Source: Patulibacter minatonensis DSM 18081
GTDB taxonomy: Bacteria; Actinomycetota; Thermoleophilia; Solirubrobacterales; Solirubrobacteraceae
Direction of reading: 5' to 3'
Assembly (NCBI RefSeq): GCF_000519325.1
Contig: NZ_KI912613.1
Coordinates: forward strand, 4,596,469 to 4,660,468
Length of the DNA stretch: 64,000 bases
The notes beneath the pieces were generated by a model. It made no database searches, was not told the DNA's origin, and saw only the letters and a list, made by a program, of their open reading frames with translations. This document shows, piece after piece, positions 1 to 64,000 of this stretch. Every line of letters starts with the position of its first letter. Position 1 is the first letter of the stretch. A program made the position numbers and the translations under genes.

Positions 1-2
1 TA

Positions 3-428
3 TCCTGTGGGGCTGTGGGCTTGTTCTTCATCGACACCGACTCCGGTCGCGTCGCGACGCAGCGGCAGCTGACGTACGCGGGGCTGGGCGACTCCATGAC
101 CCCGCCCCCGCGGCCGTGGCACCAGATCCGCGGCTCGGGCGACGCCTCGACGCTCTGGTACGCGGTGCTGCGGAAGCAGGAGCGCGGGATCTGGCTGGGC
201 TCCCTCGTCTTTCGACAGGGGGACCACTATCCCCTCCTCCTGCAGAAGGGCTGGCAGGAGGTCCCGGTCGAGGAGATCGCGGCGTTCGGCCCCGTGACCC
301 CGACGAGCCAGGAGGGCATCGGCGACCTCGACGACGCGATCCAGGCCCTCGCGGCGGCGGAGATCTCGGCGGTCTCGCCCGAGGTCCGTGCCCTCGCGGC
401 GCAACCGCCGCGCGACCCGCAGGACTGA
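3..428 (+). CDS. Hypothetical protein, probably 5'-truncated by the window edge
   Basis: I do not recognise this protein. The frame is open back to the window edge; a GTG at 15 is a possible start, but a start outside the window is equally likely. The visible 140 or so residues are soluble and mixed alpha/beta in look, with aromatic-rich stretches (LWYAVLRKQERGIWLG, LLLQKGWQEVPVEEI) and an Ala-rich tail. No signal peptide, membrane segment or metal motif is visible. It converges on the L,D-transpeptidase gene across a GC-rich gap with three repeats. Codon usage (G/C in third positions) agrees with real coding. Confidence 0.6.
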   Translation, partial: SCGAVGLFFIDTDSGRVATQRQLTYAGLGDSMTPPPRPWHQIRGSGDASTLWYAVLRKQERGIWLGSLVFRQGDHYPLLLQKGWQEVPVEEIAAFGPVTPTSQEGIGDLDDAIQALAAAEISAVSPEVRALAAQPPRDPQD

Positions 429-448
429 CGCCGGGTCCGGGACGCTCG

Positions 449-551
449 GGTCGGGGCCCGCACCGCGGGTCGGGGCCCGCACCCCTCAGGTGGCCCGCCG
501 CGCCGCGGTCCGGCGCGATGGCAGCCCGCGACTCAGGTCGGGGCCCGCACC
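449..551. repeat. Three direct copies of a 16-bp GC-rich repeat in a convergent gap
   Basis: The 16-mer GGTCGGGGCCCGCACC occurs at 449-464, 468-483 and 536-551. Its core GGGGCCC is nearly palindromic. Between copies two and three lies a hairpin (see 499-517). A related string, GGCCGGGGCCCGCACG, follows the ffh gene near 14710, so it may be an intergenic repeat family of this genome. Confidence 0.6.
499..517. terminator. GC hairpin without U-tract between convergent genes
   Basis: The arms CGCGCCG and CGGCGCG form a 7-bp stem with the 5-nt loop CGGTC. It sits in the gap between two converging genes, so a bidirectional terminator role is plausible. There is no T-run, so the call rests on structure and position only. 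Confidence 0.35.
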
Positions 552-563
552 CCTGCGTCGTCC

Positions 564-1601
564 CTAGAGGATGTAGATCGGCGTCCCGACCGGCACCCGC
601 GGGAACAGGTCGATGACGTCCGGCACGTGCATGCGGAGGCAGCCGTGGGAGGCGTTGGTGCCGATCGAGGCATCGTCGCTGGTGCCGTGGATGCCGACGC
701 CGTCGTAGATGCCGAGCCAGCGGGCCTTGATCGGGTTCGACGGTCCGGGCGGGACCACGGTGCCGGCGAGGCTGCCGGCCCAGGCGGAGTTCGGCACGTG
801 CCACGACGGGTTCTCGGCCTTGTTGCCGATCGTGTACTGCCCGGCGGGCGTGTCGTGGCCGGCGGCGCCGACCGAGATGCCGTAGCTCTTGGCGACCTTG
901 AGGTCCTTGTAGAGCGTGAGCTTGAAGGTGGAGCGGTTGGCCACGAGGACCGTGCCGTACTTCTTGCGGATCGCTGCGGTCGTCTCCGCCGGCTTGATCT
1001 TGTTCGTGTACGCCGAGACGTCGTGGTCCGCGGAGGGGTCCATCAGCGCGGTGCGGACGAGCTGCGCGACGCGCTCGCGCTGGAGCCGCAGCCCGACGCG
1101 GCCCTTCGTGAACTGGAACGTGCCGCCCGCGAACGACACCGCGGCGGACTTCGGCTCGCGGTGGAGGTCCTTCTCGACCCGGTTGAGGAGGCGCGTGATC
1201 GCGTACCGGTTGTACGTGCTGAGCGGCGAGTAGTCCTTGCGGACCGTGCGGCCGGCGACGCGGTGGTAGACGCGGGAGAAGGCGTTGCCGTCCTCGCCGA
1301 GCTTCACGGCCTGGACGACGGCGTCCTTGATGTCGACCTTGATCTTGGCCTGGGCCGCGGTGAGCGTCCACTTCCGGTCGCTGTGGTTGACGACCACGGG
1401 CTTCGACAGGCGGTTGGTGAGCTCCGTCGTCGCCTTGCGCTCGGCGGCTGACGCGGTCAGCCCGCCGACGTCCACGCCACCGATGGTGACGCCCTCCGGG
1501 ATCTTCTTCGGCGTGCTCGCGTCGGCGACGAGGACGCCGCCGCAGGCCACGAGGAGCACCGAGAGCAGCGTGGTGAGGATCAGGACAGGACGTTGACGCA
1601 T
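564..1601 (-). CDS. L,D-transpeptidase with VanW-like peptidoglycan-binding domain
   Basis: This is a cell-wall enzyme that would make 3-3 peptidoglycan cross-links or attach proteins to the wall. The N-terminus is a hydrophobic signal segment with a lipobox-like LVAC at residues 17-20, so it may be a lipoprotein. Residues 40-200 resemble the YoaR/VanW-type peptidoglycan-binding domain. The C-terminal YkuD domain keeps the catalytic set: H305 in GIHGT and SHGCLRM with nucleophile C321. At 345 residues it has the usual size. It starts at ATG 1601 and is transcribed alone. A possible -10, TACCAT, lies 13 nt upstream. Family assignment is firm; substrate preference is not visible. Confidence 0.9.
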   Translation of the reverse strand: MRQRPVLILTTLLSVLLVACGGVLVADASTPKKIPEGVTIGGVDVGGLTASAAERKATTELTNRLSKPVVVNHSDRKWTLTAAQAKIKVDIKDAVVQAVKLGEDGNAFSRVYHRVAGRTVRKDYSPLSTYNRYAITRLLNRVEKDLHREPKSAAVSFAGGTFQFTKGRVGLRLQRERVAQLVRTALMDPSADHDVSAYTNKIKPAETTAAIRKKYGTVLVANRSTFKLTLYKDLKVAKSYGISVGAAGHDTPAGQYTIGNKAENPSWHVPNSAWAGSLAGTVVPPGPSNPIKARWLGIYDGVGIHGTSDDASIGTNASHGCLRMHVPDVIDLFPRVPVGTPIYIL

Positions 1602-1772
1602 GGCGGCACCATGGATGGTAACGGGGAATCGGCGGAACCGAAGCCGCGTGCAACGGCGGGTTCAGCGGCAGACGGTCCTACGTCGGAGGTGGCCCCGCGG
1701 TTGCATCCATGAGACCGTTCTCACGATCGCGGACGGCGTACGTCCCGCCGGGGGTCCCGCGGTGGTCGCCGG

Positions 1773-2984
1773 TCAGCGCTGCTGGAGGAGCAGGTCGATC
1801 TCGTCGAGCACCCGGCGCCGGCCCGGGCCCGCGGCCTCGTGCGCCCGGAGCGCGCGCAGCGCCTCAGGGTCCAGCGACGGCAGCAGCACCAGCAGCGCGT
1901 CGCCCTCCAGGGCGCCGATCCCGTCGTCGTCCGGCGCGCTCGGCGAGCCGCCGTCGGACCGCGCCGACGGGCTGTACCGCAGGAACGCCTCGACCTCGGG
2001 CTCGTACGGCGCGGGCATCCCCGGATGGAGCACCCGGCGCCGGCGCCGGACGCCCGCAGCGGTGGTCAGGGCCTCCCGCGAGGTCGCGCGGTACCGGAAC
2101 CCCGTGGCCTTCAGGCGGCGGTTGTCGATGCCCCGCCCGCGGCGCAGCTGGCCCGCGAGCTCGTGCGCGCCACCGAGACCGGCCCGCGAGAGCACCCCGG
2201 CGATCATGCCCGTGCCCCACGGGGGCAGCACCGGGGCGTGCGCGCGTCCGAGGATCCGCAGCGCCTCGGTCAGCGCGAGGGTGCCGTCGGCCGCGACGAG
2301 GTACGGGCCGTCCAGGCGCTCGCCGACGACGTGGGCCACGGCGGCCGCGGCGTCCTCCTCGTGGACGACCTGGACGGGCGGGTCGAACCCGAGGACCGTC
2401 GGCAGCAGCGGCAGCCGGTCCGCGGCCTGCAGGATGCCGCTGCCCGCGGGACCGACGTGGTCCGCCAGGCGGACCGTCGTCAGGCCGAGCTCGGGCCGGC
2501 GGCGGAGCACGCCGGCCGCGGCGCCCTCGATCTGCGCCAGCGCGGTGGCCAGGGCGCCCCGGGGCGACGACGGGGGTTCGACGTCCTCGGTGAGGAACGC
2601 CGGGAGGTCCCGCCCCCACCCGTGCCGGTGGACGGAGCCGACGGTCACGAGGCGCCGGACGGGGCTGCCGTCGTCGGTGCACGCCGCGCCGACGCGCTCG
2701 GTGACGCGGGCGTGCCCGGTGATCGCGCGCTCGTCCAGCGGGGCGATCGCCGCGGCGGCGCGGACGTCGACGAGGACGTCGACGCCGGCCCCGCGCACGA
2801 CCCGCGGCAGCTGCAGCAGGCCCTCGCCGAGGCGGACGAACTCGGCCCGGACGAACGGCGCGCCGGGGGCGTGGTCGTCGACCGCGATGACGGTCTCCAC
2901 GTCGTCGCGGCGCTCGAGCGCGGTCACCACGAGCGCGCCGAAGCGGCTGGACCCGGCGGTGACCAGGACGCGGAGGCCGGTCAT
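1773..2984 (-). CDS. Degenerate NAD-dependent epimerase/dehydratase (SDR-like)
   Basis: The Rossmann-type N-terminus and general layout are those of extended short-chain dehydrogenases. However, the TGxxGxxG motif is altered to TAGSSRFG. Where YxxxK is expected (after TEDVEPPSSP) the chain reads RGALATALAQIE, with neither Tyr nor Lys. Catalysis is therefore doubtful, and a nucleotide-sensing or structural role is possible. The C-terminal 35 residues form a helical module (SLDPEALRALRAHEAAG). I use ATG 2984 because it overlaps the stop of the upstream PlsC-like gene as ATGA; an in-frame start at 2993 is possible. From memory, an SDR next to a PlsC-like gene also occurs in mycobacteria. Confidence 0.75.
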   Translation of the reverse strand: MTGLRVLVTAGSSRFGALVVTALERRDDVETVIAVDDHAPGAPFVRAEFVRLGEGLLQLPRVVRGAGVDVLVDVRAAAAIAPLDERAITGHARVTERVGAACTDDGSPVRRLVTVGSVHRHGWGRDLPAFLTEDVEPPSSPRGALATALAQIEGAAAGVLRRRPELGLTTVRLADHVGPAGSGILQAADRLPLLPTVLGFDPPVQVVHEEDAAAAVAHVVGERLDGPYLVAADGTLALTEALRILGRAHAPVLPPWGTGMIAGVLSRAGLGGAHELAGQLRRGRGIDNRRLKATGFRYRATSREALTTAAGVRRRRRVLHPGMPAPYEPEVEAFLRYSPSARSDGGSPSAPDDDGIGALEGDALLVLLPSLDPEALRALRAHEAAGPGRRRVLDEIDLLLQQR

Positions 2985-3775
2985 CCGACCCACCGCGACG
3001 TCCGGGCGCGGAGCATGTCCGCGGTCTCGTGCCGGAGCCGGCGGGCGGCCGAGAGCGCCAGGCGCTCGGCCTCGGCGGCCGGTTGCACGCCGTCGTCGGT
3101 GTCGGGGTGGAGCGGCGGGAGCGGGCGCAGGCGGATCTTCGCGGGCAGGAAGGCCAGCAGGGCGAGCGGCCCGAGGTGCGGGAAGCCGAGCGTGACGGGG
3201 ACCCGGCGGCCCCCGGGGAGCGGCACGCGCGCGAGCACGGGCTGTGCGTCGTCGGCGCCTGCGGCGACGACGGGCACGATCGGGACGCCGGTGCGGACGG
3301 CGGCGAGCACGGCCGGGTGCTGCCCCAGGGTCGCGCTCGCCGCGGCGTCGTGGAGGCGATCCGTCCGGGTGCTCAGGACCACGAGCTCGCCCTCGTCGCC
3401 GAGCAGGCGGGTGAGGTCGTCGACGTGGGCGCCGACGGCCCCGGCGCGGGTCAGGAGCACCGACAGCCCGGGCTGGTCCAGCAGGGACCGGTCGACGCAG
3501 ATGCGCGGGTCGCGGCGGCGCGGGTGGTCCTCGCGGACGGCCTTGGCCAGGAGCGGGGCGATCGGCGACACGACGCCGCCGCCGGTGACGATCAGGAGGG
3601 CGCCCCCGCTGGACGGGATGCGGTCGGCGTGCTCGAGCTCCACGCGGAACCAGAGCTTGTGCGCGGCCTCCCAGACCGTCCGGTCCAGCACGCCGCTGAG
3701 GCGCGCGGAGCGGCCCCAGTCGTCGAGGTCGCGGTCCGGTTCGACGACCGGCAGGATGTCGCGTGCGCCGTCCAT
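2981..3775 (-). CDS. PlsC-like lysophospholipid acyltransferase fold, catalytic motif lost
   Basis: The overall pattern matches the PlsC/LPLAT acyltransferase family, for example ELEHADRIPSSGGALLIV and later RTGVPIVPVVAAGADD. Active members carry NHxxxxD after the first strand and an FPEG/EGTR block. Here the first reads VTGGGVVSPIAP and the second VVLSTRTDR, so His, Asp and Glu are all missing. It probably lacks acyltransferase activity or uses different chemistry. The gene begins 1 nt after the ilvD stop and overlaps the SDR-like gene by 4 nt, so the two degenerate proteins are likely made together. Its role is unknown. Confidence 0.7.
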   Translation of the reverse strand: MDGARDILPVVEPDRDLDDWGRSARLSGVLDRTVWEAAHKLWFRVELEHADRIPSSGGALLIVTGGGVVSPIAPLLAKAVREDHPRRRDPRICVDRSLLDQPGLSVLLTRAGAVGAHVDDLTRLLGDEGELVVLSTRTDRLHDAAASATLGQHPAVLAAVRTGVPIVPVVAAGADDAQPVLARVPLPGGRRVPVTLGFPHLGPLALLAFLPAKIRLRPLPPLHPDTDDGVQPAAEAERLALSAARRLRHETADMLRARTSRWVG

Positions 3776-3776
3776 G

Positions 3777-5468
3777 TCAGCCGATGGTGACGGCGCCCTC
3801 GCTGGCGGTGCCGACGAGCTTCGCGTACTTGGCGAGGACCCCGGTGGCGTCGGGGCTGAGGACGGGCTCGTAGGCCGCGGCCCGCTCGGCGATCTGCGCG
3901 TCCGTGAGGTCGACCGACAGGCGGCGCTCGTCGACGTCGATCGTGATCTCGTCGCCCTCCCGGACCGCCGCGATCGGGCCGCGGTGGAACGCCTCCGGCG
4001 AGACGTGCCCGACCGAGAAGCCGTGGGTCGCGCCGGAGAACCGGCCGTCGGTGATCAGCGCGACCTCGCCGGAGATCCCGATCCCCGACAGCGCGGAGGA
4101 GACGGCGAGCATCTCGCGCATCCCCGGACCGCCGGTCGGACCCTCGTTGCGGATCACGATCACGTCACCGGGCCGGATCCCGCCGTCGGTGACGACCGCC
4201 ATCGCCGCGGCCTCCTGCTCGAACACCCGCGCCGGACCGACGTGCCGCCGGCGCTCGTGCCCCGAGAGCTTCACGACGCAGCCCTCGGGCGCGAGGTTCC
4301 CGCGGAGGATCGCCAGTCCGCCGGTGTCCCGGATCGGGTCGTGGAGCGGCCGGATGACGCGCTGCCCCTCGGCCTCGACGCCCTGGTCGGCGAGCTCGCC
4401 GATCGTGGGACCGGTGACGGTCGGCTGTCCTTCGTGGAGCTGGCCGGCCTCCTTCAGGCGGCCGAGGAAGACGGGGGTGCCGCCGGCGTGCCAGAGGTCC
4501 ACGGCGTTGTACCGCCCGCCGGGCAGCAGGTCGCAGAGCAGCGGCGTGGAGCGGCTGATGCGGTCGAAGTCGTCGATGTCGAAGTCGACGCCCATCTCCT
4601 TCGCGACCGCCAGCAGGTGCAGCACGGCGTTGGTGGAGCCACCGGAGCCGGAGACCGCCGCGACGGCGTTCTGCAGCGACTCCTTCGTGATCACGTCGGA
4701 CGGGCGCAGGTCGCGGCGCAGGACGTCCATCACGAGCTCGCCGGTCCGGAACGCGACCTCGAGCTTCGACGGGGCCTGCGCGTGGACCATGGCCGCGCCG
4801 GCGGGGCTGATCCCCATCGCCTCGAACGCCATCGCCATCGTGTTCGCCGTGAACTGGCCGCCGCAGGCACCGGCGCCGGGGCTGGCGACGTTCTCGAGCT
4901 CGTCGAGCTCCGCGTCGGTCATCTTCCCCGCGGCGTGGCGGCCGACGGCCTCGAAGACGGACTGGATGGTCACCTGCTCGCCGTGCAGGTGCCCCGGCGG
5001 GATCGAGCCGCCGTAGAGCATCAGGCCGGGGATGTTCAGGCGGGCGAGGGCCATGACGCCGGCCGGGATCGTCTTGTCGCAGCCGGTGATGACGACGAGG
5101 CCGTCGAAGAGGTGGCCGCGGGCGACGAGCTCGATCGAGTCGGTGATGACCTCGCGGGACACGAGCGACGTCTTCATGCCCGAGGTGCCCATCGTGATCC
5201 CGTCGGAGATCGCGATGTGGTTGACCTCCATCGGGGTGCCGCCGGCCGCCCGGATGCCCTCCTTGACCTTGTTGGCCAGGACCCGGTGGTTGAAGTTGCA
5301 CGGCATCGTCTCGATCCAGCCGTGCGCGACGCCGATGATCGGCCTGCTCAGCGCCTCGTTGTCGAACCCGATGCCCTTCAGGTACGTCCGGGCGGCCGCG
5401 CGCTGCGGCCCCTCGGTCATGACCCGGCTCCGGTGCTTCAGGTCGACGTGGTCGGAGGTGTCGCTCAC
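3777..5468 (-). CDS. ilvD: Dihydroxy-acid dehydratase
   Basis: It dehydrates 2,3-dihydroxy-isovalerate and 2,3-dihydroxy-3-methylvalerate to the 2-keto acids of valine and isoleucine synthesis. The 563 residues cover the whole family length. The iron-sulfur cysteines are visible at C57 (MPCNFN), C130 (VITGCDKT) and C202 (GACGG), the spacing of the ilvD/edd family. The start is GTG 5468 with a TAGCGT hexamer exactly 7 nt upstream, which predicts a leaderless mRNA. The downstream neighbours are a PlsC-like and an SDR-like gene, an unusual partnership; no other ilv gene is in the window. Confidence 0.95.
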
Positions 5469-5475
5469 CGGGGGA

Positions 5476-5481
5476 ACGCTA
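5476..5481 (-). promoter_or_regulatory. Predicted leaderless -10 box of ilvD (TAGCGT)
   Basis: On the minus strand TAGCGT is followed by 7 nt and then the GTG start, so transcription would begin at or next to the first base of the start codon. There is no Shine-Dalgarno sequence. The same hexamer at the same distance precedes comM. Confidence 0.55.
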
Positions 5482-5513
5482 CCCCACCACCGGCGGCGAC
5501 CTGCGGCCCCCGG

Positions 5514-6158
5514 TCAGCCCGCGGCGCGACGCCGGGCGGCACGCGCGAGGCGACCGGTCCGGGCCAGGCCCATGGCGCGCTCGGTGCGCTCCCGCTCCCA
5601 CTCGCGCATGCGCCAGAGGTCCCGTCGGATGGACCGGCGGGAGAACTCGGTGCCGGGGAAGCTGATCCGCGCCGAGGCGACGACGCCGCGCTCGTCCTGC
5701 GTGAGCGCCATCCAGTGCGCGAGGACGTCGTCGCTGGCCACCAGCGGTTCGTCGGGATCGAGCCCGGCGAGCTGCACCCGGCACTCCCCCAGGAGCGTCG
5801 TGGTCTGCGGCAGGAAGACGACGTGCGGACGATGCGGGTAGACGAGGTACGCGTACGCGACGCCGGACGCCGGACGCCGGCCGGACGGCGCCGGGGCACG
5901 CCCGCCCCCGCCCCAGACACGGACGAACCCGAGGTCGCGGTACATCGCCCAGCTGTCCTCGTCCAGGCAGGTGCGCAGGAGGTCCCGGGCGGTGGCCTCC
6001 GCCCGCTTGCGCTCGAGGTGGCCGGCGCGCCCGGCGCGCACCACGGCGACCGCGTGCTCCACGCGGTCGGCGAGCAGCGGGAACCAGTAGCCGGCGGTGA
6101 GCGCGAGCGGCAGGACGGCGGCGGCGACGAACGCCGCGATCGCGAGCGCGACGATCAT
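5514..6158 (-). CDS. Membrane-anchored protein of unknown function
   Basis: The N-terminus ([26 protein letters not shown]) is one clear transmembrane segment. The following 190 residues are hydrophilic, with a basic helical stretch (GHLERKRAEATARDLLRTCL), a Gly/Pro-rich linker near residue 85 and a basic C-terminus rich in Arg. No family motif is recognisable. The ATG at 6158 overlaps the thiD stop as ATGA, so it is likely translated together with thiD, although no thiamine-related motif is seen. It could be a substrate-binding or envelope-associated accessory protein; that is speculation. Confidence 0.7.
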   Translation of the reverse strand: MIVALAIAAFVAAAVLPLALTAGYWFPLLADRVEHAVAVVRAGRAGHLERKRAEATARDLLRTCLDEDSWAMYRDLGFVRVWGGGGRAPAPSGRRPASGVAYAYLVYPHRPHVVFLPQTTTLLGECRVQLAGLDPDEPLVASDDVLAHWMALTQDERGVVASARISFPGTEFSRRSIRRDLWRMREWERERTERAMGLARTGRLARAARRRAAG

Positions 6159-7039
6159 GGCGCGCTCACCCGGTCCGGTGCCGGGGTCGCGGCGTCCGCG
6201 CGACTTCCCGCGGGGGTCCGCAGAGCGGGGAGGTCGAGCACGTCGACGGGGCCGGGACCGGCACCGACGTCGCGCAGCCCGCGGCGGACGGCCTCGCCGG
6301 CCTCGGCGCGCGCGACCCGGGCGGCGCGGACGACGTCGTCCCCCGCCGCGAGGCGGGCGGCCAGGGTGCTCGAGTGGGTGCACCCGGACCCGTGGGCGGC
6401 GCCGTCGGGGTGGCGGACGCCTGGGAGCCGGTGGACGGTGCCGTCCTCGAGCAGGAGGAGGTCCTCCGCGGCGGCGCGGTGCCCGCCGGTCACCAGGACG
6501 TTCGCCGGGCCGGCCGCCTGGATCGTCCGGGCGAGCTCGGTGACGTCGTCGTCGGTGAGCACGGCGAGGTCGCGCACGTCGTCGCGACCGGCGAGCACGA
6601 CGGCCTCGGGCAGGTTCGGCGTGACGACCGTGGCGAACGGCAGGAGGTCCCGGACGTAGGCGCGCTGGGCGTCGGCCTCGAGCAGCCGGGCACCGGACTC
6701 GGCGACCATCACGGGGTCCGCGACCACGGGCACGCCGGCCGGGAGTCCCGCGAGGGCCTCGACGACGGCACCGATGCTGGGCTCGGACCCGACCATGCCG
6801 ATCTTGACGGCGTCCACGCCGAGGTCCCCGACGACCGCCAGCACCTGCTCGACGATCATCCGAGGGGCGACCGCGTCGATGCGGGTCACGCCGACGGTGC
6901 TCTGCGCCGTCAGGCCGGTGATCGCGCTCGTCCCGTGGACGCCCTGGGCGGCGAACGCCTTGAGGTCGGCCTGGATCCCCGCGCCCCCTCCGGAGTCGGA
7001 GCCGGCGATCGTCAGGCAGATGGGGGTGCGCACGGCCAT
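6155..7039 (-). CDS. thiD: Hydroxymethylpyrimidine/phosphomethylpyrimidine kinase
   Basis: It phosphorylates HMP and HMP-P in thiamine biosynthesis, in the cytosol. The ribokinase-like fold is evident: [18 protein letters not shown] near the N-terminus, [13 protein letters not shown] in the middle, and the anion-hole motif GSGCTHSS near residue 220. The C-terminal 40 residues are an extra Ala/Pro-rich tail. I place the start at ATG 7039 (MAVRTPICL) rather than the GTG at 7045, because a TAGCCT hexamer lies 8 nt before that ATG. No thi-box (TPP riboswitch) fits in the short upstream gap. Confidence 0.92.
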
Positions 7040-7096
7040 GCACACCGAGGCTACCGCGATGGCGGCGTCGGGGCAGACGCTCCTCCCGGCCGTCGT

Positions 7097-8395
7097 TCAA
7101 TCGTTGGGCCCGGCGTCCGGACGCTCGGCCAGGAGCTCGAGCCCGCCGTCCAGCGACCGACGCAGCCGCCCGTCCGCCTCGAGCGCCCCGAGCCCCGCCA
7201 GCACCGTCGTCGCCCCGTCCTCGGCGATCAGGCTCTCGATCGTGCGCGGTCCCCGCAGGAGCTGCTCGCCGATGCGGCGGGCGTTCCCGTGCAGACCCAG
7301 CAGCCGGTCGACCTCGGGCAGCGGGACCCCGAGCGTCGGTGGGACCACGCGGGGCGCGGACGGGGGCTCCTCCTGTCCGAGCGGGAGCTGCACCGGACCG
7401 CCACCGCCGGACGACGCCCCCCGCCGGACGCTGCGGACGCCCACGAGCGCCTCGTGCACCATCTGCCGGGCGTCGTCCGCGGTGACGATCGCCCGGGCGG
7501 GGCCGGGATCGTCGTCGTCCCCCGACACGACGCCGCGGAGCAGGTCGTTGCTCCCCGCCCATGCGGGGTCGAGGACGGAGCCGGGCACCACGCCGACGGG
7601 GCGGTGCAGCCCGTTCGCGTGCTCGACGGAGCGCAGCGACCCCGAACCGCGCGCCGCGGCCGTGACGAGCAGGCCGTCGCCGAGGGCCGCGATCAGGCGG
7701 TTCCGGGCCGGGAAGCTCCAGCGCCGGGGCGTCGACCCGGGAGGGAGCTCGCTGACGATCACGCCGTGCTCCGCGATCCGCCCGTAGAGCCCCCGCAGTG
7801 TCGCGGGCGTCGCCCGCTCCGGACCGCTCGCCAGGACCGCCACGGTCCCGCCCGGGCCCGCGTGGTCGTCCCCGGTCGGAGCACCGGCCGCCAACGCCCC
7901 CTCGTGCGACGCCTCGTCGATGCCGAACGCCATGCCGCTGACCACGGTGATGCCGCCGCCGGCGAGCGACTCGGCGAACCGGCGGGCGAGCCGTCGGCCG
8001 TCGGCGGGTGCCCGCCGCGCACCGACCATGGCGATCGTCGGGCGGTCGAGCCCCGGTCCGAGGACGGCGAGCAGCCGCTCGACGCCTCCCAGCACGTGGA
8101 GGACCGCCGGTGGGTCGCGGAGCTCGCGCAGGCGACCGGGGAACGCGTCGTCGTGCCGGCACACCGACTCGACGCCGAACGCGCGCTCCTCCCCCGCCGC
8201 CCCGGACAGGAGCTCGTCGTCGGAGCAGCGGAGCGCCCGCGGCCGCGGCGCCCCGTCGCCCTGGACCGCACGGACGAAGTCCTCGTTCTCCAGCGCGAGG
8301 ACCAGCGGCGGACGGCCCGCACGCGGGCGATCGAGGCCGGGCGTCATCTCCCGCAGGAGCTGCGCCCGCCGGACGCAGTCGGCGCAGGCCCTCAT
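7097..8395 (-). CDS. dprA: DNA-processing protein DprA
   Basis: DprA loads RecA on incoming single-stranded DNA during natural transformation. The Rossmann-like core is clear: [25 protein letters not shown], then [43 protein letters not shown] and the [11 protein letters not shown] block. The C-terminal 60 residues ([16 protein letters not shown]) look like the winged-helix DML1-type tail. The N-terminus carries a CADC pair before the usual domain. At 432 residues it is slightly longer than typical. ATG 8395 overlaps the comM stop as ATGA, so the pair is an operon. Confidence 0.92.
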
Positions 8396-9888
8396 GCGGC
8401 GACGGCCTCGTCGTCGTCCCGAGCCACGTGCTGGCGGAGGAACAGCGCCTCGTCGAGGTGGTCGCCGGTGATCCGGTCCGAGACGGCGAGGTCGGCGATC
8501 GTCCGGCCGATGCGCAGGACCCGGGCGCGGCCCCGGGCCGAGAGGGTCTCGCCGAGGTACGCCCGCTCCAGGCGCTCCGCGGCGGGTCCGGCGAGGTCGG
8601 CCTCCAGCCGCCGCGGACCGGTGGAGCGGCGCCGCTCCGCCGCGAACGCCCGGGCCCCGGCGACGCGCTCCCGCACCGCCGCGGTCGATTCGGCCGGCGC
8701 ACCGGCGATCTCGGCCGCGCTGGGCCGCGGGCAGGCGACGTGGACGTCGATCCGGTCCAGCAGCGGCCCCGACAGCTTGCGCCGGTACCGCTCGAGGTCC
8801 TGCCGGCCGCAGCGGCACCGCGAGGAGCCGTGGTGGCCGCACGGGCAGGGGTTCGCGGCGGCGACGAGGAGGGTCCGCGACGGGAAGGTCCGCGTCCGCC
8901 CCTGGCGGACCAGGACGACGCGGGCGTCCTCGAGCGGCTGGCGCAGGGCCTCCAGGGCGTCGCGCCGGAACTCGGGGAACTCGTCGAGGAACAGGACGCC
9001 CCGGTGCGCGAGCGTGATCTCCCCCGGCCGGCCGACGGTGCCGCCGCCGACCAGCCCGGCCGCCGACGTGCCGTGGTGCGGTGCCCGGAACGGCCGCTCG
9101 GCGACGAGCCCCGCGCCGTCGTGGAGGCCACAGACGCTGTGGATCCTCGTGACCTCGAGCGCCTCGGCCGTCCGCATCGCCGGCAGGAGCCCGGGCAGTC
9201 GGCGCGCGAGCATCGTCTTCCCCGTCCCCGGGGGCCCGACGAGGAGCAGGCTGAGACCTCCCGCGGCGGCGACCTCGAGCCCACGCCGTGCGAGCGCCTG
9301 ACCGCGGACGTCCTCCAGGTCCGGGCCGTCGGGAGGGGCAGCCGGGAGTCCGGCGTCCGGCGTCCGGTCGTCGCGCCCGGGCTGCCCGAGCGCGCGGACG
9401 GCCTCGCGCAGCGTCCCCACCGCGCGGACCGCGACACCCGGCACGAGGCCCGCCTCGTCGCGCTGCTCGCGCGGGACGACGATCGCGCCGAGCCCGGCGG
9501 CCCGCGCGCCCTCGGCGACCACGAGCGCGCCGCGCCCGGGTCGCACGATCCCCCCGAGCGAGAGCTCCCCGACCACCGCGACGCCGGCGAGATCGACCCC
9601 CGGGGCCTGCCCCGACGCCGCGAGCAGGCCGACGGCGATCGCGAGGTCGAACCCGGGACCGCCCTTCGGCAGGCTCGCCGGCGCGAGGTTCACGGTGATC
9701 CGTCGCCCCGGCAGCTCGAACCCCTGGTTGCCCAGCGCCGCCCGGACCCGCTCGCGCGACTCCCGCACCGCGAGGTCGCCGAGACCGACGATCGTGAACG
9801 ACGGCAGGCCGGGCCGCACGTCGACCTCGACGACGACGGGACGGGGCTCGAGTCCGTCGATCGAGAACGTGTGCACGCGGGCCAACAT
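8392..9888 (-). CDS. comM: YifB/ComM-family AAA+ ATPase (Mg-chelatase-like)
   Basis: A helicase-like AAA+ protein linked to branch migration during natural transformation. An N-terminal Lon-protease-like domain (residues 1-170, LPGRRITVNLAPASLPKGG) precedes the AAA+ core with Walker A GPPGTGKT at 218-225 and Walker B GVLFLDEF near 298-304. A CPCGHH...CRC cysteine cluster (C348, C350, C358, C360) is typical of the family. The start is ATG 9888 with TAGCGT 7 nt upstream, so the mRNA may be leaderless. dprA follows with a 4-nt overlap. The upstream region carries repeats shared with the divergent yraN. Confidence 0.93.
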   Translation of the reverse strand: MLARVHTFSIDGLEPRPVVVEVDVRPGLPSFTIVGLGDLAVRESRERVRAALGNQGFELPGRRITVNLAPASLPKGGPGFDLAIAVGLLAASGQAPGVDLAGVAVVGELSLGGIVRPGRGALVVAEGARAAGLGAIVVPREQRDEAGLVPGVAVRAVGTLREAVRALGQPGRDDRTPDAGLPAAPPDGPDLEDVRGQALARRGLEVAAAGGLSLLLVGPPGTGKTMLARRLPGLLPAMRTAEALEVTRIHSVCGLHDGAGLVAERPFRAPHHGTSAAGLVGGGTVGRPGEITLAHRGVLFLDEFPEFRRDALEALRQPLEDARVVLVRQGRTRTFPSRTLLVAAANPCPCGHHGSSRCRCGRQDLERYRRKLSGPLLDRIDVHVACPRPSAAEIAGAPAESTAAVRERVAGARAFAAERRRSTGPRRLEADLAGPAAERLERAYLGETLSARGRARVLRIGRTIADLAVSDRITGDHLDEALFLRQHVARDDDEAVAA

Positions 9889-10098
9889 GGGGGCCACGCT
9901 AGGCCCGGGCTCCGTGCCGGGACGAGGGGACGACCGTGCCGGAACAGCACCGGATCCGTCACGGAGGACGTCGCGACCCGCCGGACGGCGACCGGCGGCG
10001 TCGACCGTCCGCCGGAGCGGAGTTCCGGCACGATCAGGACGCGCGTTCCGCACGGATCGGGGGTGGAGCGGGCACGGGCGTCGGCCTACGGTCGCATC
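9889..10098. promoter_or_regulatory. Divergent comM/yraN promoter region with mirrored 10-bp repeats
   Basis: Minus-strand -10 TAGCGT (9901-9896) serves comM; plus-strand -10 TACGGT (10087-10092) serves yraN. Both lie 6-7 nt from the start codons. Between them are GTGCCGGGAC (9914-9923) and GTGCCGGAAC (9936-9945), 22 bp apart, and in inverted orientation GTTCCGGCAC (10022-10031) and GTTCCGCAC (10045-10053), 23 bp apart. The pairs face away from a central GC-rich stretch. A regulator binding both sides is a reasonable guess. Confidence 0.5.
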
Positions 10099-10506
10099 GT
10101 GTCCGAGAGCCAGCCGTCGTCCGAGCCGCACCACCCGCGTCACGACCACCGCCCGGGGGTCGGACGGACCGGGGAGCGGTACGCGCGGGACCACCTGGTG
10201 CGCCTCGGCTACGAGGTGCTCGCCGAGCGGGCGCGGACCCGGTGGGGCGAGATCGACCTCGTGGTCTACGACGGGCGGACGATCGTCTTCTGCGAGGTGA
10301 AGTCCCGCGTGGCGCGCGGGAGCGCCGCCCCGTGGGCGTCGCTGCACGCCCGCAAGCGCCGACAGGTCCGGCGGCTCGCAGCGGCGTGGCTGTCCGAGAC
10401 CACCGACCGCCCGACGGGGCGCGAGATCCGCTTCGACGCGATCGGCGTCCTGGTCGACCCGACGGGCCGGCTCGTGCGCCTGGACCACATCGAGGCGGCC
10501 TTCTGA
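10099..10506 (+). CDS. YraN-family (UPF0102) putative endonuclease
   Basis: The protein has the compact restriction-endonuclease-like fold of the YraN family: GERYARDHLVRLGYEVLAERARTRWGEIDLVVYDG followed by FCEVKSR. The likely metal ligands are E51, D53 and E66 with K68. Its biochemical role is not settled, though the family often lies beside comM and dprA, as here. I choose GTG 10099 because TACGGT lies 6 nt before it. The stop at 10506 is separated by a single base from the rnhB stop on the other strand, so the two transcripts must overlap. Confidence 0.88.
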   Translation: MSESQPSSEPHHPRHDHRPGVGRTGERYARDHLVRLGYEVLAERARTRWGEIDLVVYDGRTIVFCEVKSRVARGSAAPWASLHARKRRQVRRLAAAWLSETTDRPTGREIRFDAIGVLVDPTGRLVRLDHIEAAF

Positions 10507-10507
10507 C

Positions 10508-11218
10508 CTACAGGTGCCCCTCGTACGCGGCGGCGCGGAACGACCGCCGGTGCAGGACCGACAGGCCGTGCTCGCGGATCGCGTCCTGGTGGGCGGTGGT
10601 CCCATAGCCCATGTGCTGCTCGAAGCCCCAGGCCGGGTGGCGGACGGCCGCCCGGTGCATGAAGCGGTCGCGCGTGACCTTCGCGACGATCGAGGCCGCC
10701 GCGATCGCGGCGCTCTTCGCGTCTCCGCCCACGACGTGTCGCTGGTCGAACCCGGTGTCGGGGACCGCGAAGCCGTCGGTCAGGCAGAGCGCGCCCGGGC
10801 GGGCGACCCGCCGGGCGGCGGTCGACAGGGCCTCGAGGTTCGTCACGTGCAGCCCCCGCGCGTCCAACCCCTCGACGCACCGCGAGACCGACGCGACGCG
10901 GACGGCGATCCCGAGGACGACGCCGAACAGGCGCTCGCGCTCCTCGGCGGTGTGCGCCTTGGAGTCGTCCAGCGCCCCGAGCGCCCGGACCTCGCGGGGG
11001 CCGATGCGCTCGAGGTCGAAGAGGACCGCGCCGGCGACCAGCGGGCCGGCCAGGCAGCCCCGCCCGGCCTCGTCGGCGCCGACGACCCAGCGGGTCCCGA
11101 GCGCCCGGTCGTGCCCGAAGAGCCGTCGACCGCGGCTCCCGGAGGACGGGAGCCTGCGGCGTGCCGGCGCCCGCGGCGTCACCGGCGCGGGGCCGGAGGT
11201 GCGGGACGTCGGGGCCAC
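10508..11218 (-). CDS. rnhB: Ribonuclease HII
   Basis: It cleaves the RNA strand of RNA-DNA hybrids and removes misincorporated ribonucleotides. The catalytic carboxylates are visible at D49 and E50 (VVGADEAGRG) and D148 (LCLTDGF), followed by KSAAIAAASIVAKVTRDRFM. There is a basic N-terminal extension of about 40 residues. It is the last gene of the rpsP-to-rnhB run; the gap after lepB is 12 nt. Its 3' end abuts the yraN stop with one base between them. Confidence 0.95.
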   Translation of the reverse strand: MAPTSRTSGPAPVTPRAPARRRLPSSGSRGRRLFGHDRALGTRWVVGADEAGRGCLAGPLVAGAVLFDLERIGPREVRALGALDDSKAHTAEERERLFGVVLGIAVRVASVSRCVEGLDARGLHVTNLEALSTAARRVARPGALCLTDGFAVPDTGFDQRHVVGGDAKSAAIAAASIVAKVTRDRFMHRAAVRHPAWGFEQHMGYGTTAHQDAIREHGLSVLHRRSFRAAAYEGHL

Positions 11219-11230
11219 GGGGTGGTGCGG

Positions 11231-11980
11231 CTAGATGCCGCCGATGCGCTTCGGCGGCCAGTAGGTCGCGAAGGCGCCGCCGATGACCCAGTCCCGGGGC
11301 ACCGGGCCCCAGAAGCGGCTGTCGTTGGACGCGCCGCGGTTGTCGCCCATCATGTAGTAGTGCCCCTTCGGCACCGTGATGGTCTTCGGCAGGCTGCAGG
11401 GCGTGTCGGTCGTCCCGGCACCGTCGCAGGTGTCGGAGATGAACGACTCCTTCTGCTTCTTGCCGTTGAGGACGACGTGCCCGTCCTGCACCGAGACGCG
11501 GTCGCCGGGGCCGGCGACGACGCGCTTGATGTAGTTCTCGCTCTTCCACTCGCCCCCGACGCTCTCCGGGCACGGGCGGCCCTGGGCGATGTTGTCCGCC
11601 TGCGCGCACTCGGCGGCGTCCTCGTTGCCGACCTGGTCGGTCTTCGCGCCCTTGGGCGGGTGGAAGACCACCACGTCGCCGATCGACGGATCGCTCCCGA
11701 GGTGGTGCGAGATGCGGTTGACGAGCACCCGCTGCCCGACGTCGAGGAGCGGCTCCATCGACTCGCTCGGGATGCGGTACGGCTTGACGAAGAACGCCTG
11801 GATCCCGAGCGCGAGGAGCAGCGCGATGGCGACGAGGCCGACGAGCTCGACGATCGGGTTGAGGCCCTTCTTCTTCTTCTTCTTCTCGGCCGTCCGGCGC
11901 TCGGTCGCCTTCGGAGCGGCGGACTCGGGCGCGTCCGGAGCCCCGGTCGTCGACCGGGGCTCGGGGGTGTCGTCGCTCAC
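11231..11980 (-). CDS. lepB: Type I signal peptidase
   Basis: It removes signal peptides from exported proteins at the membrane. A basic cytoplasmic tail with six consecutive lysines (residues 33-38) leads into one transmembrane helix (residues 43-63). Next come the catalytic S74 in PSESMEP and K152 in YIKRVVAGPGD, and the late box MGDNRGASNDSR. Four external cysteines (C125, C137, C185, C195) lie in the catalytic domain and could form disulfides. The gene follows rplS by 18 nt and precedes rnhB. The lysine run is encoded by AAG repeated six times (11867-11884). Confidence 0.95.
   Translation of the reverse strand: MSDDTPEPRSTTGAPDAPESAAPKATERRTAEKKKKKKGLNPIVELVGLVAIALLLALGIQAFFVKPYRIPSESMEPLLDVGQRVLVNRISHHLGSDPSIGDVVVFHPPKGAKTDQVGNEDAAECAQADNIAQGRPCPESVGGEWKSENYIKRVVAGPGDRVSVQDGHVVLNGKKQKESFISDTCDGAGTTDTPCSLPKTITVPKGHYYMMGDNRGASNDSRFWGPVPRDWVIGGAFATYWPPKRIGGI
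11867..11884. repeat. Trinucleotide microsatellite (CTT)6 inside lepB
   Basis: Six CTT units on the plus strand read as AAG codons, giving the lysine run just before the LepB transmembrane helix. Slippage here would add or remove lysines without changing the frame. Confidence 0.7.
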
Positions 11981-11998
11981 GGGGGAGAGCGCCGGTGG

Positions 11999-12460
11999 CT
12001 AGGAGTCCGAGGACTCCGTGGCGGGCGCCTCGGCCTCGGGGGCCTCGGCGACCGGGGCCTCGTCGACCGCGTCGGCGGGAGCCGGCGCGTCGGCGGCGAC
12101 GAGCTTCTCCGGCGCGACGTAGCGACGCTCGCGGACGCGGGCGGCCTTGCCGACGCGACCGCGCAGGTAGTAGAGCTTCGCGCGGCGGACGTCACCGCGG
12201 GCGGCGACGTCGATCTTCTCGATCTTCGGCGAGCTCAGCGGGAACGTGCGCTCCACGCCGACGCCGAAGCTCTGCTTGCGAACGGTGAACGTCTCGCGGG
12301 CGCCGTGTCCCTGGCGCTTGATGACGATGCCCTCGAAGACCTGCGTACGGCGACGCGTGCCCTCGACGACCTGGAAGTGGACGCGAACGCGGTCGCCGGG
12401 CTGGAAGTCGGGCTGCGAGCGGAGCTGTTCACGCTCGAGCTTCTCGATTACGGTGGTCAT
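11999..12460 (-). CDS. rplS: 50S ribosomal protein L19
   Basis: L19 sits at the interface of the two ribosomal subunits. The conserved blocks are [44 protein letters not shown] and [20 protein letters not shown]. After residue 115 comes an Ala/Glu/Pro-rich acidic tail of some 35 residues that is not part of the usual L19. I place the start at ATG 12460 (MTTVIEKLE). No clear Shine-Dalgarno sequence is seen. The 189-nt gap from trmD holds a -10-like TAAGGT and a terminator-like hairpin. Confidence 0.96.
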
Positions 12461-12484
12461 CAGCGAGGGGCCCGGACTGGTCGG

Positions 12485-12528
12485 AAAACACGCACCAGCG
12501 CGTGATCCGGGCAAGATTCGGAACCTTA
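12485..12528 (-). promoter_or_regulatory. rplS promoter plus short leader with terminator-like hairpin
   Basis: On the minus strand a TAAGGT hexamer (12528-12523) is followed, within the predicted leader of about 56 nt, by the hairpin CACGC-GCTGGT-GCGTG (12504-12489) and then TTTT (12488-12485). The start codon lies 25 nt further on. This could be an attenuator of L19 synthesis or a weak terminator for read-through from trmD. Confidence 0.45.
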
Positions 12529-12649
12529 GCGGAGCCCCGGGGTCCGGCGCTCCGCGCCTCCCCCGCCCACGGCGGAGAACCGCTGGAGACCGCGCGAATC
12601 GCCTCCGGTCGGTCGGCGGACCGGCCCGCGGAGGGGTCTGCCGGGCGCC

Positions 12650-13345
12650 TCAGCGGCCGAGCCGGGTGCCGCCGTCGCCGCGCTCGCGGCTGCGCGCGCG
12701 GCGCCAGGTCTCGATCTCGGCGTGGTGACCGGAGAGCAGGACGTCGGGGACCTTCCAGCCCCGGTACTCCGCCGGCCGGGTGTAGTGCGGGTACTCCGGG
12801 TCGCCGTCCAGCGCGACCGAGAAGCTCTCCTCGACCGCGGAGTCCGCGTGCCCGAGGCTGCCCGGGAGCTTGCGGAGGACCGCGTCGCACACGACCATCG
12901 CCGCCAGCTCACCGCCGGCGAGGACGTAGCGCCCGATCGACAGGGTGTCGGAGCAGAAGTGCTGCACGATCCGCTCGTCGAAGCCCTCGTAGCGCCCGCA
13001 GAGCAGCGTGATGCCCTGCTCCTCCGCCGCGAGCTCGTCGACGAACGCGTCGTCCAGGACGCGGCCGCCGGGTGTCAGCGCGATCACGCGGCGCTGCTTG
13101 CGGAGCTCGACCGGGTCCTCGTCGTAGACGCCCCGGAGCGCCTTCTCCATCACGTCGACGCGCAGGACCATGCCCGCGCCCCCGCCGAACGGGGTGTCAT
13201 CGACCTGCCGCGCGGACATGTCGCTGTGGTCCCGCGGGTTGAAGGTCCGGACCTCGTGCCCGTCCTGCATCGCGTTCTTGACGTGCCGCTGCTCCCGGAA
13301 CCAGTCGAACCAGTCGGGGAAGAGCGTCATGACGTCCAGCTGCAA
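12650..13345 (-). CDS. trmD: tRNA (guanine-N1)-methyltransferase
   Basis: TrmD methylates G37 of tRNAs that read CNN and some other codons, preventing +1 frameshifting. The SPOUT trefoil-knot motifs are visible: DDTPFGGGAGMVLR, LTPGGRVLDD, LLCGRYEGFDERI and SIGRYVLAGGELAAM. TTG 13345 is taken as start because it gives the usual opening MQLDVMTLFPDWF; an ATG five codons in (13330) would cut the first strand. It lies 3 nt after the rimM stop. The 231-residue length is typical, with a short basic tail. Confidence 0.95.
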   Translation of the reverse strand: MQLDVMTLFPDWFDWFREQRHVKNAMQDGHEVRTFNPRDHSDMSARQVDDTPFGGGAGMVLRVDVMEKALRGVYDEDPVELRKQRRVIALTPGGRVLDDAFVDELAAEEQGITLLCGRYEGFDERIVQHFCSDTLSIGRYVLAGGELAAMVVCDAVLRKLPGSLGHADSAVEESFSVALDGDPEYPHYTRPAEYRGWKVPDVLLSGHHAEIETWRRARSRERGDGGTRLGR

Positions 13346-13348
13346 GGG

Positions 13349-14014
13349 TCAGCCCTCCTCGGGCGTCGTCGGGCCGGAGGGCTCCCCCGCGGCGTCGCCG
13401 GGAGGGTCCTCGTCGAGGAACGCCAGGTCGATGACGACGTCGCGGGACGCGACGTCGAAGACCGGCACGGCGTCCCGGTGCAGCGGCACGAGCAGGTCGG
13501 GGCGCCCGTGCTCCGGTGCCCAGCGCACGCGGAGGACGTCGACCGACGGCATCACGAGGACCTCGGCGACCTCGCCGACGTCCTGGCCGGTCGCCGCGCG
13601 GACCGGCAGTCCGACCAGGTCGTCGGGCCAGAACTCGTCGTCGGGGAGCGCGGGGAGCGTGTCGCGCGGCACGAGCAGGTCCGTGCCGCGGAGCGCCTCG
13701 GCGGCGTCGATCCCGTCGATCCCGGTCAGGCGCAGGATCGGCTTGGCGTCGGTGCCGGACCGCCGGACGATCTCGCGCTCGACGCCTCCGACGGTGAGCA
13801 CCGTCCCGACGGTGAGGTGCTCGCCCTTGGGGCGGGTGACCGCGAAGGAGCCGTCGAGGCTGTGGGCCTTCCCGATGCGCCCCAGCTGGTGCATCTGGCG
13901 GGCGACCGGGGCGCCGGGACCGGCGGCCGTGGTGGGCGTCCCGGCGTCCGCGGGGACGCCGGAGTCGACCGGGGCGCCGTCGGCGTCCGGTCCGTCCTGG
14001 CGGTCGGCGGCCAC
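13349..14014 (-). CDS. rimM: Ribosome maturation factor RimM
   Basis: RimM helps assemble the 30S head around S19. The conserved opening LGRIGKAHSLDGSFAV starts near residue 43, preceded by an Ala/Gly/Pro-rich extension of about 40 residues. The PRC-barrel half includes EFWPDDLVGLPV and VPLHRDAVPVFD followed by VIDLAFL. The start is GTG 14014, one nucleotide after the KH-gene stop. It sits in the canonical order rpsP-KH-rimM-trmD. Confidence 0.93.
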   Translation of the reverse strand: MAADRQDGPDADGAPVDSGVPADAGTPTTAAGPGAPVARQMHQLGRIGKAHSLDGSFAVTRPKGEHLTVGTVLTVGGVEREIVRRSGTDAKPILRLTGIDGIDAAEALRGTDLLVPRDTLPALPDDEFWPDDLVGLPVRAATGQDVGEVAEVLVMPSVDVLRVRWAPEHGRPDLLVPLHRDAVPVFDVASRDVVIDLAFLDEDPPGDAAGEPSGPTTPEEG

Positions 14015-14015
14015 G

Positions 14016-14285
14016 TCAGTCGTCGACGATGTCGACGAGCACGCGCTGGTCGCGGTGCGCGGCGGCGACCTTGACGACCGTGCGGAGCGCGTAGGCGGTG
14101 CGTCCGCCGCGGCCGATGACCTTGCCGTAGTCGCCCTCGTCCACGCGGAGCTCGAGGACCACGGCGCCGTCGTCGGTGTCGACGTCCGGCGTGACGGTGA
14201 CGGCGTCGGGCTCGTCCACGATCGCCCGCGTGAGGTCGCCGAGGAGCTCGGCGACCACAGTCGGATCCTGGTCGGCCGCCGTCAC
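14016..14285 (-). CDS. khpA: KH-domain RNA-binding protein KhpA
   Basis: A single-KH-domain protein of 89 residues. The GxxG loop is visible as VIGRGGRTAYALRTV. Members bind many RNAs and, in other Gram-positive bacteria, act with KhpB in cell-division control. The position between rpsP and rimM is conserved across Gram-positive genomes. The start is GTG 14285, 7 nt after the rpsP stop. Confidence 0.93.
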   Translation of the reverse strand: MTAADQDPTVVAELLGDLTRAIVDEPDAVTVTPDVDTDDGAVVLELRVDEGDYGKVIGRGGRTAYALRTVVKVAAAHRDQRVLVDIVDD

Positions 14286-14292
14286 GGCCGGA

Positions 14293-14541
14293 TCAGCCGA
14301 CTTCGATGCCCTGCGTGCGCAGGAGCTTCTTCACCGTCGAGGACGGCTCGGCGCCGACGTCGAGCCAGTGGCGGACGCGGTCCTCCTTGAGGACGATCGT
14401 CGACGGCTCGGTCTGGGCGTTGTACTGACCGATGGTCTCGATCACCCGGCCGTCGCGCTTGCTGCGCGAGTCGGTGGCGACGACGCGCCACACCGGGTTC
14501 TTCTTGCTCCCCACACGGGTGAGCCTCAGTCGAACAGCCAC
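14293..14541 (-). CDS. rpsP: 30S ribosomal protein S16
   Basis: The 82-residue protein starts MAVRLRLTRVGSKKNPVWRVV, the S16 signature, with the ETIGQYNAQTEPST block following. The start is GTG 14541, supported by AAGGA about 6 nt upstream, one of the clearer Shine-Dalgarno sites here. It heads the rpsP-khpA-rimM-trmD run. The leader contains a terminator-like hairpin. Confidence 0.96.
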   Translation of the reverse strand: MAVRLRLTRVGSKKNPVWRVVATDSRSKRDGRVIETIGQYNAQTEPSTIVLKEDRVRHWLDVGAEPSSTVKKLLRTQGIEVG

Positions 14542-14570
14542 GAACGTCCTTCAGTCGAAGTCAGGAGAGG

Positions 14571-14621
14571 AAAAACAGCGGCCCGGGCCGAGAGGCCGCA
14601 CGCCGGAAGACGGACAGCCTA
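14571..14621 (-). promoter_or_regulatory. rpsP promoter and attenuator-like leader downstream of ffh
   Basis: On the minus strand a -10-like TAGGCT (14621-14616) is followed by the hairpin GCGGCC (14599-14594) / GGCCGC (14583-14578) with a 10-nt loop. A TTTTT run (14575-14571) follows after two bases. It has the form of an intrinsic terminator. Because it lies downstream of the -10, it could attenuate rpsP rather than simply end the ffh transcript; the sequence alone cannot separate these. Confidence 0.5.
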
Positions 14622-14735
14622 CCGCGACCCGGAATTGCCTGCGGTGCGGCACCGCGGACGCTCCCTGCGGGAGGACCGTGCCCGGCCGCGGTCCGACCCG
14701 TGACGCACGGGCCGGGGCCCGCACGCCCTCCCGCG

Positions 14736-16163
14736 TCAGCGCTTGCGGCGGCGGGCGGCGCGGCTGCCGCCCCGCACGCCGACCGGCGCGCCCTGGCCGG
14801 CCTGGCCCGCGCCGCCGGGCATCCCGCCGGGCATGCCGGCGCCGCCCATCATCGCGCCGATGTCCTTCAGACCGCCCTTGCTCATCTGCTTCATCATCTT
14901 GCGCATCTGCTGGAAGTTCTTCACCAGCTGATTGACCTGCTGGACCGAGGTGCCGGAGCCCTTGGCGATGCGGATGCGCCGGCGGCCCTTGATGAGCTCG
15001 GGGTGGCGGCGCTCCTTCGGCGTCATCGACAGGATGATCGCCTCGACGCGGTCCATCTCGCGGTCGTCGATCTGGGCGTCCTTGAGCTGCGACCCGACGC
15101 CCGGGAGCATGCCGAGGACCTTCGACATCGGACCCATCCGGCGGATCATCTTCATCTGCTTGAGGAAGTCCTCGAGCGTGAACTCGTTCCGACGGAGCTT
15201 GCGCTCGAGGTCCTTGGCGTCGCCCTCGTCGAACTGCTTCTCGGCGGACTCGATGAGCGACAGGACGTCGCCCATGCCGAGGATCCGCTGCGCCATGCGG
15301 TCCGGGTGGAACTCCTGGAAGTCCGGGAGCTTCTCGCCGGTGGACGCGAAGAGGATCGGCTTGCCGGTGACGGCCTTGACCGACAGCGCGGCGCCACCTC
15401 GGGCGTCGCCGTCGAGCTTGGACATCACGACGCCGTCGAAGCCGGCGGCGGCGGAGAACTGCTCGGCGACGTTGACGGCGTCCTGGCCGGTCATCGCGTC
15501 GACGGTGAGGAGGACGGTGTCGGGGCGGACCGCGTCGCGGATCTGGACGAGCTCGTCCATGAGGTCCTGGTCGACGTGCAGACGACCGGCGGTGTCGACG
15601 ATCAGGACGTCCTTGCCGTCCTGCTTGGCCTGGTCGAGCGCCCAGCGGGCGACCTCGACGGCCGGGAGCTCGGTCCCGCGGTCGTAGACGGTGGCGCCGG
15701 CCTGGGCACCGACGAGGCGGAGCTGCTCGACGGCGGCCGGGCGCTGGACGTCGCAGGCGGCGACGGCGACGGACGAGTGCTTCTCGTCCTTCAGCCACTT
15801 CGCGAGCTTGGCGACGGCGGTGGTCTTGCCCGAGCCCTGGAGGCCGGACATGAGGATCACGGTCGGGGGGCTCGAGGCGAACCGCAGCCCCTCCTGCTCG
15901 CCGCCCATCAGCGCGACGAGCTCCTCGTGGACGATCTTGACGACCTGCTGGCCGGCGTTCAGCTTGCCGAGGATGTCGGCGCCGAGGCAGCGCTCCTTGA
16001 CCGTCGCGGTGAAGGACTTGACGACCTTGAAGTTGACGTCCGCCTCGAGCAGCGCGAGGCGGATCTCGCGCATCGCGACGTTGACGTCGGTCTCCGTCAG
16101 CGAGCCGCGACCGCGGACGTCGTCGAGGGTCGCCTGGAGTTTCTCGGAGAGGGCGTCGAACAC
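14736..16163 (-). CDS. ffh: Signal recognition particle GTPase Ffh
   Basis: Ffh binds signal sequences and delivers ribosomes to FtsY at the membrane. The N domain (residues 1-85) is followed by the G domain, with P-loop GLQGSGKT at 107-114, DTAGR and SKLDGDARGGAALS. A methionine-rich M domain contains MIRRMGPMSKVLGMLPG. The extreme C-terminus is Gly/Met-rich then basic (RAARRRKR). I take GTG 16163 as start, giving MFDALSEKLQATLDDVRG, the usual opening. It lies upstream of rpsP in transcription order. ftsY is 3.3 kb away on the same strand. Confidence 0.96.
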   Translation of the reverse strand: MFDALSEKLQATLDDVRGRGSLTETDVNVAMREIRLALLEADVNFKVVKSFTATVKERCLGADILGKLNAGQQVVKIVHEELVALMGGEQEGLRFASSPPTVILMSGLQGSGKTTAVAKLAKWLKDEKHSSVAVAACDVQRPAAVEQLRLVGAQAGATVYDRGTELPAVEVARWALDQAKQDGKDVLIVDTAGRLHVDQDLMDELVQIRDAVRPDTVLLTVDAMTGQDAVNVAEQFSAAAGFDGVVMSKLDGDARGGAALSVKAVTGKPILFASTGEKLPDFQEFHPDRMAQRILGMGDVLSLIESAEKQFDEGDAKDLERKLRRNEFTLEDFLKQMKMIRRMGPMSKVLGMLPGVGSQLKDAQIDDREMDRVEAIILSMTPKERRHPELIKGRRRIRIAKGSGTSVQQVNQLVKNFQQMRKMMKQMSKGGLKDIGAMMGGAGMPGGMPGGAGQAGQGAPVGVRGGSRAARRRKR

Positions 16164-16198
16164 GGCAGTCGGAAGTGTCGCAGGACCGGGGCCCTCCG

Positions 16199-16708
16199 TC
16201 ACACCTGCCCGGGTTCCTCCAGGGCCTCGGGGAGCGGTTCGTCGGGCCCGAGCACGTCGACCTCGCCGTCCTCGTGCTCGTCGACGTCGGGGTGGGGCTC
16301 CCCCAGGCGCTCGGCGAGCAGCTCGAGGTCGCGACGCATGATGCGGCGGAGCTCGCGCGCGACGCCGGGCCCGGCCAGGCGCAGCGTCGGCGGCAGGGTC
16401 AGGCCGACCCTCCACGTGACGGTCGCGCCGTCGTCGTGCGGATCGACCTCGAGCGTCGTCCGGCCGGCGACGCCGCGCCACGCGACGTCGAGCTCCAGCA
16501 CCTCGGGGACGACGACGCGGGAGACGCGCACGTCGAGCCCCAGGCGCAGGCCGCCGTGCCGGACGACCGGCCGGTGGTGCAGGAAGCCGCGGGGCCGCAG
16601 CTCCTCGAGCTGCGGCAGCCACTCCTTGAGCAACCCCGGTTCGACGACCCACGCGAACGCCTCCGCCGGCGGGGCGGGGACGACGATCTCGAGCTCGATC
16701 CAGCGCAC
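16199..16708 (-). CDS. SRPBCC (START/polyketide-cyclase-like) domain protein
   Basis: The opening IELEIVVPAPPAEAFAWVVEPGLLKEWLPQLEEL and the later LELDVAWRGVAGRTTLEVDPHDDGATVTWRV are the pattern of the SRPBCC ligand-binding fold. The last 50 residues add a charged helix and an acidic Pro-rich tail. Such proteins bind hydrophobic ligands or act as co-chaperones, and no specific ligand can be read from the sequence. GTG 16708 is the start. It lies between the SPFH gene and ffh. Confidence 0.8.
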   Translation of the reverse strand: MRWIELEIVVPAPPAEAFAWVVEPGLLKEWLPQLEELRPRGFLHHRPVVRHGGLRLGLDVRVSRVVVPEVLELDVAWRGVAGRTTLEVDPHDDGATVTWRVGLTLPPTLRLAGPGVARELRRIMRRDLELLAERLGEPHPDVDEHEDGEVDVLGPDEPLPEALEEPGQV

Positions 16709-16790
16709 GTCCGGGCCCTGCTACCCGTTCGCGGGACGCCGGCCCGGCGCCGCGCGGGGCCACCGCACAACGAGGGCGCGCGCGGTCCGG

Positions 16791-17783
16791 CTACTCCGGG
16801 CGGGACGGATCGGCGGGTCGGGGCGGGTCGACGGGGCGCGGCGGGTCGACGGCGCGGGGAGCGTCGGCCGGTCGCCCGCCCGGCAGCGGCGGGCCGTCGG
16901 GCGCGGACGCGTGCCCACGGAGCCCGTCGACGACCCCGCCGAGCCCGGAGAGCGCCTGCGTGAACTCGGACGGGATCACGAAGAGCTTGTTGGCCTCGCC
17001 CTTCGCGAGCTCGGGCAGCATCTGGAGGTACTGGTAGCTCAGGAGCTCCTTGTCGGGGCGTCCGGCGTGGATGGCGTCGAAGACCGTGCCGATCGCCTTC
17101 GCCTCGCCCTCGGCCCGGAGGACGGCGGCGGTCTTCGCGCCCTCGGCCTTCAGGACCGCGGACTCCTTCTCGCCCTGCGCGGTCAGGATCTGGCTCTGCT
17201 TGGAGCCCTCGGCCGTCAGGATCGCGGCGCGGCGGTCGCGCTCCGCGCGCATCTGCTTCTCCATCGCGTCGAGGATCGTCGACGGCGGGTCGATGGCCTT
17301 CAGCTCGACGCGGCCGACGCGGATGCCCCACTTGCCGGTCGCCTCGTCGAGGACCGTGCGCAGCTGGCCGTTGATCTCGTCGCGGGAGGTCAGCGCCTGC
17401 TCGAGGGTCAGGCCGCCGATGACGTTGCGCAGCGTGGTGGCGGTCAGCTGCTCGATCGCCTGCAACGGGTTGGCGACCTCGTAGGTGGCGGACTTCGGGT
17501 CCGTGATCTGGAAGTAGAGGACCGTGTCGATCGAGACCGAGACGTTGTCCTCGGTGATCACGGAGTTCGGCGGGAAGCTCACGACCTGCTCGCGGAGGTC
17601 CAGGAGCGGCAGCAGGCGGTCGATGAACGGCACCGTGATCCGGAGCCCCGGCTCGAGGGTCCGCTGGTAGCGGCCGAGCCGCTCGACGATCCCCGCACGG
17701 GCCTGCGGGATGATCCGCACCGTCTTCGCGGCGACCAGCAGCGCGAAGAACAGCAGGACGGCGAGGACGATCAGGATGACCAC
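16791..17783 (-). CDS. SPFH/band-7 (stomatin-like) membrane protein
   Basis: A scaffold protein of membrane microdomains. One N-terminal transmembrane helix (residues 2-20) is followed by the SPFH domain (VERLGRYQRTLEPGLRITVPFIDRL, then DPKSATYEVANPLQAIEQLTATTLRNVIGG). A long Ala/Glu/Lys coiled coil (residues 195-250) follows, and then a Pro/Asp/Arg-rich tail with repeated PPRPxDP. The GTG 17783 start has GGAGG 5 nt upstream. It is paired with an NfeD gene just upstream, the classic SPFH-NfeD partnership; NfeD OB folds are thought to support flotillin assemblies. Confidence 0.92.
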   Translation of the reverse strand: MVILIVLAVLLFFALLVAAKTVRIIPQARAGIVERLGRYQRTLEPGLRITVPFIDRLLPLLDLREQVVSFPPNSVITEDNVSVSIDTVLYFQITDPKSATYEVANPLQAIEQLTATTLRNVIGGLTLEQALTSRDEINGQLRTVLDEATGKWGIRVGRVELKAIDPPSTILDAMEKQMRAERDRRAAILTAEGSKQSQILTAQGEKESAVLKAEGAKTAAVLRAEGEAKAIGTVFDAIHAGRPDKELLSYQYLQMLPELAKGEANKLFVIPSEFTQALSGLGGVVDGLRGHASAPDGPPLPGGRPADAPRAVDPPRPVDPPRPADPSRPE

Positions 17784-17837
17784 GGGGACCTCCGGGGGGC
17801 GAGCCGACGGCCGGGGCGAGCGCCCGACCTGCGGCGG

Positions 17838-17867
17838 AGCCTACAAAGCAGGCGCCGCGCCGCACAA
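17838..17867 (-). promoter_or_regulatory. Candidate -35/-10 promoter of the SPFH gene
   Basis: On the minus strand TTGTGC (17867-17862), an 18-bp spacer and TAGGCT (17843-17838) form a reasonable sigma-70-type promoter. It lies about 55 nt before the GTG start, which also has a Shine-Dalgarno site, so this would be a leadered transcript. Confidence 0.4.
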
Positions 17868-17884
17868 TCGGGGTCGGTCCCGGA

Positions 17885-18313
17885 TCAGTCCGCGACGACC
17901 GCGGTCGCGCCGCGGATCTCGAGCACCGTGACGGTCTCCCCCACCGCGATCGGCTCGTGCCCCTCGCCCCGGGCCGTCCAGATCTCGCCGTCCAGGCGGA
18001 CCTGGCCCTGGAGCTCGGGCCCCTCGATCGCCCGGACGACCACGGCGGTGCGCCCGACGAGCGCGGCGGTGCCGGTCTTCGTGCTGGACGGCTGGCGCAG
18101 GTGGCGCTTGGCGACCGGGCGCACGAAGCCGAACATCAGGGCGGTGACGAGCGCGAAGATCGCGATCTGGGGCGCGGTGTCCGCCCCCGCGAGGGCCGTG
18201 ACGGTGGCGGCTCCGCCACCGACCGCGAACGGCCCGAGGAAGAGCGAGAGCGTGAGGACCTCGCCGACCCCGAGGACGACGGCGATCAGGAGCCAGGGAA
18301 CCCACGCGTCCAT
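17885..18313 (-). CDS. NfeD-like membrane protein with OB-fold domain
   Basis: A short NfeD of 142 residues. Hydrophobic helices at residues 5-25, 28-45 and 48-65 are followed by a C-terminal OB-fold (LVGRTAVVVRAIEGPELQGQVRLDGEIWTARGEGHEPIAVGETVTVLEIRGATAVV). The protease domain of long NfeDs is absent. The start is ATG 18313 with TAGGAT exactly 6 nt upstream, predicting a leaderless mRNA. It is followed by the SPFH gene after about 100 nt. Confidence 0.88.
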   Translation of the reverse strand: MDAWVPWLLIAVVLGVGEVLTLSLFLGPFAVGGGAATVTALAGADTAPQIAIFALVTALMFGFVRPVAKRHLRQPSSTKTGTAALVGRTAVVVRAIEGPELQGQVRLDGEIWTARGEGHEPIAVGETVTVLEIRGATAVVAD

Positions 18314-18430
18314 GGTCTGATCCTACCCGCCGGGTGCGGCGACGGACGCCGGCGCGCCACGTCGGGGACCCCGTCCGGCCGGGGGACGCCGCGAACGGCC
18401 GCGGCGGTCGCGGGTCGCGCACGACCGGGC

Positions 18431-18832
18431 TCACGCCTCCGCGCCCCACTGCCCGACGCGGCACACGGCCTCGATGTTCGCGCCGTCCGGGTCGAGCACG
18501 AACGCCGCGTAGGGCGCGTGCGGGCGCGGACCCGGCGCCCCGTTGTCGACCCCGCCGGCGGCGATCGCGGCGGCGTGGAACGCGTCGACGGCCTCCGTCG
18601 ACTCCGCCACGAACGCCACGTGGGCGCCGGCGGTGACCGGCCCGTCGGCGCTGAGCGCGAGGTTGCCGAACGCGAGCAGGCCGTGCGCGTCGAGCAGGAA
18701 CGCCACGCCGAGCGGCTCCAGCGCCCGCCGGTAGAACGCCCGCGACCGGTCGAGGTCGGCGACGCGGAGGTGGACGTGGTCGATCGACGGGCGCGTCCAG
18801 TCGTGGGTGCGGGGGTCCGTGAGCTCCAGCAT
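18431..18832 (-). CDS. VOC-superfamily (glyoxalase/dioxygenase-like) protein
   Basis: A single betaalphabetabetabeta module pair of 133 residues: SIDHVHLRVADLDRSRAFYRRALEPLGV and YAAFVLDPDGANIEAVCR are the two VOC half-motifs. Likely metal ligands are H19 or H21 and E121. Its substrate is unknown. ATG 18832 is 7 nt from a TATAAC hexamer. That hexamer overlaps the -10 of the divergent CGNR regulator, which suggests the regulator controls this enzyme. Confidence 0.85.
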   Translation of the reverse strand: MLELTDPRTHDWTRPSIDHVHLRVADLDRSRAFYRRALEPLGVAFLLDAHGLLAFGNLALSADGPVTAGAHVAFVAESTEAVDAFHAAAIAAGGVDNGAPGPRPHAPYAAFVLDPDGANIEAVCRVGQWGAEA

Positions 18833-18853
18833 GCAACCGGTTATACTGGTGTC
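18833..18853. promoter_or_regulatory. 21-bp divergent promoter with two overlapping -10 boxes
   Basis: Plus-strand TATACT (18842-18847) lies 6 nt before the CGNR GTG at 18854. Minus-strand TATAAC (18845-18840) lies 7 nt before the VOC ATG at 18832. The hexamers share the four bases TATA. Both mRNAs would be leaderless, and both promoters cannot be opened at once. The surrounding ACCGGT-TAT-ACTGGT is an imperfect palindrome that could also be an operator. Confidence 0.6.
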
Positions 18854-19468
18854 GTGTCCGAGGGTCAACCGCACGCCCCCGATCCGCGGGTGCTCCGCCG
18901 CGAGGACCTCGGCGCCGACGACGCCCGCCGGTTCCGCACGGGCGCCGACTGCCTGGACCTCACGCACACCGGGGCGGAGGGCCGCTACGCCGTGTTCGAG
19001 CTGCTGCACGCGCCCGAGGACGTCGGGCGCTGGCTGGGGCTCCTCGTCCGGACGCCCGTGGCTGCCCGGGACGAGGACGTCGCTGAGGTGCGCGGGGTGC
19101 GCAACGCGATCGGACGGGTGGCCCGGGCGATCGCCGCGGGCGACGCGCCCGCCGCCGCCGACGTCGCGCGGGTCAACGCGGCGGCCGCGGGGGCGCCGAT
19201 GGTCGAGGAGCTCGTGCGCCCCGGGGTGGCCCATCGCCCGCCGACGACCGCCGGGCGAGCGCTCGCGTCCCTGGCCCGCGAAGCCGTGGAGCTGTTCGGC
19301 GGGCCGCTCGCCGACGGCCGGATCCGCGTCTGCGGGGCGGAGGACTGCGGCCTCCTGTTCGTGGACCGGTCGCGGCCGGGACGCCGGAGGTGGTGCTCGA
19401 TGGAGCGCTGCGGCAACCGCGCGAAGACGCGCGGCTACCGGGCCCGGGGCGGGGCGAGGGGGGACTGA
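18854..19468 (+). CDS. CGNR zinc-finger/ABATE-domain transcriptional regulator
   Basis: The N-terminal ABATE domain (GADCLDLTHTGAEGRYAVFELL, then LRG-like segment EVRGVRNAIGRVARAIAAGD) is followed by the C-terminal CGNR zinc finger VCGAEDCGLLFVDRSRPGRRRWCSMERCGNRAKTRGYR. All four Cys ligands and the CGNR signature are present. The family binds DNA through this finger and senses small molecules. The start is GTG 18854. It is divergent from a VOC enzyme with only 21 bp between starts, so it probably controls that gene and itself. Confidence 0.92.
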   Translation: MSEGQPHAPDPRVLRREDLGADDARRFRTGADCLDLTHTGAEGRYAVFELLHAPEDVGRWLGLLVRTPVAARDEDVAEVRGVRNAIGRVARAIAAGDAPAAADVARVNAAAAGAPMVEELVRPGVAHRPPTTAGRALASLAREAVELFGGPLADGRIRVCGAEDCGLLFVDRSRPGRRRWCSMERCGNRAKTRGYRARGGARGD

Positions 19469-19505
19469 CGGCCGGCGGGGTCCCGTCGGCGCGCGGCGGC
19501 CTCCG

Positions 19506-20513
19506 TCAGGCGGCGACCTCGTCGGGCTTGACGAGGGCCTGCGCGAAGTCGTCGGGATCGAACGGGCGGAGGTCCTCGAGGGCCTCGCCGATGCCGATGA
19601 GCTTCACGGGGATGCCGAGGTCCTGGGCGATCGCGATCGCGATGCCGCCCTTGGCGCTGCCGTCGAGCTTCGTCAGGACGATGCCGGAGACCGGCGCGAC
19701 CTTCGAGAACTCGGCGGCCTGGCGCAGGCCGTTCTGGCCGGTGGTCGCGTCGACGGTCAGGAGGATCTCGTGCGGGGCGCCCGGCATCAGCTTCTCGACG
19801 ACGCGGCGGACCTTCGAGAGCTCCTCCATCAGCGGCAGCTGCGTGTGGAGGCGCCCGGCGGTGTCGACGATCACGACGTCGGCGCCGGACTCGCGGCCGC
19901 GGCGGACGGCCTCGTAGGCGACCGACGCGGGGTCGGTGCCCTGCTTGCCGGTGACGACCTCGACGCCCGCGCGCTCGCCCCAGATCTGGAGCTGCTCGAC
20001 CGCGGCGGCACGGAACGTGTCGGCGGCGCCGAGGACGACCTTCTGGCCGAGCTCGAGCGTCAGCGTGTTGGCGAGCTTGCCGATCGACGTCGTCTTGCCG
20101 GTGCCGTTGATGCCGCACACCATCACGACGGTCGGACCGTGCCGGAGGTCGATCGTGGCGTCCTCCTTCGGGCGCGCGGCCTCCGCCAGCAGCTCGGCCA
20201 GGCGGTTCTGCAGCGCCTGCGGGTCGGTCAGCCCGCCGGTCGTGGCCTCGGTCTCCAGGCGGCCGACGATCTCCGCCGTGGCCTTCGCGCCGCAGTCGGC
20301 CATGATCAGCGCCTCCTCGAGGCGCTCCCAGGTCTCCTCGTCCAGCGTGTCGAAGAGCGTCTGCGTCAGCTCGGCGCCGAGCGCCTCGCGCGTCTTCTTC
20401 ATGTTCTGGCGTAGGCGCTTGAAGAAGCGGCCGCGCTTCTCGGGCTCCGGCGCCGGCAGCGCCGCAGCGCGGGTCTCGTCCAGGACGAAGAGGTCGGTCC
20501 ACTCGCGCGCCAT
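19506..20513 (-). CDS. ftsY: Signal recognition particle receptor FtsY
   Basis: The SRP receptor GTPase. The N domain follows a short basic linker (KRGRFFKRLRQNMKKTREALG), so the long acidic A domain of E. coli FtsY is absent. The G motifs are GINGTGKT at 134-141, DTAGRLHTQ and TKLDGSAKGGIA, with the closing GEALEDLRPFDPDDFAQALV. I choose ATG 20513 (MAREWTD) over the start nine codons upstream because TATCGT lies 8 nt before it, and GGAGG is also present. It is divergent from the epimerase gene. Confidence 0.95.
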   Translation of the reverse strand: MAREWTDLFVLDETRAAALPAPEPEKRGRFFKRLRQNMKKTREALGAELTQTLFDTLDEETWERLEEALIMADCGAKATAEIVGRLETEATTGGLTDPQALQNRLAELLAEAARPKEDATIDLRHGPTVVMVCGINGTGKTTSIGKLANTLTLELGQKVVLGAADTFRAAAVEQLQIWGERAGVEVVTGKQGTDPASVAYEAVRRGRESGADVVIVDTAGRLHTQLPLMEELSKVRRVVEKLMPGAPHEILLTVDATTGQNGLRQAAEFSKVAPVSGIVLTKLDGSAKGGIAIAIAQDLGIPVKLIGIGEALEDLRPFDPDDFAQALVKPDEVAA

Positions 20514-20569
20514 CCCCTCCGACGATACCGGGGGCGGCAAGGCGTCCGGCTCGGGGTACCCTGCCGCCG

Positions 20570-21469
20570 ATGCGCGCCGTCGTCACCGGAGCCGCCGGGT
20601 TCGTCGGCACCCACCTCGTCGCCGCCCTGCGGGAGCGCGGCTGGGACGTCGTGGGCACCGACCGCCGCCCGGGCGCCGACCACCGCGCCGACCTCGTGGA
20701 CGCGGACCTCGACCCGCTCGTCGGCGGCGCCGACGTCGTCCTCCACCTCGCCGGCCGGGCGTCGGCGCGGGCCAGCTGGCGCGAGGACTTCGACGGCTAC
20801 CTGCACGACAACGTCCGGGCGACCCAGCGGCTGCTGCACGCCTGCCACGCCGCGCGGGTGGGTCGCGTGGTGCTGGCGTCGTCGTCCTCGGTCTACGGCG
20901 GCGCAGCACCGCTGCCGACGCCGGAGGACGCGCCGACCGCCCCGGTCTCGCCCTACGGCGCGACGAAGGTGATGGCGGAAGGGCTCGCCGCCGCCTACGG
21001 CGCGCAGGGGCTCGACGTCGTCGTCCTGCGGTACTTCACGGTCTACGGGCCGGGCCAGCGGCCGGACATGCTGCTCGCCCGCGCGATCGACGCGGCGCTC
21101 CACGGCGACGAGCTGCTCGTCTTCGGCGACGGGCGACAGACCCGGGACTTCACGTTCGTCGGCGACGCGGTCGAAGCGACGATCGCGGCCGGCACGCGCG
21201 GGCCCGCCGGGCGCACGTACAACGTGGGCGGCGGGGCGCCGGTCGCCGTGCGCGACGTGCTCGGGCGCGTCGCGGCGCTGTGCGGCGGGACGCTCACGAC
21301 GGCCGGGGCGGCCGCGCACGCCGCCGACGTCCGCGACACCGCCGCCGACGTCTCGCGGGCCCGGGGGGCGCTCGGGTTCGTCGCCCGGACGACCCTCGAC
21401 GACGGCCTGGCCGCACAGGTGGCGGCACGCCGGGCCGCGCTCGCCGCCCCGTCCGCGGACCGGCGCTGA
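20570..21469 (+). CDS. NAD-dependent sugar-nucleotide epimerase (GalE-like SDR)
   Basis: An extended SDR with all motifs intact: TGAAGFVG at 6-13, SSSSVYG near 104-110 and catalytic Y129/K133 in SPYGATK. The LRYFTVYGPGQRPDM and FTFVGDAVEA blocks are typical of UDP-glucose or UDP-glucuronate epimerases. It probably supplies an activated sugar to the adjacent glycosyltransferases. The start is ATG 20570 with TACCCT exactly 7 nt upstream, suggesting a leaderless mRNA. It converges on the glycosyltransferase gene ending at 21493. Confidence 0.9.
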   Translation: MRAVVTGAAGFVGTHLVAALRERGWDVVGTDRRPGADHRADLVDADLDPLVGGADVVLHLAGRASARASWREDFDGYLHDNVRATQRLLHACHAARVGRVVLASSSSVYGGAAPLPTPEDAPTAPVSPYGATKVMAEGLAAAYGAQGLDVVVLRYFTVYGPGQRPDMLLARAIDAALHGDELLVFGDGRQTRDFTFVGDAVEATIAAGTRGPAGRTYNVGGGAPVAVRDVLGRVAALCGGTLTTAGAAAHAADVRDTAADVSRARGALGFVARTTLDDGLAAQVAARRAALAAPSADRR

Positions 21470-21492
21470 GCCGGCCCCGGCGGCGCGCCGGC

Positions 21493-22446
21493 TCACGCCG
21501 CCAGGTCGGGGCCCAGCTCGCGGCGGACGTGGCGGGCACGCCAGGGCTGGTCGTCGAGCGCGCGCTCGAACGGCACGACGTGGTGACGACCGCGGAACGG
21601 TCGGCTCTCGTCCAGGACGTTCCAGCCCGCCGCGGTCACGAGCCGGTCGGCGGCGGCCAGGAACGGCGCTGCCGGCAGCTCGTCCCGCACGAGCACGTCG
21701 TCCGGCAGGCCCGGCGGGGTCGTCGGGGACAGGACGACGATCGGCAGGTCCGTGCCCTCCGCCGCCTGGTGCTCGCGGGCGTGGGCCACGAGCTCGAGGG
21801 TCTCCTCGTCCGGGCCGCTGTGCACCACGAGCCAGTGCGGGCCGGGATGCGCGCGGCGCGGCGCGTGACGCTCGACCGGGGGCGACCACGGGACCATGCG
21901 GTCGCTGTGGTCCCGGAGGAAGGCCTCGTGGGCGGGCTCCAGCGGCTCGAGGACCAGGGTCGTGCCGAAGCGGACGCGGCCGGCGCCGAACCGGGGCCGG
22001 TAGACGTCCCAGCGCAGCCGACGGGCGACGTGGTCGACCCGCGGTCCGCCCGCGACGCCGGACGAGCAAAGGCCCTCGAGCTCGCCGGCGACGCCGAGCG
22101 GGAACGCGTCGACGACGATCCTGGCGGGCGCGCGGGCGGCGATCAGGTCGAGGAGGGCCGCCGGGTCGCCGGCCGCCGCGGGGTCGACGGCGACGACCGG
22201 CAGGCCGCCGGTCGCCCGGACGTCGCCGGCGTGACGGGACGCGGTCAGCAGCACCGCGCGGTCCTCGAGGCCCAGCGCCCGGACGACGCGGCATGCGCGC
22301 GCGAGATGGCCGAGGCCACCGCCGAGCGCGTGGACGAGGACCTCTCCCCTGCCGTCGTCGACGATCGGCGGCGTGGTCGGGGCGCCGCCGGTGCGGACGG
22401 ACGCACGCGCCGTGCGTGCGCCCGCGGTCCGGTCGACCCCGGTCAC
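21493..22446 (-). CDS. Glycosyltransferase-like protein, GT28/MurG-type fold
   Basis: A GT-B-like protein of 317 residues. The N-terminal half has GEVLVHALGGGLGHLARACRVVRAL, like the glycine-rich entry loop of MurG and GT28 enzymes. The C-terminal part has VRDELPAAPFLAAADRLVTAAGWNVLDE, like the UDP-sugar-binding region. A disordered Thr/Ala/Arg start precedes it. GTG 22446 overlaps the stop of the preceding GT4 gene as GTGA. It is the last member of a coupled glycan cassette. Donor and acceptor are unknown. Confidence 0.75.
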   Translation of the reverse strand: MTGVDRTAGARTARASVRTGGAPTTPPIVDDGRGEVLVHALGGGLGHLARACRVVRALGLEDRAVLLTASRHAGDVRATGGLPVVAVDPAAAGDPAALLDLIAARAPARIVVDAFPLGVAGELEGLCSSGVAGGPRVDHVARRLRWDVYRPRFGAGRVRFGTTLVLEPLEPAHEAFLRDHSDRMVPWSPPVERHAPRRAHPGPHWLVVHSGPDEETLELVAHAREHQAAEGTDLPIVVLSPTTPPGLPDDVLVRDELPAAPFLAAADRLVTAAGWNVLDESRPFRGRHHVVPFERALDDQPWRARHVRRELGPDLAA

Positions 22447-23621
22447 CGCGGACCGCCCGCGGAGGCGCACGCGGTCAGGGCGTCGACGTACCGCGCGGTC
22501 TCGGTGCGGGCGTCGAACGCGCGCTCGGCGAGCGCGCGGCACGCCCGGCCGTACGGCTCGGGATCCTCGGTCAGGGCCCGCCGCAGGGCCTCGGCGCAGC
22601 CGTCCTCGTCGCCGGGCTCGAAGAGGAGGCCGGTCTCGCCGTCGACGAGGACGTCCGCCATGCCCGCGACGCGGGAGCCGAGGACCGGGACCCCGAGGGC
22701 GGCGGCCTCGACCAGCACGTTCGGGAGGCCGTCGTAGAAGGACGGGATGGCGACCCAGTCGCACGCGGCGTACCACGGCAGCAGCTCGAAGCGGTCGAGG
22801 AACGGCAGCCCGCTCCACGAGACCTCGCCGTCGTGGTCCGCAAGCCAGGCGTCCATCGCCTCGTCGCGGTCGCCGGCGAGCAGCAGGTGCGCGTCGTCCG
22901 CGCGCCCCGACCGCAGCAGGGCGTCGAGGAGGAGCGTCCCGCCCTTCTTCGGCTTGAGATGCCCGAACATGCCGATCACGCGCCGGCCGGCCGGGACCTC
23001 CGCCGCCCGCCACGCCGCCGCGCGGGCGCGGTCCGACGGCGCGGTCGCCCAGTCGTCCAGGTCGATGCCGTTCGGGATCCAGCGCACGGGGATCCCGGGG
23101 TGCAGGGCCGCGATCCGGCGGACCTTGTCCTGCGCCACCGCGGCGACGAGCGCGGACCGCGACAGCGCGTCGTCGAGCGGGCCTCGCCTCCTGGCGGAGA
23201 AGACCGCGGAGTCGAAGTCGTTGCCGCGGATCAGCGTCACGAGCGGCACCCCGAGCCACGCTGCATAGACCGGCGCGACGGTGATCGGCCGGGACCCCCC
23301 GAACGCGACGACGTGGGTGATGCCGTCGGGGTCGCCCTGTGCCTGGAGCGCCGACCACGCGCGGTTGAACGCGTGCGGCGGGTCGTCGTCGACCGGGCAG
23401 GGCAGGTGCAGGCCGCCGGCCCGGCGGACGACGCGGAACGGCTCCGTGCCCGGACGCGCCGTCGGGGTGACGTGGAGGACGTCGATCGTGGCCCCGGCGC
23501 CCCGGAGCCCGCGGACGATGCGGTCGCACGACTGCGCCATGCCGCCGCGGGACGGCGGGTACGTCTCGGTGATCCAGAGGACGCGCAGGGCCGCGGGGTC
23601 GCCCGCCGCGTCAGCTGTCAC
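22443..23621 (-). CDS. Glycosyltransferase family 4 protein
   Basis: A GT-B fold GT4 enzyme of 392 residues. The N-terminal LRVLWITETYPPSRGGMAQSCDRIVRGLRGAG is the acceptor-side loop. The C-terminal donor site shows GMFGHLKPKKGGTLLLDAL, IPSFYDGLPNVLVEAAALGVPVLGSRVAGMADVLVDGETGLLF, the EX7E-type region. It likely builds a surface polysaccharide or glycolipid. Start GTG 23621 overlaps the upstream Cys-rich gene by 11 nt and the next GT by 4 nt. Confidence 0.9.
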   Translation of the reverse strand: MTADAAGDPAALRVLWITETYPPSRGGMAQSCDRIVRGLRGAGATIDVLHVTPTARPGTEPFRVVRRAGGLHLPCPVDDDPPHAFNRAWSALQAQGDPDGITHVVAFGGSRPITVAPVYAAWLGVPLVTLIRGNDFDSAVFSARRRGPLDDALSRSALVAAVAQDKVRRIAALHPGIPVRWIPNGIDLDDWATAPSDRARAAAWRAAEVPAGRRVIGMFGHLKPKKGGTLLLDALLRSGRADDAHLLLAGDRDEAMDAWLADHDGEVSWSGLPFLDRFELLPWYAACDWVAIPSFYDGLPNVLVEAAALGVPVLGSRVAGMADVLVDGETGLLFEPGDEDGCAEALRRALTEDPEPYGRACRALAERAFDARTETARYVDALTACASAGGPR

Positions 23622-24042
23622 CGAAGCCGCCGCCGTCGTCGTCGGTGCCGTCGTCGTACCAGCGGAACCCGTCGCCCGACCAGGTGCTGTCGTGCGTGCC
23701 CCACCACATCGGCTCGTAGCCGTGGCGGTCGTAGTAGCGGCGGCGGTAGCGGGCGGTGCTCGCCGTCGCGTCCTCGGGCGCGACGACCTGGGGGCCCTCC
23801 CCCGCGTTCACGGGGCCGACGCCGGGCCGTCCGTCGGTCCGGACCAGCGGTTCGACGGCGTCGTCCTCCGCCTGGCGGGCGGAGCACTCGACGCACACGG
23901 TGGCCTGGACGCGCGGGGCGCGGTGCTCGTCGCAGATCCGCCGTCGGCAGACGTCGCAGGTCCGGGTCGCCGCCCGCTCGCAGTCCCGGAGCGTGAAGAA
24001 CCCGCGCTTGCAGGCGCAGGGGTCCAGGGAGGCCGTGCTCAT
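23611..24042 (-). CDS. Small Cys-rich (B-box-like) protein with aromatic/acidic tail, unknown
   Basis: I do not recognise this 143-residue protein. The N-terminal 55 residues hold a cysteine-rich cluster (DPCACKRGF, RDCER, TCDVCRRRICDEHR, VCVECSARQ) that looks like one or two zinc sites of B-box/LIM style. The middle is variable and the C-terminus is rich in Tyr, Trp, Asp and Gly (RYRRRYYDRHGYEPMWW and ending GGGFGDS). No membrane segment. ATG 24042 overlaps the upstream stop as ATGA and its 3' end overlaps the GT4 start by 11 nt. Coupled expression suggests a partner role for the 304-residue membrane protein. Confidence 0.75.
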   Translation of the reverse strand: MSTASLDPCACKRGFFTLRDCERAATRTCDVCRRRICDEHRAPRVQATVCVECSARQAEDDAVEPLVRTDGRPGVGPVNAGEGPQVVAPEDATASTARYRRRYYDRHGYEPMWWGTHDSTWSGDGFRWYDDGTDDDGGGFGDS

Positions 24043-24953
24043 CGGAGCTTCTTCCTGCGGGTCGGGTCGACGCGGTCGTAGGCGTGGGCGACCAGGTCGA
24101 CGACGTGCGCGGCATCGAGGGCCACCCTCGGCCCGACGGCCTTGATCACGCGACGCTCGCGCACGGCGGTGCGCCCCGGCGCGGTCCTCACGCGCTCGCG
24201 GTCGGTGCCCGACGGGCTCGGCCCGCCCGACGTGGTCGGGACCGCCGCGTAGTTGCGGTCCGGGAAGCGGACGTCGACCTCGTACGTCGTGCGCGTCTTG
24301 GTCTTGATCTTCGTCTTGATCTTGTTGCTCTGGCTGCGCTTCGTCTTCCGCGACACGCGGCTCTGCACCCGGCCCGCGATCGACACCTGCGCGCCATCGG
24401 CGAACCGCACGCGGGCCCGGAGGAACGGGTCGTCGTAGAACGTGTCGACGATGGCGTGGTAGGCGCCCTTGCGGTACGTGTCGCTCTTCCCGAGCTTCTT
24501 CGCGTCGGTCCGGTGCCCGGTGAGGTCGAGGTCGAGCGCCACGGGCGTCCCGGGCGCTGCGTCCTCCGCGAGGATCGGCAGGAGCGCGGCGGTCAGGCGC
24601 AGCGGCTCGCCTTCGAGGTCCTGCGTGCGGAGCCGGCGGCGCTCGACGCGGAGGGCGACGATCGTGAGCAGCGCGAGGACGACGACGACCCCCGCCGCGA
24701 CGCCGAGCGGCGCGACGCCCGCGACGCCGGAGACGATCGCGACGATCCACCCGCCGACGAACGTGGAGCTCGCCGCGTAGGTCCGCCGGCGGACGCGCTC
24801 GAGCGCCTCGCCGATCCGCACGTCGTGGGCGAGCACGGGACCGAGCAGCCCGAGCCACTCGAGCGCCGGGCGCTCGCCGCCGACGACCTTCGCGTCCAGC
24901 ACGGCCCGCTGCGCGGCGTCGAGGGACGCGCGGTGCTCCTTCAGCCCGCTCAC
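24039..24953 (-). CDS. Two-helix membrane protein with Lys/Thr-rich cytoplasmic segment, unknown
   Basis: I do not recognise the family. Residues 65-105 form two hydrophobic helices (STFVGGWIVAIVSGVAGVAPL and GVAAGVVVVLALLTIVALRV). A soluble region (VALDLDLTGHRTDAKKLGKSDTYRKGAY, FLRARVRFADGAQVSIAGRVQ) is followed by a strongly basic stretch NKIKTKIKTKTRTTYEV, encoded partly by a duplicated 12-mer at 24301-24324. The C-terminus is also basic. GTG 24953 overlaps the upstream GT4 stop as GTGA; the next gene overlaps as ATGA. The setting among glycosyltransferases suggests an envelope role. Confidence 0.75.
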   Translation of the reverse strand: MSGLKEHRASLDAAQRAVLDAKVVGGERPALEWLGLLGPVLAHDVRIGEALERVRRRTYAASSTFVGGWIVAIVSGVAGVAPLGVAAGVVVVLALLTIVALRVERRRLRTQDLEGEPLRLTAALLPILAEDAAPGTPVALDLDLTGHRTDAKKLGKSDTYRKGAYHAIVDTFYDDPFLRARVRFADGAQVSIAGRVQSRVSRKTKRSQSNKIKTKIKTKTRTTYEVDVRFPDRNYAAVPTTSGGPSPSGTDRERVRTAPGRTAVRERRVIKAVGPRVALDAAHVVDLVAHAYDRVDPTRRKKLR

Positions 24954-26269
24954 CGGTCGGATCCGGGTGCGTCGTCGGCGGCGGGCGGGGTGCCCGGTCC
25001 GGTCTGCGGGACGAGATCCGGGCGGGGTGCGGGACCCGACGCGGAGGTGGTCGGCGTCGCCGGCATGGCGGGGAGTCGATCAGATCCGGCGGCCAGCGTC
25101 GAGTACAGCGCCGACAGCGCCGTGGTCGAGCGGTCCCACGTCAGGTGCGCCGCGACGTGCTCGCGGCCGGCGGCGCCCATCGCGGCGACCCGGTCGGGGT
25201 GGTCGAGCAGCACGCGGATCGCCCGGGCGAGCTCCGCCGGACGGTCGGGGTGGACGAGGCGGCCCTGCACGCCGTCGGTGACGAGCTCGCGGACCGCCGG
25301 CAGGTCGGAGGCGATCACGGCGGTCCCGGAGGCCATCGACTCCAGGAGCTTCAGCGGCGCACATCCCTGGGCGACGTTGCGCTCGCAGTCCTTCAGCGGC
25401 GCGAGCGACAGGTCGGCGTGCTCGCGCCACGGGGCCAGCTCGTGCTCGGGCAGCGCCGCGTGCCACGTCACGCGGTCGGCGACCCCGAGGCGCTCGGCCA
25501 GCTTGGCGTACGGCTTCGCGCGCCGTCGGTGGACCGACGAGCAGACGACGAGCCCGAGGTCGTCGAGGTCCGTGAGGCGGGCCAGCGCGCGGAGCGCGTC
25601 GTCGAGCCCCTGCCACGGCTGCAGCGCGCCGAAGTACAGGAGGTAGCGGTCGGGGGCGCCCGCCGGTCGCGGGGTCGGCGGGGGCAGGTCCGCGCCGTTG
25701 CGCAGCACGTGGATCCGGTCCTCCGGGACGCCGCGGGCCCGGACGGCGGCGGCGATCGTGTCGGCCGGGACGACGACGGCGTCCGCGGCGTCCAGGCAGC
25801 GCTGCTCGAGCGCGGCGACCTGCGCGAGGACGTCCGGCGGGATCCGCGGGAAGAGGAACGGCAGCTCGATCGACGGCAGGCCGTTGACCTCGTAGACCGT
25901 CGACCACGGCCCGCCGGCCTCGACGACCGGGACGCCGCTCCACGGATCGCGGAAGTGGCAGACCTCGAGGGTGCCCGCGTGCTCCTGCAGCAGGGCGTCG
26001 AGCCGGACGCCGAACGCGAGGGCGCGGGCCATGAACCGCGGCTCGTCGCGGGAGAAGCGGACGATCTCGACGTCCCCCTCGCGCTGGTAGGCGGGCAGGT
26101 CGTCCCCGCCGAGGACGTAGAGCAGCCCGCCGCCGTGGTGGTCGAAGAGCGTGCGCGCGAAGCGGTCGATGTGGACCGCGGAGCCCTTGCGCGACGGGAA
26201 GCGGTCGAACGACGCGTAGAGCGCGCGTGGGCCCGGCCGGGCGGCGGGGTCGGCCGGCGTCCCCGGCAT
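24950..26269 (-). CDS. Glycosyltransferase family 4 protein
   Basis: A 439-residue GT-B enzyme. The N-terminal ALYASFDRFPSRKGSAVHIDRFARTLFDHHGG and the donor half (LLYFGALQPWQGLDDALRALARL, LSLAPLKDCERNVAQGCAPLKLLESMASGTAVIASDLPAVRELVTDG) are the GT4 pattern. The last 45 residues are Pro/Ser/Thr-rich. ATG 26269 lies 2 nt after the smc stop, so this glycan cassette is read directly from the rnc-smc operon. Confidence 0.88.
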   Translation of the reverse strand: MPGTPADPAARPGPRALYASFDRFPSRKGSAVHIDRFARTLFDHHGGGLLYVLGGDDLPAYQREGDVEIVRFSRDEPRFMARALAFGVRLDALLQEHAGTLEVCHFRDPWSGVPVVEAGGPWSTVYEVNGLPSIELPFLFPRIPPDVLAQVAALEQRCLDAADAVVVPADTIAAAVRARGVPEDRIHVLRNGADLPPPTPRPAGAPDRYLLYFGALQPWQGLDDALRALARLTDLDDLGLVVCSSVHRRRAKPYAKLAERLGVADRVTWHAALPEHELAPWREHADLSLAPLKDCERNVAQGCAPLKLLESMASGTAVIASDLPAVRELVTDGVQGRLVHPDRPAELARAIRVLLDHPDRVAAMGAAGREHVAAHLTWDRSTTALSALYSTLAAGSDRLPAMPATPTTSASGPAPRPDLVPQTGPGTPPAADDAPGSDR

Positions 26270-26271
26270 GC

Positions 26272-29200
26272 TCAGCCCGCGGGCGCGCCCGGGTCCGCGA
26301 GCCCCGGCAGCTGCTCCGCGGCGCCGACGCCCTGCTGGTCGAGCCGCCGGGAGACGACCTTCGAGACGCCGTCGCCGCCCATCGACACGCCGTAGAGCGC
26401 GTCGGCGACGTCCATCGTCCGCTTCTGGTGCGTGACGACGATGAACTGCGCGCGGTCGCGGTAGCGGCGCAGGAGCTGGAGGAAGCGGTCGATGTTGAGG
26501 TCGTCCAGCGCGGCCTCGACCTCGTCGAGCACGTAGAACGGGCTCGGCTTGGCGAGGAAGACGGAGAACAGGAACGCGATCGCGGTCATCGTCTTCTCGC
26601 CGCCCGACATCAGGGTCAGGCGCTTCATCGACTTGCCGGCGGGGGTGATCTCGATCTCGACGCCCAGGTCCTCGTCGCGGTCGGCGTCGGCCTGGTCGGC
26701 GTCGTCGAGGTCGCGGGCCTCCTTCGTCCCGTCGTCCTCGGACTCGCCCGACTCGTCCTTGTCGTCGTCCGGGGTCTCGCGCACGAGCCGCAGCCGGCCG
26801 CGGCCGCCGGGGAAGACGTGCTGCGAGAGCTCCTCGAAGTTCTTGGCGCACGCCGCGAAGGTCTGCTCGAACGTCTCGCGGATCTGACGGTCGGTGTCGC
26901 GGACGAACGCCCGCAGCTCGCGCAACGCGGTCTCGAGGTCGTTCCGCTGGGCCTCGAGCGTCTCGACGTGCTCGCGGGCCTCCTCGTACGCGTCCATCGC
27001 GAGCGGGTTGACCGGACCGAGGGTCTCGCGGCGCTTCTGCAGACGGGCGATCCGGTCGCGGAGTGTCTGGGCGGTCTCCTCGTCCAGGGCCTCCTCGGCG
27101 GGCTCGGGCGGGAGGCCGAGGCGCTCGGCCAGGGCCTGCAGCTCGACCAGGATCTCGGCCTCTTGGTCGCGGGCGCGCTGGAACGCGACCTCGCCGGCCG
27201 TCACGCGCTCGCCGGTGCGGCGGATCCGGGTGGAGATGTCGGCCTCGCGCTGGGCGCAGGAGCGCAGGCGCCCGGCGACGTCGTCCCCGGCGGCGCGGTC
27301 GTCCTGGACGGCCTGCTCGAGCACCGCCGCGCGTTCGCGGACGACGCGGAGGGCGTCGAGCAGGAGGTCGGTCATGCGCTGGCCGAGCGGCTCGACGCGG
27401 ACGTCGGCGGCGAGGGCCTCCTCGAGGACCTGCACCCGCGCGTCGCGCTCGGCACGCTCCCGGGTCAGGCGCTCGGCGGTGCGGCGCTCGGCCTGCAGCT
27501 CGCCGACGATCTGCGCGCGACGGACGGCGGTCGGGCCCTCGTCCGGCGCCAGCTGCCGGCGCTGGACGGCGCGGACCGCGTCGCGGAGGACCTCCTCGGC
27601 GTCGACGATCCCGCGGCGGGCCTCGCGCGAGGCCTGCTCGGCGGCCTCGCGCTCGCGGTCGGCACCGGCGAGGTCGTCCTTCAGGGCCTCGACGGCGACG
27701 ACGGCCTCGCGGGCGGCGCTCGCGGCCTGCTCGCTCTCCCCCACCAGCCGGTCGCGGCGGTTGCGCTCGGCCAGCACGCGCTCCTCGCCGCCCTGCGGGC
27801 TGCGCTGGAGCTCGCCCGCCCCGACCCGCCACACGTGACCGTCGGCGGTGACCAGCGTGCCGGTGAACGTGAACGGGACCGCGTCGGGCAGCGCGTCGAC
27901 GAGCCAGGCGTCGGTGAGCACGCGGCGGGCGATCGCGACGGCGGCATCGGAGCCGGAGACGCGCGGGGCCAGCGGGGTGGCGCCGTCGAACGGGGGCGGG
28001 TCGGCGGGGGTGCCCGCCGGGGCGCCGGATCCACCGTCGGCCGTCCCGGCCGGGACGCCGGCGGTCCCGGCGTCGCCCGGCCCGCCCGACGGTGACCCGG
28101 GGACCGGGGCGTCGGGAGCCAGCAGCACGCGCACCCCGTCGCGCCCGGCGTTCGTCAGGAGCTCGCGGGCCGCGGCGGGATCGTCGGCGACGGCGGCGCC
28201 CAGGCGGCCGTCGAGTGCGGCGGCGACCGCGAGCTCGCACCCGTCGTCGACACGCAGGCCGTCGCCCAGCGCGACGGGCTCCGGGGCGCCCGGGCGTCGC
28301 GGGCCCTTACGCGCCGCCGGCGACCCCGCCGGCCCCGCGGAGGAACTGGTTGGCGGCGGCGAGCTGCGAGCCGATCGCGGCGGCGTCGCGGCGCGCCTGC
28401 TCGACGGCCTGCTCGAGCTCGCGGCGGCGCTCGCGGACGGCCTCGGCGCGGTCCTCGGCGGCGCGGCCCTGCGCGCGGACCTCCTCGGCGGCGGCCTGCG
28501 CGCTGGCGACCCCGCCCTCGGCGGCGACCCGGGCCTGCTCGAGCACCGCGACCTCGCGCTCGAGGGTCTCCTGCCGCTCGCGGTCCAGGCGCTCGAGCTC
28601 CTCCTCGAGCGCGGCGATGCGGGACGCGCCGACCTCGTCGGGCCGGTCGTGCGCCGCGGCGGCCGCGAGCTCGGCCAGCGACTCGCGCCGGCGCTCGATC
28701 CGCTCCTCGAGCGCCTGGCGACGGTCGGCGACGCGCTCGACGCGGCCCTCGACGCGGTCGGCCGACGACTGCACGCGACGGGCGCGCGAGGCCAGCCGGT
28801 CGCGCCGATGGGCCTGCTGCTGCAGGGCCTCCTCGGCCTCGCGACGCTCCGCCACGACGGCGTCGAGCTGCCCCTGGAGCTCGTCGCGCTCGGCCTTCGC
28901 GGCGGTCGTCTCGGCCTCCGCGGTCGCGAGCTGCGCGCGACGGGCGCGAAGGCCGTCGCGGACGAGCTCCCAGCGGGCCTCGACCGTCTGACGCTCCAGG
29001 CGCTCGTGGAGCTCGGCGGCCTCGGCCTGGCGCTTCAGCGGCCCGAGCTGCTTGCGGGCCTCCTGCTCGACGAGCAGCGCCTGGTCGAGGTTCTGGCGCG
29101 TGCGCTCGAGCTTCAGCTGCGCGCGGCGGCGGCGCTTGCGGTGCTTGCCGAGACCAGCGGCCTCCTCGATCAGGAGCCGGCGGTCCTTCGGCTTCGACGT

Positions 29201-29650
29201 GACGATGCCCTCGACGCGCCCCTGCGAGATGACCGAGTGGGCCTCCTTGCCCAGGCCGGTGTCGGAGAGGACCTCCTGCACGTCGGTCAGGCGGCACGAC
29301 GCGCCGTTGAGCCGGTAGCCGCCGCCACCGGTGCGGTCGAGGCGCCGGACGACGGAGATCTCCGCCACCGGCAGGTCGACGGTGCCGTCGCTGTTGTCGA
29401 GGACGAGTTCGACCTCCGCGGCGTCGCGCGCCTGGACGCCCCGGCCGCCGCCGAAGATCACGTCCTGCATCGACTGCCCGCGGATCGCCAGTGGGCGCTG
29501 CTCGCCGAGGGCCCAGAGGATCGCGTCGGTGACGTTGCTCTTGCCCGACCCGTTCGGGCCGACGACGACGGACACGCCCGGATCGAACTCCAGGCGCGTG
29601 CGGTCCGGGAAGGACTTGAAGCCCTTGAGGGTGACCGACTTCAGGTGCAC
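26272..29650 (-). pseudogene. smc: Chromosome segregation ATPase SMC, interrupted by a frameshift
   Basis: The N-terminal piece (29650 to 28307) has MHLKSVTLKGFKSFPDRT, Walker A GPNGSGKSN and a long coiled coil, and stops at TAA 28309-28307. The C-terminal piece continues one nucleotide out of phase: the hinge (LRVDDGCELAVAAALDGRLGAAV), second coiled coil, signature LMSGGEKTM and Walker B FYVLDEVEAALDD end at 26272. A +1 shift between about 28345 and 28307 restores a full SMC. An SMC broken this way would be harmful, so a base-call error in the GC-rich run is likely, but a real mutation is possible. The hinge has a long Gly/Pro/Ala insertion and the head an acidic one. Confidence 0.88.
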
Positions 29651-29697
29651 GGGTCAGCCACCGGACCCTGGATGCGTTGCGGCGAGACGGCGCACGG

Positions 29698-30387
29698 CTA
29701 CGGCTCGACGGTCGCGAGCGCCTCCCGCGCGGCCTCCTGCTCGGCCAGCTTCTTCGAGCGGCCGCGGCCGGATCCGACGACCGTGTCCTCGACGACCGCC
29801 TCCACGACGAACGTGCGGTCGTGCGGCGACCCGATCTCGTCGATGACCCGGTAGGCGACCGTCGACCCGCGCGCCATCAGGCGCTCCTGCAGCCGGCTCT
29901 TGTGGTCGGCCGGGTGGTCCAGGGCGTCCTCGAGCTCCGGCGAGAACGCGGCGACGACGGCCTCGGCCGTCCGCGTGTAGCCGAACTCGAGGTAGCAGGC
30001 CCCGATGATGGCCTCGCACACGGAGGCGAGCACGCGCTCGGTGCGCGTCAGGTCGGCGACGCGCCGCCGCAGGTTGTCCGGGGCGACCTCGGCCATCCGG
30101 CGCGGGACCTCCAGCCGCTCGGCGACCCGGCGGCACGGCGCCGCGGAGACGGTGCCGGCCCGGACCTCGGTCAGCCGGCCGGCGCCGAAGCGCTCGGCCT
30201 CCAGCGTGCGGAACAGGTGCGTCGAGACGGCGAGCTCGAGGACGCTGTCGCCGAGGAACGCCAGGCGCTCGTAGGAGTCCGAGCGCCGCGAGGTCCACGA
30301 CGAGTGGCTGAGGACCGGTCGGCGCGCGGACTCGGGCAGGCCGTCGAGCAGCTCGCGCAGCGGCCGTGTGGAGACGTCGTCCTGCAC
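29698..30387 (-). CDS. rnc: Ribonuclease III
   Basis: It cuts double-stranded RNA in rRNA and mRNA processing. The signature ERLAFLGDSVLEL holds E40, D47 and E51; a second acidic pair follows in ASVCEAIIGACYLEFG. A C-terminal dsRBD (residues 155-229) ends in SGRGRSKKLAEQEAAREAL. At 229 residues it is a full bacterial RNase III. GTG 30387 lies 6 nt after the acpP stop; smc follows after 47 nt. The order acpP-rnc-smc is widespread in Gram-positive bacteria. Confidence 0.95.
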   Translation of the reverse strand: MQDDVSTRPLRELLDGLPESARRPVLSHSSWTSRRSDSYERLAFLGDSVLELAVSTHLFRTLEAERFGAGRLTEVRAGTVSAAPCRRVAERLEVPRRMAEVAPDNLRRRVADLTRTERVLASVCEAIIGACYLEFGYTRTAEAVVAAFSPELEDALDHPADHKSRLQERLMARGSTVAYRVIDEIGSPHDRTFVVEAVVEDTVVGSGRGRSKKLAEQEAAREALATVEP

Positions 30388-30393
30388 CCGGCC

Positions 30394-30645
30394 CTAGGCG
30401 CCTGCGGGCAGGTGGCGCAGGACCGCGTCGGCGGCCTCGCCGACCGTCGTGATCTTCGCGGCCTCGTCATCGGGCAGCGTGACGCCGTGGCTGTCGTCGA
30501 GCTCCTGCACCAGCGTGAAGAGGTCGAGGGAGTCGGCCTCGAGGTCCTCGCGCAGGCGCGTGGACTCCGTGATGCGGGCCGGGTCCACCTCGAGCTCGTC
30601 GGCCAGGTGGGAGCGCACGATGTCGAGTACCTCGTCGCGGGTCAT
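30394..30645 (-). CDS. acpP: Acyl carrier protein
   Basis: Carries fatty-acyl intermediates on 4'-phosphopantetheine. The 83-residue protein has the motif EADSLDLFTLVQELDD with attachment site S39 and the acidic helix II. It is between plsX and rnc, its usual place. ATG 30645 is 12 nt after the plsX stop. A TAGCGT hexamer overlaps that stop, 9 nt upstream of the start, so acpP may also have its own promoter. Confidence 0.95.
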   Translation of the reverse strand: MTRDEVLDIVRSHLADELEVDPARITESTRLREDLEADSLDLFTLVQELDDSHGVTLPDDEAAKITTVGEAADAVLRHLPAGA

Positions 30646-30657
30646 GGCCCCGGAACG

Positions 30658-31773
30658 CTACCCGCTCGGGCGGTCGGTGCCCGATGCGGCGTCGGCGGCC
30701 GCGAGCACGGCACCGGTCGTCGCGGCGGCCCCGTCGGCCGGTACGCCCGCCGCGGCGGGCGGACGCCGCAGGGCGCCGGCGTCCTCGAGGTCCTGGTGCA
30801 GGAGGTCCGTGATGCGGCGCTCGTGCCCCTGTGCGGCGAGCACGATCGCCCGGGCGAAGCCCTCGCGGGTGAAGCGGCCGTGCGGCACCACGCCGAGCGA
30901 GCGGAGGCCGAGCAGGTAGGCGCCGCCGGGCCCCTCCGGGTCGATCGACGCCTTGAAGCGGTTCAGCGCGGGCTTCAGCAGCAGGCCACCGAGCATCGCC
31001 ATCGGGTTGGACGTCGCGGCCTGGCGGACGCCGGAGACGACGGTCTGCGACACGCCCTCCATGAGCTTCAGGGCGATGTTGCCCGTGAAGCCGTCGGTCA
31101 CGACGACGTCGGCCGCGCCGGCCGCCACGACGTTGCCCTCGACGTTGCCGACCCACTCGATCTGCGGGTGGTCCGCGAGGCGCTCGCTGAGCAGGCGGTG
31201 GACCTCGACCACGTCGGGCGTGCCCTTCGTGGACTCCTCGCCGTTGGAGAGCAGCGCGACGCGCGGGCGCTCCACGCCGAGGACGGTGCGGGCCAGGGCG
31301 GCGCCCATGAACCCGAACTGGACGAGGTGGTCGGGGCGGGCCTCGACGTTCGCGCCGACGTCGACGAGCGTGACCGGGTCGCCGAGCGTCGGGATCGGCA
31401 GCGCGAGCGCGGGCCGGTGGATGCCGCGGGCGCGGCGCACGTGCATGAGCCCCGCGGCGAGCGCGGGACCGGTGGCGCCGGCGACGACGAACGCGTCGGA
31501 GCCGCCGGAGGAGACGTCGCGGATCGCCCGGACGATCGAGGCCTCCGGGTGCGAGCGGACCGCGACGGCCGGGTCCGGCGCCTTGGCGATGGACAGCGGA
31601 GCGTCGACGACCTCGATGCCGGGGACGCCGTCGACGACGGCGAGCAGCTCGGCGGACGGGCCGAACAGCCGGATCCGGAGATCGGCGCGCGAGGCGGCGA
31701 GCTTCGCCCCCTCGGCGACCTCGGCCGGACCGAGGTCGGCACCGGTCGTGTCGACCGCGACGGTGACCGTCAT
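30658..31773 (-). CDS. plsX: Phosphate acyltransferase PlsX
   Basis: It makes acyl-phosphate from acyl-ACP for phosphatidic acid synthesis. The 371-residue chain shows TVAVDTTGADLGPAEVAEGAKLA, TLGDPVTLVDVGANVEARPDHLVQFGFMG, NVEGNVVAAGAADVVVTDGFTGNIALKLMEGV and LLGLRSLGVVPHGRF, all PlsX blocks. The usual DAMGGD opening reads DTTGAD. The C-terminus has an Ala/Gly-rich extension. ATG 31773 follows rpmF by about 37 nt with a hairpin between. Confidence 0.94.
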   Translation of the reverse strand: MTVTVAVDTTGADLGPAEVAEGAKLAASRADLRIRLFGPSAELLAVVDGVPGIEVVDAPLSIAKAPDPAVAVRSHPEASIVRAIRDVSSGGSDAFVVAGATGPALAAGLMHVRRARGIHRPALALPIPTLGDPVTLVDVGANVEARPDHLVQFGFMGAALARTVLGVERPRVALLSNGEESTKGTPDVVEVHRLLSERLADHPQIEWVGNVEGNVVAAGAADVVVTDGFTGNIALKLMEGVSQTVVSGVRQAATSNPMAMLGGLLLKPALNRFKASIDPEGPGGAYLLGLRSLGVVPHGRFTREGFARAIVLAAQGHERRITDLLHQDLEDAGALRRPPAAAGVPADGAAATTGAVLAAADAASGTDRPSG

Positions 31774-31783
31774 GACTGAGGAT

Positions 31784-31804
31784 CGCGACCGGTGACCGGC
31801 CGCG
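31784..31804 (-). terminator. 9-bp hairpin between rpmF and plsX
   Basis: On the minus strand the arms CGCGGCCGG and CCGGTCGCG enclose the 3-nt loop TCA, with one G-U pair. There is no T-run, and the plsX start follows 10 nt later. It could be a partial terminator that lowers plsX expression relative to L32, or an mRNA-processing site. Confidence 0.35.
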
Positions 31805-31810
31805 AGCGTC

Positions 31811-32002
31811 CTAGAAGTCGAGCGAGCTCTTCGGCGCGACGACGACGCGGCCGTCGTAGTAGCCGCAGGTGCCGCACACGCGGTGCGGGATGCGGGGGCT
31901 GTGGCACTGCGGGCACTCGTTGACCGTCGGGCGCGCGGCCTTGTGGTTCGCACGGCGCTTGGCGGTACGGGCGTGAGACTGCTTCTGCTTCGGTACGGCC
32001 AT
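31811..32002 (-). CDS. rpmF: 50S ribosomal protein L32
   Basis: A 63-residue protein starting MAVPKQKQSHARTAKRRANH, the L32 signature, with a zinc ribbon of C30, C33, C43 and C46. It is the zinc-bearing (C+) paralogue type. ATG 32002 is preceded by TATCCT at 10 nt and CGTCTT directly before the start, the same arrangement as at rpmB. It follows yceD and precedes plsX. Confidence 0.95.
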   Translation of the reverse strand: MAVPKQKQSHARTAKRRANHKAARPTVNECPQCHSPRIPHRVCGTCGYYDGRVVVAPKSSLDF

Positions 32003-32127
32003 AAGACGGGCAAGGATAGGGAATCGCCCGCCCCCGCGTCGCCTGCCTCCGAGGGCCGATCCGGCCCCCGGGTGCCCGGGGCCCCGCCGTGGTCCGACGG
32101 GCCCGGACCTGCGATGCCCGGCCGCGC

Positions 32128-32673
32128 CTAGGGCCCCTGGACGATGTTGCCGTCCTCGTCGAAGCGGATCCCCGCCAGGGCGGCCATGCGCGGATCCGGC
32201 TTCGGGTCGTGGTGGTGCGTGGGGTCGTCGTTCAGCTCGGCGCCGCACTCCGGGCAGAGGCCCTTGCAGTCCTCGCGGCAGAGCACGCGGACCGGCAGCG
32301 AGAACACGAACGAGTCGTTCGCCCAGCGGTGGAGGTCGAGCTCGTCGCCCTTCACGTAGTCGCTGTCGAACTGCTCCTCCGGATCGCGCTTCTTCTGCTC
32401 GAGCTCGCGCACGTCGACGCCGACCTCGCTCTTCGTCGGCAGCAGGCAGCGCATGCACGGCCCCGCGATCGTGGTGTCGAAGCGCAGCTGCAGGGCGTAC
32501 CCGCCGCCGAGCATCCGCGAGATGTCGAGGCGGACCTCCTGCGTCTCGGGGTCGGGCGCGTAGCCCTGCTCGCTCAGCCGCACCGCGTCGAGGACGACGG
32601 GCAGGTCGAGCCGCCGGCCCTCGCCGGGGCTCATGCGCAGCCCGGAGAGGTCGATCAGGTCCGTGGGCTCCAT
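32128..32673 (-). CDS. yceD: YceD/DUF177-family protein
   Basis: Members are linked to 23S rRNA accumulation and nearly always lie beside rpmF. Metal-like cysteines are C73 and C76 (GPCMRCLL) and C132, C136, C140 and C143 (LCREDCKGLCPECGAEL). The last 30 residues are His/Asp-rich (DDPTHHHDPKPDP). The ATG 32673 start has TACCGT exactly 6 nt upstream, suggesting a leaderless mRNA. It heads the yceD-rpmF-plsX-acpP-rnc-smc line. Confidence 0.93.
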   Translation of the reverse strand: MEPTDLIDLSGLRMSPGEGRRLDLPVVLDAVRLSEQGYAPDPETQEVRLDISRMLGGGYALQLRFDTTIAGPCMRCLLPTKSEVGVDVRELEQKKRDPEEQFDSDYVKGDELDLHRWANDSFVFSLPVRVLCREDCKGLCPECGAELNDDPTHHHDPKPDPRMAALAGIRFDEDGNIVQGP

Positions 32674-32722
32674 GGACCTACGGTACCCCTCCCGGGCGAC
32701 GCCCCGGCGGACCGTCGCCCGG

Positions 32723-33931
32723 TCAGCGGTACTGCCAGCGCGGCTTGAGTCCGAGCAGCTCCGGGACCGTCACGAGCTTCATGCCCCGGGCGCGGAGGTG
32801 CTTCACGATCGACGGGATCGCGGCCAGGGTGCCACCACGGGGCCCGCCGCCGTCGTGCATCAGCACGATCCCTCCGGCCGGGGCCCCACCCGCGCGGGAC
32901 GCCACGGCCGCGGTGCCCGGCAGCTTCCAGTCGTTCGTGTCGACGGTCCAGAGCACGTCGATCATCCCCAACGACGACAGCTGCCCGTCGAGGGTCCCGC
33001 CCCGCGCGCCGCCCGGCGGGCGGAACAGGCAGGGCCGGAAGCCGACGGCGCGCTCGATGGCGTCGTTGGCGGAGGTGATCTGCCCCATGCCGCCGCCGGC
33101 GACCGTGGCGTGGCTCCACGTGTGGTTGCCGAGGGCGTGGCCCTCGCGGACCATGCGCCGCAGGAGGTCCGCCTTCGCCCCGACCTGCTGCCCGATCATG
33201 AAGAACGTGGCCGGGACGTCGAGCCGCTTCAGCGTGTCGAGGAACTGCGAGGTCAGCGTCCAGGGGCCGTCGTCGAACGTCAGCGCGACCTCCTTGCGGG
33301 CCGGGCCGCGGGTGACGAGCGTCGGGCCCGACGCGACGCAGCCCGCCTGGACCGCCCTACGGACGACGTAGCCCTGCGACCCGGTCGCCGGGGCGCGGTC
33401 GGCGCACGGGCGCCCCTCGGGGCAATTCGTGCTGCCCTCCCAGCCGGTCGTCGCGTACCAGCGGACCGGACCCGTGGCACGGCCGACGAGGTCCTTCGGC
33501 AGGCCCCGCACCCGCAGCGACCGGCCGTCCTCGCGGGACACCGTCGCGTCGGTGGCGTGCCACCCCGTCGGCAGGCCGTCCGCCCCGATCCCCGTGCTGC
33601 GGAGCGTGAGCGCCGAGCCCCGTCGCACGACACACGCCCGGTGGGCCTCGCGGCCGTGCCGGGAGACCGACAGGCAGATGCGGCGGCCGGCGCCGCCCTG
33701 GAGCCGCGCGGACTCCCAGGGCCCCCGGGTCCCGAGGTCCCAGGTGAGGTCCTGCCCGTCCTGCACGAGCGACGTCGTCCGGACGTCGACCGGGCCGGGG
33801 TCGCGGCCGTCGGTGACCGTCGCCGCCGGTGAGGGCGTCGACCGTTGCGCGGCCGCCGAGCCGGCGGCCGGGACCGCGAGTCCTGCCGCACCGATCGCCA
33901 CGAGCACCGTCGTCGTACACCACACACGCAT
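32723..33931 (-). CDS. Secreted polysaccharide deacetylase (NodB homology)
   Basis: It would remove acetyl groups from peptidoglycan or another surface glycan. A signal peptide (residues 1-28) is followed by about 180 residues of unassigned, Cys-containing beta-rich sequence. The NodB domain follows, with metal and catalytic residues TFDDGPW (D220, D221) and H270/H274 in GNHTWSHA, then FRPPGGARGG and IVLMHDGGG. The start is ATG 33931 with TACGAT at 6 nt. The N-terminal domain could bind the substrate or wall; that is inference. Confidence 0.92.
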   Translation of the reverse strand: MRVWCTTTVLVAIGAAGLAVPAAGSAAAQRSTPSPAATVTDGRDPGPVDVRTTSLVQDGQDLTWDLGTRGPWESARLQGGAGRRICLSVSRHGREAHRACVVRRGSALTLRSTGIGADGLPTGWHATDATVSREDGRSLRVRGLPKDLVGRATGPVRWYATTGWEGSTNCPEGRPCADRAPATGSQGYVVRRAVQAGCVASGPTLVTRGPARKEVALTFDDGPWTLTSQFLDTLKRLDVPATFFMIGQQVGAKADLLRRMVREGHALGNHTWSHATVAGGGMGQITSANDAIERAVGFRPCLFRPPGGARGGTLDGQLSSLGMIDVLWTVDTNDWKLPGTAAVASRAGGAPAGGIVLMHDGGGPRGGTLAAIPSIVKHLRARGMKLVTVPELLGLKPRWQYR

Positions 33932-34032
33932 CGGCGGATCGTAGAACCGGACGGCGAGCGTCCGGGCGCCTGAAACCGATCTGGCGCGAACCTGGCGCGG
34001 CCCCGCTCGCGGGCGTGGCGGGACGCCGCGTC

Positions 34033-35685
34033 TCAGGCCGGCCGCAGCTCCCGCTTGAGCACCTTGCCCGTCGCGTTGCGCGGCAGCTCGGCGATGAACT
34101 CGACGTCGCGCGGCACCTTGAAGCCGGCGAGGTTCTCCTTCACCCGCGCCTTCAGGGTCTCGACGGGGAGCTCGGCGCCGTCGTCGAGGACGACCACGGC
34201 GCGGAGGACCTCGCCCCAGCGCTCGTCGGGCACGCCGAAGACCGTGACCTCCTTGACCTCCGGCATGTCGGCGATCAGATCCTCGACCTCCCGCGGGAAG
34301 ACGTTCTCGCCGCCCGAGACGATCATGTCGTCGTCGCGGCCGTCGACGAACAGGCGGCCCTCGGCGTCGAAGTGCCCGACGTCGCCGGAGGACAGGAGCC
34401 CGTCGATGACGTCCTTGCCCCCGCCCCCGGTGTAGCCGTCGAACTTCATGTCGTTGCCGACGAAGATCCGGCCGACGGCACCGGGCTCGGTCAGCTCACG
34501 CTCGTGCTCGTCGTAGATGCGGACGGCCGTGCCGCGGGGCGCCTTGCCGGCGGTCCCGGGTGCGGCCCGGAGGTCCTCCGGGGTGGCGATCGTCGCCCAG
34601 CCGACCTCGGTGGAGCCGTAGAGGTTGTAGAGGACGTCGCCGAGCCGGTCCATCGCGCGGATCGCGAGCTCGCCGGGGAGCGCGGACCCGGAGAGCGCGA
34701 CGATCCGCAGGCTCGAGAGGTCGTGCTTCGCCAGGGTCTCATAGGGCAGCTCGAGGATCCGCTGCAGCATCACGGGGACGACCGGCAGGACCTGGCACCG
34801 GTGCTCCGCGATCGCCGCGAGGGTGCCCTCGGGCGAGAACTTCCGCTGCATCACGAGCGTCGAGCCGAGCGCGAAGCCCATCGTGAAGTGCAGGTAGCCC
34901 CACGAGTGGAACATCGGGGCGGCGAGCATCGTGCGCTCCTCCGAGCGCAGCGGCATGCGCGAGAGGATCTGCGCGGCGGGCCCGAGCCCCTTGGGCTGCT
35001 GCCGGGCCGCGCCCTTCGGGGTGCCGGTGGTGCCGGAGGTGAGGATCACCATGCGGCCCATCTCGGCGGGGGCCCTGAGCGCCGAGCGGTCGCCCCGGCC
35101 GATCAGGCCCTCGGCCGTCGCGACGTCGCCGCCCGGCGCGGGCAGCGCGGGATCGGTCCAGACGACCTGCTTCAGCGTGCCGGACGGGTCGCCGTCGCCG
35201 GTGACGAGCTCGCGGAACTCCTGGTCGTAGACGGCGACGACCGGCTTCTCGCGGGCCAGGACGTCCCGGAGCTGCGGGCCGCTGAACATCGTGTTGAGCA
35301 GCAGCTGATGGACGCCGAGCTTGCTCGCGGCGACGATCGTCTCCACGAAGCCGCGGTGATTGCGGCACATGATCGCCAGGGCGTCGCCCTCGCGGACCCC
35401 CATCGCCCGCAGCTCGTGGGCCAGCGCGTTGCTGCGCTCGTGGACCTCGCCGAACGTCAACGAGCCGTGGTCGTCGATGATCGCCGTGTGATGGGGACGC
35501 CGGGCGGCGTTCATCGTGAAGCCCGCGGCGGGCGTCGGCCCGAACTCGTGCAGGCCCTTCAGGACGCCGGCGACGACGCTCGGGCGCATCGGCCCGACGA
35601 CGCCGGCCGCGACGAGCTGCCGCAGCAGGAACGTCGTGTCCCCCGCGGCGGTCGTGACCTTCTCGAGCGGTGCGGCCAGCGGCAT
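34033..35685 (-). CDS. Acyl-CoA synthetase / long-chain-fatty-acid-CoA ligase-like
   Basis: An ANL-superfamily adenylating enzyme of 550 residues. The AMP-binding P-loop LTSGTTGTPKG spans about 215-225, followed by NLYGSTEVGWATIA, the hinge VDGRDDDMIVSGGENVFPREVEDLI and the catalytic Lys in PRNATGKVLKRELR at the C-terminus. The N-terminal 55 residues look like an extra helix-rich segment. Fatty acids are the likely substrates. The start is ATG 35685 with TAGCAT 8 nt upstream. A 22-bp palindrome lies 51 bp upstream of the start. Confidence 0.9.
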   Translation of the reverse strand: MPLAAPLEKVTTAAGDTTFLLRQLVAAGVVGPMRPSVVAGVLKGLHEFGPTPAAGFTMNAARRPHHTAIIDDHGSLTFGEVHERSNALAHELRAMGVREGDALAIMCRNHRGFVETIVAASKLGVHQLLLNTMFSGPQLRDVLAREKPVVAVYDQEFRELVTGDGDPSGTLKQVVWTDPALPAPGGDVATAEGLIGRGDRSALRAPAEMGRMVILTSGTTGTPKGAARQQPKGLGPAAQILSRMPLRSEERTMLAAPMFHSWGYLHFTMGFALGSTLVMQRKFSPEGTLAAIAEHRCQVLPVVPVMLQRILELPYETLAKHDLSSLRIVALSGSALPGELAIRAMDRLGDVLYNLYGSTEVGWATIATPEDLRAAPGTAGKAPRGTAVRIYDEHERELTEPGAVGRIFVGNDMKFDGYTGGGGKDVIDGLLSSGDVGHFDAEGRLFVDGRDDDMIVSGGENVFPREVEDLIADMPEVKEVTVFGVPDERWGEVLRAVVVLDDGAELPVETLKARVKENLAGFKVPRDVEFIAELPRNATGKVLKRELRPA

Positions 35686-35735
35686 GGGCGCGAATGCTAC
35701 CGCGGGTACGACGGACGTGACGGTGGTGTCCCCGA

Positions 35736-35757
35736 CCGCGGCCGTCGACGGCCGCGG
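35736..35757. promoter_or_regulatory. Perfect 22-bp palindrome upstream of the acyl-CoA synthetase
   Basis: The half-site CCGCGGCCGTC is repeated in perfect inversion without spacer. As DNA it may be an operator for a dimeric regulator of the acyl-CoA synthetase. As RNA it gives a 9-bp stem with a UCGA tetraloop and could end the sepIVA-like transcript 84 nt after its stop. No U-tract follows. The rest of this 155-nt gap shows only the TAGCAT box. Confidence 0.5.
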
Positions 35758-35840
35758 GCGGGTCCTCCGGGTGCGCCGAGCCTCGTCGCGGTCCGGCGCG
35801 GCCCTGCCCGAGACGCTCGGGGCGGGGCCCGGCCCGCGCT

Positions 35841-36314
35841 CTACCTCTCGGCGCCCTCGAGCTCGGCGTCGTCCTTGCCCTGCAGGCGCTCGCGCCCGCG
35901 GCGGACGGCCGCGATGAACTTCATGAGGTTGACCTCGAGCGTGTTCAGGATCTCGTCGGCGTAGTCCTCGGCGCCGAGACGGATCTCGCGCTCGCGGGCC
36001 CGCGCCTCGTCGATGATGTCGTCGGCCTCGCGCTCGGAGAGCTTGACGATCTCGGTCTCGGACACGAGCTCGACCTGCTGCTCCTTGCCCTCCTTGATGA
36101 TCCGCTCGGCCTCGCGCTTGGCCTCGGCGAGCATCTCCTGACGCTCCTTCACGATCCAGCGCGCCTGCTTGATCTCTTCCGGGATCGTCGCGCGCATCTG
36201 GTCGAGGATGTCGAAGATCTCCTCGCGGTCAACGCGAACCTGGTCCGTGAGCGGGACCTGCTTCGCGTTGTGTACGAGGTCGTCGAGTTTGTCGATGAGG
36301 ACCAGAACGTCCAT
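35841..36314 (-). CDS. SepIVA/DivIVA-like coiled-coil protein
   Basis: A soluble 157-residue protein that is almost wholly coiled coil from residue 25 on (EEIFDILDQMRATIPEEIKQARWIVKERQEMLAEAKREAERII). The opening MDVLVLIDKLDDLVHNAKQVPLTDQVRVD closely matches the SepIVA type, a mycobacterial septum and cell-elongation regulator whose gene lies close to coaD- and rnc-type genes. The function here is inferred from that likeness. ATG 36314 has GGAAG about 7 nt upstream. A striking hairpin lies in its leader. Confidence 0.8.
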   Translation of the reverse strand: MDVLVLIDKLDDLVHNAKQVPLTDQVRVDREEIFDILDQMRATIPEEIKQARWIVKERQEMLAEAKREAERIIKEGKEQQVELVSETEIVKLSEREADDIIDEARAREREIRLGAEDYADEILNTLEVNLMKFIAAVRRGRERLQGKDDAELEGAER

Positions 36315-36337
36315 GGCACACTTCCGATTCGCGGTGG

Positions 36338-36362
36338 TCCGGAAAAGTCCTTCTTTTCCGGA
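36338..36362. promoter_or_regulatory. 10-bp perfect inverted repeat in the leader of the SepIVA-like gene
   Basis: The arms TCCGGAAAAG and CTTTTCCGGA pair perfectly around a 5-nt loop. The repeat is richer in A/T than its surroundings and ends 23 nt before the ATG at 36314. It is either a transcription-factor operator or a strong mRNA hairpin just upstream of the ribosome-binding site. The rest of the 198-nt gap to coaD shows no convincing promoter. Confidence 0.55.
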
Positions 36363-36512
36363 TGGATCCGCGTTGGGCGGAACGTCAGAGGGATTGGCTG
36401 ACCGCCCGACATATCCTGCCGGATCGGCTCCACAACACCAACGTCGGGGCCCTCAGCGTGCAAGATCGCGCCCACGGGGGCGCGGCGGGGGCCGCCGGAG
36501 CGGCCCGCGAGG

Positions 36513-37036
<524 letters not shown>

Positions 37037-37040
<4 letters not shown>

Positions 37041-37576
37041 GGGCGATGGATGCGGATCAGGGTGTCCCCGTAGCGGCGCTCGTCGGCTCCGCCCAGGTCG
37101 AGGTGCATCGGGGAGCGACGGTCGGATTCCGTCACCACCGTGGCGCCCTCGCGCAGCAGCGGCCGCAGAGCCGTGTCGAGCACGGGAGCGATCCCGGACG
37201 CGTCGCGGTACGGCGGGTCGAGCAGGACGAGATCGTATGCCTCGCCGCGCGCGCCTGCATCCCGGAGGGCCCGGCGGTAGTCGCCGCGCACCACGAGCGC
37301 CTCGTCCTGATCGAGTCCGAAGGCGTCGATGTTGGCGCCCAGGGCGTCGAGCGCCCGGCGGTCGCGCTCGACGAACGTGGCGTGCGCGGCGCCCCGCGAG
37401 AGCGCCTCGAGCCCGAGCGCCCCGGTGCCCGCGAACAGGTCGAGCACGCGCGCGCCGTGGAGCGGACCGAGGATCGAGAACAGCGACTCCCGGACGCGGT
37501 CGCCCGTCGGACGGGTGTCCAGCCCCGGCGGGGCCGTGAGCCGTCGTCCGCCGAAGCGTCCCGCGACGATCCTCAC
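37037..37576 (-). CDS. rsmD: 16S rRNA (guanine966-N2)-methyltransferase RsmD
   Basis: The SAM-binding motif LDLFAGTGALGLEALSRGA (residues 45-63) and the catalytic DPPY at 120-123 identify an N6/N2 methyltransferase. The opening RIVAGRFGGRRLTAPPGLDTRPTGDRVRESLFSIL is diagnostic for RsmD. GTG 37576 overlaps the recG stop as GTGA. At 179 residues it is the usual length. Confidence 0.95.
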
Positions 37577-39858
37577 GCCGGGATCGCCTCCTCCGCGTCC
37601 GCCTCGGCGGCGCGGGCCTCGACGGCGTCCTTCAGCCCGACGTGGATCGGGTCCTCGAGCTCGGGGTCGACGCGGTGGAGCTCCTCGGCGACGTCGCGGG
37701 CCCGCAGCAGCAGGTCGGCGTCGTCGGGCAGGCGCGCGGTCCGGTAGCGGGCGATGCCGGACTGCCGGGTGCCCAGCAGCTCGCCCTCCCCGCGGAGCTG
37801 GAGGTCGACCTCGGACAGCGCGAAGCCGTCGGTGTGGCTGGCGAGCGCGCGGAGGCGGGCGGTGGACTTCGGGCCGAACAGCAGGCAGGCGGAGGCGTTG
37901 CCGCCCCGGCCGACGCGGCCGCGGAGCTGGTGGAGCTGGGAGATCCCGAACCGCTCGGCGTTCTCGATCAGCATCACGGTCGCGTTGGGCACGTCGATGC
38001 CGACCTCGATGACGGTGGTGGCGACGAGGACGTCGGCGGTGCCGGCGGCGAAGCGCTCCATCACGGCCTGCTTCTCCGCCGGCCGCATCTGGCCGTGGAG
38101 GAGCTCGACCCGGAGCTCCTTCAGCTCGCCGGTGGAGAGCCGCTCGTGCTCGGCGACGGCCGACCGCGCATCGACGGCCTCGGAGGTGTCGACCAGCGGA
38201 CAGACGACGAACGCCTGGCGCCCCTTGCCGACCTCCTCCCGGATCCGCTCGTACGCCCGGGCGCGTTCGCGGTCGCTCGCGCAGACGTGGGTGGAGATCG
38301 GCTTGCGCCCGGCGGGGAGCTGCCGGAGCGCGACGACGTCGAGGTCGCCGTAGGCGAGGAGCGCCATCGTCCGCGGGATCGGCGTCGCGGTCATGTGGAG
38401 GACGTGCGGCGCCCGACCGTCGGGGGCCTTGCGGTCCAGGCGGCTGCGCTGCTGGACGCCGAAGCGGTGCTGCTCGTCGACCACGGCGACCGCGAGGGAG
38501 CGGAAGACGACGGGGTCCTCGATCAGCGCGTGCGTGCCGACGAGCAGCGGCAGCTCGCCGGACGCCAGGCGGGCGAGGAGGACCTTGCGGCGGGCCTGCG
38601 GCGTGGAGCCGGTGAGCAGCTCGACGGGCACCAGGACGTCGCCGAGCAGCTTCTGGAGGGTGCGGAAGTGCTGGTCGGCCAGGGTCTCGGTCGGCGCCAT
38701 CAGCGCGGCCTGGTGGCCGGTCTCGACGGCACGGAGCATCGCGTGCAGCGCGACGACGGTCTTGCCGGAGCCGACCTCGCCCATCAGGAGGCGCTGGAGC
38801 GGCGTGTCCCCGGCCAGCCCGGCGGCGTTCGTGTCGACCGCCTTGACCTGGTCGTCCGTGAGCGCGAACGGCAGGGCCTCGGCGACCCAGCGGTCCGTGA
38901 GGCCGGTCGGCCCGTCGAGCGGGACCGCGGGGCGGCTGCGGCCGTGGCGCCGCCGGCGGCGCAGGTACTCGAGCTGGCCGAGGAGGAGCTCGTCGAAGGC
39001 GAGGCGCCGCCGGCCGGCCTCGTGGTCGCCGAGGTGCGCGGCGTGCAGCGCGTCGACGCGGCCGGGGAGCCGGTGCCGGGCCCGCAGACGCCCGGGCAGC
39101 GGGTCGACGGCCTCGTGCAGCTCGTCCTGGAGCTCGCGGACGCGGGCCAGGATCTCGATCGAGGTGATGCCGTCGGTGGCGGGGTAGCGCGCCATCACGG
39201 CACCGTCGCCCTCGTCCGCGGGCGCGCCCTCCCCCGTGTCGACGGTCGTACCGCCGTCGGGGTCGTCCGGGAGGACGCCGGCGGAGAGCGGCGTCGGCTC
39301 GGGCAGCGGGTCGCTGCTCGGGGCGTGCGCGGCCACGGAGAACCGCCCGGGCCCCTTCGACGTGCCGCTGAGCAGGAGCTTCGTGCCGGGCGGGTAGCGC
39401 TCGACGAGCCACGGCTGGTTGAAGAACGCCACGCGCAGGACGCCGGTGCCGTCCGTGACGAGCGCCTCGACGAGCGGCCGCATCCCGCGCCGGCGGACGG
39501 GCCGGCTGGCGATCCGCTGGACCTGCACGAGCAGCGTGACGCGCTCGTCCTCGCGGACGCCCGCGATCGTGCCGACGCGCCCGGACTCGACGGGCAGGTG
39601 CGTCAGGAGCCCGCCGACGGTGTCGATCCCGATCGCGGCGGCGGCCTTCAGCGCCTTCTTGCCGCCGAAGCCGCTCGCGGCGTCCCAGCGGGACGGGCGC
39701 GGACGGCGGACCGGCGCGTGCAGCAGCGCGGCGACGTCCAGCGGGTCCCCCGTGGGGAACGCCGAGCCGGCGGGGCGCTCGCTGGGTTCTGCCTCGTCGG
39801 CCGGCACGGCGTCGGATCGTCGCGGACCGGCCGGACGTGGAGCCCCGGAAGGGCTCAC
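37573..39858 (-). CDS. recG: ATP-dependent DNA helicase RecG
   Basis: It remodels stalled replication forks and branched DNA. A wedge/OB domain (residues 60-200) precedes the superfamily-2 motor with MGEVGSGKTVVALHAML, the DEQH-type box VAVVDEQHRFGVQQR, TATPIPRT and the C-terminal QLRGRVGRGGNASACLL. At 761 residues it is slightly longer than typical, with a basic Ala/Pro-rich start. I use GTG 39858 because it overlaps the fakA stop as GTGA; an in-frame start seven codons upstream is possible. Confidence 0.94.
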   Translation of the reverse strand: MSPSGAPRPAGPRRSDAVPADEAEPSERPAGSAFPTGDPLDVAALLHAPVRRPRPSRWDAASGFGGKKALKAAAAIGIDTVGGLLTHLPVESGRVGTIAGVREDERVTLLVQVQRIASRPVRRRGMRPLVEALVTDGTGVLRVAFFNQPWLVERYPPGTKLLLSGTSKGPGRFSVAAHAPSSDPLPEPTPLSAGVLPDDPDGGTTVDTGEGAPADEGDGAVMARYPATDGITSIEILARVRELQDELHEAVDPLPGRLRARHRLPGRVDALHAAHLGDHEAGRRRLAFDELLLGQLEYLRRRRRHGRSRPAVPLDGPTGLTDRWVAEALPFALTDDQVKAVDTNAAGLAGDTPLQRLLMGEVGSGKTVVALHAMLRAVETGHQAALMAPTETLADQHFRTLQKLLGDVLVPVELLTGSTPQARRKVLLARLASGELPLLVGTHALIEDPVVFRSLAVAVVDEQHRFGVQQRSRLDRKAPDGRAPHVLHMTATPIPRTMALLAYGDLDVVALRQLPAGRKPISTHVCASDRERARAYERIREEVGKGRQAFVVCPLVDTSEAVDARSAVAEHERLSTGELKELRVELLHGQMRPAEKQAVMERFAAGTADVLVATTVIEVGIDVPNATVMLIENAERFGISQLHQLRGRVGRGGNASACLLFGPKSTARLRALASHTDGFALSEVDLQLRGEGELLGTRQSGIARYRTARLPDDADLLLRARDVAEELHRVDPELEDPIHVGLKDAVEARAAEADAEEAIPA

Positions 39859-41546
39859 CCGGTGGCGACGAGCCACCACCAGGCGGTCTGCCCGCCGGCC
39901 AGGAGCTCGGGCTCGCTGCCCTCGGGGGCGAGCCGGACGACGTCGTCGTCGGAGAGCGGCGCGCCCTCGCCCGACGCCAGGACGACGAACTCGCGGCCGT
40001 CGTCCGTCGTCCGCTCCAGCACGGTGCGCAGGACGTCCTCGGGGCGACCCCAGGCGACGAGCTCCTCGTCGACGTAGCCCAGGGCGTCACCGACGGCGAA
40101 GCGGCCGGACGGGTCCGGGCGGGCGGCGGGGGCGACGCCGCCGATCGTCAGCTCCGCGACCTCGGCCTCGATCGCGGCGGCGCTGTCCGCCGCGGGCTCG
40201 TCGTCGAGCGCGGCGGCGACGGCGGCGAGCCCGGCCTGCTGGGACCGCGTGGGGACGACGACGGTCGGCTTGCCGGCGAGCTCGGCGGCCCGGTCGGCGG
40301 CCATCCGGACGTTCGAGTTGTTCGGCAGCAGCACGACCTCGTCGGCCGGTGCGGCGTCGATCGCGGCCACGAGGTCCGCCGTCGACGGGTTCATCGTCGC
40401 GCCGCCGTCGACGACGATCGCGCCCTCGTCGGAGAACGCGCCGATCAGTCCGGCGCCGGAGACGACCGCGAGCACGGCGCTCGTCGTGCGCTCCCGCTCG
40501 ACGGTGGCGGCGGCCAGGGCCTCCGCCGCAGCGACCGAGCGCCCGGTGCGGGCGGCGACCTGGGCGTCCATGTCGGCGACGTCGACACGGGAGACCTCGC
40601 CGGTGCCGTCGAACAGCGCCATCGCGGCGTCGGGATCGTCGGTGTGGACGTGGATCTTCAGCGTCTGCTCGTCGCCGACCACGACGATGATCGAGTCGCC
40701 CATGCGGGCCAGCTCGTTGCGCACGCGCCGCGCGTCGAGGTGCGGGCCGGTGACCGCGAAGTTCGTGCAGAAGCGGAACGTCTCGGAGGCGTGGCTCAGG
40801 CCCTCGAGGCGCGCGGCCGCGTAGTGCGGGATGTCGAAGTCCCCGCCGGGCTGGCCCTGGCGGAGGAAGCGGATGACACCCGCGAAGAGCACCAGCAGCC
40901 CGAAGCCGCCGGCGTCGACGACCCCGGCCTCCTTCAGCGCGGGGAGGAGCTCGGGCCCCTCGTCGAGCGCGCGGAGCCCGGCGGCGATCGCCTCGCCGAT
41001 CACGATCGCCAGCGCGAACGACTGCTCCGCGTCGTCGGCGGGCGTGCCGAGCTGGCCGGGATCGAGCTGCGCGACCGCGTGCGACGCGGCGCCCGCCATC
41101 TCGCGGACGACCGTGAGGATCGTGCCCTCGACCGGCTGCCGGACGGAGTCGTAGCCGCGACGCGACGCGCCGGCGAGCGCGGCGGCCACCAACGGCGGGC
41201 GGATCAGCTCGCCGGGACGGGCGACGAGCTCCTCCGCGGCTCCGCGGATCAGCTGCGACAGGATGACGCCGCTGTTGCCGCGCGCACCGAGCAGCGCGGC
41301 GCGGGCGAGCCGCCGGACGAGCTCCTCGCGACCGCCGCCGACGTTGAGGGTGATGCCCTCCGCCAGGACGGCGTCGAGCTCCTCGACGACCGAGCGGAGG
41401 GTCAACGCCATGTTGTCCCCCGTGTCGCCGTCGGCGACCGGGAAGACGTTGAGGTCGTTGATCTCCTGCTTGCGCGACTCGACGTGGGCGGCCGCCGCCG
41501 CGACCAGGTCGCGGAAGCGGACGATGCTGGGATCGACCGGGGTCAA
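39855..41546 (-). CDS. Fatty acid kinase FakA / DAK-phosphatase-domain protein (YloV-like)
   Basis: The N-terminal DhaL-like domain has NVFPVADGDTGDNMALTLRSV and LLGARGNSGVILSQLIRG. The C-terminal half is the DegV-like fold (GAIVVDGGATMNPSTADLVAAIDAAPADEVVLLPNNSNVRM). FakA phosphorylates fatty acids bound to FakB proteins; no fakB gene is in the window. The only usable start is TTG 41546, with no clear ribosome site. It lies 43 nt after rpmB and overlaps recG by 4 nt, matching the conserved rpmB-yloV-recG order. Confidence 0.9.
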   Translation of the reverse strand: MTPVDPSIVRFRDLVAAAAAHVESRKQEINDLNVFPVADGDTGDNMALTLRSVVEELDAVLAEGITLNVGGGREELVRRLARAALLGARGNSGVILSQLIRGAAEELVARPGELIRPPLVAAALAGASRRGYDSVRQPVEGTILTVVREMAGAASHAVAQLDPGQLGTPADDAEQSFALAIVIGEAIAAGLRALDEGPELLPALKEAGVVDAGGFGLLVLFAGVIRFLRQGQPGGDFDIPHYAAARLEGLSHASETFRFCTNFAVTGPHLDARRVRNELARMGDSIIVVVGDEQTLKIHVHTDDPDAAMALFDGTGEVSRVDVADMDAQVAARTGRSVAAAEALAAATVERERTTSAVLAVVSGAGLIGAFSDEGAIVVDGGATMNPSTADLVAAIDAAPADEVVLLPNNSNVRMAADRAAELAGKPTVVVPTRSQQAGLAAVAAALDDEPAADSAAAIEAEVAELTIGGVAPAARPDPSGRFAVGDALGYVDEELVAWGRPEDVLRTVLERTTDDGREFVVLASGEGAPLSDDDVVRLAPEGSEPELLAGGQTAWWWLVATG

Positions 41547-41589
41547 CGGGTGATGGGGAACCGCCGGGCGCGGGGCGCCCGATGGATCG

Positions 41590-41781
41590 CTAGACGGCCT
41601 TCTGGACCTTGCCGGCCTTCAGGCACCGGGTGCACACGTACGCGCGCTGCGGGGCACCCTTCAGCACGATGCGCACCTTCTGCAGGTTCGGATCGAACCG
41701 CCGCTTCGTGGCGCGCATCGAGTGGCTCCGGCTCTGCCCGAACGCGGGGCCTTTTTCGCAAGAGATGCAAACCTTCGCCAT
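41590..41781 (-). CDS. rpmB: 50S ribosomal protein L28
   Basis: A 63-residue L28 with CISCEKGPAFGQSRSHSMRATKRRFDPNLQKVRI and a second CTRC pair, so the zinc (C+) form. ATG 41781 is preceded by TACCCT at 10 nt and CGTCTT immediately before the start, the same layout as rpmF. It heads the run to coaD. Confidence 0.95.
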   Translation of the reverse strand: MAKVCISCEKGPAFGQSRSHSMRATKRRFDPNLQKVRIVLKGAPQRAYVCTRCLKAGKVQKAV

Positions 41782-41838
41782 AAGACGAGAGAGGGTAGCG
41801 CGGTGCGTCCTCCCCCCGTCGTGCGCCTCGGATCGGGG

Positions 41839-42177
41839 TCAGCGGCGCATCGGCTCGTTGACGCGGTCCGGCGCCGGGGCGGGCGTCGGCGGGTGCGACG
41901 GGCGCCTGGCCGGAGCGGGCGTGGCGTCCGCGAGGCGGCCGGGCTCGCGCAGGCGCACCGTGGACGGCTCGGCGGACGGCAGCGGGGGCTCTCCCCCACC
42001 GCCGCCGGTGCGCGGGCGCACCGGGACCGGGCGGGGCGTGCCGCCGTCGCCGTCGTCCTTGAACCAGCTGCGGAGCTCGCGGCGAGCGTCCTTGGGCATC
42101 AGGCGCCATCCGAAGAAGACCCCGGCGACGCCGTGCGGCAGGAAGATCGCGAGCAGCGCGACGGACTCGGTGTCCAT
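41839..42177 (-). CDS. Small protein with N-terminal membrane segment and Pro-rich tail, unknown
   Basis: The first 25 residues (MDTESVALLAIFLPHGVAGVFFGWRLMP) form one likely membrane helix. A short basic stretch and a long Pro/Ala/Arg-rich, disordered tail follow. I do not recognise a family. The start is ATG 42177 with TACGCT exactly 6 nt upstream, which supports it as a genuine gene. It lies alone between rpmB and ribH. Confidence 0.7.
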   Translation of the reverse strand: MDTESVALLAIFLPHGVAGVFFGWRLMPKDARRELRSWFKDDGDGGTPRPVPVRPRTGGGGGEPPLPSAEPSTVRLREPGRLADATPAPARRPSHPPTPAPAPDRVNEPMRR

Positions 42178-42232
42178 CGACCCAGCGTAGCGCGCCGCCG
42201 CGGCGGGCCCGCGGACCGGGGCGCTGTCCGTC

Positions 42233-42688
42233 CTACGTCCCGGCGAGCTGCCGGCGGACGCCGACGAGCGCCAGGACGGCGTCGGCGGCGTGGCGGCCGG
42301 AGTCCCGGGTGTCGCCCCCGGAGCGCGCGAGCGCCTGCTCCATCGAGTCGACCGTGAGGACGCCGAAGGTGGCGGGGACGCCGGTGGTGATCTGCACCTG
42401 CTGCAGCCCGCGCGCGGCCTCGGCGCAGACGAAGTCGTAGTGGTCCGTCTCCCCGCGGATCACGGCGCCGAGGCAGGCGATGCCGCCGTAGCGGCCGGAC
42501 TCCGCCAGGTACTTCGCGGCCAGCGGCAGCTCGAACGCCCCGGGGACCTCGAAGACGTCGACCGGGTCGGCCGGCTTTCCGGCCTCCTTCGCGGCCTCGG
42601 CGAACGACGCCTGGGCGCCGGTGATCAGCCGGTCGGCGAGCTCGCGGTAGAAGGTGGCCGCGACGATCGCGAAGCGCCCGTCGGTCAT
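42233..42688 (-). CDS. ribH: 6,7-dimethyl-8-ribityllumazine synthase
   Basis: It condenses the ribityl pyrimidine with DHBP in riboflavin synthesis. Conserved blocks are FYRELADRLITGA, VPGAFELPLAAKYLAESGRYGGIACLGAVIRGETDHYDFVC and ITTGVPATFGVLTVDSMEQALARSGG. ATG 42688 overlaps the ribBA stop as ATGA. It is the last gene of ribD-ribE-ribBA-ribH. At 151 residues it is the normal length. Confidence 0.96.
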   Translation of the reverse strand: MTDGRFAIVAATFYRELADRLITGAQASFAEAAKEAGKPADPVDVFEVPGAFELPLAAKYLAESGRYGGIACLGAVIRGETDHYDFVCAEAARGLQQVQITTGVPATFGVLTVDSMEQALARSGGDTRDSGRHAADAVLALVGVRRQLAGT

Positions 42689-44076
42689 CGGACGATCCCG
42701 TCGTCGCCCGGGCCCTCGTGCATCCCGGCCGTGCCGTCCGCGGCGTGGTCCCGGATCTGTTCCTCCCGGAGCATCTCCTCGTCGAGCGGCAGCCCTTGGT
42801 GGTGGAGCGGGTGCTCGCTGGTCCCGACGCCGGCCGTCCCGTCCACCACGCCGCTCAGGATGTGGCCCATCCGGTCGCGCTTGGTGTGCATGTACGTCTC
42901 GTTGTGCTCGTTGGCGCGGTGCTCGATCGGCACCTGCTTGCTGACGGACAGCCCGTAGCCCTCGAGGCCGCGGATCTTCTTCGGGTTGTTCGTCATGATC
43001 GCGATCGACGAGAGCCCGAGGTCGACGAGGATCTGGGCGCCGATGCCGTAGTCCCGCAGGTCGGCGGGCAGGCCGAGCTTGAGGTTGGCGTCGACGGTGT
43101 CGTAGCCCTCCTCCTGCAGCTTGTAGGCGCGGAGCTTGTTCAGGAGGCCGATCCCGCGGCCCTCCTGGGCGAGGTAGAGCAGCACGCCCTGGCCCTGCTC
43201 CTCGATCGTCATCAGCGCCGACTCGAGCTGCTCGCCGCAGTCGCAGCGCATCGAGTGGAAGACGTCGCCCGTCAGGCACTCCGAGTGCACGCGGACGAGC
43301 ACGTCCTCGCGGCCGGCGACGTCGCCCTTCACGAGCGCGACGTGGTGCTTGTCGTCGACCAGCGAGCGGTAGCCGACCGCGGTGAAGGTGCCGAACTGGG
43401 TCGGCAGGTTGATGTCCACGACGCGCTCGATGAGCACGTCGTTCTGCCGGCGGTAGGCGATCAGGTCGGCGACCGTGATCATCTTCAGGCCGTGCTTCTG
43501 CGCGTACGGCACGAGGTCGGCCACACGGGCCATCGTGCCGTCGTCGTTCATGATCTCGCAGATCACGCCGGACGGATGGAGCCCGGCGAGCCGCGCGAGA
43601 TCGACGGACGCCTCGGTGTGCCCCGTGCGCTCGAGGACCCCGCCGCGACGGGCCTTCAGGGGGAAGACGTGGCCGGGCACGACGACGTCGCGCGGACCGG
43701 ACCGCTCGTCGATCGCGACCTCGATGGTGCGGGCGCGGTCCTGGGCGCTGATGCCGGTCGTCACGCCCTCGCGCGCCTCGATGGAGACGGTGAACGCGGT
43801 CTCGAACTGCGCCTCGTTCTTCGCGGCCATCAGGTCGAGGCCGAGCTCCTCGCAGCGCTGCGGCGTCAGGGTCAGGCAGATCAGGCCGCGCGCCTCGCGG
43901 GCCATGAAGTTCACGACCTCCGCGTCGGCGTACTGCGCGGCGCAGACGAGGTCGCCCTCGCTCTCGCGGTCCTCGTCGTCGCAGACGATCACCATCTTCC
44001 CGAGACGGATGTCGGCGATCGCGTCCTCGACGGTGTCGAACGGGTGCCCGGTGGTGCGGGGGGCGGTGTCGCTCAC
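42685..44076 (-). CDS. ribBA: Bifunctional DHBP synthase / GTP cyclohydrolase II
   Basis: The N-terminal RibB half has DDEDRESEGDL, GVTTGISAQDRA and GHTEASVDLARLAG. The C-terminal RibA half has VRVHSECLTGDVFHSMRCDCGEQL (zinc ligands), YLAQEGRGIGLLNKL and a final YMHTKRDRMGH. A 60-residue acidic extension follows at the C-terminus. GTG 44076 overlaps the ribE stop as GTGA. Together with ribD, ribE and ribH it gives a complete riboflavin pathway. Confidence 0.96.
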   Translation of the reverse strand: MSDTAPRTTGHPFDTVEDAIADIRLGKMVIVCDDEDRESEGDLVCAAQYADAEVVNFMAREARGLICLTLTPQRCEELGLDLMAAKNEAQFETAFTVSIEAREGVTTGISAQDRARTIEVAIDERSGPRDVVVPGHVFPLKARRGGVLERTGHTEASVDLARLAGLHPSGVICEIMNDDGTMARVADLVPYAQKHGLKMITVADLIAYRRQNDVLIERVVDINLPTQFGTFTAVGYRSLVDDKHHVALVKGDVAGREDVLVRVHSECLTGDVFHSMRCDCGEQLESALMTIEEQGQGVLLYLAQEGRGIGLLNKLRAYKLQEEGYDTVDANLKLGLPADLRDYGIGAQILVDLGLSSIAIMTNNPKKIRGLEGYGLSVSKQVPIEHRANEHNETYMHTKRDRMGHILSGVVDGTAGVGTSEHPLHHQGLPLDEEMLREEQIRDHAADGTAGMHEGPGDDGIVR

Positions 44077-44711
44077 GAGCGGTCCTTTGCGGAGAGCAGC
44101 TTCTCGACGTGCTTGGCCAGCACGTCGACCTCGAGGTTGACCGGGTCGCCGGGCCCGACGCCGCCGAGCGTGGTGCGCTCCAGCGTCTCGGGGATCAAGG
44201 AGACCTCGATGGCCTCCTCGTCGATCGACGACACCGTCAGCGAGACGCCGTCGATCGTGATCGAGCCCTTCTCGACGACGTAGCGCAGCAGCGCCGGGTC
44301 CTCCGGGGCGATCCGCACGATCCGGGCGAAGCCGTCGGGGCGGGTGCCGACGACCGAGCCGGTCGCGTCGACGTGCCCCTGGACGATGTGGCCGCCGAAC
44401 CGGTCGCCGGCGGCCATGGCCAGCTCGAGGTTGACGCGGCCGCCGACCGTGGCGGCGCGCGACAGGCTCGTGCGCCGCAGGGACTCGTTCATGACGTCCG
44501 CTACGAAGCTCAGCGTCGTCGTGGACGTCCCGTCGGGGCCCGCGACCTCGGCCGACTCGCCGACGGCCGTGAGGCAGCAGCCGTTGACGGCGATCGAGTC
44601 GCCCGGGGAGAGCTCGCCCGCGAGGGCCGTCGACACGCGCAGCCGCACGCCGTCGTCCTGCTCGTCGACGGCCACGACCGTCCCGAGGTCCTGCACGATG
44701 CCGGTGAACAC
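44073..44711 (-). CDS. ribE: Riboflavin synthase, alpha subunit
   Basis: Two tandem lumazine-binding domains: MFTGIVQDLGTV, then GDSIAVNGCCLTAV, and in the second half FGGHIVQGHVDATG and GSITIDGVSLTVSSID. At 212 residues it is the normal trimeric synthase. GTG 44711 follows ribD by 4 nt and the gene overlaps ribBA by 4 nt. Confidence 0.95.
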   Translation of the reverse strand: MFTGIVQDLGTVVAVDEQDDGVRLRVSTALAGELSPGDSIAVNGCCLTAVGESAEVAGPDGTSTTTLSFVADVMNESLRRTSLSRAATVGGRVNLELAMAAGDRFGGHIVQGHVDATGSVVGTRPDGFARIVRIAPEDPALLRYVVEKGSITIDGVSLTVSSIDEEAIEVSLIPETLERTTLGGVGPGDPVNLEVDVLAKHVEKLLSAKDRS

Positions 44712-44715
44712 GGTC

Positions 44716-45840
44716 TCACCACTCCTTGAGGCGGGCGATGGTCAGGAGGTCGTCCCCCACCGTCCGCCGGGTCAGCTCCACGGGGCGGGCGGCGTCCGCG
44801 ATCCGTTCGACGCCCTCGCCCCCGATCAGTCCTGGGGCCTGCTTGCCGCCGAGCAGGAGCGGGGCGACGAACATGCGCAGCTCGTCGATCTCCCCCGCGT
44901 CGAAGAACGCGCCGGCGAGGTGCGAGCCGCCCTCGAGCATCAGGGAGGTGACGCCGCGCTGGCCGAGCTCGGCCAGCGCCGAGCGGACGCGGGAGTGCTC
45001 GTTCTGTCCGGAGACGACGACGACCTCGACCCCGGAGGCCGTCAGCGCGTCGACGGCCGAGCGGGACGCGGCGCGGCTCGTGATCACGGTGACGGGGGCC
45101 TCGTCGACGGACGCCACGAGCCGGCCGTCGAGCGGCAGGCGGGCCTCCGAGTCGAAGACGACCCGGCGCGGCTGCTGCCCGGCGTCGGGGACGCGGGCCG
45201 TCAGCTGCGGGTCGTCGGCCAGCGCGGTGCCGATCCCGACGACCACCGCGTCGACCTCGGCCCGCCAGCCGTGGGTCAGCTCGCGCGACGGGCCCGACGA
45301 GATCCAGCGCGAGTCGCCCGAGTGGGTCGCCAGGCGCCCGTCGAGGCTCGTCGCCGTCTTCATCATCACCCACGGCAGCCCGGTGCGGGCGTGCTTGCGG
45401 AAGGCCTGGTTCTGCAGCCGCGCGCGGCGGCCGACGTCGGAGTCCGCGGCCGCGCTCGCGACCTCGACGCCCTCGTCGCGCAGGATCCCGAGGCCCCGGC
45501 CGGCGGCCTTGACCGACGGGTCGTCGGCCGCCACCACGACGCGACCGAGCCCGGCCGCGAGGATCGCGTCGGTGCACGGCGGGGTGCGGCCCTGATGGCA
45601 GCACGGCTCGAGCGAGACGTGGATCGTCGCGCCGGAGAGGTCCTCCCCCGCGCAGGCGGCGATCGCCGCGACCTCGGCGTGCGGACCACCGAGCTCGGCG
45701 TGCCAGCCCTCGCCGACCACCCGCCCGTCGCGGGAGACGACGGCGCCCACCAGTGGGTTCGGGCTCACGTGACGCCGGCCGCGCTCGGCGAGCTCCACCG
45801 CCCGCTCCAGCAGGGCCACGTCTCGGGCATCGATCGTCAT
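44716..45840 (-). CDS. ribD: Bifunctional diaminohydroxyphosphoribosylaminopyrimidine deaminase / reductase
   Basis: The N-terminal deaminase has HAE at H54-E56 and PCCHQGRTPPC (C80, C89) as zinc site. The C-terminal half is the DHFR-like reductase (VMMKTATSLDGRLATHSGDSRWIS, LMLEGGSHLAGAFF). At 374 residues it is the usual length. ATG 45840 has GGAG about 8 nt upstream and TATCCT at 11 nt. The 82-nt gap above it is too short for, and does not contain, an FMN riboswitch. Confidence 0.95.
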   Translation of the reverse strand: MTIDARDVALLERAVELAERGRRHVSPNPLVGAVVSRDGRVVGEGWHAELGGPHAEVAAIAACAGEDLSGATIHVSLEPCCHQGRTPPCTDAILAAGLGRVVVAADDPSVKAAGRGLGILRDEGVEVASAAADSDVGRRARLQNQAFRKHARTGLPWVMMKTATSLDGRLATHSGDSRWISSGPSRELTHGWRAEVDAVVVGIGTALADDPQLTARVPDAGQQPRRVVFDSEARLPLDGRLVASVDEAPVTVITSRAASRSAVDALTASGVEVVVVSGQNEHSRVRSALAELGQRGVTSLMLEGGSHLAGAFFDAGEIDELRMFVAPLLLGGKQAPGLIGGEGVERIADAARPVELTRRTVGDDLLTIARLKEW

Positions 45841-45922
45841 CCGTGCTCCGGAGGATAGTGCTGCCGCTCCGGGTTCCCCTGTACGCCTGGGATGACGAGT
45901 CGGACCGCGGTCCGGCGACCGC

Positions 45923-47638
45923 TCAGGCGGATGCGCACTTGCCGCCGGTGAGCCGGTAGACCTTCATGATCGCCCCCGGGCGCTCGTACGCCCCCGGGTA
46001 GTAGTCGAACGACCAGTCGAAGTCGAACTTCACCGGGTCCGCGCCCTTCTTGTACGGCGAGGACTCGAAGACGAGCTTGCCGACCTTGTCGAGCTTCTCG
46101 TAGTACTGGATGGCCCGCGGGACCTCCTCGGGCTCCGCCTCGGCGCGCCCGCGCTGGGTGGACCCGGTGATCACCCAGCAGTAGCCGCCCGCGGTGTACC
46201 GCTCGATCAGGCGCGGGTCGAGCGACCGGACGTAGTTCTCGAGGAAGACGGAGACGCCGCCCTTGACGGGCTTCCCGGTCCGGAGGTCCCACGGCGAGCG
46301 GCTCGTCGGGTAACGCGACCAGCGCGTGCCGTCGTCCCGGGCGTTGACCGAGTCGAGGTCCGACAGCCAGCTCGCGGGGACGACCGGCTCGAGGACGATC
46401 TTCTCGTTCGCCCGGATGTTCTTGACCATCCAGTCGCGCGTCTCGTTGCGCGTGTCCTCCCGGGCCAGCACACGCGCGACGTGGACGCTCGAGAACAGCC
46501 CCTGACCGCACAGGACGAGGCCGACCACCACGAGGGCGGCCGGTTGCCAGCGCGGTCTGCGGAACTCGACGAGCTCGACCAGCCGGGTCCCCGCGTAGCC
46601 GGCCAGCAGCGCGAGCGCCGGGTAGACCGGGAGCAGCCAGCGGGCGAAGAAGCGCCCCTGGATGCTCATGAACAGCAGGAAGAAGACGACCGTCGGGACG
46701 AGCATGAACCAGACCCGGCGGTCGTCCCGCCAGAGCGGGAAGAGCGCGCCGACCGCGGCGACCGACGGGATGATCCCGAGCCCCCAGGTCAAGGTCCAGA
46801 CGTAGAAGCCGACGCCGCCCCCACGGGTGGAGCCGAGCTTCGTCGTCGTCTCGCCGCCCGCCGCCGAGCTCTGGTGGGCGATGCCGAACCAGAAGTCGTC
46901 GAAGTTCAGGAGCGCGTAGGGGTTGGCGGCGACGAAGCCGACGGCGAAGGCCACGAACGCCAGCATCGTGCCGCGGACCGCCGGGACCCGTCCGTCGGGC
47001 TGCGCCGCCTGGATCACGGCGCCGATCAGCACGGGCAGGAGGACGATGCCGCCGGTGTACTTCAGCGCCGCGGCGAGCCCGACCGCCAGACCGGCGATCA
47101 GGTAGTCGCGGTCCCGTCCGTATCGCAGCACCCCCGCGGACGCCCAGAGCCCGAGGGCGACGGGGGCGACGGTGGGCGCGTCGTTCAGCGCGAGGTGCCC
47201 GTAGAAGACGGGGAGGAACGCGACCGAGAGCAGCCCGGCGGCGAAGATGCCCGTCCGCCGGTCGAGCAGCCGCACGCCGGCGAGGTAGACGAGCCAGACC
47301 GACGTGACGCCGATCAGCGCGGAGACGACGCGCCCGACGACGTAGACGCTGCCGGGGTCGTTCGCGAACGCCGACCAGACCGAGTCCGCTCCGCCGAACC
47401 GCAGGCGCAGTCCGATGTGCGTGGCGTAGGTGAACCCCGGCGGGTTGATGAAGTAGTGCGGGTCGAGGTCGCCCCGGAACATCCCGACCGCCTGGGGCAG
47501 GAAGTGCGAGCTCTCGTCGGCGTTGTACGCGTACGGCAGCCCCGACCGGATGCCCCACAGGCGCAGGACGAGCCCGGCGAGCACCAGCACGCCCACCGCG
47601 ATGCCCCACCGCAGCCGATCGGGGGCCGGGAGCCTCAT
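45923..47638 (-). CDS. GT39-type (PMT-like) membrane glycosyltransferase
   Basis: A multi-spanning GT-C protein of 571 residues with about ten hydrophobic helices. The first outer loop holds the conserved acidic pair in PYAYNADESSHFLPQ (D41, E42). LALNDAPTVAPVALGLWA and LAAALKYTGGIVLLPVL resemble PMT/ArnT family loops. It uses lipid-linked sugars as donors. The C-terminal 170 residues are extracytoplasmic and soluble. It follows the next gene after 4 nt. Confidence 0.85.
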   Translation of the reverse strand: MRLPAPDRLRWGIAVGVLVLAGLVLRLWGIRSGLPYAYNADESSHFLPQAVGMFRGDLDPHYFINPPGFTYATHIGLRLRFGGADSVWSAFANDPGSVYVVGRVVSALIGVTSVWLVYLAGVRLLDRRTGIFAAGLLSVAFLPVFYGHLALNDAPTVAPVALGLWASAGVLRYGRDRDYLIAGLAVGLAAALKYTGGIVLLPVLIGAVIQAAQPDGRVPAVRGTMLAFVAFAVGFVAANPYALLNFDDFWFGIAHQSSAAGGETTTKLGSTRGGGVGFYVWTLTWGLGIIPSVAAVGALFPLWRDDRRVWFMLVPTVVFFLLFMSIQGRFFARWLLPVYPALALLAGYAGTRLVELVEFRRPRWQPAALVVVGLVLCGQGLFSSVHVARVLAREDTRNETRDWMVKNIRANEKIVLEPVVPASWLSDLDSVNARDDGTRWSRYPTSRSPWDLRTGKPVKGGVSVFLENYVRSLDPRLIERYTAGGYCWVITGSTQRGRAEAEPEEVPRAIQYYEKLDKVGKLVFESSPYKKGADPVKFDFDWSFDYYPGAYERPGAIMKVYRLTGGKCASA

Positions 47639-47642
47639 GCGC

Positions 47643-49343
47643 TCAGGGTCGGCACGAGGCGTAGACGGCGTAGTGGGTGCTCGTGGCGATGCGCCGGAAG
47701 CCGGCGGGCGGGATCACGTCGAAGGCGCGGTCGTCGCCGACGAACACGTAGCCCTGTCGGACGAGGGCCAGGCGGGACGTCGGCAGCAGTGCGACGCCGC
47801 GGGTGACGGTCGGCGTCGGGTTCGGCACGGTGGTCTTCAGGACGTCGCCGCGGGAGTCCCGCTTCGGCGTCCCGTTCGGACCCTTGACCGTGACGTAGAG
47901 GAGCCTGCCGTCGGGTCCGCGGAGCCCCTCGGCGTCGGGGACGGCCTTGCGGGCGACGCGGCGGTCCGGGCTGCCGTACCCCGTGACGTCGGTGTCGAAG
48001 AGCGCCGGCTTGAGCATCGAGCGCGGGAGCACCTCGGCGTTGCCGGCGTCGAGGATCCAGCGCGAGTCGGGGACGAGCTTGTGGTTCGGCGTCCACAGCG
48101 GCCCGCACTTCAGCGCAGCCCGGACCTGGGGCTCGTCGAGCACCCGCACGAGGTCCTTGTGGGCGTCCCCGCGGAACTTCAGGTCGTTGGCCAGCGAGTT
48201 CGGCTGCAGGTTGACCGCGCCGACGACGACCACGCCGATGCCGCCGAGCAGGGACGCGCGGGCCCACCACGTCCGGACCCGGCCCTCGGGCATCAGGGTC
48301 CAGCCGACGAGCAGGACCGCGGCGAAGATCAGCAGCAGGGCGGCCGGCACCAGCAGGTAGCGGTCGATGACCGAGAAGCCGCCGAAGCCGAGGAGGAAGA
48401 ACGTACCGATGCCGGCGACGAACAGGACGAGCGGCATCGTCGCGCGGTACGGCACGATCCAGAGCGTCGTCAGCAGGCCGACGAGGCCCGCGACGAAGAG
48501 CGGCAGACCGTCGATGCCGCGGAGGAACGAGATCGTCGTGAACGGGATCGCGAGCGGGCTCTGCGTGCGCCCCAGCTCCTCGGCCAGCCCGGACGTGTAC
48601 GTCTGCGAGAACAGCGGGTTGCCGGTGACGACGGTGTCCGTCGCGAGCCACAGCCCGGTGGCGACGCACCCGAGCGCGAGCCACGTGATGCCGCGGCGGG
48701 TGAGGACGCGCGAGAGGCCCTCGCGGAGGGCGATCCGGCCGTCCCGCAGGACGTGGGCGCCGTCCCAGGCCATCCAGAGCCCGTAGAGCCCGCAGAGCAC
48801 CCAGGCCTCCGGCCGGAGCGTGCCCGCGAGGGTGAGCAGCAGCATCGTGGGCCAGCCGCGGCGCCGGCGGCGCGTCTCGAGCACCGCCGCCCACAGCACG
48901 AGCGCCATGTAGGTGACGTCGAGGTAGCCGCGCACCGCCAGCAGGATCAGGTCCCAGTTGGCGACGAGGAGGACCCCGGCGACGAGGCCGACCCAGCGGT
49001 TGAAGGCGAGCTTCGCCAGCTGGTACATGCCGGCCCCGAGCGCGGCGACGGAGGCCATCGCGCAGAACACGACGACGCGGTCGGCGCCCTGCCCGAACGG
49101 GGTCAGGAACATCGAGAAGAGGATCGCCAGCGGGTGCTCGGTCGGCGCGCGGAACGCGTCGAAGACCGGCTTCTGCCCGTCCCAGATCTCCCGGGCCCAG
49201 AGCAGCGAGTAGTAGCTGTCGTAGTTCGGGTAGGTCGGGTAGACCAGGAACAGCGTCAGCAGGCCCGCGCACAAGAGGCCGAAGGCGATCCAGGGCAGGC
49301 GGGAGCTCGGGCCGCTGCGGTGCGTGTCTTCCGGTCCTTCCAA
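47643..49343 (-). CDS. GT-C-type multi-spanning membrane glycosyltransferase
   Basis: A second GT39-like membrane enzyme of 566 residues. An early loop carries YPTYPNYDSYYSLLWAREIWDGQKPVFDAFRAPTEHP with candidate catalytic Asp. About eleven hydrophobic helices follow, then a soluble C-terminal region of about 170 residues. The only start with coding support is TTG 49343; TAGACT lies 12 nt upstream. It is likely co-transcribed with the downstream GT39 gene and divergent from the GT2 gene. Confidence 0.82.
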   Translation of the reverse strand: MEGPEDTHRSGPSSRLPWIAFGLLCAGLLTLFLVYPTYPNYDSYYSLLWAREIWDGQKPVFDAFRAPTEHPLAILFSMFLTPFGQGADRVVVFCAMASVAALGAGMYQLAKLAFNRWVGLVAGVLLVANWDLILLAVRGYLDVTYMALVLWAAVLETRRRRRGWPTMLLLTLAGTLRPEAWVLCGLYGLWMAWDGAHVLRDGRIALREGLSRVLTRRGITWLALGCVATGLWLATDTVVTGNPLFSQTYTSGLAEELGRTQSPLAIPFTTISFLRGIDGLPLFVAGLVGLLTTLWIVPYRATMPLVLFVAGIGTFFLLGFGGFSVIDRYLLVPAALLLIFAAVLLVGWTLMPEGRVRTWWARASLLGGIGVVVVGAVNLQPNSLANDLKFRGDAHKDLVRVLDEPQVRAALKCGPLWTPNHKLVPDSRWILDAGNAEVLPRSMLKPALFDTDVTGYGSPDRRVARKAVPDAEGLRGPDGRLLYVTVKGPNGTPKRDSRGDVLKTTVPNPTPTVTRGVALLPTSRLALVRQGYVFVGDDRAFDVIPPAGFRRIATSTHYAVYASCRP

Positions 49344-49608
49344 GATGCGTCGGCGAGTCTACGGGACCTCGCGGGGACGGGACCTCGCCTCCCCTCCGGC
49401 GACCCGGGCGTCGGGCCCTCCGCCGCCTCTGGAATACTCCTGCGGTTCCACGGCATCGACCGATGCTCGTGCCCGCGCCGCTGATCCGGATCACGCGGCG
49501 CGCAGAGGAGGGGCGGGCCGATGGGCACCGCCCCGATCTCGCCGCGGGCCGTGCTGACGTGCACGCCCGCGGCACCGACCTGATCGTCCAACGACGCGCT
49601 GAGCCCCA
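49344..49608. other. 265-nt intergenic gap between divergent glycosyltransferase genes
   Basis: Apart from TAGACT serving the minus-strand gene, I see no clear promoter for the plus-strand GT2. The stretch TGGAATACTCC near 49429-49439 is the only A/T-rich candidate. No tRNA-like or repeat structure is visible. Confidence 0.4.
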
Positions 49609-50667
49609 ATGAAGCTGATCATCCAGATCCCCTGTTTCAACGAGGAGGAGACGCTCCCCACGACGCTCGCCGACCTGCCTCGCGAGGTCGAGGGCTTCGA
49701 CCAGGTCGAGTGGCTCGTCATCGACGACGGGTCGGTGGACAAGACGCTGCAGGTCGCCCGCGACCACGGCGTCGACCACATCGTCAAGCTCACGAACAAC
49801 AAGGGCCTCGCGGCGGGCTTCCAGGCCGGGCTCGACGCCTGCCTGAAGCTCGGCGCCGACGTCATCGTGAACACCGACGCCGACAACCAGTACGACGCGT
49901 CGTTCATCCCGGCGCTCGTGGCCCCGGTCCTCGCCGGCGAGGCGGACATGGTGGTCGGGGACCGCGAGGTCCACAAGATCGAGCACTTCTCGCCGCTGAA
50001 GGTGCGGCTGCAGAAGCTCGGGTCGGCCGTCGTCCGCCGTGCGTCGGAGACCGAGATCGCCGATGCGACGTCCGGGTTCCGCGCCTACAACCGCGAGGCC
50101 GCGATCCAGCTCGCCGTCGTCTCGCGCTTCACGTACACGCTCGAGTCGCTGATCCAGGCCGGCAAGCTGCTGGTCGCGACGAAGCACGTCCCCGTCTCCA
50201 CGAACGAGAAGCTCCGCGAATCGCGGCTCTTCCCGTCGATGTGGTCCTACGTGCGGCGCAACACCGTGTCGATCTTCCGGATCTACGCGCAGTACGAGCC
50301 CATGCGCGTGTTCATGAGCATGGCCGTGGTCCTGTTCCTGCTCGCCTGCATCCCGTGGCTGCGGTTCTTCGTCGCCTGGGTCCAGAGCGACGGTGCCGGC
50401 CACGTGCAGTCCCTGATCTTCGGCGGCGTGCTGTTCACGGCCGCCGTGATGGTCGCCGCGCTGGCGGTGATGGGCGACCTGCTGCACGGGCAGCGGATCC
50501 TCACCCAGCGCGTGTTCGAGCGCGTCAGGCGCATCGAGCTGCAGCTCGGCGTCCCGCCGAGCCACTACGAGCCGGGCGCGAAGCCGACCGGCCAGAGCCC
50601 CACGACCGGCGCGCACGCCGCGCCGCCGGTGACCGACGAGACCGACGCGGAGACGACGCCCCGATGA
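49609..50667 (+). CDS. Glycosyltransferase family 2 protein with C-terminal membrane helices
   Basis: A polyprenyl-phosphate sugar transferase of DPM1/GtrB type. The GT-A core has IQIPCFNEEETLPTTL, DDGS (D39, D40) and the DAD box at 90-92 (NTDADNQYD). Residues 225-245 and 260-285 are two membrane helices. The likely product is a polyprenyl-phosphate sugar for the GT-C enzymes next door. ATG 49609 starts the plus-strand run; its stop overlaps the methyltransferase start. Confidence 0.9.
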   Translation: MKLIIQIPCFNEEETLPTTLADLPREVEGFDQVEWLVIDDGSVDKTLQVARDHGVDHIVKLTNNKGLAAGFQAGLDACLKLGADVIVNTDADNQYDASFIPALVAPVLAGEADMVVGDREVHKIEHFSPLKVRLQKLGSAVVRRASETEIADATSGFRAYNREAAIQLAVVSRFTYTLESLIQAGKLLVATKHVPVSTNEKLRESRLFPSMWSYVRRNTVSIFRIYAQYEPMRVFMSMAVVLFLLACIPWLRFFVAWVQSDGAGHVQSLIFGGVLFTAAVMVAALAVMGDLLHGQRILTQRVFERVRRIELQLGVPPSHYEPGAKPTGQSPTTGAHAAPPVTDETDAETTPR

Positions 50668-51350
50668 GCACCCCCAGCCAGCCCACCGGTACCCCGGGCC
50701 CCTCCGGCTCCGGCGGCAACCCGCTGATCGTCACGACGAACGACGACGGCGTCATCACCGGCAACACGTACGACAAGTACAACACGACGAACCCCGTGGC
50801 CAAGCGGCTGCAGGCCGGGTTCGAGCGGCAGCTCGAGGAGCTCTTCGTCCGCGCCGACGCGCAGTCGCTGCTGGACGTCGGCTGTGGCGAGGGCGTCCTC
50901 GTCCACCAGTGGGCGCAGCGCCTGGGCGACAAGCGCGTCGTCGGGATCGACCTCGAGGAGGACTCGATCCAGGCCGGCTGGGCGCAGCGTCAGGCACCGA
51001 ACCTCGACTACCGCATCATGCGCGCCGAGAACCTGCCGTTCGAGAAGGACGAGTTCGACGTCGCCTCGGCGATCGAGGTCCTCGAGCACGTGCCGGACCC
51101 GGAGCACACGGTCGCCGAGATGGCGCGCGTGGCGAAGCGCTGGCTGCTCGTGTCCGTCCCCCGCGAGCCGATCTGGCGCGCGGTGAACATGGCGCGCGGC
51201 GCGTACATCAAGGACCTCGGCAACACCCCGGGCCACCTGAACCACTGGTCGACCCGCTCGTTCAAGAAGCTGCTCTCCCAGCACGGCGAGGTCGTCGAGA
51301 CCCGGCAGCCGTTCCCGTGGACGCAGCTCCTCGTCCGCGTCGGCGACTGA
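50664..51350 (+). CDS. Class I SAM-dependent methyltransferase
   Basis: Motif I SLLDVGCGEGVLVHQW at residues 68-83, IDLEEDSIQAGWAQ, and the post-II block FDVASAIEVLEHVPDPEHTV identify a UbiE/methyltransferase-11 protein. The first 30 residues are Pro/Gly/Thr-rich. ATG 50664 overlaps the GT2 stop as ATGA. The target is probably a sugar or lipid of the surface glycan, inferred from the neighbours. Confidence 0.88.
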   Translation: MSTPSQPTGTPGPSGSGGNPLIVTTNDDGVITGNTYDKYNTTNPVAKRLQAGFERQLEELFVRADAQSLLDVGCGEGVLVHQWAQRLGDKRVVGIDLEEDSIQAGWAQRQAPNLDYRIMRAENLPFEKDEFDVASAIEVLEHVPDPEHTVAEMARVAKRWLLVSVPREPIWRAVNMARGAYIKDLGNTPGHLNHWSTRSFKKLLSQHGEVVETRQPFPWTQLLVRVGD

Positions 51351-51378
51351 CCTTGCGGCACGGCGGGGCGGGACGGTC

Positions 51379-52821
51379 GTGAGCGACCCGGAGGAGCCCC
51401 GCCACCGGCCGTACGAGCACACCGCTCCCGGTGCGCTCCCGGCCGACCCCAACCTCGACCCGTCGGGGGCCGTCGCCGACGAGGCGCTGGCGGAGGACCT
51501 CGCCGACGCGACGCACGAGCAGGGCTCGGTCGGACGCGGCGCCCGCCTCCTGACGATCGGGATCGCCTCCACCGGGCTCCTGACGTTCCTCTTCTTCTCC
51601 GTCGCGTCCCACGCGCTCGGGGACAGCGCGCAGGGGAAGGACGACTACGGCGAGATCGCCACGATGTGGGCGATCCTCTTCACGGCGATGTCGGTGTTCT
51701 ACCGGCCCGTGGAGCAGCTCCTGTCGCGGACGATCGCGACCGCCCGGGCGCGCGGCGAGGCCCACCCGTCGCTGAAGGAGCCGCTGCTGATCCAGGCGGG
51801 GTTCGCGGTGGTCCTCGTGGCCGCGGCGCTGATCGCCCGCGGTCCGCTGCAGGACAACATCGGCTCTGACGGGATGTTCTGGCTCCTGGTCGGCGCCGGC
51901 CTGGCCTACGCGGCGAGCTACTTCGCCCGCGGGTTCGTGGCCGGGCACGGCTGGTTCGCCCTCTACGGCGGCCTCGTGCTGTTCGAGTCCGTGGCCCGGA
52001 TCCTCTTCCCGATCGCGGCGCTGGTCGGCATCTCGTCCGGGCAGATCGCGGTCGCGGCGGGCATCCTCGCGGCTCCGCTCGCGTCGCTCCTGGTCGTCCC
52101 GTGGGCGATCCGCGCCGCGACGCAGCGGATGAGCGCGGAGACCGAGCGCTCGGCGCGTGAGGGGGTCGCGGCGAAGTCCGCGGCGTCCGACGCCGGCCTG
52201 CGCGCGGGCGGGTCGTTCGCGGTGGCGGTGGCGATGATCCAGCTCGGGGAGCAGACCCTGGTGAACGCCGGCACGCTCCTGACCGCGGACAAGGCGGTCG
52301 CGGGACTCATCTTCAGCGCCCTGCTGGTGACGCGGGCGCCGCTCCAGCTGTTCCAGGCGGTGCAGACGACGCTCCTCCCGCACTTCGCGTCGCTGGTCGC
52401 CACCGGAGCGCCGCAGGAGATCGCGGCGGCGATCCGCAAGGCGATCACCTACATCGCGGCGTTCGCGGCGCTCGTCGTCGTGGGACTGCTCGTCCTGGGC
52501 GGGGTCGTGATGCCGATCCTGTTCAAGGGCCAGGAGCCGCCGGTGCTCGGTCTGGCGGTCGTCGCGATCGGCATGGGCGCCCACCTGACGGCGGGCACCC
52601 TGAACCAGGCGGCGCTCGCGCGCGGGCACGCGTGGCCGGCGGCGGCGTCGTGGCTGGTCGCCGGCGGGGCGTTCGTGGTGTGGATGCTCGTCGGGCCGAT
52701 CGGCGACGAGCTGTGGAACGCCGAGGTCGGCTACACGCTCTGCGCGTTCGTCCTCTGCGGCCTGCTGTCGCGGGTCTACGCGCGGCCGGTGCCGGGCGAG
52801 GCTGCCGCCGCGACCGCCTGA
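51379..52821 (+). CDS. Polysaccharide flippase (Wzx/MATE-like)
   Basis: A 480-residue protein with twelve or more hydrophobic helices, no P-loop and a long acidic N-terminal tail (residues 1-50). Sequence such as SVGRGARLLTIGIASTGLLTFLFF and the Arg in helix two (VFYRPVEQLLSRTIA) fit the Wzx/MVF flippase group. It would move lipid-linked oligosaccharide across the membrane, completing the GT2-methyltransferase-flippase set. The start is GTG 51379. Confidence 0.82.
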   Translation: MSDPEEPRHRPYEHTAPGALPADPNLDPSGAVADEALAEDLADATHEQGSVGRGARLLTIGIASTGLLTFLFFSVASHALGDSAQGKDDYGEIATMWAILFTAMSVFYRPVEQLLSRTIATARARGEAHPSLKEPLLIQAGFAVVLVAAALIARGPLQDNIGSDGMFWLLVGAGLAYAASYFARGFVAGHGWFALYGGLVLFESVARILFPIAALVGISSGQIAVAAGILAAPLASLLVVPWAIRAATQRMSAETERSAREGVAAKSAASDAGLRAGGSFAVAVAMIQLGEQTLVNAGTLLTADKAVAGLIFSALLVTRAPLQLFQAVQTTLLPHFASLVATGAPQEIAAAIRKAITYIAAFAALVVVGLLVLGGVVMPILFKGQEPPVLGLAVVAIGMGAHLTAGTLNQAALARGHAWPAAASWLVAGGAFVVWMLVGPIGDELWNAEVGYTLCAFVLCGLLSRVYARPVPGEAAAATA

Positions 52822-52969
52822 GCGGCGCGGCCGGGGCTCGAGCGGCCCACGGCCGGCCACGGGCAGGGCCCGGCGGCGCGGAGAGCCGAAGAGCGCGACG
52901 GGCCCGGCAGCGCGACCCGCCCGGCCGCGCGAGAGGTGCGGCGGCGCCGGCGTCGGCCCGGGAACGGGT

Positions 52970-53038
52970 GAGGGGCCGGATGGTGTCCGGCCCCTCAGGG
53001 GTGGTGCGTGGTGGGGCCGGTCCCTTGCGGGCCGGCCC
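52970..53038. terminator. Two tandem GC hairpins between convergent flippase and MlaE genes
   Basis: Hairpin one: GAGGGGCCGGA (52970-52980), loop TGGTG, TCCGGCCCCTC (52986-52996), an 11-bp perfect stem. Hairpin two: GGGCCGG (53014-53020) and CCGGCCC (53032-53038). They lie between converging genes and lack a U-tract, as is common in high-GC actinobacteria. The remainder of the 226-nt gap shows nothing. Confidence 0.7.
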
Positions 53039-53047
53039 GTGGATTCC

Positions 53048-53920
53048 TCAGCCTCCGACGGGCAGCTTGGAATCGGCGCCCCAGAAGAGGATCGTGAAGC
53101 CCTCGTTGAGCACCATTGTCAGGATCAGCGCCACCACCATCGATCGGGCGGTCGCCTCACCAACTCCTACGGGTCCGCCCTTGGCGTTGATCCCGTAGTA
53201 CATCGCCGCGATCACGATCGCGACCCACATCACCAACGTCTTCAGATAACTGAAGATCACCGACGGTGCATCAGTGAACGCCCAGTGCACCGATTCCCAT
53301 GCCCCGCGCGAGATCTCGCCGATCTGGAACAAGATGACGAACACCTCACCCAGGTAGAACAGCACCAGACCACTGATGAAGATCGGCAGGCTGACGAGAA
53401 TGTTCGCCAAGAGACGCGTGCCGACGAGGTAGCGCATCGGGTTGATCCCCAGCGACTCCATCGCGTCGATCTCCTCGTTGATCCGCATCGACCCCAGCTC
53501 GGCGACGTAGCCGCAACCGATCTTCGCGCCGATCATGTACGCGAACATGAACGGCGTCGCCTCACGCACCGGACAGATCGCCGAGAACACCCCGGCATAA
53601 CTGGAGGCGCCGTAGCCGCGCAGGACGTAGACGGCCTCGTTGCCGCACGTCAGTCCGAACGTGAACTGCATCGCCCACAACACCATCGCGGACCCGGTGA
53701 TCAACAACGCGACCTGCCGCATCATCTCCGCCGAATACCGCAGCGTGCCGCGCAGCTCCAAGAACGACCGGCCCGCGAACGCACCGATCTGCCCGGCCTC
53801 CACCAGGATGTTGCGGACCGGGTCGACGAACCCCGCAGCGAACCGCTCCAGACCGGTCGGGGTGCCCTTGCGGCCCGCCCCGGTGGGCTGGTACGGCGCG
53901 GGAGAGTTTCCAGCTTCCAT
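53048..53920 (-). CDS. MlaE/YrbE-family ABC permease (second of pair)
   Basis: A Mce/Mla-type lipid transporter permease of 290 residues. Five or six hydrophobic helices and the conserved loop RINEEIDAMESLGINPMRYLVGTRLLANIL, the EExxAL motif of YrbE proteins, are visible. It lies 12 nt after the partner permease. No mce (MCE-domain) gene or MlaF-type ATPase follows; the next gene converges. Base composition is lower in GC than the flanks. Confidence 0.9.
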   Translation of the reverse strand: MEAGNSPAPYQPTGAGRKGTPTGLERFAAGFVDPVRNILVEAGQIGAFAGRSFLELRGTLRYSAEMMRQVALLITGSAMVLWAMQFTFGLTCGNEAVYVLRGYGASSYAGVFSAICPVREATPFMFAYMIGAKIGCGYVAELGSMRINEEIDAMESLGINPMRYLVGTRLLANILVSLPIFISGLVLFYLGEVFVILFQIGEISRGAWESVHWAFTDAPSVIFSYLKTLVMWVAIVIAAMYYGINAKGGPVGVGEATARSMVVALILTMVLNEGFTILFWGADSKLPVGG

Positions 53921-53932
53921 AGCTCTCAGCCC

Positions 53933-54814
53933 CTAGCGGAGGGTCGCGGTCTCCGGGAACGCGCCCAAGAGCAGCGAGTTCAGGAGATAGTTGTAGATGT
54001 AGATCGCCGAGAACGAGATCACGACGGCCTGGTTGACGGCCTTGCCGACCCCGGCCGCGCCACCCTTCGCGTTCATGCCCTTGTAACAGCAGACCACGGC
54101 GATGATGAACCCGAACGTCAGGACCTTCAGCGTGTTGAACACGACCTCAGCGATCGTGAAGTTCGACGCGAACGTCGACGTGTACCCCGCGACCGTCTCG
54201 TCCCACACCAGGATGTTCGCCAACAACTGGCCGATGATCGACACCGCCGTGTTCCAGTAGTTGAACATCACCGTCATCACGCCAAGCGCGATGAAGCGCG
54301 GAACCAGCAGGACCTTCACCAGGTCGGTGCCGAGAACGGCGAGCGCGTCGAGCTCGTCACGAACCTTGCGGGCACCCAAATCAGCGCAGATCGCGGTGCC
54401 GGCAACACCCGCGACGACCATCCCGTTGATCCACGTCGCCAGCTCACGCACCGACGCCATCACCGAGAACGCACCCAGACGATCCGTCGTCGCCAACGTC
54501 GACAAGAGCGAACCACCCGAGATACCAGGCGCGCCATACGCGAACACCAGCGTGCAGAACAAGCACGGCAAGAACGCCTTCTTCGTCACCAACCACGACT
54601 GCTCGATGAACTCGCCACCCCAATTGTACGGCGGCGAGATCGCAGACTTCATCACCTGCAACGTCAACAGCGTCATCCCGGTGAGCTGCTCCACCCAGCC
54701 AAGCGGGCCAGGCAGACCCTTCGGCGGCCTCGGCGCCTCACGCAGACCACCCGGAAGGGTGCCACGCTCACGCGTCGTTCCGGTCCCGGGGCCAAGCCCC
54801 GTCACAGTGGACAT
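53933..54814 (-). CDS. MlaE/YrbE-family ABC permease (first of pair)
   Basis: The partner permease. Residues 1-45 are a Pro/Gly-rich tail. The membrane domain contains KVRDELDALAVLGTDLVKVLLVPRFIALGVM, the family loop, and a closing KGMNAKGGAAGVGKAVNQAVVIS. I chose ATG 54814 (MSTVTG); a GTG three codons earlier (54823) is possible, as AAGGA lies just before it. A TATGGT box with GTTCG on either side lies 28 nt upstream of the ATG. Confidence 0.88.
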   Translation of the reverse strand: MSTVTGLGPGTGTTRERGTLPGGLREAPRPPKGLPGPLGWVEQLTGMTLLTLQVMKSAISPPYNWGGEFIEQSWLVTKKAFLPCLFCTLVFAYGAPGISGGSLLSTLATTDRLGAFSVMASVRELATWINGMVVAGVAGTAICADLGARKVRDELDALAVLGTDLVKVLLVPRFIALGVMTVMFNYWNTAVSIIGQLLANILVWDETVAGYTSTFASNFTIAEVVFNTLKVLTFGFIIAVVCCYKGMNAKGGAAGVGKAVNQAVVISFSAIYIYNYLLNSLLLGAFPETATLR

Positions 54815-54841
54815 CAGCTCCACCGGTCCTTCAAGTCGAAC

Positions 54842-54847
54842 ACCATA
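54842..54847 (-). promoter_or_regulatory. Predicted -10 of the MlaE pair, flanked by direct GTTCG repeats
   Basis: On the minus strand GTTCG-TATGGT-GTTCG: the hexamer TATGGT fits TANNNT and the flanking GTTCG copies repeat in direct orientation at 11-bp spacing, one helical turn. Transcription would start about 20 nt before the start codon. Confidence 0.4.
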
Positions 54848-54931
54848 CGAACGTCCTCAGATCGAGAGTGAGAACGCATCCCCCACTGGTTCGTACTACG
54901 TCCGGACCCACGACACAGATCGCGCCCAGCT

Positions 54932-54955
54932 AGGGGGAACCTCGATCTCCCCCCT
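54932..54955 (-). terminator. Hairpin after the ABC permease gene
   Basis: AGGGGG (54932-54937) can pair with CCCCCT (54950-54955) around an A/T-containing loop. It lies about 85 nt beyond the stop of the MacB-like permease on the same strand and before the MlaE promoter. Confidence 0.4.
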
Positions 54956-55038
54956 GAGGAAGGGTCCCGTGGGCGACCGTCCCGCCGGCGCAGGAGCGCC
55001 GGGCGCCCGCTGGGCCGGGGCGCCGGCGGGCCCTGGTC

Positions 55039-57582
55039 TCACTCCCCGGCGATCGCGTCCAGCACCTCGACGCGCGCCGCCCGCCTCGCCGGACGGATCG
55101 CCGCCACCACCCCGAGCACGCCGGTCAGTGCCACCAGCAGGGCGATCTGCCCGACCGGGATCGAGAGCGCGAACCCGTCGAGGGTCGCCCCGACCGCGGC
55201 GGCCAGGACGAAGCCGAGGGCGGCGCCGAGGAGCGCGCCCAGGAGCGCGGTGATCGCGGCCTCCAGCAGCACCATCCGGCGGACCTGCGCCCGGGTCGCC
55301 CCGACGGCACGCAGCAGGCCGAGCTCGCGGATCCGCTCCTGGATCGAGAGCGAGAGCGTGTTGACGATCCCGAACAGGGCGACGAGCACCGACAGGCCGA
55401 GCAGCGCGTAGACGAGCCCCAGGAGCTGGTTGACCTGGCCCGTCTGGTCGGTGATCCACGCGCTGCGGGTCAGGACCTCGGTCGCCGGGTAGTCCCGGGC
55501 GAGTGCGCGGCGGACCGCGTCGGGACGGCCGTCCACGACGACGAAGAACGGCTGCGTCGTCCCGAACGTGGCGGCGGTCGCCCCGTTGACGACCACGCCG
55601 CTGACCGCCGAGGCGCTGCCCTTGACGATCCCGACGATCCTGAGCGGGTGCTGCTCGCCGTTGGTCCCCCGGGCCAGGACCGTCCGGCCGGCACGGGCCC
55701 CGAGATCGCCGGCGACCGTGTCGGTGACGTAGGCCCCGCCCGGGCCCGGGTCGCCGGCGGTGCCGCCCCCGTCGGTGCGCTGCAGCCGGACCAGGCCGGT
55801 GCGCAGGGCCTCCGCGTCGAAGATCGTCAGGCTCGCCCGACGCCCGCCGACCGCCACGCGGCTGAACCCGACGCCGCCGGCCGACGTGACCCCGGGTGCC
55901 CGCCGGACCGCGCCCACGACCGACGTCGGCACGCCGCTGAACGACCCTCCGGAGGCCTGGACGACCACCGGGGCGGCGACGACGCGCTCGATGTCGCCGC
56001 GCAGCGTCTCCCGCAGCCCGGCGGCGAAGACCGTGGCGAAGACGACGAGGGCGAGGCCGATCATCAGGGCGCTCGAGGTGATCGCCGTGCGGCCCGGCTG
56101 CCGCGACGCGTTGTCCTGGGCGAGCCGGCCGGGAAGCCCGAAGATCCGCCGGAGCGGCCGGCCGAGCATCCGGGCGACCGGACCCACGAGCACCGGGGAG
56201 ATCAGCGTGGCGGCGAGGAACAGGAGCCCCGCTCCGCCGCCCGCGAACGCGGTCCCGGTGTCGCCCTCGACCGAGCCGACGAGGGCCAGGGCGAGGGCGA
56301 CGGACCCGACGACGCCGATCGCCAGGCCGGCCAGGACCGGACCGCGCGGCACCCTGCCGCGGCCCGGTGGTGCCGCGGCGTCGCGCAGGGCCTCCACGGG
56401 CGCGACCCGCGTCGCCCGGCGAGCCGGCAGCAGTCCCGCCGCCGCGGTGACGGCCATCCCGACGACGAACCCGACGACGATCGTCCGGCCCGAGAAGACG
56501 GTCGCGGTCGTCGGCAGGTCGACTCCCAGCGCCTTGATCACCGCCCGGAGGCCCGGTGCGACGCCGAAGCCGGCCAGGAGCCCGAGGGTGGCCCCGAGGA
56601 GCCCGACGGTCGTGGTCTCCGCCGCGACCATCGCGCGGATCTGGCCCCGCGCCGCCCCGAGGGCCCGCAGCAGCGCGAACTCGCGCTGCCGCTGGGCCAT
56701 CGTGATGGTGAACGTGTTGAAGATGAGGAACGCCCCGACGAACGTGGCGATCCCGGCGAAGACCAGCAGGATCGTGGGCAGGAACGAGATCCGGTCCTTG
56801 ATCTCCTTCGCCTGCCGGGCGCCCTGGTCCTCGCCGGTGCGGACGGTGGCACCGTCGCCGACGACGCGACGGACGTCCGCGGCCACCTGCTCGTCCCGGG
56901 TGCCCGAGGCGCTGAGCGCGAGCACCTGGCTCCAGTACCGGTCGGGTGTCCGGCGCAGGATCGACGCCGCCGTCGCCTGCGTGGCGAGCACGGTCGGCCG
57001 CGGGCCGAAGGTCGTGCCGTCCCCCAGCCCGGCGAGGCCGACGAGCCGCAGCCTCCGGCGTGGTCCCTCGCCCTGGACGGAGACGCGATCGCCGACGCGC
57101 ACCCCTGCGCGCTCGGCGGTGTCGGCGTCGATCGCCACCTCGTCGTCCGCGGCGGGGGCGCGCCCCGCGGTGTACCGCACGCCGCCCACGCCGGGCGGGA
57201 GCGTCGACAGCAGTCGCGTCGGCGGACCGTTGCTGCCGACGGGGGTCCGGCCGTCCCTGCGGTAGACGATGGCCCGGCCCTCGAGCTGCCCGACCGCGAG
57301 CCGCACGCCCCGGGCCCCGGCGACGCGGTCGACGGCGTCGCGTCGCAGGCCGCGGTCGTCGTCGCTGCCCTCGCTGCTCGGCGTGCCCAGCGGCACCGCC
57401 GGGGTGACCGCGACGGCGACGCCGCGGTAGCTGACCTCCCCGATCTCGTCGAACGACCGCGAGATCGTGTCCGTGAAGATCAGGGTGCCGGAGATCAGGG
57501 CGACGCCGATGACGACCGCCAGCGACGTCATGACGGTGCGGCGGAAGCGCTCCCGCAGCGAGCGGAGGAGCAGGACGCGCAT
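55039..57582 (-). CDS. MacB/FtsX-like ABC transporter permease
   Basis: An 847-residue permease with two FtsX/MacB core repeats. The first membrane helix (residues 17-37) and an extracytoplasmic domain precede FLPTILLVFAGIATFVGAFLIFNTFTITMAQRQREFALLRALGAARGQI. A second copy comes near the C-terminus (LLGLVYALLGLSVLVALFGIVNTLSLSIQERIRELGLLRAVGATRAQVRRM). There are about ten helices in all. It likely exports a lipid or peptide, or acts mechanically. Its ATG at 57582 overlaps the ATPase stop as TGATG. Confidence 0.92.
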   Translation of the reverse strand: MRVLLLRSLRERFRRTVMTSLAVVIGVALISGTLIFTDTISRSFDEIGEVSYRGVAVAVTPAVPLGTPSSEGSDDDRGLRRDAVDRVAGARGVRLAVGQLEGRAIVYRRDGRTPVGSNGPPTRLLSTLPPGVGGVRYTAGRAPAADDEVAIDADTAERAGVRVGDRVSVQGEGPRRRLRLVGLAGLGDGTTFGPRPTVLATQATAASILRRTPDRYWSQVLALSASGTRDEQVAADVRRVVGDGATVRTGEDQGARQAKEIKDRISFLPTILLVFAGIATFVGAFLIFNTFTITMAQRQREFALLRALGAARGQIRAMVAAETTTVGLLGATLGLLAGFGVAPGLRAVIKALGVDLPTTATVFSGRTIVVGFVVGMAVTAAAGLLPARRATRVAPVEALRDAAAPPGRGRVPRGPVLAGLAIGVVGSVALALALVGSVEGDTGTAFAGGGAGLLFLAATLISPVLVGPVARMLGRPLRRIFGLPGRLAQDNASRQPGRTAITSSALMIGLALVVFATVFAAGLRETLRGDIERVVAAPVVVQASGGSFSGVPTSVVGAVRRAPGVTSAGGVGFSRVAVGGRRASLTIFDAEALRTGLVRLQRTDGGGTAGDPGPGGAYVTDTVAGDLGARAGRTVLARGTNGEQHPLRIVGIVKGSASAVSGVVVNGATAATFGTTQPFFVVVDGRPDAVRRALARDYPATEVLTRSAWITDQTGQVNQLLGLVYALLGLSVLVALFGIVNTLSLSIQERIRELGLLRAVGATRAQVRRMVLLEAAITALLGALLGAALGFVLAAAVGATLDGFALSIPVGQIALLVALTGVLGVVAAIRPARRAARVEVLDAIAGE

Positions 57583-58346
57583 CAGGCGGCCGGCGGGTTC
57601 GGCGCGTCGGGGTCCGTGACCTGCCGCAGGCGCTCGTGGACGGCCTCGGAGCCCCCGGCGGGCCCGTCGTGCACGATCCGGCCGTCCTTCAGGAGCACGA
57701 GGCGGTCGGCGTAGGAGGCCGAGTGCGCGTCGTGCGTGACCATCACGACCGTCTGGCCGAACTCGTCGACGGAGCGGCGCAGCAGCTCGAGGACCTCCTC
57801 GGAGGAGCGCGAGTCGAGGTTGCCCGTCGGCTCGTCGGCGAAGATCACCGCCGGGCGGCTGGCGAGCGCGCGGGCGACGGCGACGCGTTGCTGCTGGCCG
57901 CCGGAGAGCTCGCTCGGGCGGTGGTCGCGGCGGTCGCCGAGGCCGACGGTGGCGATCAGGTGCTCCAGCCAGTCGGGATCGGGCTTCCGGCCGGCGATCG
58001 TGAGCGGCAGCACGATGTTCTCCTCCGCGGTCAGGACCGGCAGGAGGTTGAAGGCCTGGAAGACGAAGCCGATCCGGTCGCGGCGGAGCTCCGTGAGCCG
58101 CTTGTCGTCGAGCGACCCGGTCTCCACGCCGTCGATCGTGACCGTGCCGTGGTCGGGGCGGTCGAGGCCGGCGACGCAGTGCATGAGCGTGGACTTGCCC
58201 GATCCCGACGGCCCCATGATCGCGGCCAGCGCACCCGCCTGGAAGCCGACGGTGACCCCGTCGAGCGCGGTGACGACGGTCTCGCCGCGGCCGTAGGTCT
58301 TCCGCAGGTCGTCGGCCTGCACGATCGGAGTGCTCACGACGACCAT
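57582..58346 (-). CDS. ABC transporter ATP-binding protein (LolD/MacB type)
   Basis: A 254-residue ATPase with Walker A GPSGSGKSTLMH, Q-loop FVFQAFNLLPVLTAEEN, signature LSGGQQQRVAVARALASRP, Walker B VIFADEPTGNLD and H-loop VTHDAHSASYADR. The motif order and the linker match the MacB/LolD group, in line with the adjacent permease. I use ATG 58346; starts further upstream would add a Pro/Ser-rich tail. An operator-like palindrome lies 55 bp upstream. Confidence 0.9.
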   Translation of the reverse strand: MVVVSTPIVQADDLRKTYGRGETVVTALDGVTVGFQAGALAAIMGPSGSGKSTLMHCVAGLDRPDHGTVTIDGVETGSLDDKRLTELRRDRIGFVFQAFNLLPVLTAEENIVLPLTIAGRKPDPDWLEHLIATVGLGDRRDHRPSELSGGQQQRVAVARALASRPAVIFADEPTGNLDSRSSEEVLELLRRSVDEFGQTVVMVTHDAHSASYADRLVLLKDGRIVHDGPAGGSEAVHERLRQVTDPDAPNPPAA

Positions 58347-58387
58347 CGAAGCAGAGCGCGGCGGCGGGGAGGCCCCGTCCGAGGGTG

Positions 58388-58414
58388 ATCCCCGGCGGAT
58401 CGGGGACATCCCCG
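58388..58414. promoter_or_regulatory. Operator-like TCCCCG/CGGGGA inverted repeats upstream of the ABC exporter
   Basis: TCCCCG occurs at 58390-58395 and 58409-58414 with CGGGGA between at 58401-58406. This makes a tight palindrome (58401-58414, 2-bp spacer) and a looser one (6-bp spacer). Such repeats often bind TetR- or MarR-type repressors of exporters; no such gene is adjacent. Confidence 0.4.
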
Positions 58415-58464
58415 GGGCCTGGCCGTCCGCGCGACGCCGGACGGACACCACGCGGTCCGGCGGG

Positions 58465-59154
58465 TCAGGCGGCGGCGAGCGCCCCGTCCGCGGCGGCCTG
58501 CAGCGCGCGGACGGCCTCGCCCGGGTCCGGCTTGCCGAAGACCGCGGACCCGGCCACGAAGCTCGTCGCGCCGGCGGCGGCGCAGCGCCCGATCGTCGAG
58601 AGGTCGACGCCGCCGTCGACCTGGAGCACCGCGTCGGGGCCGAGCAGCGCGGCCATCCGCTCGATCTTCCCGAACGACGTCGGGATGAACTTCTGCCCGC
58701 CCCACCCCGGGTTCACCGTCATGCAGAGCCCGAGGTCGACGAGGCTCGTCGTCTCCTCGAGGGGCGCCAGCCCGGTGCCCGGGCAGACCGCGAGCCCGGC
58801 GAGCGCGCCGAGCTCCCGCGCCTGGCCGAGGGCGAAGTGGAGCTGCGGCGTGGCTTCGGCGTGGACCGTGAGGCAGTCGGCGCCCGCCTTCGCGAACTCC
58901 GCGAGGTGCCGCTCGGGCCGCTCGATCATGAGGTGGACGTCGAGCACGGCGCCGACGCCCTTCAGCGCGTCGACGACGATCGGGCCCATCGTGATCGGCG
59001 GGACGAAGTGCCCGTCCATCACGTCGACGTGGATGACCGTGACGCCGGCGTCGACGCACTCCTGCACCTGGCTGCGCAGGGCGCCGAAGTCGCTGGCGAG
59101 GATCGAGGGGGCGATGCCCTTCAGGCGGGCGAGACGGGGATCCGGGGCGGTCAC
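58465..59154 (-). CDS. rpe: Ribulose-phosphate 3-epimerase
   Basis: It interconverts ribulose-5-P and xylulose-5-P. The TIM-barrel motifs are APSILASDFGALRSQVQECVDAGVTVIHVDVMDGHFVPPITMGP, VLDVHLMIERPE, LCMTVNPGWGGQKFI and QVDGGVDLSTIGRCAAAGATSFVAGSAVFG. The start is GTG 59154 with TACCCT exactly 6 nt upstream, suggesting a leaderless mRNA. At 229 residues it is the usual length. It probably stands alone. Confidence 0.95.
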   Translation of the reverse strand: MTAPDPRLARLKGIAPSILASDFGALRSQVQECVDAGVTVIHVDVMDGHFVPPITMGPIVVDALKGVGAVLDVHLMIERPERHLAEFAKAGADCLTVHAEATPQLHFALGQARELGALAGLAVCPGTGLAPLEETTSLVDLGLCMTVNPGWGGQKFIPTSFGKIERMAALLGPDAVLQVDGGVDLSTIGRCAAAGATSFVAGSAVFGKPDPGEAVRALQAAADGALAAA

Positions 59155-59198
59155 CCGGTCAGGGTATCGGGGGTCCGGCGGGGCGTGACGCCCGGGCT

Positions 59199-59426
59199 CT
59201 ACACCTGGACGAGCATGCTGGAGCCGCAGTGGTTGCAGGCCAGCGTCGCGGTCTTCGACATGCGAACGATCGTGGAGTGCTCGCCGCAGTTGGGGCAGAC
59301 GGACCGCAGCTCGTACCGCGAGAGGCAGTTGACGCAGCGGTAGCGCCCCGGGAGGTTCGTGGGGCGGAGCCACGGCTCCTTGCATCCGGGACAGCTGAGC
59401 CCGAGGTCGACCTCCATGCCCGCCAC
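59199..59426 (-). CDS. Small zinc-ribbon protein
   Basis: A 75-residue protein with four Cys pairs: CPGC, CVNC, CPNC and CNHC, giving two zinc ribbons (residues 12-32 and 42-69). There is no DNA-binding or enzymatic domain. The start may be GTG 59426 or ATG 59417. It lies between rpe and rsmB. The role is unknown; RNA or protein binding is likely. Confidence 0.75.
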   Translation of the reverse strand: MAGMEVDLGLSCPGCKEPWLRPTNLPGRYRCVNCLSRYELRSVCPNCGEHSTIVRMSKTATLACNHCGSSMLVQV

Positions 59427-59505
59427 TATTGCAGTCGCCGCGCGGCGACCCCGCCACCCTCCGGTGAACCCGGTGGTGGCCGGTCGATCGCGGGCTCCGG
59501 GCCGC

Positions 59506-61014
59506 TCAGCCGCCGACGGCGGAGACGTAGAACCCGTCGGTGTGGTCGCGGTGCGGGTAGAGCCGGCGGACGGTGCCGTCGGTCTGCTGCTCCTCGCCGG
59601 GATTCAACGTGCAGACGCTGTACACGACGCGTCCGCCGGGCCGCACGGCGCGGTCGGCGACCTCGAGCAGACGGGTCTGGAGCTTCTCGAGCTCGCGAAG
59701 GTCGCCCTCCTGGACCCGCCAGCGCAGGTCCGGGTGCGACGCCAGCGTGCCGAGGCCGCTGCACGGCGCGTCGAGCAGCACGCGGTCGAAGGAGCCCGCC
59801 GCGAGCTCGTGCTCCAGCGCGTCGGCGTGGACGACCTCGACGTTCGTGGCCCCGACGCGCTCGCAGGTGCGGCGGAGGGCCCGCGCGCGGCCGCCGTGCT
59901 TCTCGAGCGCGACGATCGAGCCCTCGCCGCGCATCAGGTCGGCGAGGTGGGTCGTCTTGCCGCCCGGGGCGGCGCAGAGGTCGAGGACCCGCTCGCCGGG
60001 CTCGGGGGCGACCGCGCGGGCGGCCACCTGGGAGCTGTAGGACATCGCGACGTAGACGCCCTCATGCCAAGCGGGATCGCCGAGGACGTCGAGCGGGCCG
60101 GTGACCCGGCGGGCCTCCGGGATCGCGGGGTCGAACTCCTCGCCCGGGACCTCGAAGCCCTCGGAGATCGCGTGGTCGGCCCGCAGCCCGTTGGCGCGGA
60201 GCACGAGCTCGGTCGGCTGGTTGCCGGCGGCGAGCAGCGCGCGGGTGGCGTTCGGTCCGAGCCAGTCCCACCAGCGCTTGACGATCCAGAGCGGATGGCT
60301 GTGCCGGATCGCCGCGCCCTCGGGCGTGTCGTCCGGCGGGATCAGGCCCTTCACGCGGGCGCCGGGACCGTCCTCGGCGCCGCTCTGTTCGCTGACCCGG
60401 CGCAGCACCGCGTTGACGAGCTTGAAGCCGATGTTCGGCTTCGCGAGCTCGACCGCGGAGGCGACCGCCGCACGGGCCGGGACGCCGTCGGAGAACAGCA
60501 GCTCGTAGAGGCCGACGTGCAGGGCGGCGCGGACCTCGACGTCGAGCTCGCGGTCGACGTGCTGCCCGATGACGTGGTCGAGCGTCAGCCGCCGCTGGAT
60601 GGCGCCGAACGCGAGGCGCTTGGCCTGGCCGCGCTCGCGCGGGTCGAGCTCGCCGGCGACGCCGTGGAGCGCCCGGTCGGCGAACGCACCGTCCCGGAGC
60701 GAGCGGACGACGACCTCGTGGGCGGCGCGTCGGGCGGCACCGGCCTTGTCGGCGCCGGAGCGCCGCGGGCGCGGGGCGCTGCCCGGTCCGTGGCCGGCGC
60801 GGGGACCGCGCGGCGCGCAGTAGCCCGGCTTGCGGGCGGGGCGCGGGGGGTCCTGAGCGGCCGCGTCGTCGTCCCGGGCCGGCCGCTGTCCGGTCGCCGC
60901 GGCGCCGTCGTGCGGGGCGCCGGGCCGGCCGGTGGTCGCCGGGCCGCGCTTCGGCCGGCGCTCCCAGCGGTCGGGGCGACCGGATCCGCGCTTGGGCAGC
61001 TCGGAGTCGCTCAT
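59506..61014 (-). CDS. rsmB: 16S rRNA (cytosine967-C5)-methyltransferase RsmB
   Basis: A NusB-like RNA-binding domain (AHEVVVRSLRDGAFADRALHGV through AVASAVELAKPNIGFKLVNAVLRRV) is followed by the methyltransferase with motif I LDLCAAPGGKTTHLADLM, DAPCSGLG with the releasing Cys and VYSVCTLNPGE with the catalytic Cys. The first 85 residues are a basic Pro/Arg/Gly-rich extension not seen in E. coli. I choose ATG 61014 (MSDSELPKR); a GTG at 61050 would overlap fmt. Confidence 0.92.
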   Translation of the reverse strand: MSDSELPKRGSGRPDRWERRPKRGPATTGRPGAPHDGAAATGQRPARDDDAAAQDPPRPARKPGYCAPRGPRAGHGPGSAPRPRRSGADKAGAARRAAHEVVVRSLRDGAFADRALHGVAGELDPRERGQAKRLAFGAIQRRLTLDHVIGQHVDRELDVEVRAALHVGLYELLFSDGVPARAAVASAVELAKPNIGFKLVNAVLRRVSEQSGAEDGPGARVKGLIPPDDTPEGAAIRHSHPLWIVKRWWDWLGPNATRALLAAGNQPTELVLRANGLRADHAISEGFEVPGEEFDPAIPEARRVTGPLDVLGDPAWHEGVYVAMSYSSQVAARAVAPEPGERVLDLCAAPGGKTTHLADLMRGEGSIVALEKHGGRARALRRTCERVGATNVEVVHADALEHELAAGSFDRVLLDAPCSGLGTLASHPDLRWRVQEGDLRELEKLQTRLLEVADRAVRPGGRVVYSVCTLNPGEEQQTDGTVRRLYPHRDHTDGFYVSAVGG

Positions 61015-61030
61015 CGGGCGGCGGTCCGGG

Positions 61031-61927
61031 TCATCGGGCGTCCCGTCCACGGAGGTAGTCGGCGTAGGTCATCGGGCTCTTCCCGGGGGGTTGGACCTCG
61101 AGCAGCTCGAGGGTGCCGTCGGCGGCGACGGCGGTCCTGCGGACGCCCAGGTACGAGCCGTCCTCCTGCTTCAGCCGCGCGCCGATGTGCGGGGCGAGCG
61201 CCCGCACGTGGTCGTGCTGCACGCGAGCCGGCGCGGCGGGGTCGAGGTCGCGGTCCGCGGCGACGATCTTCTCGGCGTACGTGATGCCCTCGTCCGGCTG
61301 CGGGGTCGCGGTCAGCGTGCCGGCGGCGACCTCGTCGAGGGCGCGCAGCAGCAGGTCGGAGCCGAGCTCGACGAGCTTCGGGGCGACGTCGCCGTAGGTG
61401 TCGTCGGGCCCGATCGGCAGGGACTCCTGCAGCTGGACGGGGCCGGCGTCCAGCGCCTCGACGAGCTCCATGATCGAGACGCCGGTCTCGGCGTCGCCGG
61501 CCATGATCGCCCGCTCCACCGGCGCCGCGCCGCGCCAGCGCGGGAGCAGCGACGGGTGGACGTTCAGGATCGGGTGCGCGGAGAGCAGCGGCTCCTTCAC
61601 GATCGCGCCGTACGCGCAGACGATCAGGGCGTCGGGCTCGACCGCGGCGATCCGGCGGACCACGTCGTCGTCGAGCGTCTCGGGCTGCAGCAGCGGCAGG
61701 CCCAGCTCGAGCGCCGCGTCGGCGACCGGTGGCGGGGTGAGCTTCCGGCCGCGGCCGGCGGGGCGGTCCGGGCGCGTGATGACGAGGCCCGGCGCGCGGT
61801 CGGCGGCGACGAGGCGACGCAGGACGTCGGCGGCGAACCAGCTGGTGCCGAGGAAGGCCGTCCGGACGGGCGGGCCGTCGGCGGGCGGGTCCTGGGGTCG
61901 CGGGGCGGGCGGGCCCTCGACGCTCAT
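61031..61927 (-). CDS. fmt: Methionyl-tRNA formyltransferase
   Basis: It formylates initiator Met-tRNA. The catalytic block is ILNVHPSLLPRWRGAAPVERAIMAGDAETGVSIMELVEALDAGP, and the C-terminal OB-like domain begins near residue 205. ATG 61927 overlaps the def stop as ATGA, so formylation and deformylation are coupled in expression. At 298 residues it is slightly short of the usual 310. Confidence 0.95.
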   Translation of the reverse strand: MSVEGPPAPRPQDPPADGPPVRTAFLGTSWFAADVLRRLVAADRAPGLVITRPDRPAGRGRKLTPPPVADAALELGLPLLQPETLDDDVVRRIAAVEPDALIVCAYGAIVKEPLLSAHPILNVHPSLLPRWRGAAPVERAIMAGDAETGVSIMELVEALDAGPVQLQESLPIGPDDTYGDVAPKLVELGSDLLLRALDEVAAGTLTATPQPDEGITYAEKIVAADRDLDPAAPARVQHDHVRALAPHIGARLKQEDGSYLGVRRTAVAADGTLELLEVQPPGKSPMTYADYLRGRDAR

Positions 61928-62517
61928 GCGTCGCCGGCCGCGGCGCGGGCGCGGAGCTCGCGCAGCGCCCGCTTGCGCTGGTCGCGCGAGGTGCGGTCGA
62001 GGATCAGGACGCCGTCGAGGTGGTCCATCTCGTGCTGGATGATCCGCGCCTCGAAGCCGGAGGCCTCGACCATGATGTCGTCGCCCCGGTCGTCCTGGGC
62101 GGAGACGCGCAGGTGGACCGAGCGCTCGACGTCGACGAGCACGCCGGCCAGCGACAGGCAGCCCTCCTGCCCGACCTCGGACTCCGCGCCGCGCCACTCG
62201 ATGCGCGGGTTGACGAGCCGCCGGACGGGCCCCTCGCCGCCGTCGACCGCGTAGACGAGGACGCGGTGGAGCGTGCCGACCTGGTTGGCCGCGAGCCCGA
62301 CGCCGCGGGCGGCGTGCATGAGCTGCCCCATGGTGTCGAGCTCGTGCTTGAGCTGGTCGTCGAAGTGCTCGACCTCGCGGGCCTTGCCCTTGAGCACCGG
62401 GTCGCCCCACTGCCGGATGGCCTGGAGCGCGGCGGCGCGGCGGGCGTCGGCCTCGGCCTGCGCCTGCGCGCGGGCGGTCTCGGCGGTCCGGTCCTCCTGG
62501 ATCTCAACGTCGGCCAT
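61924..62517 (-). CDS. def: Peptide deformylase
   Basis: It removes the formyl group from nascent proteins. The three motifs are GVGLAANQVG (72-81), EGCLSL with metal ligand C120, and QHEMDHLDG with H162, E163 and H166. An Ala/Glu-rich helix of about 30 residues precedes the domain. ATG 62517 has TACCCT 9 nt upstream. fmt follows with a 4-nt overlap. Confidence 0.95.
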   Translation of the reverse strand: MADVEIQEDRTAETARAQAQAEADARRAAALQAIRQWGDPVLKGKAREVEHFDDQLKHELDTMGQLMHAARGVGLAANQVGTLHRVLVYAVDGGEGPVRRLVNPRIEWRGAESEVGQEGCLSLAGVLVDVERSVHLRVSAQDDRGDDIMVEASGFEARIIQHEMDHLDGVLILDRTSRDQRKRALRELRARAAAGDA

Positions 62518-62619
62518 CGACCGCCCAGGGTATCGCGGGCCCCACACGGGGCGGATCGCGCCGACGGCACGCCGCGCCCTCGCGGTCCGTCGCGGGTGCG
62601 CCACCGTCCGACGACGATG

Positions 62620-62633
62620 CGAACATGCGTTCG
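62620..62633 (+). promoter_or_regulatory. LexA (SOS) box overlapping the dinB start codon
   Basis: CGAACATGCGTTCG is a perfect 5-4-5 palindrome that fits the Gram-positive and actinobacterial LexA consensus CGAAC-RNRY-GTTCG at all positions. Its last base is the G of the GTG start of dinB. Bound LexA would therefore block the transcription start or early elongation. Confidence 0.85.
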
Positions 62634-63868
62634 TGTCCAGCCCGCGGGCGATCCTCCACGCGGACCTCGACGCCTTCTATGCGTCGGTCGAGCAGCGGGA
62701 CGATCCCGCGCTCGCCGGGCGGCCCGTGATCGTCGGCGGCGGCGTCGTGCTCGCCGCGAGCTACGAGGCACGCGCGGCCGGCGTCCGCGGCGGGATGGGC
62801 GGCGCGCGGGCGTACCGCCTGTGCCCCGACGCGATCGTGGTGCCGCCGCGATGGAGCGCGTACGTCGAGGCCAGCCGGGCGGTGCGCGCGGTCTTCGAGG
62901 CGGCCGCCCCCGAGGTCGAGCCCGTGTCGATCGACGAGGCCTTCCTCGACGTCACGGGACTCGACCGGCTGGGCCGGTCGCCCTCGGCGATCGGCAGGGC
63001 CCTGCGCCTGGACGTCCGGCGCGAGGTCGGACTGCCGCTGAGCGTCGGTGGGGCGAGCACCCGGATGCTCGCGAAGATCGCCTGCGGGGCGGGCAAGCCC
63101 GACGGGCTGCTCGCGCTCGCCCCGGACGACGAGCTGCCGTTCCTGCGGGCCCGCCCGGTGGGGGCGGTCCCGGGGATCGGTCCGGCGACGGTCGAGCGGC
63201 TCGACGCGCACGGGATCAGGACCGTCGCCGACATCGCCGCGTGGTCCGAGGAGGTCCTCGTCGCGTGGTTCGGCGGGCACGGCGGCCGCCGGCTCCACGC
63301 CGTCGCCCACAACCTGGACCGGACGCCGGTGCGGTCCGGGAGACGCCGCCGGTCGTTCGGTGCGCAGGCCGCGATGGGTCGGGGTCCGCACGGGTCCGCG
63401 GCGATCGACGCGCGGCTGGTGGGCCTGGCCGACCGGGTGACCCGCAGGATGCGGACGGCGGGCCGGGCGGGCCGGACCATCACGGTCCGGGTGCGGCTCG
63501 GGGACTACACCGCGATCACGCGCGCCAGGACCCTCCCCCTCCGGACCGCGGAGTCCGCGGTCGTCCTCGCCGTCGCGCGGGCGCTCCTGGCCGAGGAGCG
63601 CGCGCTCCTCCGCCGGCGCGGCGTGACCCTCGTGGGCATCGCGGTCTCCGCGCTCGAGGCCGACGACGCGCCGCTCCAGCTCGCCCTGCCGCTCGACGGC
63701 GAGGAGGCCGCAGGGACCGTCCGCGACCCCCGGGCGGTCGACACGGCGGTCGACGCGGTCCTCGAGCGGTTCGGCAGCGGGAGCGTGACCCGCGGGGTGC
63801 TCGTCGGGTCCCCCGGGTCGGAGGGCTCGTGGCCCGACCCCGACGAGCGGGGTCCCGACCGCGGGTGA
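62633..63868 (+). CDS. dinB: DNA polymerase IV (Y-family)
   Basis: A translesion polymerase induced by DNA damage. The active-site carboxylates are D11 in HADLDAFYASVEQ and D101/E102 in SIDEAFLDVTG; the finger block ASYEARAAGVRGGM is present. A little-finger domain follows, then QLALPL, a fair match to the QLxLPL clamp-binding motif. At 411 residues it is full length. GTG 62633 gives the correct N-terminus. A LexA box overlaps the start, so SOS control is near certain. Confidence 0.95.
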   Translation: MSSPRAILHADLDAFYASVEQRDDPALAGRPVIVGGGVVLAASYEARAAGVRGGMGGARAYRLCPDAIVVPPRWSAYVEASRAVRAVFEAAAPEVEPVSIDEAFLDVTGLDRLGRSPSAIGRALRLDVRREVGLPLSVGGASTRMLAKIACGAGKPDGLLALAPDDELPFLRARPVGAVPGIGPATVERLDAHGIRTVADIAAWSEEVLVAWFGGHGGRRLHAVAHNLDRTPVRSGRRRRSFGAQAAMGRGPHGSAAIDARLVGLADRVTRRMRTAGRAGRTITVRVRLGDYTAITRARTLPLRTAESAVVLAVARALLAEERALLRRRGVTLVGIAVSALEADDAPLQLALPLDGEEAAGTVRDPRAVDTAVDAVLERFGSGSVTRGVLVGSPGSEGSWPDPDERGPDRG

Positions 63869-63910
63869 CCCGGGGAGCCCCGGACCCGGGCGTGCGGGGC
63901 CCGGGCGGGC

Positions 63911-64000
63911 TCAGCCGGCCGCGGCGGCCAGCAGCCCGGCGTAGCCGGTCGACTCGACGTCGCCGTCGTCGATCCCCAGGGCCGCACGGAGGTGCGCCAC
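63911..64000 (-). CDS. C-terminal end of a gene cut off by the window edge
   Basis: The last 29 codons of a minus-strand frame (VAHLRAALGIDDGDVESTGYAGLLAAAAG) end in TGA at 63911-63913. The fragment is too short for a family call. In many genomes priA lies near def and fmt, but nothing here proves that. Confidence 0.4.
   Translation of the reverse strand: MAHLRAALGIDDGDVESTGYAGLLAAAAG

Follow-up and report, generated by a model that had tools for sequence, protein, structure and literature searches.

Bidirectional promoters are already known, and so is a divergent regulator/target pair with leaderless transcripts. In the account given by Warman, Grainger and colleagues (PMC12825309), promoters whose two directions share a −10 element give rise to 19% of the RNAs detected in E. 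coli, and divergent start sites commonly lie 10, 18 or 23 bp apart. It was therefore an overstatement when a preliminary description of the region treated here called it one of the most compact arrangements imaginable. Proteins that combine an ABATE domain with a zf-CGNR zinc finger (CGNR proteins) form a widespread family, present in 68 of 198 genomes sampled across the phylum, yet the papers found offer no more than one structure and a conjecture about regulation. The structure is that of Jann_2411, a likely dimer whose zinc finger is proposed to bind DNA in a ligand-dependent manner (PMC2954205). Among the matches listed for the open literature, which is what the search covered, no report describes an operator for a CGNR protein.

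The present locus is a 21-bp gap between divergent VOC and CGNR genes of Patulibacter minatonensis DSM 18081. It lies in what we call the window, the whole stretch of 64,000 nt that was analysed (NZ_KI912613.1; G+C ~75%); the genome, a single contig of 5.52 Mb, is coded G000 in comparisons. Judging from the sequence comparisons below, the gap is probably the operator of an autoregulatory CGNR protein, and would hold both that protein's own leaderless promoter and the VOC promoter, with the two genes repressed, and released, together.

The gap, its promoters and its flanking genes

The features of the region are as follows.

18833 to 18853, no strand: divergent intergenic region of 21 bp, GCAACCGGTTATACTGGTGTC, read directly
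18434 to 18832, minus strand: VOC/glyoxalase-superfamily protein of 133 aa, start ATG 18832 (PF00903, E=1e-11)
18854 to 19468, plus strand: putative transcription regulator of 204 aa, ABATE + zf-CGNR (PF07336, E=1.4e-19; PF11706, E=1.4e-20)
18842 to 18847, plus strand: predicted CGNR −10 box, TATACT, leaderless, 6 nt upstream of GTG 18854
18840 to 18845, minus strand: predicted VOC −10 box, TATAAC, 7 nt upstream of ATG 18832, lacking T6
18842 to 18845, no strand: TATA common to both −10 boxes, read directly
18863 to 18868, minus strand: −35-like TTGACC belonging to the VOC −10 box, spacer 17, a 5/6 match to TTGACA, within CGNR codons
18836 to 18850, no strand: putative CGNR operator ACCGGT-TAT-ACTGGT, spanning both −10 boxes, arms 5/6 complementary

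The spacing of the start codons, the sharing of TATA by two boxes placed 6 and 7 nt from them, and the imperfect palindrome had all been pointed out in the preliminary description, and direct reading confirmed each of them; the Pfam matches likewise bear out the two flanking genes that it named. TATACT and TATAAC overlap on opposite strands, the arrangement by which bidirectional promoters are recognized, and the predicted distance between the divergent start sites, taken from the start codons, is 21-22 bp. The overlap itself is a matter of arithmetic, since two leaderless genes separated by about 24 bp or less are forced geometrically to overlap their −10 boxes.

Are leaderless promoters to be expected in this genome? 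In 464 kb, made up of the window and 20 further stretches, we called genes from codon use and start-codon type, leaving promoters out of account, and counted TANNNT in front of the 374 genes with upstream sequence. The pattern peaks close to the start codon, at 6 nt in 32 genes, 7 nt in 21 and 8 nt in 9, against a background of 1.08 per position at 30-54 nt upstream; permuted control patterns never exceed 6 per position between 0 and 29 nt upstream. Leaderless −10 elements are thus common here (TANNNT at 6-7 nt in 53 of 374 genes), and TATACT, 6 nt before GTG 18854, fits this signature and falls within the range of 6-8 nt. The leaderless geometry of the preliminary description is supported by this peak; the VOC box TATAAC departs from the TANNNT pattern in lacking the final T. 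The −35-like TTGACC, which had gone unmentioned, would compensate for this weak −10 element. The combination finds support as a promoter in one of the relatives discussed below, G394, whose CGNR gene is preceded by TTGACC-16-TATAAC-7-ATG.

The same sample contains 62 divergent pairs. By the called starts, six of them are separated by no more than 60 bp, among them the VOC/CGNR pair, which enters at 57 bp because the caller used a start at 18890. Four of the 62 have TANNNT in front of both genes; their gaps range from 56 to 210 bp, and their −10 boxes do not overlap. Besides the VOC/CGNR pair, the window holds a divergent pair at 20513-20570, with a 56-bp gap and TANNNT 8 and 7 nt before the two called starts; its genes are an FtsY-like SRP GTPase (minus strand) and, by eye, a sugar epimerase-like protein (plus strand).

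The VOC start, ATG 18832, agrees with that of the G394 relative, which is near the aligned position. VOC orthologs are 58-70% identical. No NCBIfam model scored above its cut-off for the VOC protein, with fosfomycin-type matches far below, and so no specific function is assigned to it. Both domain matches of the CGNR protein exceed the curated cut-offs, and its cysteines C160, C165, C181 and C186 are invariant in the five orthologs, consistent with the zinc-ligand pattern of a treble clef. A phmmer search found no PDB chain matching the protein at E≤0.001. Its start is a choice between two GTG codons. The codon-based caller took 18890, and the CGNR relative in G394 begins near the position aligned with it; we prefer 18854, because TATACT lies 6 nt before it and because TATACTGGTGTCGTG recurs at the start of another CGNR gene, L173. 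The genome has a second CGNR gene (L002, G000:C1:1883210-1883731), with TACCAT in a leaderless-like position 7 nt before a GTG.

The pair and its palindrome in relatives

Of the 146 family genomes searched, five have a VOC ortholog at E≤1e-40, and in each of the five a CGNR gene lies divergent from it. Within the genus the ortholog is limited to the own genome (one of eight; none in the other seven), so that the pair is absent from close relatives. Among 399 genomes sampled from the class, six VOC orthologs score above 190 bits, five of them with a divergent CGNR gene. The sixth, in G365 (L117, G365:C19), lacks one, which shows that the coupling is not strict; the start of the CGNR gene that G365 carries at another place (L172) has AATACTGGTGTTGTG. 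The VOC profile matched two of 396 genomes in the phylum sample, the own genome and L147, and in a search of genome contigs, where 80 of 539 loci were retained, an HMM scan found no divergent CGNR gene beside any of these VOC relatives. The two kinds of gene can also be linked in one orientation: in G016 a CGNR match is followed by two VOC-like matches on the same strand (G016:C806:456-1650). At L173 the upstream same-strand gene ends VOC-like by eye; the HMM scan gave no VOC match there.

The five pairs, whose CGNR proteins are 39-53% identical to the window protein, compare as follows (genome; gap; palindrome; bases shared by the −10 boxes).

G000: 21 bp; ACCGGT-TAT-ACTGGT; TATA
G394: 52 bp; ACCGGT-ATA-ACTGGT; none
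G028: 35 bp; ATGGGT-CAT-ACCCAT; none
G219: 27 bp; ATGGGT-TAT-ACCCAT; TA (ACGCTATCAT)
G017: 27 bp; ATGGGT-ATA-AGCCAT; TA (ACTGTATCAT)

What is conserved here is the palindrome, and not the overlap. The preliminary description had named poor conservation of the TATA overlap in close relatives as a finding that would refute it; among these relatives, which are not close, the four bases are shared in one pair of five, TA in two and nothing in two. This check goes against the switch that the description had proposed, and we reject a conserved TATA overlap. In the remaining four genomes TANNNT precedes the VOC start by 6-7 nt, and for G219 and G017 a 7-bp rule predicts a start-site distance of 23 bp.

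A 6-3-6 palindrome, by contrast with the overlap, is present in the gap of all five pairs, in two sequence types. Within the window alone it would carry little weight: 3.8% of 5000 dinucleotide shuffles of the gap contain a palindrome as good, as do 23 of 367 other 21-bp pre-start stretches of the own genome, and we discarded the notion that it is significant on its own. The second-type site, ATGGSTNNNASCCAT, occurs once each in G028, G219 and G017, always in the VOC/CGNR gap, and nowhere in G000 or G394. The first-type site, ACCRGTNNNACYGGT, is not unique, with five places in G000 against three for the reversed control, and three in G394 against one. Similar sites are found at CGNR genes with no detected VOC neighbour: ACCAGT-TAT-ACTGGT in G060 (L004/L174), CACTTATACTGGTGTCGTG in G194, CACTTATACTGGTTACATG in G320 and GTACCGGT-TAT-ACCGGTAC in G231. 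The suggestion that the palindrome is a CGNR site covering both promoters thus gains support, from the five pairs and from the CGNR genes that stand apart from a VOC gene.

A half-site at the starts of CGNR genes

Is the site a property of the pair, or of the CGNR family? From 59 CGNR loci of the class we retained 51 after removing duplicates, in which one gene had been retrieved twice and the C-terminal stretches were identical, and compared their start regions with 251 control stretches from the same loci. GTAACC is the most enriched 6-mer, in 24 of 51 start regions against 3 of 251 controls (p=2.4e-18, a value that takes no account of kinship among the loci), and TAACCNGT is found in 18 of 51 against none of 251. 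Other gene starts of the own genome give the same picture (5 of 367 for GTAACC, none of 367 for TAACCNGT), as do shuffled CGNR start regions, with means of 2.5 and 0.5. A second set of 29 loci, sampled from the phylum, was fetched after the motif had been fixed, and all 29 were counted. GTAACC was again the top 6-mer (11 of 29 against 3 of 107 controls), and TAACCNGT was found in 10 of 29 against none of 107. Most start regions in both sets, 33 of 51 and 19 of 29, lack TAACCNGT. The half-sites of the window, CAACCGGT and ACTGGTG, are variants of it; since the window reads CAACCGGT and not GTAACC, its site does not count toward the enriched 6-mer. Forty short upstream stretches were inspected by eye only, and many have GTAACC-like halves, though several were misread by the scan or are incomplete.

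One subgroup of CGNR proteins, with an N-terminus around WYWLGGRPALD, has GTAACC together with GGTTATG-like halves, and often an ATG start inside the right arm with TANNNT 6 nt before it (loci L009, L012, L014-L018, L179-L183, L185 and L187-L191).

The type of site appears to go with the type of protein. In eight of the 51 loci the final CG of the zinc finger is followed by Asp (CGD), and of these six have CATG-type sites, one an AACC-type site and one neither. Of the 37 with Asn there (CGN), 29 have AACC-type sites only, one CATG-type only, one both and six neither. The classes were defined after the sequences had been seen, and the six CGD loci with CATG-type sites resemble one related group, so that this match is a lead and not a test.

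For the family as a whole, it seems reasonably likely that the ABATE/zf-CGNR proteins of the Actinomycetota are autoregulators. Their sites would be built from a new half-site, GTAACCNGT, and a sister, CATGGGT, in the CGDR subgroup, usually placed on the gene's own leaderless or near-leaderless promoter. The window would then be the most compressed form, with two opposed −10 boxes.

Regulation of the pair and known systems

How might so small a gap serve two genes? We propose that it is a compressed autoregulatory divergon. The palindrome at 18836-18850 would be the operator, presumably bound by a CGNR dimer; both dimer and binding are what Jann_2411 and the conserved palindromes lead us to expect. 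The leaderless promoter TATACT would be built into the centre of the operator, an arrangement found at several CGNR genes with no VOC neighbour, and the VOC promoter, TTGACC-17-TATAAC, would use this self-complementary TATA from the other strand. With CGNR protein bound, both −10 boxes would be covered and both genes repressed, and a ligand, perhaps a compound handled by the VOC protein, would release them. One operator over both boxes predicts co-repression and joint release, rather than anticorrelated expression or a toggle.

Among the alternatives, the CGNR protein might activate the weak VOC promoter while repressing its own. The missing T6 of the VOC −10 box is in keeping with this, and activation would be possible in G394, where the same site sits on the CGNR −10 box and, for the VOC promoter, toward the −35 side. 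In the window, however, the operator sits on the VOC −10 box itself, an unusual position for an activator, and we regard activation as unlikely.

The preliminary description had seen a built-in switch. Taken as a rival, this means that polymerase engaged in one direction shuts out polymerase in the opposite direction, so that expression would be anticorrelated with no regulator involved. Since four bases are shared, simultaneous opening of both boxes should be sterically impossible, and at E. coli bidirectional promoters strong activation in one direction can repress the other. In vitro data published for five such promoters, however, show basal activity too low for competition, which appeared once one direction was strongly activated (PMC12825309). 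Moreover, the full TATA overlap is confined to one pair of five, and a shared operator would in any case cover both boxes. A self-acting switch thus seems quite improbable and is not supported. The last alternative, that the palindrome is a by-product, its symmetry a matter of chance where two −10 boxes use one TATA within GC-rich sequence, with CGNR binding elsewhere, can draw on the shuffles and pre-start stretches that equal it, but is very improbable given its presence in all five pairs at 39-53% CGNR identity, the similar sites at CGNR genes lacking a VOC neighbour, and the family-wide enrichment of the half-site. The comparison of relatives suggests, then, a binding site for a regulator, little studied so far, that acts on its own gene and on the adjacent one, and not an on/off switch that acts by itself. 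If so, the predicted operator makes CGNR regulation a testable problem of protein-DNA recognition and offers a route to target genes, and the window provides a predicted natural minimal bidirectional promoter outside E. coli.

Against the known systems the locus stands as follows. It resembles the E. coli bidirectional promoters in that divergent RNAs arise, here by prediction, from −10 elements that overlap on the two strands, and some of those promoters likewise lie between regulator and target, as at acrR/acrA and soxR/soxS (PMC12825309). It differs from them in that both transcripts are predicted to be leaderless, which places the start codons at the predicted start sites, and in the putative operator on the shared box; the start-site distance predicted here is 21-22 bp, against the common values of 10, 18 and 23 bp there. 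With prpD (Rv1130)/Rv1129c of M. tuberculosis it shares a divergent regulator and target, leaderless transcripts having been mapped there and being predicted here; the genes are different (PMC3898074). With Jann_2411 it shares the two-domain architecture of ABATE and zf-CGNR; in the account given in PMC2954205, Jann_2411 is a structure alone, without a reported operator, target or ligand.
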